In this document: positions 1-64,000 of the stretch, piece after piece | How positions within the stretch are numbered: position 1 is the stretch's first letter | Layout: every line of letters starts with the position of its first letter | Assembly (NCBI RefSeq): GCF_029589435.1 | Contig: NZ_JARRAG010000002.1 | Location: 2,108,001 to 2,172,000, forward strand | Length of the DNA stretch: 64,000 nt | Source: Paludisphaera mucosa | GTDB taxonomy: Bacteria > Planctomycetota > Planctomycetia > Isosphaerales > Isosphaeraceae | Direction of reading: 5' to 3' | The notes under the pieces: model-generated | Told to the model about the DNA's origin: nothing | The model's database searches: none | The model's input: only the letters and a program-made list of their open reading frames with translations | Position numbers and translations under genes: made by a program

Positions 1-89
1 AACATCGGGGCGATGTAGGGCATGAAGCTCCGCGTGACGGTCGGCAGGGCGTCGAACGTCTGGGGGCGGGGCTCGGCGGACGTGGACAT
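1..89 (-). CDS. Partial gene, N-terminus only, unknown product
   Basis: Only the first 29 codons lie in the window; the rest runs off the left edge. The protein starts MSTSAEPRPQTFDALPTVTR and reaches an FMPYIAPM segment that could open a membrane helix. The ATG at 89 is preceded by a good ribosome binding site (AAAGGAG), which overlaps the stop codon of the upstream HAD hydrolase gene, so the two are probably co-transcribed and translationally coupled. The visible part is too short to assign a family. Confidence 0.6.
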   Translation of the reverse strand, partial: MSTSAEPRPQTFDALPTVTRSFMPYIAPM

Positions 90-102
90 CGGCTTGCTCC
101 TT

Positions 103-759
103 TCAGCCGCCCAGCCGCGCCAGCAGCGCGGGGGCGTCGAGCCGGGGGACGATCAGGTCGGCCAGGCCGAGGCCCTCGGCGACGCTGTGCTCGTGGGGGA
201 CGGCCACCACGAACGCGCCGGCGGCGCGCGCCGCGGCGACGCCGGCCGGGCTGTCCTCCAGCACCATCAGGCATTCGGGGGCCACGCCCAGTCCTTCGGC
301 CGCCTTGAGGTAGATTTCCGGCTCCGGCTTGCCCCGCTTGACGTCCTCCGACCCCAGCAGAAACGCGAACCGGTCGCGCAGCCCGTGCCCGTTCAGCAGC
401 CGCTCGGCGTAAGCCCGCCGCGAGGACGTCGCGACCGCCGCCGGCACGCCGAGGTCCCGCAGGCGGTCCAGCAGCGTCAAGAGGCCCGCCGTGGGGGCGA
501 CGTCGGTGTCGACGACGGCCAGGAACCGCTCGCGGACGTCGGCCAGCAGCTCCTCGGGTTTCGCGTCCACCCCGCTCATCGTCTGGAGCACGTGGCCGGC
601 CTCGACCGACCGTCGGCCGATCATCGCCGCCATGATCTCGGCCGTGAACCGGCCGCCCCGGGCCTCCAGGGTCTCGCACGCGACCCGGAAGAACAGGGCC
701 TCGGTGTCGAACATCAGGCCGTCCAGGTCGAAGGCGACGGCGTCGATCGTGGGTGGCAT
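103..759 (-). CDS. HAD-superfamily hydrolase, beta-phosphoglucomutase/phosphatase type
   Basis: A 218-residue cytosolic phosphatase or phosphomutase of HAD subfamily IA. Motif I is FDLDGLMFDTE near residues 10-20 with the nucleophile and acid/base aspartates, motif II is VATSS, the motif III lysine lies in GKPEPEIY, and motif IV is EDSPAGVAAA. The helical cap sits between motifs I and II. Length is normal for the family (about 215-230). The stop codon overlaps the ribosome binding site of the next gene downstream. The substrate cannot be deduced; sugar phosphates or phosphoglycolate are typical for relatives. The gene is divergent from the aldo/keto reductase across a gap of about 210 bases. 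Confidence 0.9.
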   Translation of the reverse strand: MPPTIDAVAFDLDGLMFDTEALFFRVACETLEARGGRFTAEIMAAMIGRRSVEAGHVLQTMSGVDAKPEELLADVRERFLAVVDTDVAPTAGLLTLLDRLRDLGVPAAVATSSRRAYAERLLNGHGLRDRFAFLLGSEDVKRGKPEPEIYLKAAEGLGVAPECLMVLEDSPAGVAAARAAGAFVVAVPHEHSVAEGLGLADLIVPRLDAPALLARLGG

Positions 760-968
760 CGTCCTGCGCGTTCCTCGGCTCTCGGTTCCCGACCCATCCG
801 TCCGGGCCCTTGGTTTTTGATTAGTTTAACGAGTCCCGGGTCGGTCCGCATCCACGACGTCGCACGGCCACGCCGTCGAACGGGTTTGCGGCCCTGCTAG
901 AATGACGCGAGGCCCGCCGACCCGGCTGGCGGCCCGAAGTCGCATCCCGGTTGATCGAGGAGTCGGCG

Positions 969-1922
<954 letters not shown>

Positions 1923-1950
1923 AGCCGAGACCCAACGCTTCGAATCTTCC

Positions 1951-1974
1951 CGGTGGGCGATGCCCACCCCACGG
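1951..1974. repeat. REP-like repeat unit
   Basis: One copy of the short G+C-rich palindromic unit that recurs between 1.95 and 7.06 kb (core GGTGGGCG...CGCCCACC followed by ACGGG). This copy reads CGGTGGGCGATGCCCACCCC and can fold on itself. It lies 28 bases after the aldo/keto reductase stop. Confidence 0.6.
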
Positions 1975-2000
1975 GTCTTCGAGGAAGCCTTGCACCCTCA

Positions 2001-2163
2001 TAGGGTGGGCGCCGTCCGCCACTTCGAGGCCGCTGAATGGAAGGAGCATGTCGCCCGACGATCGTCGCGGACGGCTTCCGAACGCCGGCCTTGATCATGG
2101 GCGTCGGGTCCGATGAGATGGCCTGAGGATGACGCCGGTGGGCGGTGCCCGCCCTACGGGACT
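2001..2163 (+). mobile_element. Miniature derivative of the RAYT element (internal deletion)
   Basis: The left part (TAGGGTGGGCGCC, then GAGGCCGCTGAATGG at about 2026-2040, then an ATG at 2048) matches the left end of the RAYT element at 3797-3847. The right part (CGAACGCCGGCCTTGA, GGGCGTCGGG, CCGATGA, then GGTGGGCGGTGCCCGCCCTA) matches the right end at about 4365-4450. The transposase body between them is missing, leaving a roughly 22-codon remnant frame. This is the structure of a non-autonomous, MITE-like derivative. Gene content: none. Confidence 0.65.
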
Positions 2164-2387
2164 CGCCGCCTGATAACGGCAGCTCGATCCATCACGACTC
2201 CCCGCAGAACCACATTGAGTGGGACACCGGCTGGAAGGCAGGGGGGGCTGGGCGATTGAGCGGGTGCGAAAGTCAGGCAAACTCTCGACTGGAAACTGCG
2301 AGGTTGATTCGCAGCGATAATCTTCGACCTCACCGCACGAAGCCTCCTTTCGTGTGGAGCGTCCTCGAAGTTTCACGGAGCTGGTAA
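2161..2387. other. Leader region of the esterase-like gene with two small hairpins
   Basis: No gene is visible. Two small perfect inverted repeats lie upstream of the esterase-like gene: CTGCGA (2296-2301)/TCGCAG (2309-2314) and CACGAA (2336-2341)/TTCGTG (2349-2354). A good sigma-70 promoter was not found. The composition is less G+C-rich than the neighbouring genes. Confidence 0.35.
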
Positions 2388-3677
2388 ATGGATCTCAGGG
2401 CGTTCGTCGAAGCCGTTGCATGTCCGAGCGTGGGTCGCCGGGCTGCCGGTTTGCTGCTCCTCACCGCCGTCGCGGCGTTCGTGCTGGCGGCCGCTTCCAC
2501 GGGTGCAGCCTGGGCTTCCGAGGGATTCCAGGAAGCCGAACCGAGTCGACCGGCGTCGGTGCAGCCCGCACCGCTGCGGAGCATCGAGCCCGGGGGCGAT
2601 CGTGCCGACTTCGCCCCGCTCCGCTCGATCATCGGCGACGCCCGCATCGTAGCCCTCGGCGAGTCGACGCTCGGGGCCCACGAGCCGCTAGCCTTCCGCA
2701 ACCGGCTGTTCGAGCACCTGGTCGAGGATCTCGACTTCACCGCGATCGCGGTGGAGTCCGCGTTCCCGGAATCTCGACGATTGGCCGAGTACATCGCAGG
2801 CGGGCCGGGGGCCGAACAGGAAATCCTCGCCGACCTCCGCACGTGGTGGCACGAGCCGCTCGAAGAAAACCTGCAGCTCGTCCGGTGGATGCGGGACTAC
2901 AACGCGCGACCTGGTAAGAAACGCCCGGTCCGGTTCTACGCGATCGACCTGAGCTACACCGGCCCGTGGGGCTCTCGGCCGACCGCGACGCCTATTGAGG
3001 CTGCCCTCGCCTACCTGAGCCGCGTGGACGTCGAATCAGGTCACAAGCTCGGGGTCGCCTTCGAGCCGTGGATACGCCGCCTCGCCGACCCCCTGGCCCC
3101 TTGGACGGATCAGGAGCACGACGCCTTCACGGCGACGATCGACGATCTCGTCGCGCTTCTGGAACGCGAACGCGTCGCGTATTTGGCCGCGGCCTCGGCG
3201 GCCGACCACGAGTGGGCCCACCGGTCCGCCGTCGTGGCGAGGCAGGCGGATCGCATGTTCCGCGTGGCTCCAGCCGCCCCGCCCAACGGGCCCGTACCGC
3301 GCGACGCTTGGCGGATGGTCGACGCGCGGGATTCGGCGATGGCCGAGAACGTCCTCTGGGCGCTCGGTCAGGAAGGGCCGGAGGGGCGGGTCCTCGTGGT
3401 AACCCATAAAGTGCACGCACAGGCCGCGGCGACCGCTGGCGGCCCATGGGATGCCTACGAGCGGATGCCGGCCTCCATGGGGCGGCATCTTCGCGCATCT
3501 TTGGGCGAACGCTTCGCCGTCGTTGGGATGCAAGAGGAGGATGGCCCGTCGACGGTGCCACGACCTTTCCTGCTGGATCTTCGGGAGGGCGAAGCGGCCC
3601 GGCGGAGGTCGTCATTCGACTCCCAGTTGGTGATCGACCCGTCGACCCCCGCTCGGCCCGTCAAGTCCCGCCCATGA
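2388..3677 (+). CDS. Erythromycin esterase-family protein, exported, with a catalytic His replaced
   Basis: A 429-residue protein with an N-terminal hydrophobic segment (about residues 20-42, ending ...AWASEG) that looks like a signal peptide or anchor. The body matches the erythromycin esterase family (PF05139): ALGEST, the AFRNRL arginine, AVESAFPES, and VTHKVHAQ near the C-terminus. In characterised Ere enzymes the first motif reads GESTH or GEATH, and that His acts as the general base. Here the codon is CTC and the motif reads GESTLGAHE. Macrolide hydrolysis is therefore doubtful. Many environmental members have no known substrate. The gene sits alone between repeat elements. Confidence 0.8.
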   Translation: MDLRAFVEAVACPSVGRRAAGLLLLTAVAAFVLAAASTGAAWASEGFQEAEPSRPASVQPAPLRSIEPGGDRADFAPLRSIIGDARIVALGESTLGAHEPLAFRNRLFEHLVEDLDFTAIAVESAFPESRRLAEYIAGGPGAEQEILADLRTWWHEPLEENLQLVRWMRDYNARPGKKRPVRFYAIDLSYTGPWGSRPTATPIEAALAYLSRVDVESGHKLGVAFEPWIRRLADPLAPWTDQEHDAFTATIDDLVALLERERVAYLAAASAADHEWAHRSAVVARQADRMFRVAPAAPPNGPVPRDAWRMVDARDSAMAENVLWALGQEGPEGRVLVVTHKVHAQAAATAGGPWDAYERMPASMGRHLRASLGERFAVVGMQEEDGPSTVPRPFLLDLREGEAARRRSSFDSQLVIDPSTPARPVKSRP

Positions 3678-3844
3678 TGCCGGGCCGACGCTCCCTGCGA
3701 GGCCCGTCGGCGGACTCAAAACAAGGTCCCACCCCATGAAAAACAAACCGACCTGCCCGCTGTGATCCACCCGCATGGAACGCCGCAAAGCCTTGCAGGG
3801 TGGGCGTCGCCCACCTCGTCAAGGCCGCTGAATGGGGGGCGCAC

Positions 3845-4422
3845 ATGCCCCAACCGCCGTCGCGCGTACGTCCCTGGGGGCATCGTCTTCTTGACGCTCG
3901 TCACCTACCGTCGCGCACCGATCCTCGACGGGCCGGAGAATGTTGCGAGGTTGCGGCGGGCGCTCGGGCAGGTGATGTGCGAGGCCCCCTTCCGCATCCC
4001 TGCGGCGGTCGTCCTCCCGGACCACGCGCATTTCCTCTGGTCGCTGCCCCGGGGGTGAAGCGGACTGCTCACGGCGCGTCGGCCGGATGAAGGTGCTTTT
4101 CCCCGCTCGCTCCCGGGGCGTGACGTGGCGAGCTTCGACGTCAGCCGGTCGCGGCGCCGGCACCCCGAGAGCGACGCCTTGCAGCGCCAATTTTTGGGAG
4201 CACAACGTCGAAAGCGAGGACGAGTTTGAAGGCCTGGTGGATTACATCCATGACGACCCGGTGCGACACGGCCTGACTTCGTGTCCGCACCTCCAGCCTT
4301 CTTCAAACCTCGATCGATGGTTCCGCGCCGGGCTGTATCCTGCACGTTGGGGCTGTTGTTGCGACGGCCGAACGCCGGCCTTGAACTTGGGCGTCGGGGC
4401 CGATGAAAGCGCCGGAGAATGA
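3845..4422 (+). pseudogene. REP-associated tyrosine transposase (RAYT, Y1_Tnp/HUH), frameshifted
   Basis: Pieces of one protein are spread over several frames. The first reads RRRAYVPGGIVFLTLVTYRR and continues to the HUH motif LPDHAHFLW, ending at a stop at 4056. The second (about 4057-4190) contains ADCSRRVGRMKVLF and then, in another frame, SRRRHPESDALQRQF. The third (from about 4191) reads FWEHNVES...YIHDDPVRHGL, which carries the position of the catalytic Tyr, and ends RAGLYPARWGC. At least four indels are needed to restore one frame, including an extra C in the run after ATGCCCC and an extra T in the TTTTT run near 4191. Intact family members are about 150-190 residues. No active transposase can be made. 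Confidence 0.85.
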
Positions 4423-4424
4423 CA

Positions 4425-4450
4425 CCGGTGGGCGGTGCCGACCCTACGGG
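4425..4450. repeat. REP-like repeat at the right end of the RAYT element
   Basis: CCGGTGGGCGGTGCCGACCC then TACGGG. It is nearly identical to the copy at 2135-2160 and ends three bases before the stop codon of the convergent hypothetical gene at 4454, so it may also act as that gene's 3' hairpin. Confidence 0.65.
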
Positions 4451-4453
4451 ACT

Positions 4454-5293
4454 TCAGGACCAGGGTCCACCCTGACGGCGGGCCGGGATACCGCCCATGA
4501 TGACGCCCGCACCAGCTGGAGACATGCTCTTGTGCAGGGCACCGACCGCACCGTTCAGGCGGCCGCACAGAGCGTCGACGTCCCAGTGCGAGAAGGCCAG
4601 GCTGGCGCCCCAGAGGTAATTCTTCGGCGTGTCCATGGTGGCGCCACCCCCGAACTTGGCCGTGAAAACGAGGCTCCCGGGATCGAGACGACAATCATAG
4701 GAACCGATGTTGGTGTAGTTCTCGGACCAGGACTTCAAATTCGTCATCAGCATCTCTGTGAGCACCCGCAGCCGGATCGGGTCGATCGCCCCGTCGGGGG
4801 CGGAGATGCGTGCGGCCTTCTGCTTCTGGTATTCCGCCTGCCGGGCCGGGATTGTGTTCACATTCGTGCCGGGCATGTTGGCCGTTGACCTGCCGATCAG
4901 GAAGGGACCCATACTCAAGATCATTCCTTCAAGCTCCCAACCCTCGTCCTCGATCCACCTGGCCCGATCGCCCAGGGATACAGTCTGCCCCACGAGAGTG
5001 CTCCCTGGCGCCGCCGACTGGTACTTGCCGTCCACAAGCAGATTCACGCTCCGGACCACGGTGTCGGACCACGGGTTGACCTGGAGGTTCCGCAAGTCCA
5101 CGGGGTTGGAGAGACGGATGATCCGGTCGAACGGACGCTCGCGGAACGCGTGCGTCGCGGGGAGGCCCCCCGACTTCTGGCCGTAAACGCCGTACGGGTC
5201 GGTGGGCGACGCAGCGGAGGAGTCCATCCCCACCGCCAGACGAGCCTGGAATGAGCCGGCGAACGCGATGTCGAGTTGCGAGATCTTGCCCAT
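4454..5293 (-). CDS. Hypothetical protein, unrecognised family
   Basis: A 279-residue protein starting MGKISQLDIAFAGSFQ. The ATG at 5293 was chosen for the TTGGAG element 8-13 bases upstream; the frame stays open further upstream but without a better start. There is no signal peptide, membrane segment or recognisable catalytic motif. The middle has several Asp/Arg-rich strands and a short Lys/Gln-rich helix (QAEYQKQKAA). The last residues (...GGIPARRQGGPWS) are encoded right up to the REP-like repeat of the RAYT element, so the original C-terminus may have been altered by insertion. Function unknown. Confidence 0.6.
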   Translation of the reverse strand: MGKISQLDIAFAGSFQARLAVGMDSSAASPTDPYGVYGQKSGGLPATHAFRERPFDRIIRLSNPVDLRNLQVNPWSDTVVRSVNLLVDGKYQSAAPGSTLVGQTVSLGDRARWIEDEGWELEGMILSMGPFLIGRSTANMPGTNVNTIPARQAEYQKQKAARISAPDGAIDPIRLRVLTEMLMTNLKSWSENYTNIGSYDCRLDPGSLVFTAKFGGGATMDTPKNYLWGASLAFSHWDVDALCGRLNGAVGALHKSMSPAGAGVIMGGIPARRQGGPWS

Positions 5294-5570
5294 GGCGGGG
5301 GCTCCAATTTCGGTGTCAGTCCCTCCCCAGGACGATTTGACTCGCGGCCCATTCCCTTGTCCACGAAAATCGATAATGCGGCACACATGATTGTTTGTAA
5401 GGGGCAACCGTGGGACGGCCTTGGCGAGTCGGGACTTCCGGGCGCGATACCCTTCGCCCTCGTGCCTTGTACGGTGGACGCCGCCTACCCACTACGGCTC
5501 ACTGACGAAGACCTGCTTCCGGGGTAACATGGGCGTTGAAGGTTTCCAATCCGCCCCTTGGAGCGACGTC

Positions 5571-6596
5571 ATGCGAACGTTTTCAGCCGCCGCCGCCGTC
5601 GGCCTGATCGGCTGCGTGTCCACGGTCCTGTCCCAGGCGCAGGAGCCCGTGCGGGTCACGGTCGACAACTTCCGCCGCGCCGAGTCCGACTCCTATTTCG
5701 GGCGATTCGTCAAGGATGGCGGATTCGGGAAGTTCCACCACGAGCGGGAACTCGCGGCGATCGACCATCAGACGGTGATCCGCCTGAATCGCGACACCCT
5801 CTACTCGTTCGGCGTCTTCGACCTCGACGCCGCGCCGGTCACCATCACGCTCCCGGACGCGGGAAAGCGGTACATGGCGATGCAGGTCATCAACGAGGAC
5901 CACTACGCCACGGATGTCTTCTACGCACCCGGGACGCACACGCTCACGAGCGACCAAGCGGGCACGCGGTACGTCGCCCTGGCCATCCGTACATTCGTGA
6001 ACCCGAACGACCAGGCGGATGTGAGACAAGTCCACGCCCTGCAAGACGGCATCAAGGTCGAGCAGGAGTCGTCGGGCAAGTTCGAGGTGACCGAATGGGA
6101 CCAGGCGTCGCTGAAGCAGATCCGCGAGGCCCTGCTCGCGGTGGTGACCGCCAACGGCGGACTGGAATCGACGAAGATGTTCGGTCGGAAGGGCGAGGTC
6201 GACCCGGTCCAGCACCTCCTGGGCACGGCCGCCGGCTGGGGCGGGAACCCGCGTTACGCCGCGCTCTATGCGGGGGCTTCCCCCAGGGAGAACGACGGCA
6301 AGACGGCATACCGAATGACCGTGAAGGACGTGCCGGTGGACGGGTTCTGGTCGGTGAGCGTGTACGACGAGGGCGGCTATTTCGAGAAGAACCCGGAGAA
6401 CGCCTACACCGTGAACGACGTCACCGCCAGGCCGAACGCGGACGGCTCGGTGACGATCCATTTCGGGGGTGACAGGACGGCCCCGAACTACCTGCCCATC
6501 ACTCCCGGATGGAACTATCTGCTCAGGATGTACCGCCCTCGAAAGGAGATCCTCGACGGCGCCTGGAAGCTCCCCGAAGCGGAACCGGTGAGGTAG
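5571..6596 (+). CDS. DUF1254/DUF1214 domain-containing exported protein
   Basis: A 341-residue secreted protein. The ATG at 5571 has GGAG seven bases upstream; the frame is open further upstream but lacks a ribosome binding site. Residues 1-24 (MRTFSAAAAVGLIGCVSTV...QAQ) form a signal peptide with a possible Cys at 15. The N-terminal half holds a DUF1254-like part (DHQTVIRLNRDTLYSFGVFD, then KRYMAMQVINEDHY). The C-terminal half is DUF1214 (DGFWSVSVYD, NAYTVND, PNYLPITPGWNYLLRMYRP). The family is common in soil bacteria and has no settled biochemical role. The gene is followed directly by a degenerate REP pair. Confidence 0.85.
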   Translation: MRTFSAAAAVGLIGCVSTVLSQAQEPVRVTVDNFRRAESDSYFGRFVKDGGFGKFHHERELAAIDHQTVIRLNRDTLYSFGVFDLDAAPVTITLPDAGKRYMAMQVINEDHYATDVFYAPGTHTLTSDQAGTRYVALAIRTFVNPNDQADVRQVHALQDGIKVEQESSGKFEVTEWDQASLKQIREALLAVVTANGGLESTKMFGRKGEVDPVQHLLGTAAGWGGNPRYAALYAGASPRENDGKTAYRMTVKDVPVDGFWSVSVYDEGGYFEKNPENAYTVNDVTARPNADGSVTIHFGGDRTAPNYLPITPGWNYLLRMYRPRKEILDGAWKLPEAEPVR

Positions 6597-6600
6597 CCTC

Positions 6601-6660
6601 GTGAGGCGGGCGCCGCCCACCGCCCCGCATGAAACCAATGGGCGGTTCCCAAATTACGGG
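6601..6660. repeat. Degenerate REP-like inverted pair
   Basis: GGCGGGCGCCGCCCACC (6605-6621), a short spacer containing GCATGAAACC, then ATGGGCGGTTCCCAAATTACGGG. It has the same layout as the perfect pair at 7006-7064 but with several substitutions in the right arm. It starts four bases after the upstream stop codon. Confidence 0.5.
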
Positions 6661-6722
6661 ATTTGGGTGAACACACCATTCCTGCCGAGGCTTCGCCGGC
6701 CCGCAGGCTGCGAGGCCGAAAT

Positions 6723-7001
6723 ATGAGTCAACGGACCTGGGTATGCATCTCTTGTCGCAAATCCTATCGACGGCCGCAGGACGTACCCTCGCTTCACTGT
6801 CCCACGTGCCACGCCGGGTGCGAGTCCGTTCACTGGAAGATCCGCATGCCTTCGCCAAAACACCCGAAGGCATGGGAGCGGTTCTGGGAAAAATACAGGT
6901 CGGAAAAGGCCCTTCTCGCTGCGTTCAATCGAGGCGAGTTGCGTGAGGTCGTCACCCTGGAGCTTCTCAACATGGTGCTACGACCCACTCGCCTCGCCTG
7001 A
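6723..7001 (+). CDS. Small zinc-ribbon hypothetical protein
   Basis: A 92-residue basic protein starting MSQRTWVCISC. Two Cys pairs, CISC and CPTC separated by about 18 residues, form a likely zinc ribbon in the first third. The rest is helical and ends ELLNMVLRPTRLA. The ribosome binding site is weak (CGAGG). It lies between two REP-like pairs, the second starting five bases after its stop codon. No function can be assigned; small proteins of this shape may bind nucleic acid. Confidence 0.6.
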   Translation: MSQRTWVCISCRKSYRRPQDVPSLHCPTCHAGCESVHWKIRMPSPKHPKAWERFWEKYRSEKALLAAFNRGELREVVTLELLNMVLRPTRLA

Positions 7002-7005
7002 GCCC

Positions 7006-7064
7006 CGTAGGGTGGGCGCCGCCCTCCGAATCGAATGAAACCGGTGGGCGGCGCCCACCCTACG
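7006..7064. repeat. Perfect REP inverted pair (REPIN-like hairpin)
   Basis: The left arm CGTAGGGTGGGCGCCGCCC (7006-7024) and right arm GGGCGGCGCCCACCCTACG (7046-7064) are perfect 19-base reverse complements around a 21-base loop. Two REP units facing each other at short distance are the form known as a REPIN. It lies between two convergent genes and would form a very stable hairpin in either transcript. Confidence 0.8.
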
Positions 7065-7083
7065 AGAAGCCATCGAGGCCGGT

Positions 7084-8265
7084 TCACGCGGCGTTGGTCA
7101 GCCAGCGCTTGATGCGGCCGACCTCGTCGGCCCAGGAGTTGGCGGTCTTGCGGGCGCGGTAGGCGTCGAAGAGGAGGTCGAGGGTCTCGGCGAAGTGCCG
7201 CAGGCCGTCGATCCGCTCGCTCTTGGCCTCGTACGGGGCGAGCCGCTCCTCGGGCTTGGGGAGCAACGCGCCGGTCACGGCCAGGCTCTCGGCCTGGATC
7301 GTGAACTCGTACTGGGCCCCGTGGCGGACGACGATCAGGCCGGCCTTGCGCGGCAGCTTGCCGGACTGCAGGGCGCGGAAGGCCTCGGGGAGGCGGGTCG
7401 GCGAGTCGTCGGTCAGGCTGTCGCGGCCGGTCTCGCCGCGGGGGCAGTCGAGGGTCAGGGTCTTGGCGAGCATCACGGCGACGTCCGAGCCGTCGGCCAG
7501 GGGGATGGTGTCGCTCTCGTTCTGGAGCTGGTGCCAGAGCCAGACCAGGAACTCGTTGCCCAGGTGGTCGAGCATGTTGGGGGCCTTCTCGGCCCAGGCG
7601 ACCGTCGAGAGGGCGTCGCCGCTGTCGCCGCCGTAGAGGTTCAGCGACCCTTCGCCCAGCTTCTGGGCGACCCGGTCGGACTCGGCGAGCGAGTCCGAGG
7701 TCCCCATCGCCAGGGATCCGGCCGTGATCGGCTCCAGGGGACGCTCGAACGTCTCGCGGAAGAGCGCCGTGGCCCGCTCGACGACGTTCGAGCTGGTCGA
7801 CCCGACGTAGAGGATGCCGCCGCGGCCGTCCCACAGGACCGGGTAGTGGTTGCAGCGGCGGAACCGGCCGTCGGCGGCCTCGGACTCGGCGCGGGCCTTG
7901 GCGGCCTCCTTCGCCTCGGTGCGCTGGGCCTTGGTCGGCGTCCCGCTGGGGTTCATCGCGGCGCGGGCGTCCAGCTCGATCTGGGTGTAGGCGCGGAGCA
8001 AGGTGCCGGGGATCTTGTCGGTGTCGACGCGGATCGAGGCGTGGAGCGCGTCGTTGATGAGATTCTTGGCGAGGTCGAAGTTGACGTCCAGGACGTGGCC
8101 GCCGCCGGCCCAGCCGGTGCTGACCCCGTCGGTCGGCTCGGCGGGGCTGTGCTGGCCGATCCTGTGGCTTTCCAGCTGGCCCAGCGTCTCCTCCGAGAAC
8201 GGCAGCGGAGAGTGGCCGCCGACGCGGAAGCGGGTGAAGGTCATACGTCCGTTCAGGAAGCCCAT
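7084..8265 (-). CDS. RdgC-like protein (recombination-associated)
   Basis: A 393-residue cytosolic protein. The start at 8265 has an excellent ribosome binding site (CGAGGAGG). The order of elements resembles RdgC: MGFLNGRMTFTRF, a GWAGGG loop, a strand followed by a long Lys/Glu-rich helix (TKAQRTEAKEAAKARAES), RRCNHYPVLWD, then LYVGSTSSNVVERATALFRETF. In RdgC these segments build a ring that encircles DNA and modulates RecA. The protein is about 90 residues longer than E. coli RdgC, and the identity is distant, so the name is an inference. It lies downstream of yajQ on the same strand, 158 bases away. Confidence 0.55.
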   Translation of the reverse strand: MGFLNGRMTFTRFRVGGHSPLPFSEETLGQLESHRIGQHSPAEPTDGVSTGWAGGGHVLDVNFDLAKNLINDALHASIRVDTDKIPGTLLRAYTQIELDARAAMNPSGTPTKAQRTEAKEAAKARAESEAADGRFRRCNHYPVLWDGRGGILYVGSTSSNVVERATALFRETFERPLEPITAGSLAMGTSDSLAESDRVAQKLGEGSLNLYGGDSGDALSTVAWAEKAPNMLDHLGNEFLVWLWHQLQNESDTIPLADGSDVAVMLAKTLTLDCPRGETGRDSLTDDSPTRLPEAFRALQSGKLPRKAGLIVVRHGAQYEFTIQAESLAVTGALLPKPEERLAPYEAKSERIDGLRHFAETLDLLFDAYRARKTANSWADEVGRIKRWLTNAA

Positions 8266-8423
8266 CCGTCGTCCTCCTCGAGATTCCGTCCGGGCGGACT
8301 CTCGCCGATCGCGAGCCCGGAACACCGCCAGGTCCTTAAGTGATCGGCGGCGGGAGGACGACGCATCACCCCGCGCGGCCCGGCCGGGCCGGCGACCTTG
8401 CGGGCGGCGAGCGCGAGGGCGGG

Positions 8424-8921
8424 TCAGGTGAAGTTGACGAACTGGAGAGGATACTTCGGCCCGTTCTCCTTAAGGTGGGCGATCACCGCCTGGAGGTCGT
8501 CGACCTTCTTGCCCGTGATCCGGACCTTGTCGTCCATGATCTGGGCCTGCACCTTCACCTTGAGCTGCTTGACGTCCTTGACGATCTTGCGGGCGTCGTC
8601 GGACTCGATCCCCGAGTGGATCGTCATGGTCTCGCGGACCGAGTCGTGCGTCGCCTCTTCGAGCTTGCCCCGGACCACGGCGTTCACCGGCACCCCGCGC
8701 TTGGCCATCTTCTCCTTGAGGACCTGGAGCACGGTCTCCAACTGGCCCTTGTGGTCGCCCGTCAGGGTCAGCGTGTTGTCCTTCTTGTTGTACTCGATCG
8801 CAGCCTTGGTCCCCTTGAAGTCGTAGCGCACGGTGCACTCGTGCTGGGCCTGGGTGACGGCGTTGTGCATCTCGACCTGGTTGATCTCGCTGACCACGTC
8901 GAACGAATGGTTGTCGGCCAC
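8424..8921 (-). CDS. yajQ: YajQ family cyclic-di-GMP-binding protein
   Basis: A 165-residue protein matching YajQ over its whole length: N-terminal SFDVVSEINQVEMHNAV, then TVRYDFKGTKAAIE, and the C-terminal KVRITGKKVDDLQAVIAHL and PLQFVNF. The two ferredoxin-like halves resemble RNA-binding folds. Family members bind nucleotides, and in Xanthomonas a homologue binds cyclic-di-GMP and acts with a transcription factor. A cyclic-di-GMP link is plausible here because an HD-GYP phosphodiesterase-type gene lies in the same window, but that is only circumstantial. Confidence 0.95.
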   Translation of the reverse strand: MADNHSFDVVSEINQVEMHNAVTQAQHECTVRYDFKGTKAAIEYNKKDNTLTLTGDHKGQLETVLQVLKEKMAKRGVPVNAVVRGKLEEATHDSVRETMTIHSGIESDDARKIVKDVKQLKVKVQAQIMDDKVRITGKKVDDLQAVIAHLKENGPKYPLQFVNFT

Positions 8922-9031
8922 GGCTGCAAAAACCCCCTCGGGCTGGACGATTCGATGGGCATCCTGGGACGCGCGGAAACCCTAACGGATACCAGGCGGC
9001 CGCGCCGGCGGCAAGACGGACCGGGCCTCGG

Positions 9032-10336
9032 TCAGAACAGGCGGAGCGTCGTGACGGCGATCATGACCCCCATCCCGACCAGCAGCGGAACCACGACGTG
9101 GCGGATAAGGCTCGGCCCCGGGGCGTCCGACAGGCGGGCGCACATGGCCACGACGGCCGCCGCCGCGCTCATGGTCCGGCCGTAATGCGCGCCCAGCGAG
9201 GCCAACGCCCCGATCCGGACCGGATCCAGCCCCATTGCGTCGGCGGCGGGGACGAAGAACTCCATGATCGCCACCGCCGGCGCGATCCCGCTCCCGGAGA
9301 CCACGCCCAGGCCCCAGGGGAAGAGCACCGAGGCCACGGGCGCGAGCGCGGGGCGGTCGGTCAGGCTCCCCACGATCACCTGGATCAGGCCGCTGCGGCG
9401 GACCCCCTCGGCGAAGGTCGAAGCCGCCACGATCAGCGAGATGACGTGCGTGTAGGCGTACCCGGCCCCTTCGAAGAACTCGGGCGCGAGCCTCGGCCCG
9501 GTGCGCGGGGCCGCCGCCCAGGCCAGCATCACGCCGACGAGCATCGCCGCCAGGATCTTCGACGGCCCCGCGAACGCCGCCAGCGGCGACGCCGCGCCCA
9601 GCGCCCCGTCGGCGAACAGGATCGCCAGCGGCGCGATCGGGATCGCGGCCTTGAACGGGTTCACGCGCGGCTCGTCCGGGCCGAGTGGCTTCGGCTCGTC
9701 CTCGGGATCCGTCACGGCTTTGGCCCGTCGGTGGGCCAGGATCCAGAAGGTCAGGAGCGCCGCCCCGCAGGCCGCGAAGTTGAGCGGGGCCTGGCGGGCG
9801 ACGAGCGTCTGGCCCTCGATGCCGGTCAGCTCGGTGAGCTTCCGCATCTCGACCGCGCCGGGGTTGAACAGCTCGCCGCCCATGGACGCGCCCAGCAAGA
9901 GCACCGCGCCGGCCGTCGCGGCGTCGAGCCCGCCCGCCCGCAGCAGCGGGATCAGGATCGGCCCCAGCACGGCCGCCGTGCCGGCCTGGCTGACGATCGT
10001 CGTGTTCACGAGGTAGCCCGCCGCGATCCCCCCCGGGACCAGCAGCGCGGGGGCGTAGCGGAGCGGACGCAACAGGAGCCGCACCATCTCGCGGTCGCAG
10101 CCGGTGATCCGCAGGACGTAGGCGAACCCCATCGCCGAGCCGATCGGCACGATGGTCGCCGGGTTGCTCATCTCGGCGACGACCCGGGCCAGCATTTCGA
10201 CCATCCCCGGGCCCCCCGCCGCCGCGAACAGCGGGACCGCCCCCAGCAAGAGCACCAGGCGCACGTCGACCCGGCGGACGGTCAGGAAGACGACCGCCGC
10301 GAGGTCGAACATCGCCAGCCAGGCGAGGAACGTCAT
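9032..10336 (-). CDS. DcuC-family C4-dicarboxylate/anaerobic transporter
   Basis: A 434-residue inner-membrane carrier starting MTFLAWLAMFDLAAVVF, with about 11-12 hydrophobic segments. Characteristic features are a TTIVSQAGTAAVLGP loop in the first half, GASMGGELFNPGAVE, and GVVSGSGIAPAVAIMEFF in the second half, which resemble paired re-entrant loops of the DcuC/ArsB-like ion transporters. A soluble loop (about residues 200-225) is rich in Asp, Glu and Pro. The likely role is exchange or uptake of dicarboxylates, but family members with other substrates exist. The start has no strong ribosome binding site. It may be co-transcribed with yajQ (110-base gap). Confidence 0.8.
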   Translation of the reverse strand: MTFLAWLAMFDLAAVVFLTVRRVDVRLVLLLGAVPLFAAAGGPGMVEMLARVVAEMSNPATIVPIGSAMGFAYVLRITGCDREMVRLLLRPLRYAPALLVPGGIAAGYLVNTTIVSQAGTAAVLGPILIPLLRAGGLDAATAGAVLLLGASMGGELFNPGAVEMRKLTELTGIEGQTLVARQAPLNFAACGAALLTFWILAHRRAKAVTDPEDEPKPLGPDEPRVNPFKAAIPIAPLAILFADGALGAASPLAAFAGPSKILAAMLVGVMLAWAAAPRTGPRLAPEFFEGAGYAYTHVISLIVAASTFAEGVRRSGLIQVIVGSLTDRPALAPVASVLFPWGLGVVSGSGIAPAVAIMEFFVPAADAMGLDPVRIGALASLGAHYGRTMSAAAAVVAMCARLSDAPGPSLIRHVVVPLLVGMGVMIAVTTLRLF

Positions 10337-10552
10337 GAGGATTCTCGATCGCGCGACCCAAGGGATTCCGAAGGTGCCACGATCTTGCGACCCGGCCGGA
10401 TCCAGCACAAGGGGCTGGCGCGTCGTGGGCCCGCGATTCGAGGCGGCCTGGGCGCCGGCTGCAAGCCCCAGACACCGGCGAGGCGAGGTGCAGGTTCGTC
10501 CCTGGCACATGCCAGCGATCGGATGCGAGAATGTCGGCGGGAGGTCGTCGCC

Positions 10553-10885
10553 ATGTCCACTCTCGCGAGGCGCAAGCTGTACCTGGCCACGTCGGCCCTG
10601 CTGCTCGGGGCGATCGCCGCCCATTTCCTATCCATGGGACAGGCCGCCCGTGGGATGATGGCGATGGCCCGAGCCGCGGGCATGCCGGCGGAGCGTTCGC
10701 GACTGCACGAGGCCGCGGCCTGGCACGTCCGCCGGTCGGGCCATTACGAGTTCCTCGGCCTGGGCCTCGCCGTGCTGGCGATGGGCGCCTGGTGGGGCTC
10801 CCGCAATCGAGACGAGCCGGGCCCGCAAATCGTCCTCGTCATCCTCCTTGGCCTTTACTTGTTGCTGCTGCCCCTCATGGTTTGA
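10553..10885 (+). CDS. Small three-helix membrane protein
   Basis: A 110-residue protein, start chosen at ATG 10553 for the GGGAGG element nine bases upstream. Three hydrophobic stretches are visible: LYLATSALLLGAIAAHFL (9-26), YEFLGLGLAVLAMGAWWG, and PQIVLVILLGLYLLLLPL at the C-terminus. The loop between the first two is Met/Arg/His-rich. No family recognised. It precedes a polysaccharide-lyase-like gene by 67 bases on the same strand, so the two may share a transcript. Confidence 0.65.
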   Translation: MSTLARRKLYLATSALLLGAIAAHFLSMGQAARGMMAMARAAGMPAERSRLHEAAAWHVRRSGHYEFLGLGLAVLAMGAWWGSRNRDEPGPQIVLVILLGLYLLLLPLMV

Positions 10886-10952
10886 CCACCGTGCCGAGAG
10901 TTTCGCGTATCGAGAAGGTGGTGCGACTCGGCACGGGCGGGAGGCGTATTCG

Positions 10953-12011
10953 ATGAAGTTCCCACGCGGGCGCCGGGCTGTCGGCCTGGCCGTGGTCCTG
11001 GCGGCGGGGATCGCGGCGATCTCGCGGCTCGGCCCGGGCCCGACGACGATCGCCGCACCCCATGAGAAGGACGTGGAGTACGCCGTCGAGCACGACGGAG
11101 AGATGTACAAGGTCGTCCGCGGCGCCGTCTATCGCGTTGGTCCCGATCCCGGCCGCCTGACGTTCGTCGAGGCCCTCTACGACCCCGACTTCTTCGCCGA
11201 GAATTACGTCGTCGTCGACGGCACGCCCAATCGGAGAGACCTCGACACCGGCAAGCTCTATCCGACCCGTCGCCATTTCGAAGAAGGCTTCGAGGGGGCG
11301 GAGAGCCTGGCCGACCTCATCGACCCGTCGCGGGGCTGGACCGCCCTGACGCTCCAGTCGCCGCTGGCCCCGAACGTCGCCGATTACGTCGCGCTCCGGA
11401 ATCGCATCCTGGGCGGAAGGGGCGGCTTCCTCGACAACCGGGTCGAGGTCGCCCCCGCGCAGGCCCATTCCGGCGGTCGGTCGCTGCGATGCGAGTGCGT
11501 CGCCCCCTCGCCGGGCATGATCTGCGCCAAGGCGTCGCTCTCGACCGAACTGCTCCATTTCGTCAAAGGCGACGACGTCTGGTTCTCGGCCTGGTATTTC
11601 GCGGCGGCCGACGGCGGCAGGCCCCTCGGCCTGGCCGACCTGGAGTCGACCTGGATCAAGGAATATCCGGGGATGCGTATCCTGATCGACCCGTCGTCGG
11701 GAGCCCTCTACGCCGAGTTGAAGTGGGCGGACAAGCCCGCGTACCGCCAGCCGCCGGGTCGCGAGGTCGCCTTCCCCGTCGGCCGGTGGACGAACGTCCG
11801 GCTCCACCTGCGGCTTTCGGAGCGGCCTGACGGCCGGGTCGCGTTATGGCAGGACGGCGCGAAGCTCATCGAGGCCGAGGGGCCGACGCTCCCCCTGGCG
11901 AACGCCGTCTACAACGACCTGGAGGTCGGCGTCACGGCCCACGTCGGCCGCCCGGACGTCGCGGCCCTGTTCGTCGACGACGTGGTGATCTCGGCCGATC
12001 CGATCCCCTGA
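10953..12011 (+). CDS. Polysaccharide-lyase-like exported protein (concanavalin-A-like fold)
   Basis: A 352-residue protein with an N-terminal signal anchor (RAVGLAVVLAAGIAAI, residues 8-23). After about 130 residues of unassigned sequence, the C-terminal 200 residues resemble the heparin-lyase-I-like jelly-roll (PF14099 type). Visible features are a GGRSLRCEC strand, DDVWFSAWYF, STWIKEYPGMRI, VGRWTNVRLHLRLS, DGRVALWQDG, and DDVVISADP at the end. Such proteins act on polysaccharides outside the cytoplasm or are non-catalytic relatives. Substrate and catalytic residues cannot be fixed from the sequence. The ribosome binding site is GGGAGG, nine bases before ATG 10953. Confidence 0.6.
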   Translation: MKFPRGRRAVGLAVVLAAGIAAISRLGPGPTTIAAPHEKDVEYAVEHDGEMYKVVRGAVYRVGPDPGRLTFVEALYDPDFFAENYVVVDGTPNRRDLDTGKLYPTRRHFEEGFEGAESLADLIDPSRGWTALTLQSPLAPNVADYVALRNRILGGRGGFLDNRVEVAPAQAHSGGRSLRCECVAPSPGMICAKASLSTELLHFVKGDDVWFSAWYFAAADGGRPLGLADLESTWIKEYPGMRILIDPSSGALYAELKWADKPAYRQPPGREVAFPVGRWTNVRLHLRLSERPDGRVALWQDGAKLIEAEGPTLPLANAVYNDLEVGVTAHVGRPDVAALFVDDVVISADPIP

Positions 12012-12145
12012 GTCGGCCCCCCCCCGTCCGTCGGCGAATCGCCGTTTGCTCCCGGAACTTCCGATCGCAAATCGGCGATCCTGGCGCATGGTGCATGGAG
12101 AGGGCGATGCGCCTGTTGGTTTGTTCGAGCGGTCCAGCGGAGGGT

Positions 12146-12607
12146 TCAGACGATGAGATACGTCGCGATACCGCCTCGGTGCCCGACCCAGAGCTGCACC
12201 CACTGGCCGTCCGGGTCCTCATCGCCGCTCGGCGTGTAACCCATCTCGATCGAGTTCAACATGGGAAGCCACGGGTTCGGCAAGTCGGAGAGTTCCGGAT
12301 CATGCTCCCAGCCATAGGCCGAAGAGATCGCCACGATGATCGATTCCCGGGCACCCGCCCCGATGAACAGGCCCTTCTGGAACACGACTTCCACCGCATG
12401 CCTGGACTCGGGCGAGGCGTGGCCCGCGGTCTGGGTCAGCCCGTACGCATGGGCCGGGGTGACGTCATGAGTCGCGAGCACTCGCTGGATCGCCGGGCGA
12501 ACCTTCTGCAGGAAATCCTGGATCAGGGCCTCCGCGTCGGCTGTGATCATTTCCCTGCACCATCGGATGCGATTCAGTCGACGAACCAGCGTCTCGATGG
12601 GTTCCAT
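12146..12607 (-). CDS. Hypothetical protein
   Basis: A 153-residue protein starting MEPIETLVRRLNRIRW. The N-terminal half is helical, and the C-terminal half is strand-rich and acidic (SGDEDPDGQWVQLWVGH). There is no signal peptide, membrane segment or family motif that I recognise. Longer in-frame upstream starts exist, but the sequence before MEPIETL is Arg-rich and looks non-coding. The upstream gap of 244 bases contains a locally A+T-rich patch (about 12740-12790), the likely promoter area. Confidence 0.5.
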   Translation of the reverse strand: MEPIETLVRRLNRIRWCREMITADAEALIQDFLQKVRPAIQRVLATHDVTPAHAYGLTQTAGHASPESRHAVEVVFQKGLFIGAGARESIIVAISSAYGWEHDPELSDLPNPWLPMLNSIEMGYTPSGDEDPDGQWVQLWVGHRGGIATYLIV

Positions 12608-12851
12608 GGCCCTGGCCCGACCGTCCTCACGCCGTCGAGGGGTCGTCAATCCGGCCGGGAGGAGGCCGTCCCGTCCCCAGGTTCGCAGCTCGTGACGCGC
12701 CGAGGTCGTGCCCCGAGATTTTCGTTCGAAACGCGCCATTGAAGCCAATCTGTCACAATCTCATAAATCGATATTGGAGAAAGATTTAGGTCGAGGATTC
12801 GGCCCCCTTTGGGCTTACCAACGGAGCCAGACGAAGCCGAGTTCGGGAGGT

Positions 12852-13832
12852 TCAAAGCCAGCGGTTCGCGAGGGCGTCGAAGAAGGGGCCGACGTCGACG
12901 TTGCCGCCCGACAGGACGGCCCCGACGCGGCGGCCGGCGAAGGCCGGCTGGCGTTCGAGCAAGGGGGCGACGACCACGGCGCTCGACGGCTCGACGAGCA
13001 TCTTGAGGCGTTCCCAGAGGAACCGGAGGGCGGCGACGATGTCGGCCTCGGCGGCGGTCTCGATGCGGTCGACCTGGCGGGAGATGACGGCGAAGGGGCG
13101 GGTGCCGAGGGTCGTGCGGAGGCCGTCGGCGATCGTCCGGGGGTCGCCGGAGGGCTCGATGCGGCCGGACGCCAGCGAGCGGCGGGCGTCGTCGGCGCGT
13201 TCGGGCTCGACGCCCACGACGAGAGTCTCGGGCGACCGGGCCTTGACCGCGAGGGTCGTGCCCGCGATGAGCCCGCCGCCGCCCACGGGGACCATGACGC
13301 AGTCGAGCGGGCCGGCCTGGTCGAGCAGCTCCCACGCGGCGGTGGCCTGGCCGGCGATGACGTTCCAGTCGTTGAACGGGTGGACGAGGGTCAGCCCCTT
13401 GCGGGCGACCTCGTCGGCCACGGCCTCCTCGCGGGCGGCGATGGTCGGCTCGCAGAGCCGGATCGTCGCCCCGTAGCCGGCCGTCGCCGATTGCTTGATC
13501 TGGGGGGCGGTGTGCGGCATCACGACCGTCACCGGGACGCCGAGTTGGGCCCCCGCGAGCGCCAGGGCCTGGCCGTGGTTGCCCGACGAATGGGTGACGA
13601 CCCCCGCGCGTTTGGCCTCCTCGTCCAGCAGCAGGAGCGCGTTCATCGCCCCCCGGAACTTGAAGGCCCCCACGCGCTGGAGGTTCTCGCATTTCAGGAA
13701 GACCGAGGCCCCGGCGCGCTCGTCGAGGGTCCGCGAGGTCATCACCGGGGTCTTGTGGACCCAGGGGGCCAGGCGCTCGACGGCCTCGCGGATCTGGGCC
13801 TCGCCGATGGGGATCTCGGGGGATGGCGACAT
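12852..13832 (-). CDS. PLP-dependent threonine/serine dehydratase
   Basis: A 326-residue fold-type II pyridoxal-phosphate enzyme. The PLP lysine lies in VGAFKFRGAMN, the substrate loop in HSSGNHGQALAL, and the phosphate-binding loop in VPVGGGGLIAG. The C-terminal cofactor contact is LSGGNVD. It lacks the regulatory ACT domain of biosynthetic IlvA, so it resembles catabolic threonine ammonia-lyases or serine racemase/dehydratases that convert Thr or Ser to 2-oxo acids and ammonia. Its ATG shares one base with the stop of the upstream hypothetical gene (TGATG), which indicates translational coupling; thrS lies just before that. Confidence 0.88.
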   Translation of the reverse strand: MSPSPEIPIGEAQIREAVERLAPWVHKTPVMTSRTLDERAGASVFLKCENLQRVGAFKFRGAMNALLLLDEEAKRAGVVTHSSGNHGQALALAGAQLGVPVTVVMPHTAPQIKQSATAGYGATIRLCEPTIAAREEAVADEVARKGLTLVHPFNDWNVIAGQATAAWELLDQAGPLDCVMVPVGGGGLIAGTTLAVKARSPETLVVGVEPERADDARRSLASGRIEPSGDPRTIADGLRTTLGTRPFAVISRQVDRIETAAEADIVAALRFLWERLKMLVEPSSAVVVAPLLERQPAFAGRRVGAVLSGGNVDVGPFFDALANRWL

Positions 13833-14344
13833 CAGCCTGGGTCTCCGGTCGTTTCGGGGGCTTGCGAAGTCCCGCTCGCCTCGCCCGCCGCGAGGCCTCG
13901 GAGCCGGGCCCCGAGCCGTTCCAGGGACAGGATCGGGAACGGACGACCCCAGGCCGACTCGAACGCGTCGGCCGCGATGCTGCCCTGCAGCCTCCTGAGG
14001 CCGCGCCAAAAGACTCTCGCCAGGGTCGCCGCATCGGTTTCCACGACCGCGATTGGGGCGGATCCGTCCCCTCGATCGCTCGCCGACCTCTCGGAAACCT
14101 CCAGCCGGCTCTGGCCTGCGACCGTGACCATGCGGAACCGATAGCGAACGGGCTCCGTGTTCCAGTTCACCATGACTTCGGAATCGCCGCCCAGCAGTCG
14201 GTTCGCGGAACCGGCGAGTCCGGCGATGGGATCGTCGGGAATGGGCGAGGCGCTGAATTCCAGGTCTAACTTCGGAGCGGTCAGGCGGACCCCGACCCAT
14301 CCGCCCGTGGGCGGTCCGAGGTCCAGGCGTAGGCGGTCGCCCAT
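13832..14344 (-). CDS. Hypothetical protein between thrS and the dehydratase gene
   Basis: A 170-residue protein with ATG at 14344 preceded by GAGGG at seven bases; a TTG two codons earlier is an alternative. It is Arg-rich with alternating strands (MVNWNTEPVRYRFRMVTVAG) and a C-terminal helical part (ATLARVFWRGLRRLQGSIAA). No signal peptide and no recognised domain. It starts 27 bases after the thrS stop and overlaps the dehydratase start by one base, so the three form one operon. A role linked to translation or amino-acid metabolism is only a guess from position. Confidence 0.6.
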   Translation of the reverse strand: MGDRLRLDLGPPTGGWVGVRLTAPKLDLEFSASPIPDDPIAGLAGSANRLLGGDSEVMVNWNTEPVRYRFRMVTVAGQSRLEVSERSASDRGDGSAPIAVVETDAATLARVFWRGLRRLQGSIAADAFESAWGRPFPILSLERLGARLRGLAAGEASGTSQAPETTGDPG

Positions 14345-14371
14345 GTCCAAACCCTCGTCCCTCGCCCGGCC

Positions 14372-16582
14372 TCAATACTCGTGATTCGCGCCCGACTCCT
14401 CAGGAGGCGTCGGAGGGGCCAGAGGCGCGGCCTGGTGGAAGACGCGCTCGACGTCTTCCTTGCGGACGCGGGCGAGGGCGTCTTCGAGGGTCATGACGCC
14501 GAGGTCGCCGGCGGTGCGGTCGCGGTAGGCGACGCTCTGGGCCTCGGCCTCCTTGGCGCCGACGACGAACATGACGGGGATCTTCTGCATCTGGGCGTCG
14601 CGGATCTTGGCCCCGATCTTCTCGGGGCGGTGGTCCATCGAGGCCCGGAAGCCGGCGTCGGTCAGCTTCTTGAGGACGGTCTCGGCGTAGTCGGCGGCCT
14701 TGTCCGAGATCGGCAGGACGCGGACCTGCTCGGGCGCCAGCCAGAGCGGGAAGGCCCCGGCGAAGTGCTCGATCAGGATGCCCATGAACCGCTCCATGCT
14801 GCCGAACGGGGCGCGATGGATCATGACCGGCCGGTGCATGTGGTTGTCGGCCCCGACGTACTCCAGGCCGAACCGCTCGGGGAGCAGGTAGTCGAGCTGG
14901 ACGGTGCCGAGCTGCCACTGGCGGCCGATGCAGTCGCGGACGATGAAGTCGGCCTTGGGCCCGTAGAAGGCCGCCTCGCCGGCCGCCTCTTCGTAAGGCA
15001 GGCCCATCTCGTCGAGCACGGCGCGGATGTCGGCCTCGGCCCCGCGCCAGGTGTCGCCGGCGGCGCCCTGGTACTTGGGGTCTTCGGGGTCGTGCTTGGA
15101 GAGCCGGACGCGGTAGTCTTCCAGGCCCAGCGAGCCGAGGACGAACTGGGTCAGCTCCAGGGTCGACCGGAACTCCTCGCGGACCTGCTCGTGGGTGCAG
15201 AAGAGGTGGGCGTCGTCCTGGGTGAAGCCCCGGACGCGGGTCAGGCCCGACAGCTCCCCCGACTGCTCGTAGCGATAGACCGTCCCGAACTCGGCCAGCC
15301 GCAGCGGCAGCTCGCGGTAGCTGCGGGGCTGGGCGGCGAAGATCTGGATGTGGTGCGGGCAGTTCATCGGCTTGAGCAGGTATTCCTCGAACTCGCAGGT
15401 CTGTTCGAGGTAGCCGATCCGCTCCGCCGCGCTCATCTCGAAGTACGGCCGGGTGAACTTCGACTCGGACGAGGCGTCGGGCAGGCGCTCGGGGATGCCG
15501 GCCTTGGCGAGCAGCACGCGCTGGGCGTCGTCGTCGAGGGTCTGGGCGGCGAGGCCGTCGAGCAACTCCTTGGCGGAGGCGTCGGCGGGCATCTTGAGCG
15601 GCGGGAACTGGGAATCCTTGTAGTACGGGTAGTGGCCGCTGGTCTTGTACAGCTCGACCTTGCCGATGTGCGGGGTGTAGACCGGCTGGTAGCCCCGCTT
15701 CATCAGCTCGGACTTCATGAAGGTTTCGAGCAGGCCGCGGACGATGGCGCCCTTGGGCATCCAGAGGATCAGGCCGGGGCCGACCAGGGGCGAGACGGTG
15801 AACAGGCTCAGCTCCTTGCCGAGCTTGCGGTGGTCGCGCTTGCGGGCCTCCTCGACCTGGGCGAGGTAGGCGTCCAGCTCTTTCTTGTCGAAGAACGCGG
15901 TGCCGTAGAGCCGCTGGAGCATCGGCCGGTCGGTGCGGCCCTTCCAGTACGACCCGGCGATCGACAGCAGCTTGAACGCCCCGACCTTCCCGGCGTTGGG
16001 GATGTGAGGCCCCCGGCAGAGGTCGACGAACTCGCCCTGGCGGTAGAAGCTCAGGACGCCGAATTTCTTCAGCTCCTCGTCGATGTGCTCGACCTTGAGG
16101 GTCTGGCCGAGGTCGCCCACGAACTCGCGGGCCTGGTCGACGGGCAGGGTGAACCGCTCGAAGGGCTCGGCCTCCTTGGTGATCTTGGCCATCTCGGCCT
16201 CGATCGCGGGGAAGTCGTCCTCGGAGATGCTGCGGCCGTCGACCTCCATGTCGTAGTAGAAGCCGGTCGCGGTGGTCGGCCCGAAGGCCAGCCGGACGCC
16301 CGGGAAGATCCGCATCACGGCGCGGGCCATGATGTGCGCCGTGGAGTGGCGGAGGACGTCGAGGGCCTCGCGGTCGCGCGAGGTCAGCAGCCTCAGCTCG
16401 ATGGCCCCGCGCGTCGGGTCGCCGTTCTCCAGGGGGCGGTCGAGGTCGACGATCGCGCCGTCGACCACGGCCGCGACCGAGGCGTCGGCCAGCCGCTTGC
16501 CGATCCCGGCCGCGACGTCGCGGGGGCTGGTCCCCTCGGGATATTCCTTGACCGACCCGTCCGGCAGCTTGATCTGGAGCAT
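14372..16582 (-). CDS. thrS: Threonyl-tRNA synthetase
   Basis: A 736-residue class II synthetase that charges tRNA-Thr. Order: TGS domain (1-64), editing domain with [10 protein letters not shown] and [10 protein letters not shown], catalytic core, and C-terminal anticodon domain (from about 640). Motif 2 is [18 protein letters not shown] and motif 3 [13 protein letters not shown]. Two departures: about 65 extra residues (roughly 328-392) sit between the YYKDSQF segment and the zinc-ligand segment, and that segment reads KPMNCPHH where most enzymes read KPMNCPGH. Typical length is about 640. The start [10 protein letters not shown] gives the normal TGS beginning, though its ribosome binding site is poorly placed. 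Confidence 0.97.
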
Positions 16583-16695
16583 CTTCGGCCGCTTCTCCGC
16601 TCTCCCCGGGGCCGTTTCGCGACCCCAGGGCGTTCCCCCGCACCTGCTTCCAAGCCCCCAAGCGTACCCGACCGGTGTTCGCCTGCCAATGCCGG

Positions 16696-17142
16696 TCAAG
16701 GAGCCAGGACGTCGCCCGGCGTCACGACCTGGATGTCGGGGTAGGCGCGAAAGTCCTGGGGATTGAGGGTGAGGATCCGATCCACCCCGTGGACGATCAC
16801 GGCGGCGACGAGACGTGCGTCGTGCGCCTTTTCCTCGATCACCGGCGTCGATGCGACGATCTCCTCCCACATCGCATAGATCGCCGCGACGTCGTCGAGG
16901 AGCGGGAATACGGACTTGAACTGCTCGATGTCCGCAAGGGCTTCGGAAGGTGTCCGGCCCAGACCGTTGGCGGCGGTCGGGCGGGTCGACACGACCCAGT
17001 ACTCATCGAGGTTCTGGGGCGTGATGCACAGGGTTCCCCCGTCGAGGAAGGGTCGCGCCACGGCCTGAGAGGTCGGCCCATGCATCGGGGCCGCGAGGTG
17101 GATGAGGCGGACGAGGATGTTCGTGTCGACGAGCAGCCTCAT
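16696..17142 (-). CDS. vapC: PIN-domain toxin, VapC type
   Basis: A 148-residue PIN-domain ribonuclease, the toxin of a type II toxin-antitoxin pair. The acidic metal site is visible: Asp in [13 protein letters not shown], Glu in LDEYWVV, Asp in AHDARLVA, and Asp in LTLNPQDF. Such toxins cleave tRNA or rRNA. Its ATG overlaps the antitoxin stop codon by four bases (ATGA), the standard arrangement for coupled toxin-antitoxin genes. thrS lies 113 bases downstream on the same strand. Confidence 0.88.
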
Positions 17143-17417
17143 TCACCCCTTCCTTCATAGATGCCCTCGCGATCGTCGCGTACGGCGCCGACGCGCGCCC
17201 CTCGGGATTCGACGTACTCCCAAAAGCGACGGAGCCTCTCCTCGCCGGATTCCGGCCGGGGCGTCGTCGTCTCCTGTCGCTGTCGAGCCTCGCCCCGCAG
17301 GTTGGCGACGATCGTGCGGAGGCCGTCGATGACCGGGCCGGGAAGGCCGGTCAGGTCGAGGACCTGAGGGCGGTCGGGGTCTTCGGCCCTGGCCGTGGGA
17401 TCGATGTTGGTGCTCAT
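17139..17417 (-). CDS. Antitoxin partner of the PIN-domain toxin
   Basis: A 92-residue acidic protein encoded immediately upstream of the toxin, with a four-base overlap. It starts MSTNIDPTARAEDPDRPQVL, followed by a short strand-helix unit (LDLTGLPGPVIDGLRTIVANL) similar to that of planctomycete VapB-like antitoxins. The C-terminal half (RLRRFWEYVES, then GIYEGRGE) probably wraps the toxin. The promoter at 17463-17468 lies about 45 bases upstream. Assignment rests mainly on gene order, size and overlap. Confidence 0.7.
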   Translation of the reverse strand: MSTNIDPTARAEDPDRPQVLDLTGLPGPVIDGLRTIVANLRGEARQRQETTTPRPESGEERLRRFWEYVESRGARVGAVRDDREGIYEGRGE

Positions 17418-17462
17418 CCGCTCTGCTCCTGACGTCCGCCGGATTCGGTCGCCTCGCGCCCC

Positions 17463-17468
17463 ATTATA
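17463..17468 (-). promoter_or_regulatory. Candidate -10 box for the toxin-antitoxin operon
   Basis: On the minus strand this reads TATAAT, a perfect sigma-70 -10 hexamer in an otherwise very G+C-rich region, 45 bases upstream of the antitoxin start. No good -35 box is present at 16-18 bases. The surrounding CCATTATATCCATGG contains a short CCAT/ATGG dyad that could be an autoregulatory site. Confidence 0.45.
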
Positions 17469-17504
17469 TCCATGGAACGAGAGCGGCGGATGTCCGGCGT
17501 CTCC

Positions 17505-17915
17505 TCACGGCTCGACGTCGAAGAACGAGGCGATGCGGGTGACGCGGAAGATCTCGACGAGGTCGGCGTCGAGGTGGCGCAGGGTCAGGCGGCCCTGGAC
17601 GTTCAGCAGCCGCTTGCGGAGGGCCATCAGGCGGCCGAGGGCCTCGCTGGCGATGTAGTGGACGTCGGCCAGGTCGAGGATCAGGCGTTCGCCGGGGCGG
17701 AATTCGACCGACTTCAGGAACTGGTCGAGCGGATGGGCGTGCATCAGGTCGCCCATCGGCTTGACCACGCGGTCGCCATCGTCGCGCCAGGTGAACCAGG
17801 CGCCGCGGCCGCAACGCTCGCAGGCCTCGGCCGGGACGTCGCCGATCGGGCTCGCGCCGCAGGCCGGGCACCGTGGCTGTATCGACGGGTCGGTCGCGTC
17901 GCCGTTCCGGGTCAT
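17505..17915 (-). CDS. STAS-domain protein with N-terminal zinc ribbon
   Basis: A 136-residue cytosolic protein. Residues about 15-40 carry two Cys pairs (CPAC and CERC), a probable zinc ribbon. Residues about 55-135 form a STAS (anti-sigma-factor antagonist) domain: RLILDLADVHYIASEALGRL matches the segment where SpoIIAA-type proteins carry the phosphorylated Ser, here the S of IASEA. It probably binds a kinase or anti-sigma factor in a partner-switching pathway, but no such partner is adjacent. The ATG overlaps the pdxH stop by four bases, so it is the last gene of the AGE-pdxH-STAS operon. Confidence 0.85.
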   Translation of the reverse strand: MTRNGDATDPSIQPRCPACGASPIGDVPAEACERCGRGAWFTWRDDGDRVVKPMGDLMHAHPLDQFLKSVEFRPGERLILDLADVHYIASEALGRLMALRKRLLNVQGRLTLRHLDADLVEIFRVTRIASFFDVEP

Positions 17916-18550
17916 GGCGAGAGCCTCTCGACGGTCCACGCGCCGGCGGCGTCCTTGTGGTAGCGTAGCCGGTCGTGGAGGCGGCTGGGGCGCCCCTGCC
18001 AGAATTCCAGGGTCTCCGGCAGGATTCGGAAGCCTCCCCAGGTTTCCGGGCGAGGGACGACGTCGGCGGCGAACTTCGCCTCGTAATCGCGAAAGAGGTT
18101 TTCGAGGTGCTCGCGGCCGGGGATGACCTGGCTCTGCTTCGAAGCCCACGCGCCGACCTGGGAGGCGACGGGGCGGCTGTGGAAGTACTCCTCGGACTCC
18201 TCGGCCGAGACCCGCTCGACCGGGCCCTCGATCGAGACCTGGCGTTCCAGGTCCTTCCAGAAGAAGAGCATCGCGGCGCGGGGGTTGGCGGCCAGCTCGC
18301 GGCCCTTGCGGCTGCCGTAATTCGTGTAGAAGGTGAAGCCCCGGGGGTCGCAGCCCTTGAGCAGGACGATGCGCGCCGAGGGCCGGCCGTCGGCCGCGGC
18401 GGTGGCGAGCGTGGCGGCGTTGGCCTCGACCACGTCGGCCGCCAAAGCGTCGGCGAACCACAGCTCGAACTGGCGGATGGGGTCGGGGTCGAGGTCCTTC
18501 TCGTCCAGGCTCTGCCGCTGGTAGTCGCGTCGGATGTCGGAGAGGCTCAT
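17912..18550 (-). CDS. pdxH: Pyridoxamine 5'-phosphate oxidase
   Basis: A 212-residue FMN enzyme that oxidises pyridoxine or pyridoxamine 5'-phosphate to pyridoxal 5'-phosphate. Typical motifs are SARIVLLKG, GFTFYTNYGSRKG, AAMLFFWKDLERQVSIEG, RPVASQVGAWAS, and the C-terminal WQGRPSRLHDRLRY and WTVERLSP. Length and ends are normal. Both neighbours overlap it by ATGA, so its translation is coupled to the AGE-type gene upstream and the STAS gene downstream. Confidence 0.96.
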   Translation of the reverse strand: MSLSDIRRDYQRQSLDEKDLDPDPIRQFELWFADALAADVVEANAATLATAAADGRPSARIVLLKGCDPRGFTFYTNYGSRKGRELAANPRAAMLFFWKDLERQVSIEGPVERVSAEESEEYFHSRPVASQVGAWASKQSQVIPGREHLENLFRDYEAKFAADVVPRPETWGGFRILPETLEFWQGRPSRLHDRLRYHKDAAGAWTVERLSP

Positions 18551-19908
18551 CGGTCGGTCACCTTTGCGGGCGTTTCGCGGCCCGCCTCCAGGAGTCGGGC
18601 GACGTTCATCATGGCCCGCGAAGTGTGGTAGTCGGCCTTCCAGGGGTTGGCCTTGGCCCCGTCGCCCCGGAGCCGGCCGTCGCGCTCGGTCTCGGCGTAC
18701 CAGCCGCCGAACTCGGGGTCGAGCAGGTGGGCGTCGATGAACGCCCACTGCTTCGCGAAGGCCCGGGCGTAGCGGTCGGTCTCGCGGCCGTAGCGACGGT
18801 CGAGCATCGCCAGGGCGTTGAAGCCCTCGGCCTGGGTCCACCAGACCTTGGCGACGTCGTAAGCGGCGGCGGCGAACGAGTCGCCCTTGTCGTAAAAGCC
18901 GCCGAACTTCTCGTCCCAGCCCCAGTCGAGGGCGTGGTCGACGAGCCCCCGCGCCACCTTCCAGGTCGTCGCGTCGTCCGGCATGTGGAGGACCTCGGCG
19001 GCCTCGACGAGCAGGTAGGCCGTCTCGACGTCGTGGCCGAAGGAGTCGTGCGCGGGGATCGCCCGCCAGTCGCGGGTCAGATACAGGTTGAGGGCGCCCG
19101 GCTCGACGGCGATCCTGTCGCGGACGATGTGGAAGGCCTCGCGGAGCCGTTCGCGGACGACGGGGCGGTCGTCGACCTTCGCCAGCTCGGCCAGGGCCTC
19201 CAGCAGGTGGATGTGCGAGTTCATCGTCTTGAAGCCGTAGTAGACGCCCAGGCGGTCCTTCCGCCCGTCGACGGGCGCCGCGGGGTCGTAGGCGGTGATC
19301 GCCGTCCCGTCGCGGCGGACGGCCTCGAACCAGCCGCCGTCCTTGGGGTCGTGGGCGTGGGCTTCGAGCCAGTCGAAGGCGTCGCGGGCCACCTTCAGCG
19401 CCAGGTCGTCGCCCCCCACCGCGCGGAGCTTGCTCGCGGCGTACACGACGAACGCGGTGCCGTAGACGTGCTTCTCGTCGCCGAGCGCGGGGTCGACCCG
19501 GCCGTTCGCGTCGAGGATCCAGTGGAACCCCCCCTGCTCCGCGTCGCGCATCACGCGGTCGAGGAACGCCAGGCCGTGGCGGGAATACCTGAGGTACTCC
19601 TCGCGCCGCGAGGGCTCGAACTCGGCGAAGGCCGCGGCCGTCCAGGTCATGCGAGACTGGAAGACCAGGGACCGCGATCGGTCGGGCTGGACCGTCCAGT
19701 CGCGGGCGATCTCCTGGTGGAAGCCGCCGACCTTCTCGTCGATGGCCGCCGGGTGCCATCGGCCCATCTCGGCGGCCAGCAGGGCGCGGAGCCGGGCGGC
19801 CGTGGGCGGGGCGGGCTCCTCGCCTCGGGCCGGGTGCGAGGATCCGGCGAGCAAGAGCCCCGCGACCAGGACGGCCGTCGGAATCCGCGAATTCGGCTGG
19901 GCTGACAT
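18547..19908 (-). CDS. AGE-family epimerase/isomerase, exported
   Basis: A 453-residue (alpha/alpha)6-barrel protein of the N-acylglucosamine 2-epimerase/cellobiose 2-epimerase family. It has a signal peptide (residues 1-29, VLVAGLLLAGSSHPARGEE), unlike the usual cytosolic enzymes. Family motifs include GGFHQEIARDW, RMTWTAAAFAEF, YGTAFVVYAASKL, the His-containing SFGHDVETAYLL, and KADYHTSRAMMN near the end. Probable action is epimerisation of a free sugar or disaccharide in the periplasm. The ribosome binding site is GGGAGGGG, eight bases before ATG 19908. First gene of a three-gene overlapping operon. Confidence 0.88.
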   Translation of the reverse strand: MSAQPNSRIPTAVLVAGLLLAGSSHPARGEEPAPPTAARLRALLAAEMGRWHPAAIDEKVGGFHQEIARDWTVQPDRSRSLVFQSRMTWTAAAFAEFEPSRREEYLRYSRHGLAFLDRVMRDAEQGGFHWILDANGRVDPALGDEKHVYGTAFVVYAASKLRAVGGDDLALKVARDAFDWLEAHAHDPKDGGWFEAVRRDGTAITAYDPAAPVDGRKDRLGVYYGFKTMNSHIHLLEALAELAKVDDRPVVRERLREAFHIVRDRIAVEPGALNLYLTRDWRAIPAHDSFGHDVETAYLLVEAAEVLHMPDDATTWKVARGLVDHALDWGWDEKFGGFYDKGDSFAAAAYDVAKVWWTQAEGFNALAMLDRRYGRETDRYARAFAKQWAFIDAHLLDPEFGGWYAETERDGRLRGDGAKANPWKADYHTSRAMMNVARLLEAGRETPAKVTDR

Positions 19909-20074
19909 CGGCGACCCCCTCCCGGCGCGGCCGCGGACGTCGGGAGCGATCGTCGCGGCGGGCCTCGGACCTGGATTATCGCCGTTCGGGGACGGACAGG
20001 GCAACGGCCGAGGCGGATTCGCGGGCCGCCGCCGGGCCGGGCGACGCCGACTCGGATGGGCGAAGGCGGACGAC

Positions 20075-20104
20075 TTGTCAACGAAGACGGTCGGAGGTTA
20101 GCCT
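20075..20104 (+). promoter_or_regulatory. Weak candidate promoter for the sigma-kinase pair
   Basis: TTGTCA (20075-20080) and TAGCCT (20099-20104) are separated by 18 bases. The -35 box matches five of six consensus bases and the -10 box is poor. The 299-base divergent gap between the AGE-type gene and the sigma factor gene shows nothing better. Confidence 0.3.
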
Positions 20105-20207
20105 GGGGGCGTCCGCTCGGCGTCCCGGGTCGGCGCGAGCCGGCGATGAGGATTCGGGACGCATGCCGGGGACGAGCGATCGCCCGGCCGGGCCGAGGAG
20201 GCGCATC

Positions 20208-20816
20208 ATGTCGGTCGGCGATCCTTCGGTGCGGGAAGAGAGCCAGCTGGCCGACTTCCTCAGGCGCATCCAGCAGGGCGACGAAGGGGCCGCCCGCGAA
20301 CTCCTCCAGCGTTACGAGCCCGAGGTGCGGCTCGTGGTGCGCCGGCAGCTCCCGAGGCTCCTGCGGTCGCGGTTCGACTCGCTCGACTTCCTCCAGAGCG
20401 TGTGGGGGAGCTTCTTCCGGCGGATGCGCGACGCGCCCACCGATTTCGAAGATTCGCGGCACCTTGTCGCCTTCCTGGCCCGGGCTGCGAAGAATAAGGT
20501 GATCGACGAGTATCGCCGCGCCGCCAGCCTGAAGAACGACATGCACCGCGAGGAGCCCCTCTGGGGGGACGGCCGACGCCCCAAGGACGTCGCCGACCCG
20601 ATCGACTCGCCGAGCGAGGTGGCGCAGGCGCACGAGGTGTTCGATCGCCTGCACGCGCTCTTGCCCGAGGAGCGCCGGACGATCCTGGAGTTGAAGGCGC
20701 AAGGGCTTTCGAGCAAGGACATCGGCGACCGCCTGGGGATCAGCGAGAGGACCGTGCAGCGGGTGCTCGAGGAGCTCAGGCGGCGCATGGAGTCGGAGTG
20801 GGAGCCGGCCGGATGA
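20208..20816 (+). CDS. ECF-type RNA polymerase sigma factor
   Basis: A 202-residue sigma factor. Region 2 spans about residues 28-95 (LDFLQSVWGSFFRRM, then FLARAAKNKVIDEYRR). Region 4 spans about 140-195 (LPEERRTILELKAQGLSSKDIGDRLGISERTVQRVLEELR) with a clear helix-turn-helix. The ATG at 20208 has GAGGAGG at eight bases; an earlier ATG gives only an Arg/Gly-rich extension. It overlaps the kinase gene by ATGA. No anti-sigma factor is adjacent; control by the linked Ser/Thr kinase is the likely arrangement, as seen for planctomycete ECF groups. Confidence 0.93.
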   Translation: MSVGDPSVREESQLADFLRRIQQGDEGAARELLQRYEPEVRLVVRRQLPRLLRSRFDSLDFLQSVWGSFFRRMRDAPTDFEDSRHLVAFLARAAKNKVIDEYRRAASLKNDMHREEPLWGDGRRPKDVADPIDSPSEVAQAHEVFDRLHALLPEERRTILELKAQGLSSKDIGDRLGISERTVQRVLEELRRRMESEWEPAG

Positions 20817-23800
20817 GCGTAGGCGCCTGGGGGCGGACGTGGGAGGACGCCTCGACACCCTCCGCGGCGCGCCTGACAAGACGGTACGAGCAGGCCTGGC
20901 GCGAGGCCGAGGCCTCGGGCTCGCGGCCCGACCCGCGGCTCTTCCTCTCCGGCTGGTCCGAGCCGGGAGGGTTCCCCGGGGCGAGGCTGGCCGTCCTGCG
21001 CACCGACATGTCGCTGCGGTGGGAGGCCGGCCAGCGGGCCTCGGCCGACTGGTACGTCAAGCACTTCCCCGAGCTGGGCGAGGACACGATCGTCGCCCTG
21101 ATCTACGAGGAGTTCTGCCTGCTCGAAGAGGCCGGCGAATCGCCCGAGGCCGACGCCTTCCTCGCCCGGTACGCGACGCTCGCCGACCCGCTGCGGCGGG
21201 TGCTCGACATCCACCGGCTCGTCGGCACGGCCTCGACGTCGGCCCTGTCGCAGGGATCGGCCCTGGCGGGCGCGGGCCACGACACCTGCCCGCCCCCCCG
21301 GTTCCCCGAGGCGGGCGACGCCATCGCCGGCTTCCAGCTCGTCGAGGAGCTGGGCCGGGGCTCGTTCGCGCGGGTCTTCCTGGCGCGCGAGACCCAGCTC
21401 GCCGACAGGCTGGTGGCCCTCAAGTTGAGCCTGCGGGGCTCGCGCGAGCCCCAGACGCTGGCGCGGCTCCAGCATACCCACATCGTCCCGGTCCACTCGC
21501 ACCGGGTCGACTCGGCGACGGGCCTGCACCTGCTCTGCATGCCCTATTTCGGCCGGGTCACGCTGACGCGGGTGCTCGCCGAGGTGGAGCGCGCCGGCGG
21601 CGGCGAGCCGCCGACCGGCCCGGCGCTGGTCGAGGCGCTCGACCGCCTCGAGCCGAGCGACGGCGCGCCCTCGGGCCCGTCGGCGGGGCGGATGGAGCTG
21701 GCCGGGCGGACCTTCCCCCGCGCCGTGGCGTGGTGGGGCGCGCGGCTCGCCGAGGCCCTGGGCCACGCCCACGACCGGGGCGTGCTGCACCGCGACGTCA
21801 AGCCGTCGAACGTCCTGATCGCGGCCGACGGCACGCCCATGCTCCTCGACTTCAACCTGGCGCACGAGACGCCGGCCGCCGACGAGCCGGGCCGGGCCGC
21901 GGCGAGCCTGGGGGGCACGGTCGACTACATGGCGCCCGAGCACCTGGAGGCCCTGGCCGACGCCCGCGGCGACCACGTCGACGCCCGGTCCGACATCTTC
22001 TCGATGGGCGTCATGCTCTTCGAGGCCCTGCTCGGCGCCAAGCCGTTCGCCGCGCCCCGGAAGCACGGCTCGATCGTCGAGGCCCTGCTGGGCGCGGCCG
22101 ACGACCGCCGCCGCGACCCCCGGGGCCTCTTCACCGCCGAGGTCGCGGCCCCCGCCCCCGTGCAGGCCGTCCTGGAGCGCTGCCTGGCGCCCGACCCCGA
22201 GGACCGCTACCAGTCGGCCGAGGAGCTGGCGATCGACCTCCAGGCGGTGGCCGACGACCTCCCCCTGGCCTTCGCGCGCGAGCCGATGTGGAGCCGGATG
22301 GCGCGGCGGGTGCGGCGGAACCGGCTGCGGTTCGCCACCGCGGCCGTGATCCTGATCTCCTGCGCGGCGGCCGGCGCGGCGGCGATCAACCTGAGCATCG
22401 AGCGGACCGATCGCTACGCGCAGGCCCGGCTGCGGCTGAAGAGCGGCGACGAGTTGATGAAGAAGCGCGAGTTCGACAAGGCGGTCGTGCAGTTCGAGGC
22501 CGCCCTGCAGTTCGCCGAGGGCTCGGAGCAGGGATTCCTCGGCCGCGTCTTCGACTGGCGGAACATCCGCGACCTGGCCGAACGCGCGCGGGTGCGGCTC
22601 GCCGAGCCCGACGCCCACAGCGACCTGGAGCGGATGGAGGAGGAGGCCCGGCAGAAGGTCAACCTCGCCGACCGCTCGGCCACCAAGCGCCAGCAGGCCG
22701 CGGCCATCCACGCCGCCTCGGAGGGCCTGCGGATGCGGTTCGTCGGCGTCGGCGAGGGGCGAGCCGCCGCGGCCGAGGAGCTGCAAGGGCTGTTGAAGCC
22801 CTTCTACGTCCTCGGGCCCCACGACTGGACCGGGCTCGACCACAACCTGAACATGCTCGACGCCGCGGAGCTGGACCGTCTCAAGTCCGAGGTCGACGAG
22901 CTGCTCTTCCTGTGGATGGTCGGCGTCGAGTCGTCGCTGCCCCCCGCGGGCTCGCGCGGCGGCCCGGACCAGGCCAGGAGCGCCGCCGCCGCGATCGAGA
23001 TGTGCGACAAGGCCCTGAAGTTCGTCAGCCCCGCCGGCCCCTGGCGCGAGCTGAAGCGGCGTTTCGAAGCCCGCCGCGACGGTCGACCCGCGTCCGCGCC
23101 GGGGGGCCTCGCCGCGTCCGGGACGGGCGCGGCGGAGCCGCCGATCGCCGAGGAGCGGTCGGCCCTGGCCTGCTTCCAGTGGGGGCTGCTGCATTCCAGC
23201 CGGCGCGAGCCCGGCCCGGCCATCCAGTGGCTCCGCCGCGCCGTGCGGATCGACGGATCGAACTACTGGTACCAGTTCTACCTCGGGTTTCTGGAGGACG
23301 AGGCCGGCTTCCCGGACGAGGCCCTCGATCACTACAGCGTGGCGGCGGCCGTGAAGCCCGACTCGCCGTGGGTCCTGTACAGCCGCGCCCGGCTCTATCA
23401 CAAGAAGGGCCGGTGGGCCTGGGCCGTCGAGGACCTGGGTCGGGCCCTGACGCTGATGGGCGACCGCCCGGAGGCCTCGCGCGTCCGCCTGGAGTTGGGA
23501 TACGTCCACCAGGCGCTCGGCGACTTCCCCCGGGCCCGGGCGCGATACGGCGAGGTGATCCGGGCCGAGCCCGGGGGCGACCTGGCGAGGGCCGCCCGGC
23601 TGAACCTGGCCAACATCGACGCCGAATCGGGGGACGTCGAACGCGCCCAGGACGGCTACGGAGAAGTGCTCGCTCTCAAGCCGGGCGACTCGGCGGCGCG
23701 GCTGAGCCGGGCGTTGCTGGACCTCCGCGTGGGCCGCGCCGAATCGGCGGCCTCGGCCCTCGACGTCCTGCTCGGCGACGAGAAGCGCGGCCCGGAGCGG

Positions 23801-24781
23801 AGCGACCTGCTGGCCACCCGCGCGGTGGTGCGGATGATGCAAGACCGCGACGCCGAGGCGGTCGACGACGCCCGCGAGGCCCGCCGGCTCGATCCGACTC
23901 CGGCTCGCGACCGCCTGGTCGAACGCACGCTGCTGGCCGCCGGCCGATTCGACGAACTCCAGCTCGACCGCCCGGAAGAGCTGGCGATGTTCCCGCTCGG
24001 CGGGGCGCACCTTCGCGCCGACCTGGTCGCCGCCGAGCGGCGGATCGCCCAGGCGGCCGCAGCCCGCCCCGAGTCGACCTACCGGGCGCAGCTGACCCGC
24101 GCCGTGATCCTCTCGGCCCTGGGCCGCCACGGCGAGGCCTCTCAGGCCGCGCGAGGGGCGCTGGCGGCTTCGAATCAGAACTCGGCCGACGCCCACCTCA
24201 TCGCCGCCCGCGTGGCCCACCGGGCCGGCGACGCGCCAGGGGCCCGCCGCGAGATCCAGCTCGGCCTCCGGCTCGAGCCCGACGACCCGGGCCTGCTGGA
24301 GCTTCGGGGCGTCGTGCGGTGCCGGTCCGGGGATTTCCGGGCCGCCGTCGACGACCTGGAGCTCGCCGTCGCGCGATCCGACGGGGCTTTCGCGCACGCC
24401 CACAAGGCCGAGGCGTTGCACGCGCTCGGCCGGCTCGAAGAGGCCGTCCACGCCTGGACGTTGGCCATCCGCCGCGATCGCGAGATGCCGGCCGCCTACC
24501 TGGGCCGGGCGCGGTGCTATCTCGACCTCGCCTCCCCCTACACCGATCCGGCGCTCGTCGACCTGGAACAGGCCGCCGCCTGGTCGCGCAACGATCCCGC
24601 GGCCGAGGCCGGCGTCTTGCTGGCCTACGCCCGATGCCTCCGCGATCGCCCCGATCGGCTCCCGCGGTGGCTCTCGCTCCTGCGCCGGTCCGCGGGGAAC
24701 GCCTGGAGCTACGCCCAGCCCTGGGCGCTCCTGCTCGCCTCCCCCGCTCGGGTCGACGTCGAGGCCGGCAAGGCGGGATGA
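20813..24781 (+). CDS. Serine/threonine protein kinase with TPR repeats, membrane-anchored
   Basis: A 1322-residue protein. The kinase domain spans about residues 172-480: glycine loop ELGRGSFARVF, lysine in VALKLS (about 203), HRDVKPSN (about 326), LLDFN in place of DFG (about 346), and MAPEHLE (about 376). One membrane helix follows (about 506-528). The C-terminal half contains many TPR-like helices rich in Ala, Arg and Asp, for example IQWLRRAVRIDGSNYWYQFY and AVEDLGRALTLMGDRP. It is co-translated with the ECF sigma factor upstream, which is its likely target or partner. DFN replaces the Mg-binding DFG; the Asp is kept. Confidence 0.93.
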   Translation: MSVGAWGRTWEDASTPSAARLTRRYEQAWREAEASGSRPDPRLFLSGWSEPGGFPGARLAVLRTDMSLRWEAGQRASADWYVKHFPELGEDTIVALIYEEFCLLEEAGESPEADAFLARYATLADPLRRVLDIHRLVGTASTSALSQGSALAGAGHDTCPPPRFPEAGDAIAGFQLVEELGRGSFARVFLARETQLADRLVALKLSLRGSREPQTLARLQHTHIVPVHSHRVDSATGLHLLCMPYFGRVTLTRVLAEVERAGGGEPPTGPALVEALDRLEPSDGAPSGPSAGRMELAGRTFPRAVAWWGARLAEALGHAHDRGVLHRDVKPSNVLIAADGTPMLLDFNLAHETPAADEPGRAAASLGGTVDYMAPEHLEALADARGDHVDARSDIFSMGVMLFEALLGAKPFAAPRKHGSIVEALLGAADDRRRDPRGLFTAEVAAPAPVQAVLERCLAPDPEDRYQSAEELAIDLQAVADDLPLAFAREPMWSRMARRVRRNRLRFATAAVILISCAAAGAAAINLSIERTDRYAQARLRLKSGDELMKKREFDKAVVQFEAALQFAEGSEQGFLGRVFDWRNIRDLAERARVRLAEPDAHSDLERMEEEARQKVNLADRSATKRQQAAAIHAASEGLRMRFVGVGEGRAAAAEELQGLLKPFYVLGPHDWTGLDHNLNMLDAAELDRLKSEVDELLFLWMVGVESSLPPAGSRGGPDQARSAAAAIEMCDKALKFVSPAGPWRELKRRFEARRDGRPASAPGGLAASGTGAAEPPIAEERSALACFQWGLLHSSRREPGPAIQWLRRAVRIDGSNYWYQFYLGFLEDEAGFPDEALDHYSVAAAVKPDSPWVLYSRARLYHKKGRWAWAVEDLGRALTLMGDRPEASRVRLELGYVHQALGDFPRARARYGEVIRAEPGGDLARAARLNLANIDAESGDVERAQDGYGEVLALKPGDSAARLSRALLDLRVGRAESAASALDVLLGDEKRGPERSDLLATRAVVRMMQDRDAEAVDDAREARRLDPTPARDRLVERTLLAAGRFDELQLDRPEELAMFPLGGAHLRADLVAAERRIAQAAAARPESTYRAQLTRAVILSALGRHGEASQAARGALAASNQNSADAHLIAARVAHRAGDAPGARREIQLGLRLEPDDPGLLELRGVVRCRSGDFRAAVDDLELAVARSDGAFAHAHKAEALHALGRLEEAVHAWTLAIRRDREMPAAYLGRARCYLDLASPYTDPALVDLEQAAAWSRNDPAAEAGVLLAYARCLRDRPDRLPRWLSLLRRSAGNAWSYAQPWALLLASPARVDVEAGKAG

Positions 24782-24782
24782 G

Positions 24783-24807
24783 GCCGGCGGCGAGAGGCCG
24801 CGCCGGC
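24783..24807. terminator. Possible shared terminator between convergent genes
   Basis: GCCGGCG (24783-24789) and CGCCGGC (24801-24807) form a perfect seven-base stem with an 11-base loop in the 76-base gap between the kinase gene and the convergent LEPR-XLL gene. No T tract follows. Confidence 0.35.
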
Positions 24808-24857
24808 TCGGGCCGTCGCTCCACCGCCTGCGTCGCAGGGAGCCCGCTCGGTGATGC

Positions 24858-26729
24858 TCAGCGGCCCTTCGGCTTGCGAAGTCCGGGGCGGCGGAGATGC
24901 GCCCTGCGCACCAGCTTCTTGCGGGCGAAGGCGACGAGGTCGGGATAGAGGGGGCCGGACGCCAGGCCCAGTCCGATCAGAAATCCCACGGCCCGGGTTG
25001 CGAGGCCGGCGCGGGCGATCTCGCCCTTCCTGGCGGCGTCGTCCGAGGTCGTGGGAGCTTCGAGCGCCTCCGCGAGCAGGGCCCCCTCCTCCGCCTGGCG
25101 CTGGAGGTTCGCGGCCAGGGCGTCGGCGTCTTGCTGAGAATCGTCCTGACGGAGGCCGGACACGACGACCGGCGCGCCGCCGGGGCCGCGGATCGTCATC
25201 ATCGCCGAAGCGTGCCCGCCCGAGTTCTCGGCGAGATCCCCCGCCGACCGCCCCTCGCTGCGCAGCTTGATGCCGAGCATCAGGTCCACGTCGAGATCGG
25301 CCGCGAACGCGTCCACGGAGTCCCGGTCGGTCCGGCTCGCGCGGTCGGTGGAAGGCGTGGGATCGTCGGTGGAGGTCGCCAGGACCGGCCCCAGCGGGGC
25401 GGCCGTGCGCGAGACGAGCGGGCCGAGGAAGACCGAAGGCGTCTCCTCGTCGTCGCTCTCGAAGTCGGCGGAGTCCTTGTGCTGCCGGCCGTCGTCGGCG
25501 ACGCGCGCGCTCGAGGCCGCTTCGGGATTCTGGGGAGTCGTCCCGCCGGGGGTGGCGACCGACACGCCCGTCCACGCGTCGCCCCAGACGACGGGGAGGG
25601 TGATGACGTACGAAGTCCCGGTCGACGAGGAACCCTGGGGCGAGACCGCCTTGGGCGACGCGTCGCTCCGCTGGACGTCGATGTGGAAAGCCGTGGCGTC
25701 CCACGTGGGGACGTCGCCGCCGCCGCCGCCGGCGTCCTCGCCCGTCGAGTCGGAATCGTCGCCCAGGTACGTGCCGGAATCGCCCGTCGACGGCACCAGC
25801 CGCACGACGAGCTGGCCCCCGGTCGGGGCCCCGTGCAGCTCGATGTAGAAGCTCTGGCCGGTGGCGTTCGACAGGAACGAGACGCCGTTGAGCGCCGCCA
25901 GGACCTCGCCCCGGGGGCCGATCAGGTACATCTGATCGATCCTGGGGACGAAGGACTCGCCCGCGCGGTCGGACCTCACGGCCAACGTCAGCATCTGGGT
26001 CGTCGGCCCGACCGGGATCCGGAACGAGGTCGAATCACGGTCGACCGCGAGGGTCCCGTCGTACGTGTAGTTCGCCGTCCACGGGATCTTGGGGAGGGCG
26101 GCCAGCTCTTCCGGGCTCGGCGGCCCGAAGGTGTTCGGGGGCGCCGGGAGGGTCGCGGGATCGGAGGCGGCCGAGGTCGTGGACGCCGGGGCGAATTGCA
26201 GCTCCCCGAGTGCATCGAATCCCGGACCGTCTTCGGACGACCTCGTATTGCCGGCCTGGTCTTCCAGGCGAATCCCCACCTTCGACGACCATGACTGCGT
26301 CGCGAATGCCAGCGGGCCGAACGCCGAAGGGGGGCGTGGAAAGCTGGCGTCGGCGTCGGATCCGGCCCAGGACCCGTCGTCGGGCGGCCTCGTCAGGAGC
26401 AGCGGGGCCGACGCCGAGACGCCGGTCGTCGCGTCGGGCGGCGACGGCCCGGTCACCTCCTCCGGCGCGGAGGTCCTCCCGGCTTCCGCGAACCGTGCCG
26501 CGATCATGGCGGCGACGTCGGCCGGCGGGGGCTTGGGAAGGAACAGGAAGCCCTGCATCGGAGGCTGAAACGCCTCCGCGTCCGCGTTCAGGAGCACGCG
26601 AGCTTCCAGGACCTCGAGGGCCCCGCGGCGAGGGGCGTTGCGACGGGGGATCGATTCGCGACGACGGTGCAGTCGGCGTCCTGCCAGGCGTAGTGTGTGC
26701 CATAATCCGTGCACGCGTGTCGCCACCAT
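24858..26729 (-). CDS. LEPR-XLL-type exported/surface protein
   Basis: A 623-residue protein. The basic N-terminus is followed by LEVLEARVLLNAD (about residues 37-50), a variant of the LEPR-XLL motif that marks many large surface proteins of Planctomycetes. The middle is Pro/Ser/Thr/Asp-rich and low in complexity. About residues 235-310 form a compact strand-rich domain (TFGPPSPEELAALPKIPWTA, then FVPRIDQMYLIGPRGEVLA, SFYIELHG) that resembles a peptidase-associated or Ig-like module. A hydrophobic stretch near the C-terminus (AVGFLIGLGLASG) followed by Arg/Lys residues could be an anchor. ATG 26729 has GGAG five bases upstream. Role unknown. Confidence 0.65.
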   Translation of the reverse strand: MVATRVHGLWHTLRLAGRRLHRRRESIPRRNAPRRGALEVLEARVLLNADAEAFQPPMQGFLFLPKPPPADVAAMIAARFAEAGRTSAPEEVTGPSPPDATTGVSASAPLLLTRPPDDGSWAGSDADASFPRPPSAFGPLAFATQSWSSKVGIRLEDQAGNTRSSEDGPGFDALGELQFAPASTTSAASDPATLPAPPNTFGPPSPEELAALPKIPWTANYTYDGTLAVDRDSTSFRIPVGPTTQMLTLAVRSDRAGESFVPRIDQMYLIGPRGEVLAALNGVSFLSNATGQSFYIELHGAPTGGQLVVRLVPSTGDSGTYLGDDSDSTGEDAGGGGGDVPTWDATAFHIDVQRSDASPKAVSPQGSSSTGTSYVITLPVVWGDAWTGVSVATPGGTTPQNPEAASSARVADDGRQHKDSADFESDDEETPSVFLGPLVSRTAAPLGPVLATSTDDPTPSTDRASRTDRDSVDAFAADLDVDLMLGIKLRSEGRSAGDLAENSGGHASAMMTIRGPGGAPVVVSGLRQDDSQQDADALAANLQRQAEEGALLAEALEAPTTSDDAARKGEIARAGLATRAVGFLIGLGLASGPLYPDLVAFARKKLVRRAHLRRPGLRKPKGR

Positions 26730-27224
26730 CGGTCTCCAACCGCATGATTCCGTCGCAGGGTAGGACCAACGACGGATTCTATTACTTCCTACCCGGCTGT
26801 CGAGCGCAGTTGCAAGGGGGGAACCGGTCCGAAACGGGGGCCGAGGGCCTTCGTCATCGAAATCGAGTCCTCGCCTTATGGAACATCCTCGAAATCGAGC
26901 GACACCCGGCGACAGGCGACCGAGAACTTTCCGGAAAATCGATCGAAACGTCCTCGGATCCCCGGGACGCCTGGGCCTCCGGCTCGAAATTTCCCGGCCG
27001 ATCGCCCGTCCCGATTTCGGTTTCCTAAGAAGCCGCGGCCTGGGACGTTGAATTCCTCGGCGACCGCGAGGTATGACGAACCTCGGAGTGCCGGAACCGT
27101 GGGACCGGGGCGGGCGTCCAAGGGGTCGTCCCGTCTTCGATCCGAAATCTTCGTGCGTGTACGGGTGTCGTCGCCCCACCCGGCGGCGATCCTCTCTTGC
27201 CCTCACCTCGCGGAGGCCGATCTC
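26730..27224. other. Divergent intergenic region between the LEPR-XLL and macroglobulin-like genes
   Basis: 495 bases with no convincing gene. A short direct repeat TCGAAATCGAG occurs near 26857 and 26889. Frames here are open only because stops are rare at this composition. No clear sigma-70 promoter was found for either gene. Confidence 0.4.
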
Positions 27225-30200
27225 GTGACGCCACGCCCTCTCCAACGGCTCGGGTTCGTGATGGTGCTGGCCTGTATCGCGGGGACGTCGACCGCGGCCG
27301 GCGACGAGGTGAAGGGGAGCCCGGCCCCCGCCGCGCCGGTCCTCCCCGGCGAGGTCGTCGCGGCGCTGCAGGAGCGGAAGTTCGCCGACGCCCGCGCGGC
27401 GCTCGTCTCACTTCGCGAGAAGGCGAAGGACGACGACGAGCAGGCCTACTTCGAGTTCCTCGCCGCGATCGCCGATCGCCTGGAAGGGCGTCGCGACCCG
27501 GCCCGCGAATCGCTCCGCAAGGCGATGGCCGCGCACCCGAAGAGCGTCTGGATCCCCAAGATCCGCTACGAGCTGGCGGCGCTGGAGCTGGCCTCGGGCG
27601 ACCCCGCCCGCGCCGAGGAGCTGGCGCGGGCCTCGGCCGTCCCGCTGCTCGCCGACGAGCGCAAGGACCGCCTGGCCGACGTCTACAAGTCGTTCGCCCG
27701 CGGCCTGCTCAAGCCCGACGACCCCGTCACGCCCCCGGACCCCCAGGGAGCCCGGGAGCTGCTCATCCAGGCGCGGCTGCTCGCCAAAGGGGTCGCCTCG
27801 CGTGCCGACCTGACGGTCGAGATCGCCCGCGCCAGCCGGATCCTGGGCGACCATGCGCGGGCCGTCGCCGAGCTGGAGAGCCGACTCAAGGACTTCCCCG
27901 ACGTCCCCGGCCGCTCGGCCGTGCGGCTGGCCCTGGGCGAGTCGCTCCGCGACGCCGGCCGACTCGTCGACGCCCGCCTCGCCTGGACGGACCTGGCGCG
28001 CGACGTCGAGAAGTTGAAGCCCGAGGCCCGGACCCCCGCGGACGACGACGCGCGGGCCCTGGCCCTCGCCCAGATCCCCTCGACCTTCGGCGTGCCCAAT
28101 CCGCCCGACGACCAGAGCCTCGCCCTGGGCGTCGCGGCCCTGAACCGCTTCCTCGCCGCCCACCCCGCGCACCCCAGGGCCGTCCGCGCGGCGTTCGACG
28201 TCGGCCTCTCCTACGTGGCCCGGGGCCGGGGCGACGCCGCGCTCGCGGCCTTCGGCCGGTTCTTGAAGGGCGAGGGATACAAGGCCGATTCCGACGAGGC
28301 CCGCAAGGACCTGGCCGAGCTCTCGATGACCGCGACGTTCCTCACCGGCCGCCTCCTGCTGGATCAGCAGAAATTCGCCGAGGCCGCCCAGGCGTGGCAA
28401 GGCTACCTCGCCAAGTTTCCCAACGGCCCCCAGAGCGCCGACGCCCAGCGGGCGATCCTGGAGACCCAGCTCCAGAAGGCCGCGGACCTCCTCCGGCTGG
28501 GCCGATACGCCGACGCCCGCGCCGTCTGGACCGAGTTCGTCGCCCAGAACCCGCTCGACGCCCGCGTGCCCGAGATCCTCTTCCAGGTCGGCCAGAGCCA
28601 CCTGCCGGAGAAGCAGTTCGACCAGGCCGTCGCCGCCTGGGCGACGCTCGTCGGCAAGTTCCCCGAGAGCGAGCCGGCGGGCCACGCCCAGTTCCTCATC
28701 GGCTCGATCCTGGAGGTCGAGAAGGGGACGCTCCCCGAGGCCGTCGAGGCCTACAAGAAGATCAAGACCCAGCCCTGGGCCGCCCAGGGCGCGCAGCGGA
28801 TCGCCGTCATGGAGGCGAAGGCCCTGACGGTCGTCACCCCGCGCTCCTTCCGCAGCGGCGAGGGGCCGTTCCTGAAGGTCTCGACCCGGAACCTGGAGAA
28901 GCTGACGTTCACCGCGTACAAGCTCAACGCCGAGTCCTACTTCCGCAAGAAGCACGGCTTCGAGAACGTCGAGGCCCTCGACATCGGCCTGGTCGCGCCC
29001 GACGCCGAGTGGACCGAGGACGTCCCCGGCTACGCCCGTCTCAAGCCGGTCGAGGCCGATTTCGCCCTCAAGAAGCTGGAGACGCCCGGCGTCTACGTGG
29101 TGAAGGTGACGGACCAGAAGACCTTGCAGGCCACGACGCTGGTCGTCGCCAGCGACCTGGACGCGATCGTCAAGACGTCGCGCGAGCAGGTGCTCGTCTT
29201 CGCCCAGGACATGAAGACCGGCAAGGGCCGGCCCAACGCCAAGGTGCTCATCTCCGACGCCGGCCAGGTCGTCCTCGAGGCCGCCACCGGCCCCGACGGC
29301 GTGCTGCTCCACGACTGGTCGCCGCCGCGCGAAGGCGGCCGACGGCTGACCTACCTGCTCGTCGACGGCCCCCACGTCGCCGGCTCCAACCTGGGCGCGC
29401 CCGAGGGCGTCTCGCAGGGGATCGCCCCCCGCGCCTTCATCTATACGGATCGCCCGGCCTATCGCCCCGGGCAGACGGCCCAGATCCGCGGCGTCGTCCG
29501 CGAGGCCAAGTCCGGCCAGTACGCCAACGCCCCCGGCGCGGTCTATCGGTTCGAGGTGAGCGACGCCTCCGGCCGCCGACTCGCCTCCCGCGACGTGACG
29601 CTCTCGGAGTTCGGCACCTTCCACGAGTCGGTCCCGCTCGACTCCGCGGCGCCCGTCGGCGCGTACCAGGTCCGCGTCTTCCAGCCGGGCAAGAGCGACT
29701 TCTCCGGCTCGTTCGAGGTCCAGGCCTACCAGCTCCAGGCGATCGACGCGACCTTCGACCTGCCGAAGTCGGTCTACTACCGAGGAGAGGCGGTCGAGGC
29801 CGACGTGATCGCCCGCTTCCAGTACGGCGCTCCGGCCGCCGGCCGTCCCGTCGAGGTCGTGCTGCCCGACGGCCGGACGGTCCGAGGTCGGACCGACGCG
29901 ACGGGCAAGTTCCACGTCGCCTTCACGACCGAGGGCTTCGCCGAGGAGCAGATGCTCAACCTCGTCGCCAACCTGCCGGAAGACGGCGTGCAGGCGGTCG
30001 CGGGCCTGGTGCTGGCGGTCCGGGGCTTCGCGATCCAGGTCGACACCGACCGCGAGGTGTACCTCAGCGGCGAGACGTTCGCCGTCCAGGCCCGCACCTC
30101 CGACGCCCAGGGCAAGCCCGTGGCGCAGGAGCTTTCGGCGGCGCTGGTGAAGATCCTCGACGAACATGGCCGCGTCGTCGAGCGCGAGGCCGAGCGAAAG

Positions 30201-33200
30201 ACGTTCTCGACCGACGCGGCGGGCCGCGGCGGCGTGACCTTCCGCGCCGGCGACGACCGCGGGGGCCGCTTCCTGATCCGGGTCGCCGGGACCGACCGAT
30301 TCGGAAACGCGATCGTGAAGGACCGGGCGCTGTACGTCTCGGGCCGTGACGACGAGACGACCCTGCGCCTGATCGCCGACCGGACCCGATTCAAGGTCGG
30401 CGAGCCGGCCAGGGTGAACCTCCACAGTCGCGGGCGGGCCGGCGCCGCCCTGCTGACCTGGGACGCCGATCGCGTCCTCTCGTACAAAATCGTGACCCTG
30501 GCCGACGGCGACAACGCCGTCGCCTGGGACGTCGACGGCCCCCATTTCCCGAACTTCACGCTCACCGCGACCCGGATGTGGGGCGACAAGCTCGACAGCG
30601 CCCGGCTCGACGTGGAGGTCGAACGCGAGCTGCGCGTGACGGTCGCCCCGACGAAGCCGCAGGTCGGCCCGGGCGAGCCCGTCGAGGTGGACGTCACGGC
30701 CGTCGACCAGCTCGGCCGGCCGGTCGCCGCCGAGCTGTCGCTGGCGGTCGTCGACCAGGCCCTCCTGCGGCGGTTCGCCGACCCCCATCCTCCGATCGGC
30801 CGGTTCTTCTACGACCAGGCCCGGATCGGGGCCTTCGCCGTCTGCTCGACCAACACGTTCCGCTACACGCCGGCCACGACCCCGGTCGCCCAGGCGATCG
30901 TCGACGAGGCCGATCGCAAGGCCGCGATGGTCTCCAACGCCGAGAGCCGGGCCGAGGTCCAGCGACGACTCGGCGAGATCACCCCCCCCGCCCTGAACAC
31001 CGCGGGGGCCATGGGCGGCGGCATGGGCGGCATGGGCGGCGGCAGGATGGGCGGCGGCGGCATGCCCGGCGAGACGATCGCCGGCGTGAGGCTGGGCAGA
31101 GCCGTCGATCGGAAGCGACGGTCGCAGAACGGCGCCGTCGCGTCCGACGAGATCACTCAGAATGAGGATCTCGGAGTCGAGGATGTGGTCGCGGGCCAAA
31201 AGGCCAACTACAGGGCCCTGAGCACTCGGGCGGAAGGCTCGTTGGCCCTGTGGGGCGCCCTGTCCGAGGGCCGCGACGCCAAGGACTTCGAGGCGCCTTC
31301 GCCGCGCGATCGCCACGTCGAGACGGCCTACTGGAACCCGGCCGTCGTCACCGGGGCGGACGGCAAGGCGCGGGTGACGTTCGCTGCCCCCTCGGCCCTC
31401 TCGGAGTACAAGATCACCGCCCGGGGCGTCACAGGCGCCGACACCCTCGTCGGCGAGGCGACCTCGAGCGTGCAGGTCCGCAAGGACTTCTTCGTCGACC
31501 TCAAGGCCCCCCCCGCCCTGACCCAGGGCGACAAGCCGCGGTTCATCGCCCGGATGCATCACCTGGGCGTCGCCGGCCCCGTGGCGCTCAAGCTCGCGAT
31601 CGCCAACGGCGGCCGGGAACAGGTGCTCCCCCGGACCGTCGAAATCAAGGGCGACGGCGTCGAGGAGATCCTCTTCGAGCCCATCGAGGCCGCCGACGGG
31701 CCGATGAAGCTGACGCTCACGGCGACGCTCGGCGAGCGTTCCGACAAGGTCGCCGCCGACGTCCTCGTGCGACCGTGGGGCGTGCAGGCCTTCGCGTCGG
31801 CCTCGGGTTCGAGCGGCGACGGGGCCACGGCCTTCGTCGCCCTGCCGCAGGGACGATCGTATGAGAACCCGTCGATGCGGATCGTCGTCTCGCCCAGCCT
31901 GGAGCGGATGATCGTCGAGCTGGCGCTCGGCGGCGACGTCCGTCCCCTGGGGGTCTCGTTCGAGCGGGCCGCGATCTGGACGTGCTTCCCGCCCGCGACC
32001 ACCGCCGACCGCGCCGCCGACCTGCTGGCGGCGACCTCGGCCCTGGGCTACGTTCGCCGGGCCCGGCCCGGAGATTCGGGGGACGCCCGCCGGCTGGTGG
32101 GGCGGATCCAGGGACTCGTCTCGCAGTTGACCTCCTCCCAACGCGAGGACGGCGGCTGGGGCTGGATGGCGGCGGCCCCCGACCGGCCCGAGAACAACAA
32201 GCAGGTGGCGGGCGGCGACCGCTTCACGACGGCTTCGGTCTTCTGGGCGATCACCTCGGCCGAGGACCTGGGGCTGCTCCCCGACCCCGGCGTCTGCGAC
32301 AGGGCGGCGGCCTGGCTCGAGGCGGCGATGAGCACGACCAACCCCCGCGACCGCGACGCCCGCGCGGCGATCCTGCACGCCCTGAGCCTGCGCAAGCGGG
32401 CCGGCTTCGAGGCCGCCAACAGCCTCAACCGCGAACGCCAGAACCTCTCGAACGGCGGCCTCGCGTACCTCGCCCTGACCTTCGCGAACCTGGGACGCCC
32501 CGAGCTGGCCGGCGAGGCCCTGGCCATCCTCGGCCCCCGCGCCAAGGTCGAGACGCCCGCGCCCGGACGCCGTCCGCGGCTCTCGTGGGAAGGGTCGGGC
32601 CAGTCGGCGGGGCTCCGCGCCACGTCCGAGACCACGGCCCTCGTCTGCCTGGCCTACGCCCGCAGCCGCCCGCAGGCGGCCGAGCTGGCCCAGGGCGTCG
32701 ACTGGCTGGAAGCCCACCGGTTCGGACTGGGCTGGAACCCCCTGAAGGCCAAGGGGCCGGCCGTCGCCGCGCTCGCCGCGTTCCACGGCAAGGCCCCGGG
32801 GAGCGGCGACCGCTACCGGCTGACGATCACCGTCAACGACCGCAAGGTCTCCGAGATCGCCGTCGCCGACGCGGCGGAGGCGACCGAGATCGCCGTCCCG
32901 GCCGACGTGGTCAAGGCCAACGACGCCAACCGCGTCGCCTTCACCCTCGAAGGCCGCGGCACGTTCCACTACTCCGTGGCGCTGACGGGCTTCACTCGCG
33001 AGTTCGGCCCCGACCAGGACCGCAACAACCGCCCCGCCTGGGTCGATCGCCGGGTCTACTGGCCGACCGACCCCGAGCTGGACGGCAAGAAGCTCCCCGT
33101 CGGCTTCGGCGTCGCGGTCAACCCGTCGACCTTCGAGAACGTCGCCACCCAGGCGGCGCTCGGCGGCAAGGCCCGCGTCGGCCTGGTCGTCTGGCGCAAC

Positions 33201-35363
33201 GTGCCCGACGACACCCCCGAGTGGGATCGCGACTTCCTGATCGTCGAGGAGCGCCTGCCGGCCGGGACGACGCTCATCGAGGGCTCGGTCGTCTCGTCGG
33301 CCGCCTCGTACACGCACGCCGACGGCGTCTTGACCTTCTACTTCGCGCCCGGCGTCAACCCCGGGGGCATCCAGTACGACGTCTACGGCTGGCTCCCCGG
33401 CCGTTACCGGACGCTCCCCGCATCCGTCCGCAGCGCCGACGAGCCCGGCAGGTTCCACGTCGGCGAGCCGGGCTCGTTCGGCGTCCTCGCGCCCGGCGAG
33501 CCGAACGACGACAAGATCCGCCCCACGCCCGACGAACTCTACGCCCGCGGCAAGGCCCTGTTCGACGCCGGCCGGTTCGCCGAGGCCGGCGCTGCTCTCG
33601 AAACCCTGTTCAACGACTGGACGCTCCGCGACGACGCGGCGAAGGACGCGTCGCGGATGCTCTTGCTCATCACCGTCGCCAACTACGACGCCCGCAAGAT
33701 CGTGCGGTACTTCGAGATCGTCAAGGAGCGGTCGCCGGAGATGATCCTGTCGTTCGACCAGCTCCAGGTGATCGGCCGGGCGTACCGCGACATCGACGAG
33801 CACGAGCGGGCGATGATCGTCTGGCGGGGCCTGATCGAGGCCAGCTACGTCGAGGACGCCCGCGTCGGCGAGCTGCTCCGCCAGCGCGGCGAGCCTCTCG
33901 AGGCCGCGGCCTACCTCGTCGACCTGTGGCGGCAGTACCCCGACACGCCGTCGATCGAGACCGACTTCTTCGGCCTGTCCCAGGTCGTGGCCGACGCCGC
34001 CGCGCGGTCGATCGACGACCCGCTCCTGCGCCGCAAGATGGCCGCGGCCGGCTACACGCGGTCGGGCCTGCTCCTGCACGCGGTCCGCATGATCCAGACC
34101 TTCCTGGCGCAGTCGCCGACCAATCCCACGGCCGACGAGGCCAGCCTCGCCCTGCTTGGGGCGTTGCTGGAGCTTGAGGATTATCCCGCCGTCGTTAAGG
34201 CGGCGGCCCGCTACGCCGCGATGTATCCCAAGAGCACGTTCCTCGACAGCTTCCAGTACAGCCAGGCCCTGGCGGACTTCCACCTGGGCCGCAACGACGA
34301 GGCCGTGGTGCTGGCCGAGGCGATCGCCAAGGCGACCTACAAGGACGCGGCGGGCGTGGAGTCTCCCAGCCCCAACAAGTGGCAGGCGGTCTTCATCCTC
34401 GGCCAGATCTTCGACGCCCGCCGGATGCCGGGCCGGGCGCTCGAATACTACCGCCAGTCGGCCGAGCATTTCACGGACGCGGCGGACGCGATCGCCTACT
34501 ACACCCGCAAGTCGCTGCACATCGAAGAGGTGACCGTGGTCCGACCGCCGGCCGAACCGATCGTGGCCGGTGGCGGGCTGCGAAACGTCGGCCTCGCGCC
34601 GGACGACCCGCCGGCCGGCGACGGGAAGGCCCGGATCAAGCTGACCTATCGCAACATCGCCCGCGTCGACGTGACCGTCCACCCCGTCGACCTGATGCAG
34701 CTCTACCTCGCCCGCCGCAACCTCGACGCCATCGCCGGCGTCGACCTGGCGGGGATCACCCCGCTGTTCGAGCAGTCGGTCTCGCTCGGGTCGGGCGACG
34801 ACTACGAGGACAAGACGAGGACCATCGAACTCCCCCTGACGAAGAACGGGGCGTATCTCGTGATGATCCGGGGGGGCGACCTCTACGCATCGGGCGTCGT
34901 GCTCGTCTCGCCGCTCGAGGTCGACGTGCTGGAAGAGGCCGCGTCTGGCCGCCTCCGGGCCGTCGTCCGCGACGCCCGCTCGAAGGCCCCGGCGAGCCGC
35001 GTCCAGGTGAAGGTCGTGGGCGCGGCGGACCCCGAGTTCCGTTCCGGCGAGACCGACCTGCGGGGCGTCTACGCGGTCGAGGGCCTGCACGGGGCCGCCA
35101 CGGTCGTCGTCCGGAAGGGGGCCTCCGAGTACGCCTTCCACCGCGGCGCGACGTACCTCGGGACCCCGCCGGAGGCCGCCAACGCCCCCGGCCAGCCCCA
35201 GGACGCGCCGGCCAAGCCGGCCGATCCGAACCAGGCCCTGGACGCCAACATCAAGTTGCTGAACCGGGGCAACAACCTCAAGCAGATCCAGCGGCTCCAG
35301 AACCGCTACCAGGTCGTCCCGCCCGAACAGGCCCCCGGAGCGGCCGCCGGCGAGTTCCGTTGA
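27225..35363 (+). CDS. Giant alpha-2-macroglobulin-like protein with TPR regions, thioester lost
   Basis: A 2712-residue exported protein. The GTG start at 27225 follows CGGAGG and begins a signal peptide (to about residue 26, ...STAAG). Order: TPR-like repeats (about 30-480), MG domains (AFIYTDRPAYRPGQ at about 735, TDREVYLSGE at about 937), a Gly/Met-rich stretch (about 1262-1285), the A2M core (YWNPAVVTGADGKARVTF at about 1365), alpha-helical TED region (about 1590-1900), a receptor-like part (VDRRVYWPTD), a second TPR region (about 2100-2430), and a carboxypeptidase-regulatory-like module near 2570-2640. Where bacterial homologues have CxEQ, this one reads WTCFPPATTADRA, so no thioester bond can form. 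Protease trapping or envelope scaffolding are possible roles. Confidence 0.88.
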   Translation: MTPRPLQRLGFVMVLACIAGTSTAAGDEVKGSPAPAAPVLPGEVVAALQERKFADARAALVSLREKAKDDDEQAYFEFLAAIADRLEGRRDPARESLRKAMAAHPKSVWIPKIRYELAALELASGDPARAEELARASAVPLLADERKDRLADVYKSFARGLLKPDDPVTPPDPQGARELLIQARLLAKGVASRADLTVEIARASRILGDHARAVAELESRLKDFPDVPGRSAVRLALGESLRDAGRLVDARLAWTDLARDVEKLKPEARTPADDDARALALAQIPSTFGVPNPPDDQSLALGVAALNRFLAAHPAHPRAVRAAFDVGLSYVARGRGDAALAAFGRFLKGEGYKADSDEARKDLAELSMTATFLTGRLLLDQQKFAEAAQAWQGYLAKFPNGPQSADAQRAILETQLQKAADLLRLGRYADARAVWTEFVAQNPLDARVPEILFQVGQSHLPEKQFDQAVAAWATLVGKFPESEPAGHAQFLIGSILEVEKGTLPEAVEAYKKIKTQPWAAQGAQRIAVMEAKALTVVTPRSFRSGEGPFLKVSTRNLEKLTFTAYKLNAESYFRKKHGFENVEALDIGLVAPDAEWTEDVPGYARLKPVEADFALKKLETPGVYVVKVTDQKTLQATTLVVASDLDAIVKTSREQVLVFAQDMKTGKGRPNAKVLISDAGQVVLEAATGPDGVLLHDWSPPREGGRRLTYLLVDGPHVAGSNLGAPEGVSQGIAPRAFIYTDRPAYRPGQTAQIRGVVREAKSGQYANAPGAVYRFEVSDASGRRLASRDVTLSEFGTFHESVPLDSAAPVGAYQVRVFQPGKSDFSGSFEVQAYQLQAIDATFDLPKSVYYRGEAVEADVIARFQYGAPAAGRPVEVVLPDGRTVRGRTDATGKFHVAFTTEGFAEEQMLNLVANLPEDGVQAVAGLVLAVRGFAIQVDTDREVYLSGETFAVQARTSDAQGKPVAQELSAALVKILDEHGRVVEREAERKTFSTDAAGRGGVTFRAGDDRGGRFLIRVAGTDRFGNAIVKDRALYVSGRDDETTLRLIADRTRFKVGEPARVNLHSRGRAGAALLTWDADRVLSYKIVTLADGDNAVAWDVDGPHFPNFTLTATRMWGDKLDSARLDVEVERELRVTVAPTKPQVGPGEPVEVDVTAVDQLGRPVAAELSLAVVDQALLRRFADPHPPIGRFFYDQARIGAFAVCSTNTFRYTPATTPVAQAIVDEADRKAAMVSNAESRAEVQRRLGEITPPALNTAGAMGGGMGGMGGGRMGGGGMPGETIAGVRLGRAVDRKRRSQNGAVASDEITQNEDLGVEDVVAGQKANYRALSTRAEGSLALWGALSEGRDAKDFEAPSPRDRHVETAYWNPAVVTGADGKARVTFAAPSALSEYKITARGVTGADTLVGEATSSVQVRKDFFVDLKAPPALTQGDKPRFIARMHHLGVAGPVALKLAIANGGREQVLPRTVEIKGDGVEEILFEPIEAADGPMKLTLTATLGERSDKVAADVLVRPWGVQAFASASGSSGDGATAFVALPQGRSYENPSMRIVVSPSLERMIVELALGGDVRPLGVSFERAAIWTCFPPATTADRAADLLAATSALGYVRRARPGDSGDARRLVGRIQGLVSQLTSSQREDGGWGWMAAAPDRPENNKQVAGGDRFTTASVFWAITSAEDLGLLPDPGVCDRAAAWLEAAMSTTNPRDRDARAAILHALSLRKRAGFEAANSLNRERQNLSNGGLAYLALTFANLGRPELAGEALAILGPRAKVETPAPGRRPRLSWEGSGQSAGLRATSETTALVCLAYARSRPQAAELAQGVDWLEAHRFGLGWNPLKAKGPAVAALAAFHGKAPGSGDRYRLTITVNDRKVSEIAVADAAEATEIAVPADVVKANDANRVAFTLEGRGTFHYSVALTGFTREFGPDQDRNNRPAWVDRRVYWPTDPELDGKKLPVGFGVAVNPSTFENVATQAALGGKARVGLVVWRNVPDDTPEWDRDFLIVEERLPAGTTLIEGSVVSSAASYTHADGVLTFYFAPGVNPGGIQYDVYGWLPGRYRTLPASVRSADEPGRFHVGEPGSFGVLAPGEPNDDKIRPTPDELYARGKALFDAGRFAEAGAALETLFNDWTLRDDAAKDASRMLLLITVANYDARKIVRYFEIVKERSPEMILSFDQLQVIGRAYRDIDEHERAMIVWRGLIEASYVEDARVGELLRQRGEPLEAAAYLVDLWRQYPDTPSIETDFFGLSQVVADAAARSIDDPLLRRKMAAAGYTRSGLLLHAVRMIQTFLAQSPTNPTADEASLALLGALLELEDYPAVVKAAARYAAMYPKSTFLDSFQYSQALADFHLGRNDEAVVLAEAIAKATYKDAAGVESPSPNKWQAVFILGQIFDARRMPGRALEYYRQSAEHFTDAADAIAYYTRKSLHIEEVTVVRPPAEPIVAGGGLRNVGLAPDDPPAGDGKARIKLTYRNIARVDVTVHPVDLMQLYLARRNLDAIAGVDLAGITPLFEQSVSLGSGDDYEDKTRTIELPLTKNGAYLVMIRGGDLYASGVVLVSPLEVDVLEEAASGRLRAVVRDARSKAPASRVQVKVVGAADPEFRSGETDLRGVYAVEGLHGAATVVVRKGASEYAFHRGATYLGTPPEAANAPGQPQDAPAKPADPNQALDANIKLLNRGNNLKQIQRLQNRYQVVPPEQAPGAAAGEFR

Positions 35364-35385
35364 GACGCGACCGATGACGCGGCGA

Positions 35386-35421
35386 CCCCGGCCCGCCCCG
35401 TTTCGATGGGGCGGGTCGGGG
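35386..35421. terminator. Strong bidirectional terminator hairpin
   Basis: CCCCGGCCCGCCCC (35386-35399) pairs with GGGGCGGGTCGGGG (35408-35421), a 14-base stem with one G-U pair and an eight-base loop GTTTCGAT. It lies in the 72-base gap between the convergent macroglobulin-like and HD-GYP genes and can serve both. Confidence 0.7.
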
Positions 35422-35435
35422 CGTCGCGCGAGGTC

Positions 35436-36647
35436 TCAACGGCGGCCCAGGGTCAGGTCGACGGCGCCGATGAGGCTCTCGCCCAGGCCCTTCTGGCGGA
35501 TCGCCTCGACGTCCATCCGGCAGGCGAGGAGAGCGTCGATGATCTCGGGGTCCCACTGCACGCCCCGGCCCTTCATGAGGATCTCGTCGATCTGCCGGGG
35601 CGAGAGCCGCTTGCGATAGGGACGGTTGCTGGACATGGCGTCGAACGAGTCGGCGACGGCCAGGATCCGGGCTTCGAACGGGATCTCGTCGCCTTCGAGG
35701 TGGTCCGGGTAGCCCGTGCCGTCGAGGCTCTCGTGGTGGTGGCGGACTCCCGGCAGGATGTGCCGGAGCTTCCGCAGGTCCTGGAGGATCGTCACGCCGA
35801 TCTCGACGTGCTCCTGGATCCGGCGGTACTCCTGGGGGGTGAGCGGGCCCCCCTTCTTGAGCACCTCGTCGTCGATGCCGATCTTGCCGATGTCGTGCAG
35901 GAGGCCCGCCAGGTACAGGTCGCTGCGCTTCTGCGACGGCATCCCCAGCTCCTGGCCCAGCCGGACCGCGATGCGGGCGACCCGCTCGGAGTGGCCCGAG
36001 GTGTAGGGGTCCTTGGCGTCGATGGCCGCGGTCAGGGCGCGGATGATCCCGAAGAGCAGGTCCTTCAGGTCGGCGTAGATCCGGGCGTTGTGGGCCTGGG
36101 TGGCGATCAGCGAGGCGACGTACTGCGCCCGCTCGACCTCCAGCGGCCCGAGGGGCCGGCCGGGCGGCGGGTTGACGATGATCAGGGCGCCCGACGTGCC
36201 GGCGGCCACCACGGCGAACCGCCGGACCGAGGCCGGGGCGTGCGCCCTCGCCGCGGCGTCGGGGTCGTCGGCGACCACGACGGGCTCGCGGCCGAGCGCC
36301 GTCGCCATCAGGCGGCAGGCCGCGACGGTTAGCCCCGCGACCTCGCCGCTGACGACCACGTCCTCCAGCTCCTCGGTCGGGATCCACGCGGTGGCCTCCA
36401 CCCCCAGCGAGGCTCGGAGGACGTTGGTCGCCAGCGTCTGGAACCGCAAGGGGGCGTCGGAGATCTTCAGCCGCCGGATCAGGCGGCCGATCACGATGTG
36501 CTCGCCCTCGTCGCAGGACGCCTCGACCCCGGGATCGCTGGCGGCCCCGTCGGCCTTCGCAAGGTCGTCGTCCGGATTCCCTCCCGGCTCCTGCCCCGGC
36601 CCTTTCGGGCCGGCCCACTGCGTCTGCTCGGAGCCTACCGGAAGCAT
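35436..36647 (-). CDS. HD-GYP domain protein (cyclic-di-GMP phosphodiesterase type)
   Basis: A 403-residue cytosolic protein. After an acidic N-terminus, residues about 45-190 look like a GAF-type sensor (ATAWIPTEEL, FAVVAAGTSGALIIVNPP, LIATQAHNARIY). The HD-GYP domain spans about 200-390: TSGHSERVA, LHDIGKIGI with the HD metal pair, HVEIG, HHHESLDGTGYP carrying the GYP-like motif, and ARILAVADSFDAM. Such domains hydrolyse cyclic-di-GMP. The start at 36647 has GGAGG eight bases upstream. The input signal is unknown. Confidence 0.93.
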   Translation of the reverse strand: MLPVGSEQTQWAGPKGPGQEPGGNPDDDLAKADGAASDPGVEASCDEGEHIVIGRLIRRLKISDAPLRFQTLATNVLRASLGVEATAWIPTEELEDVVVSGEVAGLTVAACRLMATALGREPVVVADDPDAAARAHAPASVRRFAVVAAGTSGALIIVNPPPGRPLGPLEVERAQYVASLIATQAHNARIYADLKDLLFGIIRALTAAIDAKDPYTSGHSERVARIAVRLGQELGMPSQKRSDLYLAGLLHDIGKIGIDDEVLKKGGPLTPQEYRRIQEHVEIGVTILQDLRKLRHILPGVRHHHESLDGTGYPDHLEGDEIPFEARILAVADSFDAMSSNRPYRKRLSPRQIDEILMKGRGVQWDPEIIDALLACRMDVEAIRQKGLGESLIGAVDLTLGRR

Positions 36648-36867
36648 GATCAGTCCTCCCCCTCGCCCGTCGCTCATGCCCAGGAATGGGCGCTTCAACG
36701 TCGTCATTACCAATCTAGGACACGTCCCGGGGACGCGTCGGGAAAGACCCGAGGCCTGATGTCGGGACGCCACACCTAGTGGACACGGGCCGCTTCCCGG
36801 CCTAGCGAGTTGGATGGAGGCTCGCACCGACGAGCGCCGGGAACCCGAGGGCGAGGTTGAGACGCGC

Positions 36868-39800
36868 ATGGCCGAAGATCGCTCGAACGACCCCCTGTTC
36901 GCCGACTGGGACATCGAGTCCGACCGTTCGCTGGAATCGTTCCGGCCGACGCCGCCGGCCGTCCGGCATCGCCCGCGAGACGGCGACCGGCCGTCGAAGT
37001 CGGCGTCGCCGCGCGGCTCGGACCCGGATACGTGCGTTTTCTATGGCCGAGACCGCGAGGAGGGCTCCACCGAGGCCGCATCCTCGCCCGCGCGGGGGGA
37101 GTTGCCCCGTCCCGGCGACGAGGTCGGCGGCTTCCGCCTGATCGCCGAGCTGGGCCGCGGCGCCTTCGCCCGCGTCTTCCTGGCCGAGGAGGCGAGCCTG
37201 GGCGGCCGGCCGGTCGCGCTGAAGGTCTCGGCGGCCGAGGGGGACGAGCCCCAGCTCCTGGCGAGGCTGCAGCACGCCCACATCGTCCCGGTCCACTCGG
37301 TCCGCGACGACCCGGCGACGGGCCTCCGCCTGCTCTGCATGCCGTACCTGGGGGGGGCGAACCTGGCGCAGGTGCTGGAGGAGGCGTGGGCCCTTCGCGG
37401 CGTCGACGCCAAGGATCCCAGCCTGGTCGAAGCCCTCGATCAGCTCTCGCGCCGCCTACCGCCGCTGGCCGCCGAGAGCCTGGCGGCGGGCCGGCGGCCG
37501 TCACGGTCGCGGTCGCGCGACGGCCGCTCGCTGCGGCTCGACCCTCCCGCGAACATCACCCCCTCCGCGTCACCGTCGGCCGGCTCGGGCCCCGAGCGAC
37601 CCTCTCGGCGGTTCTCGCCGCTGCGTTGGATGCTGGAACGCCCGGACGCCCCAGCGGCGAGCCCGACGGTCGACGCCGAGGACGACATGCTGCCGTCGCG
37701 TCGGTTCCTCCGCCGGGCCGACGCGGTGCGGGCCGCGGTCTGGGTGGTCGCCCGGCTGGCCGAGGGGCTCGAACACGCCCATTCCCGGGGGCTGCTCCAT
37801 CGCGACCTGAAGCCGTCGAACGTCCTGATCGCGGCCGACGGAACGCCGATGCTTCTGGACTTCAACCTCTCGGTCGAAACCCCCGCGTGCGAGGAGGGCG
37901 CCGACGCCTCGATCGAGCGGGCGACGCTCGGCGGCACGCTGCCCTACATGGCGCCCGAGCATCTCGACGCCCTGGACCCCCAGGGGAGCGCCCGTCCCGA
38001 GGCCGTCGACGAGCGGTCCGACCTCTATTCGCTGGGCCTGATCCTCTTCGAGATGATCGCGGGCGAGCCCGCCTACCCGAGCCCGACGACCCTCGGCGGC
38101 CCGCTCCAGGCGCTCCGACGGATGCTCGCCGGGCGGCGGCTCGCCCCCCCTTCGCTCCGCCGTCACGTCCCCGACGTCCCGCCCAGCCTCGACGCGCTGG
38201 TGACGAAGTGCCTCGACCCCGACCCGGGCAAGCGGCACCGCTCGGCGGGCGATCTCGCCGAGGACCTGCGCCGGTTCCTCGACGACCTGCCGATGAAGCA
38301 CGGCCCGGAACCGAGCCTCGTCGAGCGGGGCCGGAAATGGGCGAGGCGGCACCCCGCGGCCTGCTCCTCGACTTCGACCGCCGTGGGGGCCGTGATCCTG
38401 ATCGGGCTGGTGCTGCTGGGCTCGATGCAGGTTTTCGAGGCGATGCAAGGGCTGCACGCCCGGCTGAAGCTCCGCAAGTTCCAGCGCGACGCGATGGAAT
38501 GTCAGTTCCTCCTCAACACCTTCGGCGACGACGACGCGCGGATCCGGCGCGGGATCGACCTGGCGGCGTCGACGCTCGCGGCCGCGGGCGTCGACGAGTC
38601 GAGCCCCGCCGCGCGCGGCCTGGGGGGGGCCTGGATCGGCCGGCTCGCGGAGTCGGAACGCAGCGACGTGCGGCGCTCGATCGTCGAGCTGATCCTCCAG
38701 GATGCGCACGCCCGGGTCGTGCTGGCGGGCCGGGGCCGCGACGAGGCGAAACGTCGCGAGGCGATGGAAGCGGCCGTCGCGAGGCTCGACCGCCTGGCGG
38801 ACGGCGGCGAGGACGTCCCGTCGATCCTCTTCCGCCGCCGCTCCCGCTACCGGGCGGCCCTCGGCGACGCGAACGGCGCGGCCGCCGACCAGGCGGAGGC
38901 CTCGGCACGGCCGCCGGCGACCGGCAACGACTGGACGGCGCTGGGGATGTTCCACCTGACGAACGGCGAGGTCGCCGCCGCCGAGCCGGCCCTGCGAGAG
39001 GCGATCGCGATCGACGTGACGTCGTTCTGGGCCTGGTTCGCGCTCGGGCATTGCCACTACGAGCAAGGGAGGTTCGGCGAGGCGGTCGGCGACTTCACCG
39101 CCTGCGTGGTCGCCCGCCCCGACTTCGCCTGGGGCCACTTCAATAGGGGCCTGACGCTGGCCCGCGCGGGGAGGCCGCGCGACGCCCTCGACGCCTACGA
39201 CCGGGCGCTCGCCCTCGACCCCGACTTCGCCGAGGCTCGTGTCGACCGCGGCCTGGTCGAGCTGGAGCTGGACCTGCCGGCTCGGGCCGAGGACGACCTC
39301 CGCATCGCCCTGGCCCGGTCGCGTCGCGAGCCGCGGGTGCCGGCTGCGCTCGGCGACGCCCTCGCCCGCCAGGGGAAGGCGGCCGAGGCCGAACGCCTCT
39401 TCGACGACCTGCTCGCCCGTTCGCCCCGCGACGCGGGCCTTCGCGCGGCCCGGGGCGTCGTCCGGCTCCGGACCGATCTCGAAGCGGCCGCCGACGATTT
39501 CAACGCCGTCCTGGCCGAGGATCCCCGCCACCCCCTCGCCCACTACGGGCTGGCCCGCGTGCTCCGGGGCCGCGACCGGGCCGCCGCCCTGGCCCACCTG
39601 GACCAGGCCCTGCAAGCCGACCCCGAGATGTACGACGCCGTCGAATTGCGGGCGCTCGAACGGGCCCGCGGCGGCGACCGCGGCGCGCGGGACGACGTCG
39701 ACCGGCTCGTCGCGAACCCCACGGCCAACCGCCTCTACAACGCCGCCTGCGCCCTGGCGATCCTGGGAGACGCGGCCCGCGCGGTCGAGCTGCTGGAGCG

Positions 39801-39915
39801 ATCTCTCCTCTCCGGCTTCCCGGCCACGACCGCGGCCGCCGATCCCGACCTCGCGAGCCTTCGCGAGCGAGCCGACTACCAGGCCGCGCTGGAGCGGCCG
39901 GCCGTCGCGCGCTGA
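36868..39915 (+). CDS. Second serine/threonine protein kinase with TPR repeats
   Basis: A 1015-residue paralogue of the kinase at 20813-24781. Kinase motifs: ELGRGAFARVF (about 90), VALKVS (about 116), a Ser/Arg/Pro-rich insertion of roughly 90 residues, HRDLKPSN (about 312), LLDFN (about 331), and MAPEHLD (about 361). A membrane helix follows (about 503-525, VGAVILIGLVLLGSMQVF), then TPR-like repeats from about 690 to the end. The long block HRDxKPSNVLIAADGTPMLL is shared with the first kinase, but no sigma factor is adjacent. An in-frame ATG at 36814 is an alternative start; 36868 has GAGG upstream. It ends five bases before the convergent cbiO-type gene. Confidence 0.9.
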   Translation: MAEDRSNDPLFADWDIESDRSLESFRPTPPAVRHRPRDGDRPSKSASPRGSDPDTCVFYGRDREEGSTEAASSPARGELPRPGDEVGGFRLIAELGRGAFARVFLAEEASLGGRPVALKVSAAEGDEPQLLARLQHAHIVPVHSVRDDPATGLRLLCMPYLGGANLAQVLEEAWALRGVDAKDPSLVEALDQLSRRLPPLAAESLAAGRRPSRSRSRDGRSLRLDPPANITPSASPSAGSGPERPSRRFSPLRWMLERPDAPAASPTVDAEDDMLPSRRFLRRADAVRAAVWVVARLAEGLEHAHSRGLLHRDLKPSNVLIAADGTPMLLDFNLSVETPACEEGADASIERATLGGTLPYMAPEHLDALDPQGSARPEAVDERSDLYSLGLILFEMIAGEPAYPSPTTLGGPLQALRRMLAGRRLAPPSLRRHVPDVPPSLDALVTKCLDPDPGKRHRSAGDLAEDLRRFLDDLPMKHGPEPSLVERGRKWARRHPAACSSTSTAVGAVILIGLVLLGSMQVFEAMQGLHARLKLRKFQRDAMECQFLLNTFGDDDARIRRGIDLAASTLAAAGVDESSPAARGLGGAWIGRLAESERSDVRRSIVELILQDAHARVVLAGRGRDEAKRREAMEAAVARLDRLADGGEDVPSILFRRRSRYRAALGDANGAAADQAEASARPPATGNDWTALGMFHLTNGEVAAAEPALREAIAIDVTSFWAWFALGHCHYEQGRFGEAVGDFTACVVARPDFAWGHFNRGLTLARAGRPRDALDAYDRALALDPDFAEARVDRGLVELELDLPARAEDDLRIALARSRREPRVPAALGDALARQGKAAEAERLFDDLLARSPRDAGLRAARGVVRLRTDLEAAADDFNAVLAEDPRHPLAHYGLARVLRGRDRAAALAHLDQALQADPEMYDAVELRALERARGGDRGARDDVDRLVANPTANRLYNAACALAILGDAARAVELLERSLLSGFPATTAAADPDLASLRERADYQAALERPAVAR

Positions 39916-39920
39916 TCGCC

Positions 39921-40715
39921 TCAGGAGGCCGAGCCGTCGCGCCGGCCGATGAGCAGGCTGAGGGGACGTTCGAGGCCGTGGGCTTCCAGGAGCGTCTCGT
40001 CGTCGAGGATCCGGCGCGAGGGGCCGTCGGCGACGACCCGGCCGGCGTCCAGGAGGATGGTCCGGGGGCAGACCTCCAGCACCATCTCCAGGTCGTGAGT
40101 GGCGATCACCTTGGTGGCGGCGAGCGAGGCGATCAGTCGCAGGAAGCGGCGTCGTCCGCGGGGGTCGAGGTTGGCGGTCGGCTCGTCGAGGGCCAGCACC
40201 GACGGCCGGCAGGCGAGCACCCCGGCCAGGCAGACGCGCTTCCGCTCGCCGAAGCTGAGGCGGTGCGGCGCCCGGTCGGCGGCGTCGGCGAGGTCCACCC
40301 GCTCCAGGCATTCGAGGGCCAGCCTTCGCGCCTCGTCGGCGGCCAGGCCGAGGTTGAGGGGGCCGAAGGCGACGTCTTCGAGCACGGTCGTCGAGAAGAG
40401 CTGATCGTCGGGGTCCTGGAACAGCAGGCCGACCTTGCGACGCACTTGGACGGCGTCGTGCGCCGCGTCCAGGCCGTCGATCCAGACGGCCGGAGCCGAT
40501 CGACGTCCGCTCCACCTTCGGCCGGGCAGCAGGCCGTTGAGGTGCAGCAGGAGGGTGCTCTTGCCCGCCCCGTTGGGGCCCACCAGGGCCGTCGACTCGC
40601 CGGGAGCGATCTCCAGGGAGACCCCGTCGAGCGCGCGGCGGCCGTCGGGATAGTCGTACGTCAGGCCGCTCAGGCGGACGGCCGGCGGGGGCGTTTCGGC
40701 GTCGGTCGTCGCCAC
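39921..40715 (-). CDS. cbiO: Cobalt/nickel ECF transporter ATPase (CbiO type)
   Basis: A 264-residue ABC ATPase, the energising subunit of a group I ECF metal transporter. Walker A is GPNGAGKST, the Q-loop FQDPDDQLF, the signature LSFGERKR, Walker B VLALDEPTANLDP, and the switch His is in IATHD. FQDPDDQLFS is typical of CbiO/EcfA proteins. It is the last gene of the operon, three bases after the cbiQ stop. It acts on the cytoplasmic face of the membrane. Confidence 0.93.
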   Translation of the reverse strand: MATTDAETPPPAVRLSGLTYDYPDGRRALDGVSLEIAPGESTALVGPNGAGKSTLLLHLNGLLPGRRWSGRRSAPAVWIDGLDAAHDAVQVRRKVGLLFQDPDDQLFSTTVLEDVAFGPLNLGLAADEARRLALECLERVDLADAADRAPHRLSFGERKRVCLAGVLACRPSVLALDEPTANLDPRGRRRFLRLIASLAATKVIATHDLEMVLEVCPRTILLDAGRVVADGPSRRILDDETLLEAHGLERPLSLLIGRRDGSAS

Positions 40716-40718
40716 GGG

Positions 40719-41342
40719 TCAGTCGTCCAGGGTCCGCAGGGTGCCGTCCCATCCCCTCGCCGTCATCGCCGCGAAGACCCGCTCCTCGCGCTCCATCGCC
40801 CGGAACAGGAGGACGCCGATCAGGCTGGCGAGCGTCCCGAAGCCTGGCCCGAACCGCCGGAAGCTGCGGGCGCGGCGGGCGGTCGTCATGCGGTCGAGTT
40901 CGTCGTGGAGGACGAAGAGGTAGCGGTACATCAGCCCTAGGGTCGTCACCAGCGCGGCGGGCATGCCCAGCCGCCGCATCGCGACCAGGAGCTTCGTCCA
41001 GGGCGTGGCGTGCGCCAGGACCATCATCATGACGAACGCCAGGCTGCTGCGGGCGAGGAGGTCCAGGACGACGAGCCCTCGGCCCATCCCCGTCCGGGCC
41101 GCCAGACCGTCGGCCCGCAAAAATGCGAGGAAGCCCACGACGGCCGCGAAGCCCAGCCAGCGCAGGAGCAGTCGGAGCGGCGGGATCCTAACGGCGACCG
41201 CGACGGCGACGAGCAGGGCCGCGAGCACGCCCAGCAGCCGCCAGGATCCCGGCGGCGCGGCGACCACGGCCACGACGTAGGCGACGGCCGCCACGAGCTT
41301 CACCCGCGCATCGAGGCGATGGAGCGGGCCGTCAGGCGGCAT
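40719..41342 (-). CDS. cbiQ: Cobalt/nickel ECF transporter T component (CbiQ type)
   Basis: A 207-residue membrane protein with about five to six hydrophobic segments, starting LHRLDARVKLVAAVAYV, a typical EcfT/CbiQ beginning. The cytoplasmic coupling helices carry the Ala-Arg-Gly/Arg signatures, visible as TTARRARSF and MTARGWDG near the C-terminus. It links the CbiO ATPase to the metal-binding CbiM subunit. It overlaps the cbiM stop by 11 bases. Confidence 0.9.
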   Translation of the reverse strand: MPPDGPLHRLDARVKLVAAVAYVVAVVAAPPGSWRLLGVLAALLVAVAVAVRIPPLRLLLRWLGFAAVVGFLAFLRADGLAARTGMGRGLVVLDLLARSSLAFVMMMVLAHATPWTKLLVAMRRLGMPAALVTTLGLMYRYLFVLHDELDRMTTARRARSFRRFGPGFGTLASLIGVLLFRAMEREERVFAAMTARGWDGTLRTLDD

Positions 41343-42327
41343 CGACGAGCATCCTCTCCGCGTCGGCGTCCCGGCTCGCGAAGACCCGGGCCATCGACCA
41401 GGCGAAGGCGAAGACGACCAGCGTCCCGACGAGCCCGGCGGCTGCCGTGGCCGTCTTCACCTGGTCAAACGGCGTGAGGGCCGTCGGCAGCGGGGCCTGG
41501 TAATCGGGCATGGGAGCCTGGACGATCGGGGGCGCCTCGGCGTCGGGCAAGAACCCGAACTTCGCGCCCACGAATTCCAGGCCGTCGGGCGCGTCCCAGG
41601 CGAACGGCGAGGCGAAGACCGCGACTCCCAGGGCGATCCCCAGCCCCGCGACGGCCGTCGCCGCCCACCGCGTCGGCCGGCCGGCCGGCGCCTCCGCCTC
41701 GTCCTCGATCAATTCGGGGCGCGTCAGCAGGACGAACCGCACCACCAGGCCGGTGATCAGGGCCTCGCCCACGCCGATCGCCGCGTGGACCAGCGCCATC
41801 CAGCTCAGGATCCGGAAGAAGCCCTCGCGGCCCGCCCCGGCGGCCAGCTCGATCGAGAACGCGCCGGCGGCGAGCAGGACGGAGAACCAGGCCGCGATCA
41901 TGGAGCCGATCAAGATCCCCCGCCTCCCTCCCAGGGCTCGCCGGATCGGGGCGTAGACGGCGTATCCGCCCACCGAGCCGATCAGGCCCATGTTGAGGAA
42001 GTTCGCGCCCAGGGCCGTGACGCCGCCGTCCTGGAAGAGCAGGCACTGGACGATCAGGACCGCCGCGATCACGACGGCCCCCGCCCACGGCCCCAGGATC
42101 ACCGCCGACAGCACGCCCCCGAGCAGGTGGCCGGAGACGCCGGGTCCGACGGGGAAGTTGACCATCTGGGCCGCGAAGACGAACGCCGCCGTCATCCCCA
42201 TCAGCGAGGTCGCCCGTTCTCCATGACGCTCTTCGACGCGACGCAGGCCGTAGGCCAGGCCCGCCGCCCCGATCGCCATGGTCGCGATCGACGCCCTGGG
42301 ATCGATCAACACGTCCGGAATGTGCAT
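41332..42327 (-). CDS. cbiM: Cobalt/nickel ECF transporter S component, CbiM fused to a PDGLE (CbiN-like) domain
   Basis: A 331-residue membrane protein. The mature N-terminus MHIPDVLID carries the His2 metal ligand that is essential in CbiM/NikM proteins, which fixes the start at 42327. About seven hydrophobic segments follow (AAQMVNFPVGPGVSGHLLGG, LGANFLNMGLIGS). The C-terminal 110 residues contain a helix and WDAPDGLEFVG, the PDGLE domain found in CbiN or NikN, so M and N functions are fused. The specificity (nickel or cobalt) cannot be read directly; the NikR-like operator upstream hints at nickel. The operon order is cbiM-cbiQ-cbiO. Confidence 0.92.
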   Translation of the reverse strand: MHIPDVLIDPRASIATMAIGAAGLAYGLRRVEERHGERATSLMGMTAAFVFAAQMVNFPVGPGVSGHLLGGVLSAVILGPWAGAVVIAAVLIVQCLLFQDGGVTALGANFLNMGLIGSVGGYAVYAPIRRALGGRRGILIGSMIAAWFSVLLAAGAFSIELAAGAGREGFFRILSWMALVHAAIGVGEALITGLVVRFVLLTRPELIEDEAEAPAGRPTRWAATAVAGLGIALGVAVFASPFAWDAPDGLEFVGAKFGFLPDAEAPPIVQAPMPDYQAPLPTALTPFDQVKTATAAAGLVGTLVVFAFAWSMARVFASRDADAERMLVDAA

Positions 42328-42400
42328 GGCGGGTCCTGGTTCGGTCCGGCCCGGGTCGGCCCGGCCCCCCGAGGGGCGGCGGCGCGAGCGGCACCCGGAG

Positions 42401-42430
42401 ATCATAAACCACGGTATGGCGTTCGGTCAA
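42401..42430 (-). promoter_or_regulatory. Sigma-70 promoter of the cbiMQO operon
   Basis: On the minus strand, TTGACC (42425-42430) and TATGAT (42401-42406) are separated by 18 bases. It is one of the best-formed promoters in the window and lies about 75 bases upstream of the cbiM start. The palindrome at 42412-42442 overlaps the -35 box and spacer. Confidence 0.65.
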
Positions 42431-42442
42431 AACATCATACCG
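42412..42442. promoter_or_regulatory. NikR-like palindromic operator upstream of cbiMQO
   Basis: CGGTATG (42412-42418) and CATACCG (42436-42442) are perfect inverted repeats separated by 17 bases; with flanks the arms extend to ten bases with one mismatch. NikR of E. coli binds GTATGA-N16-TCATAC, which leaves 18 bases between GTATG and CATAC, so the half-sites match and the spacing is one base shorter. Position over the promoter implies repression by metal. Confidence 0.6.
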
Positions 42443-42470
42443 CGGCGGGCGAGGCCGGCGAAGGGCCGCC

Positions 42471-43718
42471 TCACCGGCCGCCGAGGCTCGCCGAAGGATT
42501 CGCGGCGGGACAGGCCGGGAGGTTGGCGAGGCTGTGCTGGAACTTGTCGCGGACCTGGGAGAAGGCGTCGTCGTAGAGCATCTTCTCGGCCTCGTCGACG
42601 CGGTCCTGGCTCAGGGCCAGCCGGCCGGCGAGGTACGACGGCAGGCCGGGCACGGGGACGATGGTGCGGGCGTGGGGCGTGGTCTTGAAGATCTCCCTCC
42701 CGCGGTCGTGGAGGGCGAGCTGGACTTCGATGCGCGACAGGCGGTTCTGCGTCCCCAGATACGTCCCCTCCTGCGACTCGCGAATCGCGTAGCCGAACCG
42801 ATAAGGCGGATTCGACCAGAGGTCGCGCCATCGGGCCGTCGCCGGTGGGGCGAGGTAGCCCTTGGACCGGAGCGCCTCGACGATCATGGCCTGGAAGGCC
42901 CGCTCGTAGCCGGCGGGCGTCCCCAGGATGTAGGCCCCGGGGACGACGTCGATCGCAACCCCGCGACGGTCCACCAGGTTCGCCGCGATGGTGCGGAAAC
43001 GCTCCAGGGCGAGGCCCCGGTCGGGCTGCGAAAGGTGGCCGGCCAGGTCGGCTCCTTCTCCGCAAAGAGCGAGGGCCGCGGTGGGATTCGGCTCTCGCGC
43101 CGCCCGGGCGGCCAGGTCGTCGATCCAGAGTTGAAGGGTCTCGACGAACCGCGCCTCCACGTCCTTGCGCACCGGGGCCAGGTCGCGGTCGGCGCCGACC
43201 CGGGCGACGAGATTCAGCCAGTCGCCCAGGGACTGCGAGTCCCGACCGTCGCTCTTCAGCTTCCCGAGGACCTGGTGCACATCGCGCCGGGCGAGGCCGC
43301 GACGTCGTTCTCGGATCGCCTCCGGCGCCTCGACGGGCACGTCGGTGGTGGGGGCGACCTCGAGCGCGGAGTCGAGGTCGATCAGGGCCAGGTCGAGCCG
43401 GCCCTCGGCCTCGTGCGCCTTCGACGAGGCGATCAGCCGCTCGATCGCCCGCGTCCGCCCGGCGCGCTCGCCTCGGATCAGCGTCTGGATGGCGGCCGTC
43501 GCGATGATCCCCATCAGGGCGAGGGCGACCCCCCACCAGGCCCAGGGGACCCATCGCGGCCGCTCGAACCGTTTACGCCGCCACGCCCCGTCGACGCGTG
43601 GCAGGAAGGGGACCTCGAGCAGGCTGTTGCAGAACTCGCACCGCACCTGCCGGCCGGGGCCGGCGCGTCTGACCTTGACGGTCTGGCCGCACTCCGGACA
43701 GGCGAATTCGCCGTCCAT
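42471..43718 (-). CDS. Zinc-ribbon membrane-anchored hypothetical protein
   Basis: A 415-residue protein. The first 35 residues hold a CPECG...CEFC zinc ribbon, common at the start of planctomycete membrane proteins. A single membrane helix follows (about 57-77, WVPWAWWGVALALMGIIATA). A TPR-like helical segment comes next (HEAEGRLDLALIDLDSALEVAP), then an extracytoplasmic domain with GAYILGTPAGYERAFQAMIVEAL and RIEVQLALHDRGREIFKT. No enzyme signature. The gene ends just before the cbiMQO operator and is probably a separate unit. Confidence 0.7.
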   Translation of the reverse strand: MDGEFACPECGQTVKVRRAGPGRQVRCEFCNSLLEVPFLPRVDGAWRRKRFERPRWVPWAWWGVALALMGIIATAAIQTLIRGERAGRTRAIERLIASSKAHEAEGRLDLALIDLDSALEVAPTTDVPVEAPEAIRERRRGLARRDVHQVLGKLKSDGRDSQSLGDWLNLVARVGADRDLAPVRKDVEARFVETLQLWIDDLAARAAREPNPTAALALCGEGADLAGHLSQPDRGLALERFRTIAANLVDRRGVAIDVVPGAYILGTPAGYERAFQAMIVEALRSKGYLAPPATARWRDLWSNPPYRFGYAIRESQEGTYLGTQNRLSRIEVQLALHDRGREIFKTTPHARTIVPVPGLPSYLAGRLALSQDRVDEAEKMLYDDAFSQVRDKFQHSLANLPACPAANPSASLGGR

Positions 43719-43800
43719 GTCAGGTGGGTCTCTCCAGGTTGGGCGGGACGAAACGAAGCGCGTCGTTTCATTCTACACCAACCCGGACGCGATGGGCGAG

Positions 43801-44586
43801 TCAGACCACGGGCTGGCCCGTGCAATGAGTCATGATCCAGGTGTCGACGTCGGAGAGCATGTCCGAGTTGAGGCGGTGATTGCAGGGGTAGGACTGGAAG
43901 GCGACCCGCAAGCCCCCGGCCCGCAAGGTGGCGACGTCGCGACGGGCGCGGTGGAGGGGGACGCGGGCGTTCCAGGCGCCGTGGACGGCCAGGACGGGGA
44001 AGTCGCGGCAGGCGTGGAACCGGGAGAGCGGCCGGAACCCGGAGGGCAACCAGCCGTTGATCGCGACGACGCCGGCGAACCGCTCCGGGAAGCTCAGGCC
44101 GAGGCGATAGGCCGCGGCCGCACCCTCGCCGCAGCCGACCAGGAAGATCCGCTCGGAGTGTACGTGCATCAGGCTGCGGATCTCGCGGACGCCGGCGAAG
44201 ACCCCTTCTTCCAGCCGCATCATCGAGTCGAGCTCGGGCTCACGCATGGCGCGGCGGAACCGATCGCCCTCGCTGAGGATCGGGACGTTGCGGAAGCTGC
44301 TCCGCTCGGGGATTTCGAATTCCGGGCCCCACGAATATCCAACCGGGCGATCATGCTTGAAGACCGTCGCCGGCCCTCGCAGGCCGAGGCCGACGTAGTT
44401 GCGTCGGCTCAGGGCCGGCATCGCCCGGATGAGTTGATCCTCGTCGGCCCCCTTGCCGTGGAGCAGGACCAGGAGCGGGTATGCATAGTTGGGTTCATAC
44501 TGCCGCGGCACGAAGCGGGAGTCGACGAGCGCCGCCGTCCGCGGAGTCGTCGAAGAACCCTGGGCGTCTGTCCGGTCCTGGGCCAT
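43801..44586 (-). CDS. Alpha/beta-hydrolase (phospholipase/carboxylesterase family) lacking catalytic residues
   Basis: A 261-residue protein; ATG 44586 follows TGAGGAT. The fold matches the phospholipase/carboxylesterase family: PLLVLLHGKGADEDQLI near residue 40, a nucleophile-elbow segment FLVGCGEGAAAAYRLGL, VHGAWNARVPLHRAR, and CNHRLNSDMLSDVDTWI at the C-terminus. In active relatives the elbow is GFSQG and the acid loop HGxxDxxVP. Here the elbow Ser is Gly (GCGEG) and the Asp is Asn, while the His is kept. It is probably a non-catalytic relative, unless the Cys before the elbow Gly serves instead. The 82-base gap downstream leads to the zinc-ribbon gene. Confidence 0.8.
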   Translation of the reverse strand: MAQDRTDAQGSSTTPRTAALVDSRFVPRQYEPNYAYPLLVLLHGKGADEDQLIRAMPALSRRNYVGLGLRGPATVFKHDRPVGYSWGPEFEIPERSSFRNVPILSEGDRFRRAMREPELDSMMRLEEGVFAGVREIRSLMHVHSERIFLVGCGEGAAAAYRLGLSFPERFAGVVAINGWLPSGFRPLSRFHACRDFPVLAVHGAWNARVPLHRARRDVATLRAGGLRVAFQSYPCNHRLNSDMLSDVDTWIMTHCTGQPVV

Positions 44587-44899
44587 CGTAAAATCCTCAG
44601 TGAGCAAGACTTCAGGGAATGCGGTCGATGCCGAAGACCCTGGGCGGAGACCGGACGGCGGGCCTGGCGACACCCTCCCACGATGAAGGAGGGAGTGGAC
44701 CAGGCAAGCATAGCCGCGATCTTACCGCTCTTCAACAAACCGCCTAACTATTTTCCATTTTGTCTCAAGTTTCCCGGATTGCGATCCGAAGGACCGCCGA
44801 ATCCGTGGAATCTGCTAGGGTTGTGTCGATTGCCGCTCGTCCGGCGGATGGGCGGCCTGCGTAAAGACCGGGGTTGGCGAAGGCTCGATCGATCAGGCC
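44587..44899. other. Intergenic region with an A+T-rich patch
   Basis: 313 bases between two minus-strand genes. No gene is visible. Positions about 44740-44772 are unusually A+T-rich (AACTATTTTCCATTTTGTC), which suggests a promoter area for the hydrolase-like gene, but no pair of -35 and -10 boxes at correct spacing stands out. Confidence 0.4.
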
Positions 44900-46471
44900 T
44901 CAAAAGAGGTTGTCGAAGAAGTTGGTCACGGACTTCGGGAAGACGTTGAGGGACTGATTGCTGCTGGTCTTGGGGGGTGGACGCCGGAACAGCTTCTTGC
45001 TGGGGGCGGCCTGGCCGTTCTGGGTGGCGGCCGCCGCCTGGGCCAACTTCTGCGCCTTCTGATACTTCGCCATGCTCGGCCGGTTGACCGTCAGGAGGAC
45101 TTCCGGGGCCGGCGTGTTCGGCACGAAGGTCGTACCGTCGCTGCCCAGGAGGCGGAGCGAGACCGGGGCCGAGGTCGCCGTGTTGTTGTTCTTGAAGGTC
45201 TCGTTGAGCCCGTTCTCCGGGTCGGCGATGGCGACGATCTTGGCCGTCCCGATCCCGTCGAGGAGGATCCCCGAAGGCAGCCGGCTGGGGAGGGAGACGG
45301 TCTGGGAGATCGCCTGGACGTACCCCGGCGCGAGGCCCGGCACGATGACGTCGCTCAGGAAGATGGTGCGGGTGGTGTTGCCGCTGGGGCCGACCAGCAT
45401 GAAGCGGACGCGGAACGGGCCCGGGTCGACGGTCCCCATGTTCTGCACGGTCGTGCTGACGTCGAAGTTCCCGCCCCAGACCAGGTCGCCCGTCGACGGC
45501 GCGACGGTCCCCACCGCGAGGTCGGGCAGGTTCGTCTGGATCGGCGTGGTGGCGACGTCCGCGGGCAGGGAGATGCCGACGGCCGCCTGGTCGATCCCCG
45601 TCCCGCCGATCGCGTAGTGCGGACCCACCGGGTTGGTGAGGAAATCGGCGTCGGGCAGGATCGTGATGGTGAACTGGCTGTAGCCCGCCAGCAGCACGGG
45701 CGGGATCGCCGGCAGCGCGATCGACTTCTCGACGTTCACCGTCTGCCAGGGCTGGATCGTCGGAACGTTGATGCTGCCGATCGTGACGTCCGAGCCGGTC
45801 CCCTGGGCGATCCCCGCCGGCGTCAGCACGATCTGGGCCCGGGTCGCGGGGGCCGCGCCGTAGGACTTGTTGGTGATCTGGCTCGTCACCGCGAGATTAT
45901 TGCCCCAGGTGGCCGTACCCGGGTAGACGCCCACCGACGCCGCGATCAACTGGGCGGGCTGCGAGGGGGCGATCTGGATGATCGCCTGGTCGTACCCCGG
46001 CCCGATCCCGCTGTCGTTGCGCTCGTTGGACTCGGCGACCTGCTTCTGCGAGTCGACCTTCAGCCCCACCTGGAGGAGGCCGGACGTGCCCAGGCCGGGG
46101 ACCGGGTTGGCCGGCAGCTTGACGTCGGTGGTGAACGGGATGGACTGGCCGGCGGCGAGGCCGTTGGGGATCGTCACCTCGCCCAGGTAGACCGAATAGC
46201 GGCCGATGGTCGACCGGCTGCCGGCGTAGATCGCCACGTTGAAGGGGCCGGCGGCGTTGCCGTCCCCCTGGTTGGTGATCTGGCCGGTGGCGGTGACCGT
46301 ATCGCCCCAGTCGGCGTCCTGGACCATGACCAGCGAGGAGCCCACGAGGTCGGGCAAGGCTTGCCCCGTCGCGGAGAGGACTTCGCGCTTCTCGAGGGAG
46401 TCGAATCGCAAGATGATCGGCCCGCGCCCCCAGGCGCGGCGACGTCCCTCGGAGCGTCGCTTGTCGGACAT
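44900..46471 (-). CDS. CARDB-repeat surface protein with LEPR-XLL-like N-terminus
   Basis: A 523-residue protein. The N-terminus is basic and then reads ILRFDSLEKREVLSATG, close in form to the LEPR-XLL motif. About four CARDB/Ig-like units follow, each starting with a phrase such as PDLVGSS or PDLAVGTV, containing QITNQGDGNAAGPFNV-type strands and ending in SNERND- or NETFKNNNT-type turns. The C-terminal 70 residues are Lys/Ala/Gln/Pro-rich and end FPKSVTNFFDNLF. CARDB modules are adhesive or structural, so a cell-surface role is likely. The ribosome binding site is AAGGAGGAGG. Confidence 0.82.
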   Translation of the reverse strand: MSDKRRSEGRRRAWGRGPIILRFDSLEKREVLSATGQALPDLVGSSLVMVQDADWGDTVTATGQITNQGDGNAAGPFNVAIYAGSRSTIGRYSVYLGEVTIPNGLAAGQSIPFTTDVKLPANPVPGLGTSGLLQVGLKVDSQKQVAESNERNDSGIGPGYDQAIIQIAPSQPAQLIAASVGVYPGTATWGNNLAVTSQITNKSYGAAPATRAQIVLTPAGIAQGTGSDVTIGSINVPTIQPWQTVNVEKSIALPAIPPVLLAGYSQFTITILPDADFLTNPVGPHYAIGGTGIDQAAVGISLPADVATTPIQTNLPDLAVGTVAPSTGDLVWGGNFDVSTTVQNMGTVDPGPFRVRFMLVGPSGNTTRTIFLSDVIVPGLAPGYVQAISQTVSLPSRLPSGILLDGIGTAKIVAIADPENGLNETFKNNNTATSAPVSLRLLGSDGTTFVPNTPAPEVLLTVNRPSMAKYQKAQKLAQAAAATQNGQAAPSKKLFRRPPPKTSSNQSLNVFPKSVTNFFDNLF

Positions 46472-46705
46472 GCTCGTCCTCCTCCTTGAGAAGCATTCGG
46501 CGAGGCCGTACCCCGCACGGGTCGGCGGCCCCTTCGCCGTCGACCGGCCCCCTCATCTTGACTGGCGACGGGGAGGGGGCGATCCGGCTGATTCGAACTG
46601 AACCCATCCTGGGCTTCCGGGCAAAATAGCCGCGTCGCCGATCCCGGTCAAGGCGAGTCGCGGAGGAGCGTGGTCTTCTTAACGACGCCGCGCATCGCCG
46701 GGCGA

Positions 46706-46738
46706 GGCCGAGGCGCGACCGTCCGTCGCGCCTCGGCC
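46706..46738 (-). terminator. Terminator of the YncE/phosphoesterase gene
   Basis: GGCCGAGGCGCGAC (46706-46719) and GTCGCGCCTCGGCC (46725-46738) form a perfect 14-base stem with a five-base loop, starting 13 bases after the stop codon. No T tract follows, as is common for terminator hairpins in this kind of genome. Confidence 0.65.
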
Positions 46739-46751
46739 CGGGCGGGAGCGG

Positions 46752-49325
46752 TCAATCCCTGGGGCCGACCCGATAGGCGATCGCCCGTCGCACGGCCGGG
46801 GGCATCGGCGCGTCCTCGCCTTTGACGGCGTGCCAGAGGATCTCGTTCAGCTCGAAGTCGTCGACCTTGTCGTATTCGCTGAAATCCATCTTCGACGAAC
46901 GCTCCGCGCCGTAGGCGACCGCGGTGTTCCTGGCTTCGAGGTCGATGCGCGCCGGCTCGTGCTGATAAGGGGTGAGGTCGGCCGCGTCGGTGAAGCTGCT
47001 GAACATGGGGGTGGCCGCGGCGTCGAACTGGCTCAGGGGGGGAAGGCCGAGGATCAACTCCATCGTCCGGATCATGCCGACCGTGCCGTACTGGGTGCTG
47101 TCGAGGGAGCCCCGCTTGGTGTAGGGGCTGACGACCAGCCCCACGGTGCGGTGGGCGTCGACGTGGTCGGGGCCGTTCTGGGCGTCGTCCTCGATGACGA
47201 AGATGGCGGTCTCGGGCCAGAGCTTGCTCTTGCTGACGGCGTCGACGATCCGCCCCAGCGCCAGGTCGTTGCTCGCCACGCAGGCCGCGGGGGTGAACGT
47301 GCCGGGGGTGGTGCCCGTGGTGTGGTCCTCTCCCAGGCTCATCACGATGAAACGCGGCATCGTCCCGTTCTTCTCGAACTCGCGGTATTCCTTGAGGAAG
47401 ACCTCGGCGTCCTGCGTGTCGCGGGGGTCGAGGCCGTATTCGGGGCAGACGTGGCCGACCAGGCCCGGCACGCGTCCTTCCATCTTCGTCCGGCCCTCGC
47501 CGGTGCTGACGCGCTTGCCGTATTCGCCGTAGCTCCGATACGAGAGGCCGGCCCGGGCGCACGCGTCCCACAGGTAGCCGGACGGGGCCCTGGCCAGGTC
47601 GTCATCGTCGTCGTCGATGCCGGTGCGTCGCGAGTACGTCAGGGCCCAGTTCCGGGCGATGTAGTCGGTGTTGTACGCCATCGTCGACCAGGGGTGGCCG
47701 TCGGCGGAGACGTGGCCGTTGCAGTAAAGGTTGTCGAGCTGAACGAACTCGCGGGCCAGCTTGTGGTGGTTGGGGGTCACTTGCTCGCCGAAGAGCGTCA
47801 GGGCGGGATCGCCGTTCCCGCGGGGCATGTCGCCGAGGACCTGGTCGTAGGTCCGGTTCTCCTTGATGATGTAGATCACGTACTTGATCGGCGAAGGGTC
47901 GCCGACCTTCGTCGGGATCGCCGTCTTGACGTCCGAGGGCGACCCGGCCAATCGCGCGTCCGAGTAGGGGCAGTTGCGATAGACGGTCGCGGTGTACTCG
48001 GCCAGCTTGGCGTCGTCCGGGACGGGGACGATCGTGAGCGCCCCCGAGAGCGTCGTGCCGATGTACGGGAACTTGCGAAGCTCCTTCACGACGTCGGAGG
48101 GGAGGTCGACCTTCTCCTTGGTGATGATCTCTTCGATGCGCCTGCGGTCGGCCTCGCTGGGGGGGTTGGGGCGGGTCTGGTTCCCCTTGCCGACGCCGAC
48201 GAGCAGCCGGCCGCCGTCGGGCGTGACGGCGAGCGAGGTCGGATACCAGCCGGTCGGGATGAACCCCTTGACCTGGCTCCGGGCGGGGACGCGGACGTCG
48301 ATCACGGCGACGCAGTTGTTGTCGGCGTTGGCGACGAACAGCGTCTCGCCGTCGGGCGCGACGGCCAGGGCGTCGGGGGTGCTCCCCTCGGGGGCCAGGG
48401 GGAAGAGCGAGGTGACGATGGTCTCGATCACCACCCCCCGCAGCGCGTCGATCACGGAGACGCTGTTGCTGGAGGCGTTGGCCACGAAGATGCGGTCGTC
48501 CTTGGGGTGGGCCGCGATCTGGTTGGGGTGCTCGCCGACCGGGATCCGGGCCGCGACCCGCAGGTCGGCCGGGTCGAGGGCCAGGACGGCCCGGCTCGCC
48601 CAGTCCGACACGTAGACCTGGCGGCCGTTGCGGCCGAAGGCCACGTCGTAGGGTCGCGCGCCGGCCGGCGCGGTGATCGGCTTGCGGCCGTCCCCGGCGT
48701 CGACGGGGGTCGCCGTGATCGTGCCCGCGGCGACGTCCAGGCTGTAGAGGGTCCGCCCGGCCGGGTCGAGCGCCAGGCCGCTCCGGAAGTGCTTGGGGGG
48801 CGCCGGCTCGCCCTTGGCCTTCGCTTTGGCCTTGGCCTGGCCCGGCGCGGGGGTCGGCTCGGGCTCGCTCGTCCGGATCAGCTTGTCCCCGTTCAGGTCG
48901 AACGTGTGGAGGAGGCCCGATCCGCCGCCGGACCACCAGACCTTGCCCGCCTTAGGCTCCAGGGCCAGGCCGAACCAGCTCTGGCGCACGGTCTCGGCGG
49001 CGACCACGGCCCGGGTCTCCAGGTCGATCAGCGAGAGGTTGTGGGTGTTGAACCCGCTCGTGGCCGCGAGGGCGTGCCGGCCGTCGGCCAGGGGGATGAT
49101 GTTCAGCGGGAGGTCCGTCAGCTCGACGTGATCGCCGGCCGGCGTCAGCGTCCAGCCGTTGGGCAGCAGGAACCCCTTCTCGGTGGGGCCGGCGTAGCGC
49201 GCCGGCGCCGGGGCCGGGGCGGCCTCCTTCGCCGCCGTCGGCTCCTGGGCGCGGGCCAGGAAGAGGCTCGTCGAGACGACGCCCGACGTGATGACCGAGA
49301 CCGCGCCGATTTTTCGCCAGATCAT
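46752..49325 (-). CDS. Bifunctional YncE-like beta-propeller/phosphoesterase (alkaline phosphatase superfamily)
   Basis: An 857-residue exported protein with a signal peptide (residues 1-27, ending ARAQE). Residues about 60-400 form a YVTN/YncE-like propeller with repeats such as VYVSDWASRAVLALDPADL, IFVANASSNSVSVIDALRG and LFVANADNNCVAVIDV. Residues about 480-830 match the phosphoesterase family of phospholipase C-like enzymes (KENRTYDQVLGDM, NGHVSADGHPWST, VMSLGEDHTTGT, IEDDAQNGPDHVDAHR), which carries the metal ligands. An Ala/Lys-rich linker (QAKAKAKAKGE) interrupts the propeller. Probable role is extracytoplasmic phosphate-ester hydrolysis. Confidence 0.9.
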   Translation of the reverse strand: MIWRKIGAVSVITSGVVSTSLFLARAQEPTAAKEAAPAPAPARYAGPTEKGFLLPNGWTLTPAGDHVELTDLPLNIIPLADGRHALAATSGFNTHNLSLIDLETRAVVAAETVRQSWFGLALEPKAGKVWWSGGGSGLLHTFDLNGDKLIRTSEPEPTPAPGQAKAKAKAKGEPAPPKHFRSGLALDPAGRTLYSLDVAAGTITATPVDAGDGRKPITAPAGARPYDVAFGRNGRQVYVSDWASRAVLALDPADLRVAARIPVGEHPNQIAAHPKDDRIFVANASSNSVSVIDALRGVVIETIVTSLFPLAPEGSTPDALAVAPDGETLFVANADNNCVAVIDVRVPARSQVKGFIPTGWYPTSLAVTPDGGRLLVGVGKGNQTRPNPPSEADRRRIEEIITKEKVDLPSDVVKELRKFPYIGTTLSGALTIVPVPDDAKLAEYTATVYRNCPYSDARLAGSPSDVKTAIPTKVGDPSPIKYVIYIIKENRTYDQVLGDMPRGNGDPALTLFGEQVTPNHHKLAREFVQLDNLYCNGHVSADGHPWSTMAYNTDYIARNWALTYSRRTGIDDDDDDLARAPSGYLWDACARAGLSYRSYGEYGKRVSTGEGRTKMEGRVPGLVGHVCPEYGLDPRDTQDAEVFLKEYREFEKNGTMPRFIVMSLGEDHTTGTTPGTFTPAACVASNDLALGRIVDAVSKSKLWPETAIFVIEDDAQNGPDHVDAHRTVGLVVSPYTKRGSLDSTQYGTVGMIRTMELILGLPPLSQFDAAATPMFSSFTDAADLTPYQHEPARIDLEARNTAVAYGAERSSKMDFSEYDKVDDFELNEILWHAVKGEDAPMPPAVRRAIAYRVGPRD

Positions 49326-49364
49326 GAGAGTCGAGTCCCCCTGAGCGGTCGGTCGTCCGTCGCA

Positions 49365-49391
49365 GGGCGGGGCCCGTCCGCGGGCCAGCCC
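49365..49391 (-). terminator. Probable terminator after the DUF1559 gene
   Basis: GGCCCG (49371-49376) and CGGGCC (49381-49386) form a stem with a TCCG tetraloop, extended by GGGC (49365-49368)/GCCC (49388-49391) across a small bulge. It lies in the 81-base gap before the YncE-type gene. Confidence 0.5.
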
Positions 49392-49406
49392 GAGCGACCG
49401 TGATGG

Positions 49407-50423
49407 TCAGTAAGAGTCGCCGCCGACGACCTCGCCCGAGGCGATGGTCCCGAGGGCGCGCCAGGTCTCGCCGTTCACGGCGTCCCTGATGAATCGGACG
49501 CTGCCGTCGCCGAAGAGGCCCTCGACGCCTCCCGGATGGTAGCTGCGGGCGGTGACCGCCGAATAGGTGGGGCCCCCCTTCTTCTCGCGCTGGCCGACCA
49601 GGTCGAGATCGGGCCGAGGCGAGGCCGAGTAGCCGGGCGTGCGGAAGTTCGGAGGCCATGCGGTCGTGACGCCGGTCTGGTGCGACTGGCCGTCGCTCCA
49701 CTCGGTGTGACCGCGGTTGAGCTGGCACGAGCCGCCGGCGTACTCGGGGGCCACGGTCATGGGGGCGGCGTTCGGGGGCGGGATCGAGTCGGGCCGGTTG
49801 ATGTTCGCCAGGCCTCCGCAGTCGCGGAGGAGCGGTTGCTTGGCCTTGCCCTCCGAAGCGATGAGCGTCTGGCTGAGGCCGTCGCGGAACTCGGCCAGCC
49901 GCCGGCTCGCGTTGGGACCGAAAGCCGATCGGTTGACGGGTCCCGTGAATCCCCCCCAGACCAGCCAGTCTCCCATCACGAACCCGTACGTCCCGACGAC
50001 CCCCGATTCCCCGGGGACCGGCGACGAGTCGACCTCGCTCGGGCAGATGAACATGTCGACCCGCTGGGTCGAGACGGTCAGGTTGACGGCCGATTCGCCC
50101 GAGAAATCGAAGTTGATGGCGTTGTACATCGCCCCCTGCTCCAGCAAGGGGAGGATCCGTCCCTGGACGCTCCAGCCGAGCCACATCGCGACCGTGGAGC
50201 CCGACCCTCGAAGGACGCAGGTGGGCGGGAATGCGCCCGCGATGCTCTCGTAGTTGTGGACCCCCAGCCCCAACTGCTTCAGGTTGTTCGTGCATTGCAT
50301 CCTCCGAGCCGCCTCGCGGGCGGCCTGGACGGCCGGCAGCAGGAGCGCGATCAGGACCGCGATGATGGCGATCACCACCAGCAGCTCGATCAGCGTGAAG
50401 CCGCGATTGATGGGGCGTTTCAT
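49407..50423 (-). CDS. DUF1559 pseudopilin-like protein
   Basis: A 338-residue protein. It begins MKRPINRGFTLIELLVVIAI, a type IV pilin/type II secretion N-terminus with prepilin peptidase site (G before FTLIE) and a hydrophobic helix to about residue 30. QAAREAARRMQCTNNLKQLG and YHPGGVEGLFGDGSVRFI are hallmark segments of the DUF1559 family, which is hugely expanded in Planctomycetes. Function of the family is not established; a pseudopilus or matrix component is likely. The gene is divergent from the DedA gene. Confidence 0.95.
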   Translation of the reverse strand: MKRPINRGFTLIELLVVIAIIAVLIALLLPAVQAAREAARRMQCTNNLKQLGLGVHNYESIAGAFPPTCVLRGSGSTVAMWLGWSVQGRILPLLEQGAMYNAINFDFSGESAVNLTVSTQRVDMFICPSEVDSSPVPGESGVVGTYGFVMGDWLVWGGFTGPVNRSAFGPNASRRLAEFRDGLSQTLIASEGKAKQPLLRDCGGLANINRPDSIPPPNAAPMTVAPEYAGGSCQLNRGHTEWSDGQSHQTGVTTAWPPNFRTPGYSASPRPDLDLVGQREKKGGPTYSAVTARSYHPGGVEGLFGDGSVRFIRDAVNGETWRALGTIASGEVVGGDSY

Positions 50424-50777
50424 GGGGCGGGTCGTCCTGGCGGGATTCGGGCGTTCGGCCGGGCGGCTCGAGTTCGGCCGCAAGTATCGAGAGGCCCCCG
50501 GTGGAACGCAAATGAAACTTGCGTGTAGGCGGGTCGGCCCGTCGCCGCGGGCCCCGAGGTCGGGGCCGATCGCGTCGCCCCGGCGCTCGCGACCGACCAA
50601 CGTCGCAGGGCCACGCCCGGCAAGCAGTTCGGGGCCGTCGGGGCCGGTCGTCCGGGCGACCGCCGCCCCGGGCGCGAGGAGGGCCTCGACGCATCGGCCG
50701 CGTTGTGATACCTGTGGTTGAGGGCGAGGCGTCGACGACGCCGGAGACCGGAGCGGGTCGGAAGTCAGGAGTCGAGG
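50424..50777. other. Divergent intergenic region between the DUF1559 and DedA genes
   Basis: 354 bases without a supported gene. The only structured element is the ACGCAA-N7-TTGCGT palindrome at 50506-50524. No good promoter pair was seen. Confidence 0.4.
50506..50524. promoter_or_regulatory. Short palindrome ACGCAA-N7-TTGCGT
   Basis: A perfect six-base inverted repeat (50506-50511/50519-50524) with an ATGAAAC spacer, about 85 bases upstream of the DUF1559 start. Its size and spacing fit a dimeric repressor site, but no regulator is known. Confidence 0.3.
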
Positions 50778-51614
50778 TTGACGGAGCAGCTGATCGGACA
50801 ACTCGGGTACATCGGGATCGCCCTGATCCTGGTGCTGGGGGGCTTCGGCCTGCCGATCCCGGAGGAGGCCCCCGTCCTGCTGGCGGCGATCCTCACCCGC
50901 AACGGCAAGATGTGGGGGCCGCTGGCCTTCGCGGCGTGCATGATCGGCGTCCTGCTCGGCGACTTCCTCGTCTATCTGCTGGGATACCGATTCGGCGAGC
51001 GGGTCCTCAGCAACCGCTTCACGCGGCGGCTCTTGACGAAGCCGCGCGAGGCCCAGATCAAGGGCTACTTCCACCGCCACGGCTTCAAGATCCTGATCCT
51101 GGGCCGGTTCGCGGTCGGCTTCCGGACGGCCGCCTACCTGACGGCCGGCATCCTCAAGCTGCCCCCGCTCAAGCTCCTGGTGATCGACGTGCTCGCCGCG
51201 CTCCTGAGCACCAGCCTGATGTTCGCGCTCGGCTACCTGTTCGCCGACCAGATCGAGAAGGGGCTCCACGAGGCCCAGCAGTGGGTGGCGATCGCGATCG
51301 CGGCGGGGGTCGCGGTCTGGCTGATCCATCGCTATTACAAGGCGCACCTCCGGGCCGGCCTCCCCGTCGGCCCGCCCGTCCTCGACTCGGACGACCTCCC
51401 CCTGCCCTTCGACGACCTCCGGACGAAGCCGGATCCCGCGGACGCCGCGCGACGTGAAGCCGTCGCGACGTCGCCGCCCCCCTCCCCCCCGGCCCCTGCG
51501 GCGGACCGTGGCGAGCCGCCGGCGACGCCGACGTATCCCGCCGACCCGGCCCCGCGGCCCTCGCCGCTCGACGCCCCGCTGGAGAGCGAATCCCACCCCC
51601 TCAGCCGCGCCTGA
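50778..51614 (+). CDS. DedA-family membrane protein
   Basis: A 278-residue inner-membrane protein. The TTG at 50778 was chosen because AGGAG lies six bases upstream and it gives the usual DedA beginning (LTEQLIGQLGYIGIALI); the frame further upstream is Arg-rich and looks untranslated. Family features are GGFGLPIPEEAPVLLAA, GDFLVYLLGYRFG, and the GRFAVGFRTAAYLTAG loop. DedA proteins are thought to move lipids or couple to proton motive force. A Pro/Ala/Asp-rich tail of about 75 residues extends the normal length of about 200. Confidence 0.88.
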   Translation: MTEQLIGQLGYIGIALILVLGGFGLPIPEEAPVLLAAILTRNGKMWGPLAFAACMIGVLLGDFLVYLLGYRFGERVLSNRFTRRLLTKPREAQIKGYFHRHGFKILILGRFAVGFRTAAYLTAGILKLPPLKLLVIDVLAALLSTSLMFALGYLFADQIEKGLHEAQQWVAIAIAAGVAVWLIHRYYKAHLRAGLPVGPPVLDSDDLPLPFDDLRTKPDPADAARREAVATSPPPSPPAPAADRGEPPATPTYPADPAPRPSPLDAPLESESHPLSRA

Positions 51615-51701
51615 AGCCGTGCTCGGAGCGCTCGCGAAGGGCGTCCAAGATAAGCATGCGTCCGGTCGTCACGGGGCCCGATCCGGGCGCCTAAAGTCGT
51701 G

Positions 51702-51730
51702 TTGACCGCATGGTGTGATCCTGGTAGGTT
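51702..51730 (+). promoter_or_regulatory. Candidate promoter of the PEP-CTERM gene
   Basis: TTGACC (51702-51707) and TAGGTT (51725-51730) are separated by 17 bases. The -35 box is good and the -10 box is partial. The leader would be about 230 bases and includes the hairpin at 51916-51943. The rest of the 355-base gap after the DedA gene holds no gene. Confidence 0.35.
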
Positions 51731-51915
51731 CCGCCTTCGTCTCCGACGGCCAGTCTCGAGACGACGTCGCCGGGACCACGGCCCGCCTCAGTGAGAGGCG
51801 AGTCGCGGCGGGGATCGCCGAATCGATCCCTCCCGACCCGCTTCGACCCGACGGCGGCACGCGGGTACCGCCCGGAGACGTTCTCCGGTCGGCGAGTTAC
51901 GGATCGACTCGCACG

Positions 51916-51943
51916 AGGCCGCTCGTGATGCGACGAGCGGCCT
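51916..51943 (+). promoter_or_regulatory. Perfect leader hairpin before the PEP-CTERM gene
   Basis: AGGCCGCTCG (51916-51925) and CGAGCGGCCT (51934-51943) form a perfect ten-base stem with an eight-base loop TGATGCGA, ending 26 bases before the start codon and just before the ribosome binding site. It could attenuate transcription or protect the mRNA 5' part. Confidence 0.5.
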
Positions 51944-51969
51944 GGATCAACCCTGGAAGATCGACTCGA

Positions 51970-52758
51970 ATGAACAAGATTACTCTCGCTCTCGCCATGG
52001 GGGCTGGTCTCGTGCTGAGCGCGGCCGCCCCGACCGCCCACGCCACCCCGATCGTGCAGCAGCTCGACGCCCCCGACATCTCGGCCTCGGCGTTCAACAG
52101 CCTGTTCAAGCCGATCGCCGAGGCCCCGCCGATCACGGCGGAGTACCGGTTCATCAACACGCCGCTCACCGGCGTGGTGCAGTCGCAGGTCCTCGAAGGG
52201 ACCGGCGCCTACGCGGGCGTCTACGCCTACGCCTACCAGTTCGGCGTCAAGAACGTCACCGATTCGAGCGGCGAGCCGACCTCGGTCAACAGCGCCTCGC
52301 TCCAGTTCAACGCGACGCCCACCCGGGCCGACCTGCTCGGCACCGGCGGCCCCGGCAGCGCCGTGTTCGTCGTCAAGGACGGCACGGTCGGCGGCCTGAG
52401 CCTGCCCGCCGCCTCGCCCGGCAGCGTCGTCCAGGCCCCCAGCTCGATCGCCTGGCTCCCGGGCGACAAGACCGGCGCCCTGACCTTCCAGTACCTGGAC
52501 GCCACCAAGAGCACCGACCCGCTCGGAGCCGGCGCCACCAGCGGCACCATCGTCGTGCTGACCACGGAGAAGTGGACCAACAAGCTGGTCAGCCTCCAGA
52601 ACGCCAACCCCCAGATCGTGTACCCCTCGGCCTACGCCTCCGAAGGCGGGCCGATCCAGGAGGTCCCGGTCCCCGAGCCGTCGACGGTCCTCGCCTGGGC
52701 CGGCATGATCGCCGCCGCCGGCGTCGTCCAGCGCCGCCGCAGCCGCCGCGCCGTCTGA
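51970..52758 (+). CDS. PEP-CTERM sorting-domain protein
   Basis: A 262-residue exported protein. Signal peptide residues 1-25 (LALAMGAGLVLSAAAPTAHA). The body is rich in Ala, Ser, Thr and Gly and strand-forming (VNSASLQFNATPTRADLLGT). The C-terminus VPEPSTVLAWAGMIAAAGVV followed by RRRSRR is a textbook PEP-CTERM signal: VPEP, hydrophobic helix, basic tail. Such proteins are cut and sorted by exosortase and usually belong to the extracellular matrix. No exosortase gene is visible in the window. Start ATG 51970 follows a GGAAG element at 11 bases. Confidence 0.92.
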   Translation: MNKITLALAMGAGLVLSAAAPTAHATPIVQQLDAPDISASAFNSLFKPIAEAPPITAEYRFINTPLTGVVQSQVLEGTGAYAGVYAYAYQFGVKNVTDSSGEPTSVNSASLQFNATPTRADLLGTGGPGSAVFVVKDGTVGGLSLPAASPGSVVQAPSSIAWLPGDKTGALTFQYLDATKSTDPLGAGATSGTIVVLTTEKWTNKLVSLQNANPQIVYPSAYASEGGPIQEVPVPEPSTVLAWAGMIAAAGVVQRRRSRRAV

Positions 52759-52788
52759 CGCGACGACGGCCTCGCGACGAGATCCAGG

Positions 52789-52825
52789 AGCCCCTCGCCC
52801 CGTCCCCCCGGACGTGCGAGGGGCT
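52789..52825 (+). terminator. Terminator of the PEP-CTERM gene
   Basis: AGCCCCTCGC (52789-52798) pairs perfectly with GCGAGGGGCT (52816-52825), and an inner CGTCC/GGACG stem (52801-52805/52810-52814) continues it. It lies 30 bases after the stop codon. A promoter for the next gene starts a few bases later. Confidence 0.7.
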
Positions 52826-52837
52826 TCGCCGTTTCGA

Positions 52838-52867
52838 ACCGATCGGCGATCGCGTATAATGATCGGT
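52838..52867 (+). promoter_or_regulatory. Promoter with palindrome bracketing the -10 box, LarA-like gene
   Basis: A perfect TATAAT (52855-52860) lies about 48 bases before the start codon; the -35 region is weak (TTTCGA at 52832). ACCGATC (52838-52844) and GATCGGT (52861-52867) are perfect inverted repeats separated by 16 bases that enclose the -10 box, the expected place for a repressor site. Confidence 0.5.
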
Positions 52868-52907
52868 CCCGCGGGTCGACCCCGCGGCGGCGAGAGCGTC
52901 CAGCCCC

Positions 52908-54203
52908 ATGAACCTCCCCCCCATCGCCAGGGTCCGCCGGACCTTCGACCAGCCCGAGGTCCAGGACCTCGCCGGGACCATCGCCCGCGGCGTGGTCTCG
53001 AGCGCCCTCGTGGCCCGGGTCCCGGCCGGCGGGCGGGTCGCGATCACCGTCGGCAGCCGGGGTCTCGCCGAGCTTCCGACGATCGTCAAGGCGACGGTCG
53101 ACGCCGTCCGCGGCCTCGGATTCCGACCCTTCGTCGTCGCCGCGATGGGGAGTCACGGCGGCGGCACGGCCGACGGCCAGCGCGCCCTCTTGGCCGAGCT
53201 GGGCGTGACCGAGCGCAGCGCCGGCTGCCCCGTCCGCTGCGAGATGGACACCGTCGTCCTGGGGACCAACGCGTTCGGCCTGCCGATCCACTTCGACGCC
53301 AACGCCTACGACGCCGACGGCATCATCCTCCTGAACCGGATCAAGCCCCACACCTCGTTCACCGGCCGCTACGAGAGCGGCCTGCTGAAGATGCTGGCCA
53401 TCGGCCTGGGTAAGCGGCAGGGGGCCGCCCAGGTCCACAAGCTCGGCTTGCCCGGTTTAATCAAGCTGCTGCCCGAAGTCGGTACATTGTTACTGAAGCG
53501 AACCCCCGTCGCGCTTGGTTTGGCGATCCTCGAAAACGCCGCCGACCGCGTGGCGCGGGTCGAAGTCCTGGAGCCGGAGGAGATCCTGGACGTCGAGCCG
53601 GCCCTTCTCGAAGAAGCGCGGAGGCTTATGCCGGGGCTGCCGTTCGGTCAGCTCGACGTCCTGGTCGTCGGCGAGCTGGGCAAGAACTACAGCGGCACCG
53701 GGATGGACCCGGGCGTGATCGGCCGGCTCCGCGTCGAGACGATGCCCGACCACCCGTCGCCGGTGATCACCCGGCTGGCCGTGCTGGACGTCTCGGAGGA
53801 GTCGTGCGGCAATGCGCTCGGGGTCGGTTTCGCGGACCTGACGACCGAGCGGCTCGTCCGCGCGATCGACCCGACGCCCATGCGGGTGAACAGCTTCACC
53901 AGCAACTTCCTGGCGCGCGCCCGCGTCCCCCTTGCCTTAGCGACTGACCACGACGTCCTGGCCGCCTGCCTGGACACCTGCTGGCGGATCGACCCGGCCG
54001 AGGCGAGGCTCGTCCTGATCCCCAACACCCTGGAGCTGACGACGCTCTGGGTGACCCGCTCGCTGGCCGGGGACGTCGAGCGCCATCCCGAGCTGGCCAT
54101 CGAGACCGACTTCCTCCCGATCCCGCTCGACGGTGAGGGCCGACTCGATCAGGAACGCCTCTTCCCCGAGAGCATCCGGGCCCGTCGAACGCGAGTCCGC
54201 TAA
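52908..54203 (+). CDS. LarA-like (lactate racemase/DUF2088 superfamily) protein
   Basis: A 431-residue cytosolic protein. The N-terminal half resembles the DUF2088 domain of LarA: RVAITVGSRGLAELPTIVK, VVAAMGSHGGGTADGQ, IILLNRIKPHTSFTGRYESG then LLKMLAIGLGKRQGAAQVH. In LarA this part binds the nickel-pincer cofactor through Lys and His residues; KPHTSF and the following Lys are at comparable places. The C-terminal half continues with VVGELGKNYSGTGMDPGV. Substrate unknown; LarA homologues racemise or epimerise short hydroxyacids. LarBCE cofactor genes are not in the window. It ends with a four-base convergent overlap with the next gene. Confidence 0.75.
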   Translation: MNLPPIARVRRTFDQPEVQDLAGTIARGVVSSALVARVPAGGRVAITVGSRGLAELPTIVKATVDAVRGLGFRPFVVAAMGSHGGGTADGQRALLAELGVTERSAGCPVRCEMDTVVLGTNAFGLPIHFDANAYDADGIILLNRIKPHTSFTGRYESGLLKMLAIGLGKRQGAAQVHKLGLPGLIKLLPEVGTLLLKRTPVALGLAILENAADRVARVEVLEPEEILDVEPALLEEARRLMPGLPFGQLDVLVVGELGKNYSGTGMDPGVIGRLRVETMPDHPSPVITRLAVLDVSEESCGNALGVGFADLTTERLVRAIDPTPMRVNSFTSNFLARARVPLALATDHDVLAACLDTCWRIDPAEARLVLIPNTLELTTLWVTRSLAGDVERHPELAIETDFLPIPLDGEGRLDQERLFPESIRARRTRVR

Positions 54204-55498
54204 CTCCGAGAGGCCCCGCCGTCCGTGTCGCCGCGTCGGGCGGCGCCGCGGGGCGGGCGTGTCGCGGGCGAAGTCGTCGGCGCGGCCCCCCGCGTGGGCG
54301 GGACCTCGGGCGGAGCCGCCAGGACGGGCGGGTCCAGGTCGTCGAGCTGGCCCAGGGTCTCCCAGCCGTCGGCCGGCGACCAGAGGTGGCCGTCCCACGT
54401 CCTCGCGTACACGGAGCGGTCGCTGCGGACGGCGACGATCGCGAACCCCTTCCGTGCCGCCGGGGCGATTGCGACGGCGACGGCCTCGCGACCGCCGAGC
54501 GATTCCCACCGGGCTTCGGCCTTCGGGTCGTCGCCGAGCCGCGCGAGGGCGACGACGCCCCTCTCGCCGATCGAGGCCAGGATCAGCTCGCCGGCCTCGG
54601 TCCGCTCGGCCGCGAGCGGGCCGGCGGACTTATTGCCGAGCGGCTGCCAGCGGCCCTTCGAGGAGCCCTCGCGGTCGCCGGCGAGCGGTAGGCGGTGGAT
54701 CGAGCCGTCCTCGATCAGGGCGAACAGGTCGATGTGGTCGGTCCCCGATCGGATCGCCGCGACGTCGCCGCGGAACCGGCCCCCGAGGTCGGCCCAGCGC
54801 GCGGCGGAGTCGTCGGGGCGCGAGCGGTCCCACCAGGCGTGCGTCACGTTTCCTTCGGGGGCCGTCGCGAACAGGTCGACGCGGCCCGTGGCGAACAGGG
54901 TGATGGAGTCGGGCGCGTGGTTGACCGTCAGGACCGGCGAGCCGAACGGGAGGACGACCACGCTGCCGTCGCGGATGTCGGCCTCGCCGTCCTCCGGGTA
55001 TCGAAAAGAAGCCAGCAGCGTGGCGGGGTCGAGCCCGTAGGCGGCGAGCTGGAAGACCATCTCGCCGCTGCCGGCGGGATCGCCGTCGTTCCAGGCCCGC
55101 ATCTCGTTGATGAAGAGGACCCTCGACCGCCTCCCGGTGTAGAACCGTCCGGTCACGACGGCGAGGTCCCCCTGGAGGACGGTGGAGGTCGCTGTCAATC
55201 GGTAGCGAAGCTGTGTGTCCTGCGGCAGGCCGTCGACCCGCATCTGATGGGAGCTTTGGGGCGGGGTGAACAGCGGGAACCGCACGGCCACGAGGTTTTC
55301 GGGCGTCATGTCGGCCGCGGGGCCTCGCGGCGTGAAGCGGAAGATCTCGAGCAGGGGGACGGCGTCGAAGACGGTCTCGAACGCGAAGTCGGCCGACGTC
55401 GGGTTCGCCGTCGAGCCGACGAGGTCGATCCGCTGCCTGAGCGAGAAGGCGTCGACGTCTGCGAGCGCTCTGCGGATCTGCCCCGGGCTTGGCGGCAT
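54200..55498 (-). CDS. Hypothetical protein with C-terminal PLL/DUF346-like beta-propeller
   Basis: A 432-residue protein starting MPPSPGQIRRALADVDAFSL. The N-terminal half is unassigned and strand-rich (TSADFAFETVFDAVPLLEIFRF, GRRSRVLFINEMRAWN). From about residue 190 there are propeller-like repeats of the kind found in DUF346/PLL lectins: RVDLFATAPEGNVTHAWWDR, HIDLFALIEDGSIHRL, and VYARTWDGHLWSP, spaced about 45-50 residues. No signal peptide is evident. The C-terminal 45 residues are Pro/Ala/Arg-rich. Such propellers bind sugars or protein ligands; the role here is unknown. Confidence 0.65.
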   Translation of the reverse strand: MPPSPGQIRRALADVDAFSLRQRIDLVGSTANPTSADFAFETVFDAVPLLEIFRFTPRGPAADMTPENLVAVRFPLFTPPQSSHQMRVDGLPQDTQLRYRLTATSTVLQGDLAVVTGRFYTGRRSRVLFINEMRAWNDGDPAGSGEMVFQLAAYGLDPATLLASFRYPEDGEADIRDGSVVVLPFGSPVLTVNHAPDSITLFATGRVDLFATAPEGNVTHAWWDRSRPDDSAARWADLGGRFRGDVAAIRSGTDHIDLFALIEDGSIHRLPLAGDREGSSKGRWQPLGNKSAGPLAAERTEAGELILASIGERGVVALARLGDDPKAEARWESLGGREAVAVAIAPAARKGFAIVAVRSDRSVYARTWDGHLWSPADGWETLGQLDDLDPPVLAAPPEVPPTRGAAPTTSPATRPPRGAARRGDTDGGASRS

Positions 55499-55625
55499 GA
55501 CGAACGCTCCGCGGCCGTCCACGGCTCCGGCGGCGCACCCCGCGCCGCACCGGAGCGGGCTCGATCGGAGAGGTCGTCTAACCGCCGCTGCACGCGATGT
55601 CGTCTTCCGGCAGCAGCTTCGACGA

Positions 55626-55654
55626 GGGCTCCCCCCGCGATCCGGAGGGAGCCC
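55626..55654 (-). terminator. Probable terminator of the Gfo/Idh/MocA gene
   Basis: GGGCTCCC (55626-55633) and GGGAGCCC (55647-55654) form a perfect eight-base stem with a 13-base loop, 14 bases after the stop codon. Confidence 0.5.
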
Positions 55655-55668
55655 GCGAACCGCAGGAA

Positions 55669-57060
55669 TCAGCCGACGACCTGCATCTTGACCGGGTCCC
55701 AGTTGATGAGCTTCGACTCGTACAGGCTGGCGTTGCACAGCAGGGCCGGGGCGGCCGCGCGGTAGCCGAAGACGGCGTCCTCGTAGACCGGGTCGCCCTT
55801 GCGGACCGAGGTGAAGAACTTGACGAAATGGTCGTAGCGGGGGTCGTAGCCCGCCGGGGGCTTGAAGGTCTCCGGTCCGCTATAGGCGGTCCGGGCGGAG
55901 GCCTTCCTGGGCTCCTTGGCCAGCTTGGCGGCGATCGCCTCCTGCTGGGCCTTTGAGAAGGTCTGGACCGAGTTGTAGCCCTTCAGCTCCTGCTCGGCGG
56001 TGGGCCAGGAGATCCCCTTGCGCTCGAGCTTCAGCGAGTCGAGGTCGGTCGAGATGACCCCCTCGTCGCCGATGAACCGGAACGAGGTGGCGTCGCCGCC
56101 GCCGTCCTCGAAGTCGCACTGGAGCGAGACGGTGAAGGCGGGGTGGGCCTGGGTGGCCGGGTAGTCGAGCAGGCTGAGGATGGCGTCGTAGACGTCGCGG
56201 CCGTCGTCCCAGTACCGGAGCCCGCCCATCGCGGCGACCTTCGTCGGCCCGTGCGAGCCGGTCGCGTGGTGGATCGCGGTGAGCAGGTGGACGAACAGGT
56301 CGCCGGCGACGGCCGTGCCGTAGTCCTGGTAGTTCCGCCACCGGAAGAAGCGGGTCGCGTCGAAGGGCCGTTTGGGGGCCTTGCCGAGGAAGCGGTCCCA
56401 GTCGACCGTATCCGGTGAGGCGTCGAGCGGGAGGGTGTACTGCCACGCGCCCAGCGAGGAGTTGCGGTTGTACCGGGCCTCGACGACGTTCACCTTGCCG
56501 ATCGCGCCAGCGGCGATCATGTCGCGGAGCTTGTCGAAGACGATCGAGCTGGCGAACTGGCTGCCGACCTGGAAGACGGCCTTGGTCTCATGCTGGGCGT
56601 TGATGACGTCCGGCCCCTCGGCCAGCGTCTGGACCATCGGCTTCTCGCAGTAGACCGGCTTGCCGGCCTTCATCGCCTCGATCGACATCGCCGAGTGCCA
56701 GTGGTCGGGGACGCAGAGCAGGACCGCGTCGACATCCTTGCGGTCGAGGATCTCGCGGTAGTCGACGTGGGTGGAGACGTGGTCGCCGTACTTCTCCTTC
56801 ACGCGCGTCCGGCGGCCCTCGTACAGGTCGGCCGCGGCGACCAGCTCGACGCCGGGCGTCTTCAGGGCGCAGTCGGTGTCGATGAAGCCGATGATCCCCA
56901 TGCCGATCGTCGCGATCCGCACCTTGTCATTGGGGCCGGGGGCGGCGAGGGCCTCCGCGGCGGCCTCGGTCTCGGCGTTGCGGGACAGGACCGTGACGGC
57001 GGTCGTGGCCGCCGTCGACTTCAGGAAACCTCGGCGCGAGTTCGTGTCGCGACGTCGCAT
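55669..57060 (-). CDS. Gfo/Idh/MocA-family oxidoreductase, Tat-exported
   Basis: A 463-residue NAD(P)-dependent dehydrogenase-like protein. The start at 57060 has CGGAGGATGACG before it. A Tat signal with RRGFLKSTAATTAVT occupies residues 9-25. The Rossmann fold follows (VRIATIGMGIIGFIDTD), then AVLLCVPDHWHSAMSIEAMKAGK, CEKPM with the catalytic-type Lys-Pro, and the C-terminal substrate domain with GDLFVHLLTAIHHATG. Planctomycetes carry many such exported copies, probably acting on sugars or inositols in the periplasm. It lies 116 bases downstream of the SGNH gene on the same strand. Confidence 0.92.
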   Translation of the reverse strand: MRRRDTNSRRGFLKSTAATTAVTVLSRNAETEAAAEALAAPGPNDKVRIATIGMGIIGFIDTDCALKTPGVELVAAADLYEGRRTRVKEKYGDHVSTHVDYREILDRKDVDAVLLCVPDHWHSAMSIEAMKAGKPVYCEKPMVQTLAEGPDVINAQHETKAVFQVGSQFASSIVFDKLRDMIAAGAIGKVNVVEARYNRNSSLGAWQYTLPLDASPDTVDWDRFLGKAPKRPFDATRFFRWRNYQDYGTAVAGDLFVHLLTAIHHATGSHGPTKVAAMGGLRYWDDGRDVYDAILSLLDYPATQAHPAFTVSLQCDFEDGGGDATSFRFIGDEGVISTDLDSLKLERKGISWPTAEQELKGYNSVQTFSKAQQEAIAAKLAKEPRKASARTAYSGPETFKPPAGYDPRYDHFVKFFTSVRKGDPVYEDAVFGYRAAAPALLCNASLYESKLINWDPVKMQVVG

Positions 57061-57176
57061 CGTCATCCTCCGGTACGTCGATTCTCCGGCGCGTCCGGAG
57101 GGGTCTCCGGCCGCCGCCAGGAACAGCTTACCGTCGCACGACGCCCGACGCGACTCCCTGCGCCCGACGGCCGGAC

Positions 57177-58550
57177 TCAGCGGGCGGCGACCGGGGAGTC
57201 GTCGAGGATCGCGCGGCCGATCGCCTCGGCGAGGATCTCCAGGCCCTTCTGGTTGTAGTGGCAGCAGTCGTCGATGTAGAGCGACTCGGGGCGGTCGCGG
57301 AATACGCCGGTGAGGTCGTGGAATTCCACGCCCCGCTCGCCGAGCGCGCGGCCCTTGCGGACGAGGATCGGATAGCCGCTCTCGACCCCCTTGCGATAGG
57401 GGTGGTCGAGCTTGTACGCCAGGCGCTTCTCGGCGGCGTCCATCGGCTTGGAATCGGCCACGTACTGGTTGGGCTGGAGGAAGTGGTAGTAGCGGGCGCC
57501 GTTCTGGCGGCAGAGGCCGTGGATCGCCCACGAGCCGTTCGACCAGATCGACGCCAGGTGCTCGAAGAGCGCCTCGCGGTCGGCGAAGTCGCGGGGGGGG
57601 CCCGTGGCGACGTAGGGGCCGCCGCGGTCCTTCAGCTCCTGGTGGCCCTTGACGAGGTTGTACGAGTCCCATTCGAGCCGGCGGTCGCGGAGCTTCCAGA
57701 CGAGGTTGCAGAGGATCGACCAGCGCCAGGGCGACGCCGAGGCCCACCGCGACCAGGCGATCCGCGAGTCCTCCAGGCCGTTCAGCTCGGCCCGCGCCGC
57801 GCCGAGGGTCGGGTCGTTCATGCCGACCCGCGCGTGCCAGCTCCGGGGGAAGGCCGGGAAGACGTGGTGGGGCGCGTTCTCCAGCTCATAGAGCGCGACT
57901 TCGTTGAAGCCGTCGATGTTCACGACGACGTCGAACTCGGCCCCGAGCGCCGTCAGGTACGCCAGCGTCGCCAACTGCTGCGGCTGCTTGTAGCCGCCGA
58001 GCGCCGCGTTGACGAAGACGAACTCCCTGTCCGCGTACTCCGGCGAGGCCTTGAGCGTCTCTTCCAGCCGGTGGACGCCGTTGACCCCGAAGAACGAGGC
58101 CACCGAGCCGCCGAAGATCCCGACGATCACCTTGCCGGGCTCGCGCTTCTGGATCGGCGGCTTGTCGTCGACGTAGCCGAAGTCCGAGACCGGCATCGTC
58201 CGGCCGTCGTGCTGCCGGACCACGCCGCTGCTCGGGCCCGGCTCCTGGACGTATCCCACGTAAGGGTGGACCTGCGCGAATACCGCGCCGCCGATCCCCT
58301 CGGGCCGGTTGGCGCGCTCTCGACGCTCCTCCTGCAAGGCGCTCCAGGAGAAGGGCTTGCCGGTTGCGACCCGGAAGAGGGGCCAGGCGGCCAGCTCGCA
58401 GAAGCCCCAGGTCATGCCCAGCAGGATCACCGCGAAGGCGATCCGCTTGCGGCGGTCGAGCCGGCGGCGGCGCGGCGGCGCGGCCTCGGGGCCGTCGCGG
58501 CGGGTCCGGTTTCCGGCCTGTCGAACGATCGACGTCTGCGCATCTTCCAT
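57177..58550 (-). CDS. SGNH/GDSL hydrolase-like membrane-anchored protein
   Basis: A 457-residue protein with a basic N-terminus and one membrane helix (about 37-56, IAFAVILLGMTWGFCELAA). Block I of the SGNH fold is seen as VIVGIFGGSVASFFG (about 140-155) with the GGS serine. An Asn-containing block is VVVNIDGFNEVAL, and block V is YIDDCCHYNQKGLEIL with the Asp-x-x-His pair. A large insertion separates them. Relatives act as acyl-esterases on exported sugars. The promoter area is the 159-base divergent gap shared with the next gene. Confidence 0.8.
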   Translation of the reverse strand: MEDAQTSIVRQAGNRTRRDGPEAAPPRRRRLDRRKRIAFAVILLGMTWGFCELAAWPLFRVATGKPFSWSALQEERRERANRPEGIGGAVFAQVHPYVGYVQEPGPSSGVVRQHDGRTMPVSDFGYVDDKPPIQKREPGKVIVGIFGGSVASFFGVNGVHRLEETLKASPEYADREFVFVNAALGGYKQPQQLATLAYLTALGAEFDVVVNIDGFNEVALYELENAPHHVFPAFPRSWHARVGMNDPTLGAARAELNGLEDSRIAWSRWASASPWRWSILCNLVWKLRDRRLEWDSYNLVKGHQELKDRGGPYVATGPPRDFADREALFEHLASIWSNGSWAIHGLCRQNGARYYHFLQPNQYVADSKPMDAAEKRLAYKLDHPYRKGVESGYPILVRKGRALGERGVEFHDLTGVFRDRPESLYIDDCCHYNQKGLEILAEAIGRAILDDSPVAAR

Positions 58551-58709
58551 GGCTACCGCTCCTCGGGTCGCGTCGACGACGCGGGCGGCACCATAACCGT
58601 TAACGCCGCTTCAGGCAACGCGGCTTGGCGGCGAGGGGCGAGTCCTGGACTCGGGCCGGGCCGGCTGTTATACAGGCGTTGAACATCCCCCGCCGCGAGA
58701 GGACCGAGC

Positions 58710-60047
58710 ATGGACCCGAACGAGCACGAGCACGAGCCCGCGGAATGGACCCGACGCGCCGCGATGGGCGCGATGGCCGCCGGCGCCCTGGCCGCCTCCG
58801 GGCCTCGCGCCGGGGCGTGGCCGGCGCCCGCGACCGAGTCGAAGACTCGGCCCCGGATCGCGGTGATCGCCACCTGCTACTGGAAGACCTCGCACGGCCA
58901 GGGGATCACCGACCGCTTCATCGAGGGCTACGGCTGGCAGGGGAGGCACCACCGGCCGGCGCTCGACGTGGTCTCGCTCTACATCGACCAGCGGCCCAAG
59001 ACCGACGTGGCCGACGACCGGCTGGCCCGCCACCCGGGGCTGAAGCTCTATCCCACGATCGCCGAGGCCCTGACCCGCGGCGGGCCCGCGCTCGACGTCG
59101 ACGGCGTGGTCATCATCGGCGAGCACGGCGAGTACCTCCGCGACGACCGCGGGCGGACGCACTACCCGCGCTACGAGTTCTTCCAGCAGGTCGTCGACGT
59201 CTTCCGCAGGTCGGGCCGGTCGGTCCCGGTCTTCAACGACAAACACCTGTCGTGGAACTGGGCCTGGGCGAAGGAGATGGTCGCCACCGCCCGCGAGCTG
59301 AAGTTCCCGTTCCTCGCCGGCTCGTCGCTGCCGGTCACCTGGCGGATCCCCGAGTTCGAGACGCCGACCGACGCGGTCCTCGAAGAGGCGGTCTGCGTCG
59401 GGTACGGCGGGGTGGACAGCTACGACTTCCACGGCCTGGAATCGCTCCAGTGCTTCGCCGAGCGGCGTCGCGGCGGCGAGACGGGCGTGAAGGCCGTGGA
59501 GATCCTGCGAGGCCCGGACGTGTGGAAGGCCCTCGACCCGGCCGCGGGCGGCTCGGCGCGGACGAGGGCCCTCTTCGACGCCTGTCTATGCCGCAGCTTC
59601 CGGCTGACCTCGCCATCGCCGGGCTACGGCAACGCCTTCCCGACGCTCGAACAGGCCGCGGCCGTCGTCCCCGACCCCATCATCTACCGCCTGCACTACA
59701 ACGACGGCCTGGTCGGCAGCCTGTTCATGATGTCGGGCCTGGTCGCGGACTTCACGGTCGCGATGAAGGTCGAGGGCGACCCGGCGATCCGCTCGACGCA
59801 GCTCTACCTCTGCGGGATCTCGCCCAACCAGACCCTCCCCAACTTCTTCAGCCCGCTCGCCAACCACATCGAGGCCATGTTCCTGACCGGCGCGGCCCCC
59901 TACCCCGTCGAGCGCACGCTCCTGACCTCGGGCGTCGTCTGCACGGCGGTCGACCTGATGGCCGAGAAGCGGCGCCGGGCCGAGACCCCCGACCTGGCCG
60001 CGATCGCCTACCGGGCGCCCCGCGAGTCGCAGTACATGAGGAGCTGA
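58710..60047 (+). CDS. Unknown exported protein, paralogue A of a tandem pair
   Basis: A 445-residue protein. The N-terminus carries a Tat-like signal (WTRRAAMGAMAAGALAASG). Conserved blocks shared with the next gene are DRFIEGYGW, DVVSLYIDQRPK, LYPTIAEAL, IIGEHGEYLRD, YPRYEFFQQVVDVF, VPVFNDKHLSW, FPFLAGSSLPVTWR, and PVERTLLTSGV. The clustered His, Glu and Asp residues in HGEY and NDKH look like a catalytic or metal site. I recognise no named family. GAGAGGACCGAGC precedes the ATG. The two genes are nine bases apart. Confidence 0.7.
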   Translation: MDPNEHEHEPAEWTRRAAMGAMAAGALAASGPRAGAWPAPATESKTRPRIAVIATCYWKTSHGQGITDRFIEGYGWQGRHHRPALDVVSLYIDQRPKTDVADDRLARHPGLKLYPTIAEALTRGGPALDVDGVVIIGEHGEYLRDDRGRTHYPRYEFFQQVVDVFRRSGRSVPVFNDKHLSWNWAWAKEMVATARELKFPFLAGSSLPVTWRIPEFETPTDAVLEEAVCVGYGGVDSYDFHGLESLQCFAERRRGGETGVKAVEILRGPDVWKALDPAAGGSARTRALFDACLCRSFRLTSPSPGYGNAFPTLEQAAAVVPDPIIYRLHYNDGLVGSLFMMSGLVADFTVAMKVEGDPAIRSTQLYLCGISPNQTLPNFFSPLANHIEAMFLTGAAPYPVERTLLTSGVVCTAVDLMAEKRRRAETPDLAAIAYRAPRESQYMRS

Positions 60048-60056
60048 GCCCGACCC

Positions 60057-61283
60057 ATGCGAAGCCGCAAGCCGATCGACGACGCCCCGCCGTCGCAGCC
60101 CGCCCCGCGCAAGCGCCTGGCCATCGTCACGACCATCTGGAAGTTCCTCTCGCACGCCCAGCACATGGGCGACCGCTTCCTCGTCGGCTACCCGCTGGAC
60201 GGGGCCTGGAAGAAGCCGGCGATCGACGTGGTTTCGCTCTACGTCGACCAGAAGCCGGCCGACGACCAGAGCGCCGAGCGGGCCGCCTCGTTCGGGTTCA
60301 AGGTCTATCCCACGATCGCCGAGACCCTCCGCTGCGGCGGCGACAAGCTCGCCGTCGACGCCGTCCTGATCATCGGCGAGCACGGCGAGTACCCGCGCAA
60401 CGAGAAGGGGCAGATCCTCTACCCGCGCTTCGAGTTCTTCCAGCAGGCCGTCCAGGTCTTCGAGGCCGACGGCCGCTCGGTCCCCGTCTTCAACGACAAG
60501 CACCTGTCGTACAGCTACCCCAAGGCGAAGGCGATGGTCGACGCCTCGAAGCGCCTGGGCTTCCCGTTCCTGGCCGGGTCGTCGCTGCCGGTGACGTGGC
60601 GGCTCCCCTCGGTCGACCTGCCGTACGGCGCGGTCGTCGAGGACGCCCTGATGGTCGGCGTCGGCGGCTCGGACCCCATGGACTACCACGCGCTCGAGGC
60701 CATGCAGAGCGTCCTGGAGCGTCGCAAGGGGGGCGAGACGGGCGTCCGGCGCGTCCAGATGATCGAGGGCGACGCGGTCTGGAAGGCCGCCGACGCCGGC
60801 CGCTGGTCGCGCGAGCTGCTGGGCGCGGCGCTCTCGCGGTCGGACTCGCTCCAGGGCCTCTCCGTCCTGGACGGCCGCACCCAGGCCCTCGCCGAGGGGG
60901 CCGAGATCGCCCGGATCGCCGTCGACCCGGCTGCGTACTTCATCGACTACGTCGACGGCACCCGCGCCACGCTCCTGATGCTCAACGGCGTGCTGGCCGA
61001 CTACAACCTCGCCGTGCGGGTGCAGGGCCGGCCCGACCCGCTCTCGATGCAGTTCCTGCTCCCCCCCAACCCGAACGTCGCCTACTCGGCGCAGCTCATG
61101 GACAAGGTCGTCCGGATGATCGAGACCGGCCGCGCCGCGTATCCGGTCGAACGGACCATGCTCGTCTGCGGCATGCTCGACCGCTGCCTGGACTCCCGGC
61201 TGAACCACCACGAGCCGCTCGACACGCCCGAGCTGGCCGTCCGCTACGAATCGCCGCGGGAGTACCAGTTCGCCCGGACCTGA
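60057..61283 (+). CDS. Unknown protein, paralogue B of a tandem pair
   Basis: A 408-residue paralogue of the preceding gene, without a signal peptide (starts MRSRKPIDDAPPSQPAPRKR). It has the same blocks in the same order: DRFLVGYPL, DVVSLYVDQKP, VYPTIAETL, IIGEHGEYPRN, YPRFEFFQQAVQVF, VPVFNDKHLSY, FPFLAGSSLPVTWR, YPVERTMLVCGM. The C-terminus ESPREYQFART parallels ESQYMRS of copy A. It starts nine bases after copy A's stop and is followed by a hairpin, so the two form an operon. Possibly one copy acts outside and one inside the membrane; this is inference. Confidence 0.7.
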   Translation: MRSRKPIDDAPPSQPAPRKRLAIVTTIWKFLSHAQHMGDRFLVGYPLDGAWKKPAIDVVSLYVDQKPADDQSAERAASFGFKVYPTIAETLRCGGDKLAVDAVLIIGEHGEYPRNEKGQILYPRFEFFQQAVQVFEADGRSVPVFNDKHLSYSYPKAKAMVDASKRLGFPFLAGSSLPVTWRLPSVDLPYGAVVEDALMVGVGGSDPMDYHALEAMQSVLERRKGGETGVRRVQMIEGDAVWKAADAGRWSRELLGAALSRSDSLQGLSVLDGRTQALAEGAEIARIAVDPAAYFIDYVDGTRATLLMLNGVLADYNLAVRVQGRPDPLSMQFLLPPNPNVAYSAQLMDKVVRMIETGRAAYPVERTMLVCGMLDRCLDSRLNHHEPLDTPELAVRYESPREYQFART

Positions 61284-61285
61284 TC

Positions 61286-61310
61286 GAGGGCGGACGACGT
61301 CCTCGCCCTC
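61286..61310 (+). terminator. Terminator hairpin after the tandem pair
   Basis: GAGGGCG (61286-61292) and CGCCCTC (61304-61310) form a seven-base stem starting three bases after the stop codon, with an 11-base loop that can extend the stem. Confidence 0.5.
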
Positions 61311-61592
61311 GTCCGAAGTTGGGTTCCCTATTGGGTCCGCTCGCGGCGAACGACCAAGGAATCCGATCGACGTAACCGGAATCCTGGAATCGATTTAGCC
61401 ATCTTTTTCGGGCTCCGGGGATCGGCTTCGTTGGCCTTATTTTTTTTCTCTTTTTCGACTCGGCGACGCAGGCCTAAGGGCGACTCGACCGAGGACGCGC
61501 GTACGTCCTCATAAAATAAGGATGGGCCAGGATCGACCATTGGAACGGACGGCGTCCCAATTCTCCGGCCTCCCGACTTCCGGGAACGACGC
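61311..61592. other. A+T-rich intergenic region with a long pyrimidine tract
   Basis: No gene is visible. Positions 61437-61455 read TTAT followed by a run of T broken only by CTC, very unusual for this genome. A TAAAAT (61512-61517) is a possible -10 box for the BNR-4 gene, but no -35 box is found at the right distance. Confidence 0.4.
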
Positions 61593-62960
61593 ATGAGCCC
61601 CCTGCCGATCCTGCTGCTGACCGCCTTGCTCGCGGCCGACGGACCTGACGCCCTCCCCCGCGCCGGCGGCTACGTGGGCTGCTGGTACTCGATCGGCGCG
61701 ACGAAGAACGCGTATCGCTACAAGTACAGCGGCGGTCTGGCGACGTACCCGCAGCAGCAGTCGCCGATCGCCGTCTACGACGCGCCTTCGAACCGCACGT
61801 TCTTCGTCTACGGCGGGGCCGACCCGGCGCGGAAGTCGATCCTGCACATGGTCTCGTATTACGACCACGCCACGGGGACCGTCCCCAGGCCGGCGATCCT
61901 GCTGGACAAGAAGACCAACGACGCCCACGACAACCCCTGTCTGGCGATCGACGACGAGGGCTTCCTCTGGGTCTTCTCCAACGCCCACGGCACGGCGCGG
62001 CCGTCCTTCATTCACCGCAGCGTCGCGCCCCGGTCGATCGACGCGTTCGAGAAGGTCGCCGAGACCAACTTCTCGTACGGTCATCCCCGGTTTGTCCCCG
62101 GCCGCGGATTCCTGTTCCTGCATACGAAATACAAGGCCGGCCGCGGGCTCCGGTTCGCCGCGAGTCCCGACGGCCGCACCTGGCCCGAACCCTCTCCCCT
62201 GGCCCACATCGACCAGGGAGACTACCAGGTGACCGGGGCGCGCGGGCAGACCGTCGCCACCGTCTTCGAATTCCATCCCAGCCCTCTCGGCCTCGACGCC
62301 CGGACGAACCTGTATTTCCTCGCCACCGACGACTTCGGCGCGACCTGGAAGCGGGCCGACGGCCGCACCGTCGCGCTGCCGCTCGTCGAGCCGGACAACC
62401 CGGCCTTGATTCACGACTACCGGTCGGAGGGGAAGCTCGTCTACTTGAAGGACCTGAACTTCGACGCCGAGGTCCGCCCGGTCGTCCTCTACCTCACGAG
62501 CCGCGGCCACATGCCCGGGCCCGAGCAGGGACCGCACGAGTGGCGCACGTCGCGCTGGGACGGCCAGGCCTGGGTCGACCGACCGTTCACGATGTCCGAC
62601 CACAATTACGACCACGGCTCGCTGTACATCGAGGCCGACGGCCTCTGGCGCGTCATCGCCCCGACGGAGCCCGGCGCGCAGCCGTTCGGGACGGGCGGCG
62701 ACATGGTGATGTGGACGAGCGCCGATCAGGGGGCGTCGTGGACCCGCGTCAAGCAGCTCACATCTGACAGGGCCCGCAACCACACCTACGCCCGCCGCCC
62801 CATCGCGGCGCACCCGGACTTCTACGCGATCTGGGCCGACGGCGACGCCCGCGCGAAGTCCGAATCGAGCCTTTATTTCACCGATCGCCTCGGGACGGCG
62901 GTCCGCCGGCTGCCGGTCGCGATGACGGCCGACGTCCACGTCCCCGAGGTCGTCGAGTGA
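61593..62960 (+). CDS. BNR-4 repeat exported protein, polysaccharide-active type
   Basis: A 455-residue protein with a short signal peptide (PLPILLLTALLAADG). The sequence matches the BNR-4 family (PF15892-like seven-bladed propeller): SPIAVYDAPSNRTFFVYGG, DNPCLAIDDEGFLWVFSNAHG, and TDDFGATWKRADG and SADQGASWTRV Asp-box repeats. HDNPCL and NYDHGSLYIEADG include conserved His residues that occur in related ulvan or rhamnogalacturonan lyases, but lyase activity is not established here. It ends back to back with the permease gene. Confidence 0.78.
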   Translation: MSPLPILLLTALLAADGPDALPRAGGYVGCWYSIGATKNAYRYKYSGGLATYPQQQSPIAVYDAPSNRTFFVYGGADPARKSILHMVSYYDHATGTVPRPAILLDKKTNDAHDNPCLAIDDEGFLWVFSNAHGTARPSFIHRSVAPRSIDAFEKVAETNFSYGHPRFVPGRGFLFLHTKYKAGRGLRFAASPDGRTWPEPSPLAHIDQGDYQVTGARGQTVATVFEFHPSPLGLDARTNLYFLATDDFGATWKRADGRTVALPLVEPDNPALIHDYRSEGKLVYLKDLNFDAEVRPVVLYLTSRGHMPGPEQGPHEWRTSRWDGQAWVDRPFTMSDHNYDHGSLYIEADGLWRVIAPTEPGAQPFGTGGDMVMWTSADQGASWTRVKQLTSDRARNHTYARRPIAAHPDFYAIWADGDARAKSESSLYFTDRLGTAVRRLPVAMTADVHVPEVVE

Positions 62961-64000
62961 TCAGGCGGGCTTGCGGCCCGGCTGCGTCAGGTAGTAGATC
63001 GGCACCCCGACGAGCAGGCTGGCCAGCGAGACCGACGAGACCACCGGCGAGCTGACGAAGGCCGCGACGAGCAGCATGCCCGTCAGCGCGAGGTAGACGG
63101 CCGGCGTCACCGGATATCCCGGCGTGCGGAAGGGCCGCGGCAGGTCGGGCTGCTTGACCCTCAGGACGAAGATCGAACTCATCGCCAGCAGCGAGAACAT
63201 CGAGAGCCCGACGCTGGCGTAGATGAACAGGTTCTCGAACGAACCCGACCACAGGAGCGTGAGCGTCGCGACGATCTGGAAGAGGGTCGCCACGCCCGGC
63301 GTCTCCACTCCGGGGAGCAATTTGGCGGCGGCCTTCGGGAACTGGCCGGCCTTCGCCATCGCGTAGATGACGCGCGGGCCGAGCAGCATGTAGACGCTCA
63401 GCGACGAGAGCATCATCAGCCCGATCGCCACGCTCAGCGGGTCCGACCACTTCGAGCCGAAGAGCCGTCGCGCCGCAAGCTCGGCGATGGGGGCGACGGC
63501 GCCGAGGCCGTCCTTGTTGGCGGGGTCGGAGACGATCGCCTGCACGTCCTTCGCCGACAGGGCCAGGCCGTACACGACGTTCACCGCGAGGTAGAGGACG
63601 GTGACGATCGCCGTGCCGATCAGGATCGCCCTCGGCAGCACGCGCTGGGGGTCGCGGATCTCGCCCGCCAGGTACGAGGCCCCGTTCCACCCGGTGTACG
63701 CGTAATAGATGAAGACGAGCGAGAAGAGCATCGTCTTGGCGAGGTCGAGGTCGATCGGCTTGCGATCCTGGAGGTTCGCGTAGTTGGGCCAGCCGACGGC
63801 CAGGCCGCCGACGATGAGGACCACCAGCACGGCCACCTTCAGCCCTGTGATCCAGCCCTGGACGAGCGAGGTCCGCCGCCTCCCGGAGACGTGGATCGCG
63901 GCGAAGAGCAGGATCGCCAGCGTCGCCAGCCCGCGCTCGGCGAGCATCGCGTTCTGGCCGGTGAGCCGCAACGGGGCCAGGACGTACTTGGCCGCCCCGT
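62961..64000 (-). CDS. APC-family amino acid permease (partial, N-terminus beyond the edge)
   Basis: About 346 codons of a membrane carrier; the 5' part lies past the right edge and the frame is open to base 64000. Many hydrophobic helices are visible, with GWNGASYLAGEIRDPQRVLPRA, a typical APC/LAT consensus, and FIYASVGLSMFSLLAMSSIF and FRTPGYPVTPAVYLAL near the C-terminus. It resembles the basic amino acid/polyamine branch of the superfamily. The stop codon abuts the stop of the convergent BNR-4 gene, forming TGATCA. Confidence 0.9.
   Translation of the reverse strand, partial: GAAKYVLAPLRLTGQNAMLAERGLATLAILLFAAIHVSGRRRTSLVQGWITGLKVAVLVVLIVGGLAVGWPNYANLQDRKPIDLDLAKTMLFSLVFIYYAYTGWNGASYLAGEIRDPQRVLPRAILIGTAIVTVLYLAVNVVYGLALSAKDVQAIVSDPANKDGLGAVAPIAELAARRLFGSKWSDPLSVAIGLMMLSSLSVYMLLGPRVIYAMAKAGQFPKAAAKLLPGVETPGVATLFQIVATLTLLWSGSFENLFIYASVGLSMFSLLAMSSIFVLRVKQPDLPRPFRTPGYPVTPAVYLALTGMLLVAAFVSSPVVSSVSLASLLVGVPIYYLTQPGRKPA

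Follow-up and report, generated by a model that had tools for sequence, protein, structure and literature searches.

REP-associated transposases (RAYTs, TnpAREP) serve as a standard example of domestication, in which a bacterial transposase is described as having turned into a host gene, as presented in the excerpts of PMC3116915, PMC8049555 and PMC8266576 available to us. In those excerpts RAYTs are described as apparently incapable of self-mobilization and as single-copy (Bertels and Rainey 2011, PMC3116915), as genes that do not copy themselves (PMC8049555), and as occurring in a single copy in most cases, mobility of tnpAREP being without evidence (PMC8266576). The initial annotation of the locus described here took the same view, that RAYTs are usually considered non-mobile. 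REPINs possibly derive from the ends of an IS200-like element and are thought to be moved by a RAYT in trans, according to the same portion of PMC3116915, and both REPtrons and TIRtrons are treated in the part of PMC3733652 at hand. Duplication of RAYTs, or their horizontal gain at new sites, was inferred in pseudomonads in the section of PMC3686654 (Nunvar 2013) that we could draw on, and provides a partial precedent for RAYT units at new sites. No report of mobile RAYT units was found in the open-access literature searched.

The window, that is the whole stretch of 64 000 nucleotides that was analyzed (G000:C2:2108001-2172000), belongs to a genome of 8.2 Mb in nine contigs, and the features discussed are collected in Table 1. 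The initial annotation had proposed that a short element at 2001-2163, here called the mini element, joins the left and right ends of a RAYT unit with the gene body gone, and alignment at both ends bears this out. On the left, window 2002-2069 aligns to 3797-3864 with 75% identity in 68 bp; on the right, 2078-2163 aligns to 4368-4453 with 87% in 86 bp. The three motifs it had named, GAGGCCGCTGAATGG at 2026-2040, CGAACGCCGGCCTTGA at 2079-2094 and CCGATGA at 2110-2116, are found in those places, the first of them being one base apart from its counterpart AAGGCCGCTGAATGG in the full unit. By eye, the REP consensus of the genus is about AAGTCnnGTAG followed by GGTGGGCnnnGCCCACC. The mini element has two inverted GTAG-tagged REPs, with ATAG as the left foot and CTAC as the right, and the 116 bp between the REP cores contain recognizable RAYT 5′ and 3′ sequence. 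The gap falls at TCGCG 2065-2069. In the full unit TCGCG lies at 3860-3864 and TTGCG at 4359-4363, and it is the ~500 bp between these near-repeats, T(C/T)GCG, that the mini element lacks. Both ends of an autonomous element are therefore retained while its body is deleted.

The similarity is not confined to the REP cores, a point on which the initial annotation had asked for a check. Outside the cores the left inner stretch of the mini element aligns to the unit with a score of 32 (best shuffle 23) and the right with a score of 74 (best shuffle 31), and 0 of 1000 dinucleotide-preserving shuffles reached the score in either case. The homology between the mini element and the full unit is limited at both ends by the outer REP feet; comparison of ~790–800 bp of the outer flanks gave a single 12-bp match, which is at chance level. 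In the predicted fold of the mini element as a single strand both REPs pair, with an energy z of –0.52 and 57 of 200 shuffles equally good. That energy is no better than the energies of shuffles and lends no support to a hairpin function of the element as a whole.

Table 1. Positions of the features in the window.
Feature	Position	Strand	Remarks
Aldo/keto reductase gene (AKR)	951..1922	+	Left neighbour, conserved; directly followed by the intact RAYT unit in G003
Mini element	1986..2164	+	Left REP, start-codon region, deletion junction, tail of RAYT reading frame, right REP; aligned to 3788-4453
Left REP of mini element	2000..2020	+	Foot ATAG (G003: GTAG), imperfect palindrome, core 2004-2020, 2 mismatches
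Deletion junction of mini element	2065..2070	+	TCGCG joined to GACGGC; read from sequence and alignments
Right REP of mini element	2137..2157	-	Inverted orientation, core 2137-2153, 1 mismatch, foot CTAC
Erythromycin-esterase-like gene	2388..3677	+	Between the two unit copies; PF05139, 133.9 bits
Partner unit	3788..4453	+	REP, broken RAYT gene, inverted REP; left core 3799-3815, right core 4427-4443
REP doublet (REPIN-like)	7011..7063	+	Right border of variable region; conserved backbone back at 7081-7084
DUF1559 / H-X9-DG-CTERM pseudopilin	49407-51596		Suggests a planctomycete

The partner had been annotated as a RAYT element at 3795-4451. It is indeed a RAYT unit, but its gene is in pieces, with an in-frame stop and frame changes. 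The RAYT model NF047646 (cut-off 80 bits) matches it in two reading frames with 63.4 and 33.1 bits; in the search of the genome the values were 68.6 and 37.4 bits with one TGA inside, and all four are below the cut-off. No further NF047646 match was found in the 8.2-Mb genome at E up to 1. For another transposase by which the unit might be moved, a search with Pfam Y1_Tnp gave one further partial match, in a 115-aa frame at G000:C2:3158865-3159047 (37.4 bits, model positions 62-121). The partner unit is 80% identical to the intact unit of a genome of the same genus (G003). The RAYT protein of the latter has 196 aa, scores 171 bits on NF047646 and carries the motifs DHAH (HUH) and YIHYNP, the second of which reads YIHDDP in the partner unit. 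Of the solved structures, only TnpAREP (4ER8, E 2.7e-30) is strongly matched by the G003 protein. Since the genome has no intact RAYT gene, neither the mini element nor its partner should now move by itself.

The locus occupies a variable region of the genus. Conserved backbone is found at 1-1927 and from 7084 in comparison with G003, and from 7081 in comparison with G001. The stretch from AKR to the gene at ~7084 (window 1923-7083) is ~230 bp long in G001, 1.8 kb in G003 and 5.2 kb in the window, and REP cores sit between most of its inserted genes. The intact unit of G003 has its GTAG foot ~60 bp past the AKR stop, and is itself followed by a further ORF and a REP doublet. In the window the distance from the AKR stop to the foot of the mini element is ~80 bp, and beyond the element are found, in this order, the erythromycin-esterase-like gene, the partner unit with its broken RAYT gene, further genes and the REP doublet. 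The stretch between AKR and the element gave no alignment between the window and G003, so that identity of the exact site is unproven. No REP or RAYT was seen in the ~230 bp between the backbone sides in G001, and neither an NF047646 match at E 1e-15 nor an exact REP core was found in the G001 genome. A match to the unit at 6.37 Mb in G001 was discarded, as it extends over 26 bp only and has no RAYT. The right backbone was not found within the stretches compared in G004, G005 and G002, which is uninformative on the site.

Several other features of the region and of the genus may be recorded. In G003 a 25-bp direct repeat with one mismatch flanks the RAYT-containing insert (L020 ~7123-7147 and 8783-8807); by eye, a similar sequence occurs once in G001. 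The best matches of the erythromycin-esterase-like gene are 30–36% identical, in five other genomes of the genus. A 112-aa ORF without Pfam or NCBIfam match (window 6663-7001) adjoins the REP doublet, and over 323 bp has 84.5% identity with L157:2253-2575, which lies ~100 bp from a RAYT unit of G044. Ordinary REP doublets occur elsewhere in the genome and in the genus, with linkers of ~15–22 bp in G000 and G003. Those of G002 (L338-L343) are longer, at 28–35 bp. By eye, the linkers of the doublets resemble the inner edges of the RAYT unit.

How did the mini element arise? The initial annotation had read it as evidence of mobility, and had suggested a search for further copies with identical ends at other loci. 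None was found in the genome: among the best 40 of 121 candidates, the DNA of the mini element matches itself and both ends of the neighbouring unit, while among the best 40 of 133 candidates that of the full unit matches itself, both halves of the mini element and two right-REP stretches of 35 and 39 bp. The mini element lies 1.7 kb from the full unit in the same orientation, and next to AKR, where G003 has an intact unit; as a single copy in such a position it is most readily explained as a remnant that formed where it now lies. Thus it does not serve as evidence of mobility, and local duplication with later deletion, the outcome that the initial annotation had itself set against its proposal, is the simplest reading. 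We consider it probable that the mini element is an inactive REP-RAYT-REP copy without its interior, which arose by local copying of the unit and internal deletion. A RAYT unit would once have stood beside AKR, as in G003, and either a hop over a short distance or recombination at the REPs would have placed a second copy ~1.7 kb from it. The copy next to AKR could then have lost the ~500 bp of gene body between the T(C/T)GCG near-repeats, replication slippage or end joining being the simplest mechanisms, with the other copy (3795-4451) decaying by frame changes. A parallel for such a remnant is provided by lone unit ends near full RAYT units in two genomes of the class (G292 and G257). That of G292 is a 175-bp left end (L327:3314-3488), and that of G257 is a REP doublet with the 3′ end of a RAYT frame (L322:720-863).

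One property of the mini element counts against an origin in place. Its homology to the full unit ends at the REP feet and the flanks are unrelated, which, as far as the alignments go, would also fit arrival by transposition. The deletion could then have happened elsewhere, and the short element been transposed here as a MITE by a RAYT protein supplied in trans. Movement of related units as wholes is suggested for other genomes, as discussed below. Yet there is no further copy in the genome among the best 40 of 121 and of 133 candidates, and the element adjoins its only partner and the very gene beside which G003 has a full unit. We regard this origin as unlikely, and the mini element as an active MITE was rejected for want of a further copy among those candidates.

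The two ends of the mini element differ in their nearest relatives. At the left end the identities are 57/88 between the mini element and the full unit, 59/89 between the mini element and G003, and 70/93 between the full unit and G003. At the right end the corresponding values are 82/112, 69/112 and 76/114. Only the right end, then, groups the mini element with the full unit of the window, and its left end is not closer to that unit than to G003. Because the two ends disagree on ancestry, a simple recent duplication fails to explain both; gene conversion may have contributed, or the divergence may be older. Such values could also have arisen if an ordinary REP doublet beside AKR had recombined, or undergone gene conversion, with one end of a RAYT unit, giving halves of different history. 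REP doublets are present in the genus, and the doublet of G257 noted above is one that carries a piece of RAYT 3′ coding end. But the left end of the mini element extends past the REP into the start-codon region of the unit, so that a plain REP doublet was not the left parent, and this chimaeric origin too seems doubtful. Finally, that the two stretches have only REP palindromes in common can be dismissed almost with certainty, for while REPs are locally frequent, with nine cores of two or fewer mismatches between 1952 and 7043, the inner stretches match as described above.

Support for whole-unit movement comes from other genomes. In the family of the window the RAYT model has matches (E 1e-15) in 36 of the 45 genomes, 120 matches when summed. 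A part of these, 95 loci from 22 genomes (one of which contributed a single locus), was compared within genomes, and five of the 22 have pairs or sets with at least 85% identity over at least 500 bp: G044, G056, G014, G043 and G011. Only in G044 are the unit ends GTAG-tagged REPs. There, two REP-RAYT-REP units of 666 bp are 96.7% identical and lie at unrelated loci with their edges at the REP feet. Their homology extends 5 bp beyond GTAG on one side and 6 bp beyond CTAC on the other, and the 800-bp flanks have only one 18-bp match in common. A third unit is ~76% similar and has no long RAYT frame. Six instances of the exact palindrome with its foot are present in G044, each of them an end of one of the three units. 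The RAYT of G044 scores 180.9 bits on NF047646, with the motifs DHLH and YVHYNP or YVHDNP.

The other four genomes have units of different kinds. In G056 (L205, L206) Y1-transposase units of ~686–687 bp are 91.6% identical in unrelated flanks, and end in other palindromes, CCCGGACAAC...GTTGTCCGGG. The units of G014, G043 and G011 have GGGGACA-type ends and resemble TIRYTs. G014 has three of 730–737 bp (L219, L220, L221), 97.8–98.6% identical with unrelated flanks; the start of a fourth TIRYT-like copy is seen at the end of L217 (L217/L336). Those of G043 (L236, L237, L238) are 94.6–96.7% identical, comprising a pair of 756 bp at 94.7% and a third cut by a contig end. The copy in L238 is bordered by sequence resembling a further unit of this kind, as though it had been inserted there. 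In G011 the similarity (512 bp, 94.9%) includes the left end only. An older pair in G009 is 78.9% identical, and its left ends start with a GTAG-tagged palindrome.

How widespread are such copies in the class? The 397 class genomes analyzed are an even draw from a larger group, and with the best nine candidates at most taken per genome the counts are lower bounds: a strong RAYT match (E 1e-45) is present in at least 90 of the 397, and two or more in at least 30. Four of these 30 multi-match genomes (G044, G040, G012 and G059) had been compared in the family set, and the other 26, with 60 loci, were compared separately. Sets of at least 85% identity over 600 bp were found in three of the 26, namely a pair of 694 bp in G105 (97.1%), three units in G292 (86.9–89.4%) and a pair of 678 bp in G257 (85.1%); those of G292 and G257 are older. 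Including G044, four of the 30 genomes with several strong matches are thus positive and the remaining 26 have no near-identical set at the 85% level, so that the published single-copy picture fits most genomes.

The G105 pair is informative about timing. The unit at 434517 corresponds to one in a genome of the same genus, G090, with 94.6% identity over 792 bp of left flank and 88.8% in the unit, the right flank not being common to the two. The second copy, at C1:3291110, is 97.1% identical to the first with no flank in common. Since the copies are closer to each other than the first is to its counterpart in G090, the copying is younger than the split of G105 and G090, unless gene conversion has occurred. 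That the copies differ at 20/694 sites in G105 and at 22/666 in G044 speaks against assembly duplicates. The G105 RAYT scores 188.9 bits on NF047646 and has the motifs DHLH and YIHANP. Two further searches may be noted. Plasmid-borne RAYT proteins (found in 22 of 72 556 records, all below 60% identity, 12 from Escherichia) are uninformative on unit mobility, and a scan of genome contigs with the G003 protein, with at least 80 loci at 42–62% identity, was of no help for copies within genomes.

The near-identical units of these relatives at unrelated loci suggest that whole units move, and that a RAYT can still move; here the initial proposal of whole-unit movement gains its support, and not from the mini element. 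Judged from sequence comparison, the type of unit to which the mini element and its partner belong is probably a true mobile element. Movement would presumably occur by HUH/Y1 single-strand cleavage at the GTAG-tagged hairpins, by analogy with IS200/IS605. Taking the observations together, we lean towards the view that the REP-RAYT-REP units of the class are autonomous single-strand transposons, each able to copy itself in full. The rule of RAYT domestication and immobility would then fail here, the units being in a pre-domestication or a re-mobilized state, and REPINs would be products of internal deletion, with 2001-2163 an example of intermediate size. The mini element is real but ordinary: it shows a unit reduced to its ends, and alone proves nothing on movement. 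Whole-unit movement in other genomes is the more interesting result, and the genomes that contain near-identical whole RAYT units bounded at the REP feet are natural test cases for a possible ability of TnpAREP to move its own gene and for the origin of REP doublets from such units.

The locus and its relatives may finally be compared with the known systems. As in a REPIN (as described in the excerpt of PMC3116915), the mini element has two inverted GTAG-type REPs around a short spacer, but this contains RAYT sequence and at 116 bp is longer than the doublet linkers of G000 and G003, and the element is a single copy and not one of a dispersed set of like copies with a short linker. Like a MITE it is an internal deletion derivative that keeps both transposon ends, and it differs in lacking a second copy in the genome, and hence several copies at non-homologous loci, among the best 40 of 121 and 40 of 133 candidates. 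The multi-copy units of G014, G043 and G011 have the GGGGACA-type ends that liken them to TIRYTs and TIRtrons (in the available parts of PMC3733652 and PMC6006769), while the unit of the window, with its GTAG-tagged REPs, is of another type. IS200/IS605 elements likewise have a Y1 HUH transposase between palindromic ends and occur at several loci; G044 and G105 have several near-identical whole copies, and the unit of the window does not. Yet on the IS200 transposase model (cut-off 55 bits) G003 scores 20 and G105 26.1 and G044 is not listed, whereas all three are far above the cut-off of the RAYT model, and the Y motif is Y---NP and not Y---Q (class motifs as given in the accessible text of PMC6006769, Quentin 2018). 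A further likeness is to the REPtron or RAYT (TnpAREP) locus, as portrayed in the portions consulted of PMC2817692, PMC3733652, PMC6006769 and PMC8266576: a Y1 HUH protein nearest to 4ER8, with its gene between inverted GTAG-tagged palindromes. G003, G044 and G105 exceed 80 bits on NF047646 and have both the HUH and the Y---NP motifs, the broken copy of the window falling below the cut-off. What sets G044 and G105 apart from the single-copy, immobile behaviour described in those portions is that whole units occur there, near-identical, at unrelated loci.
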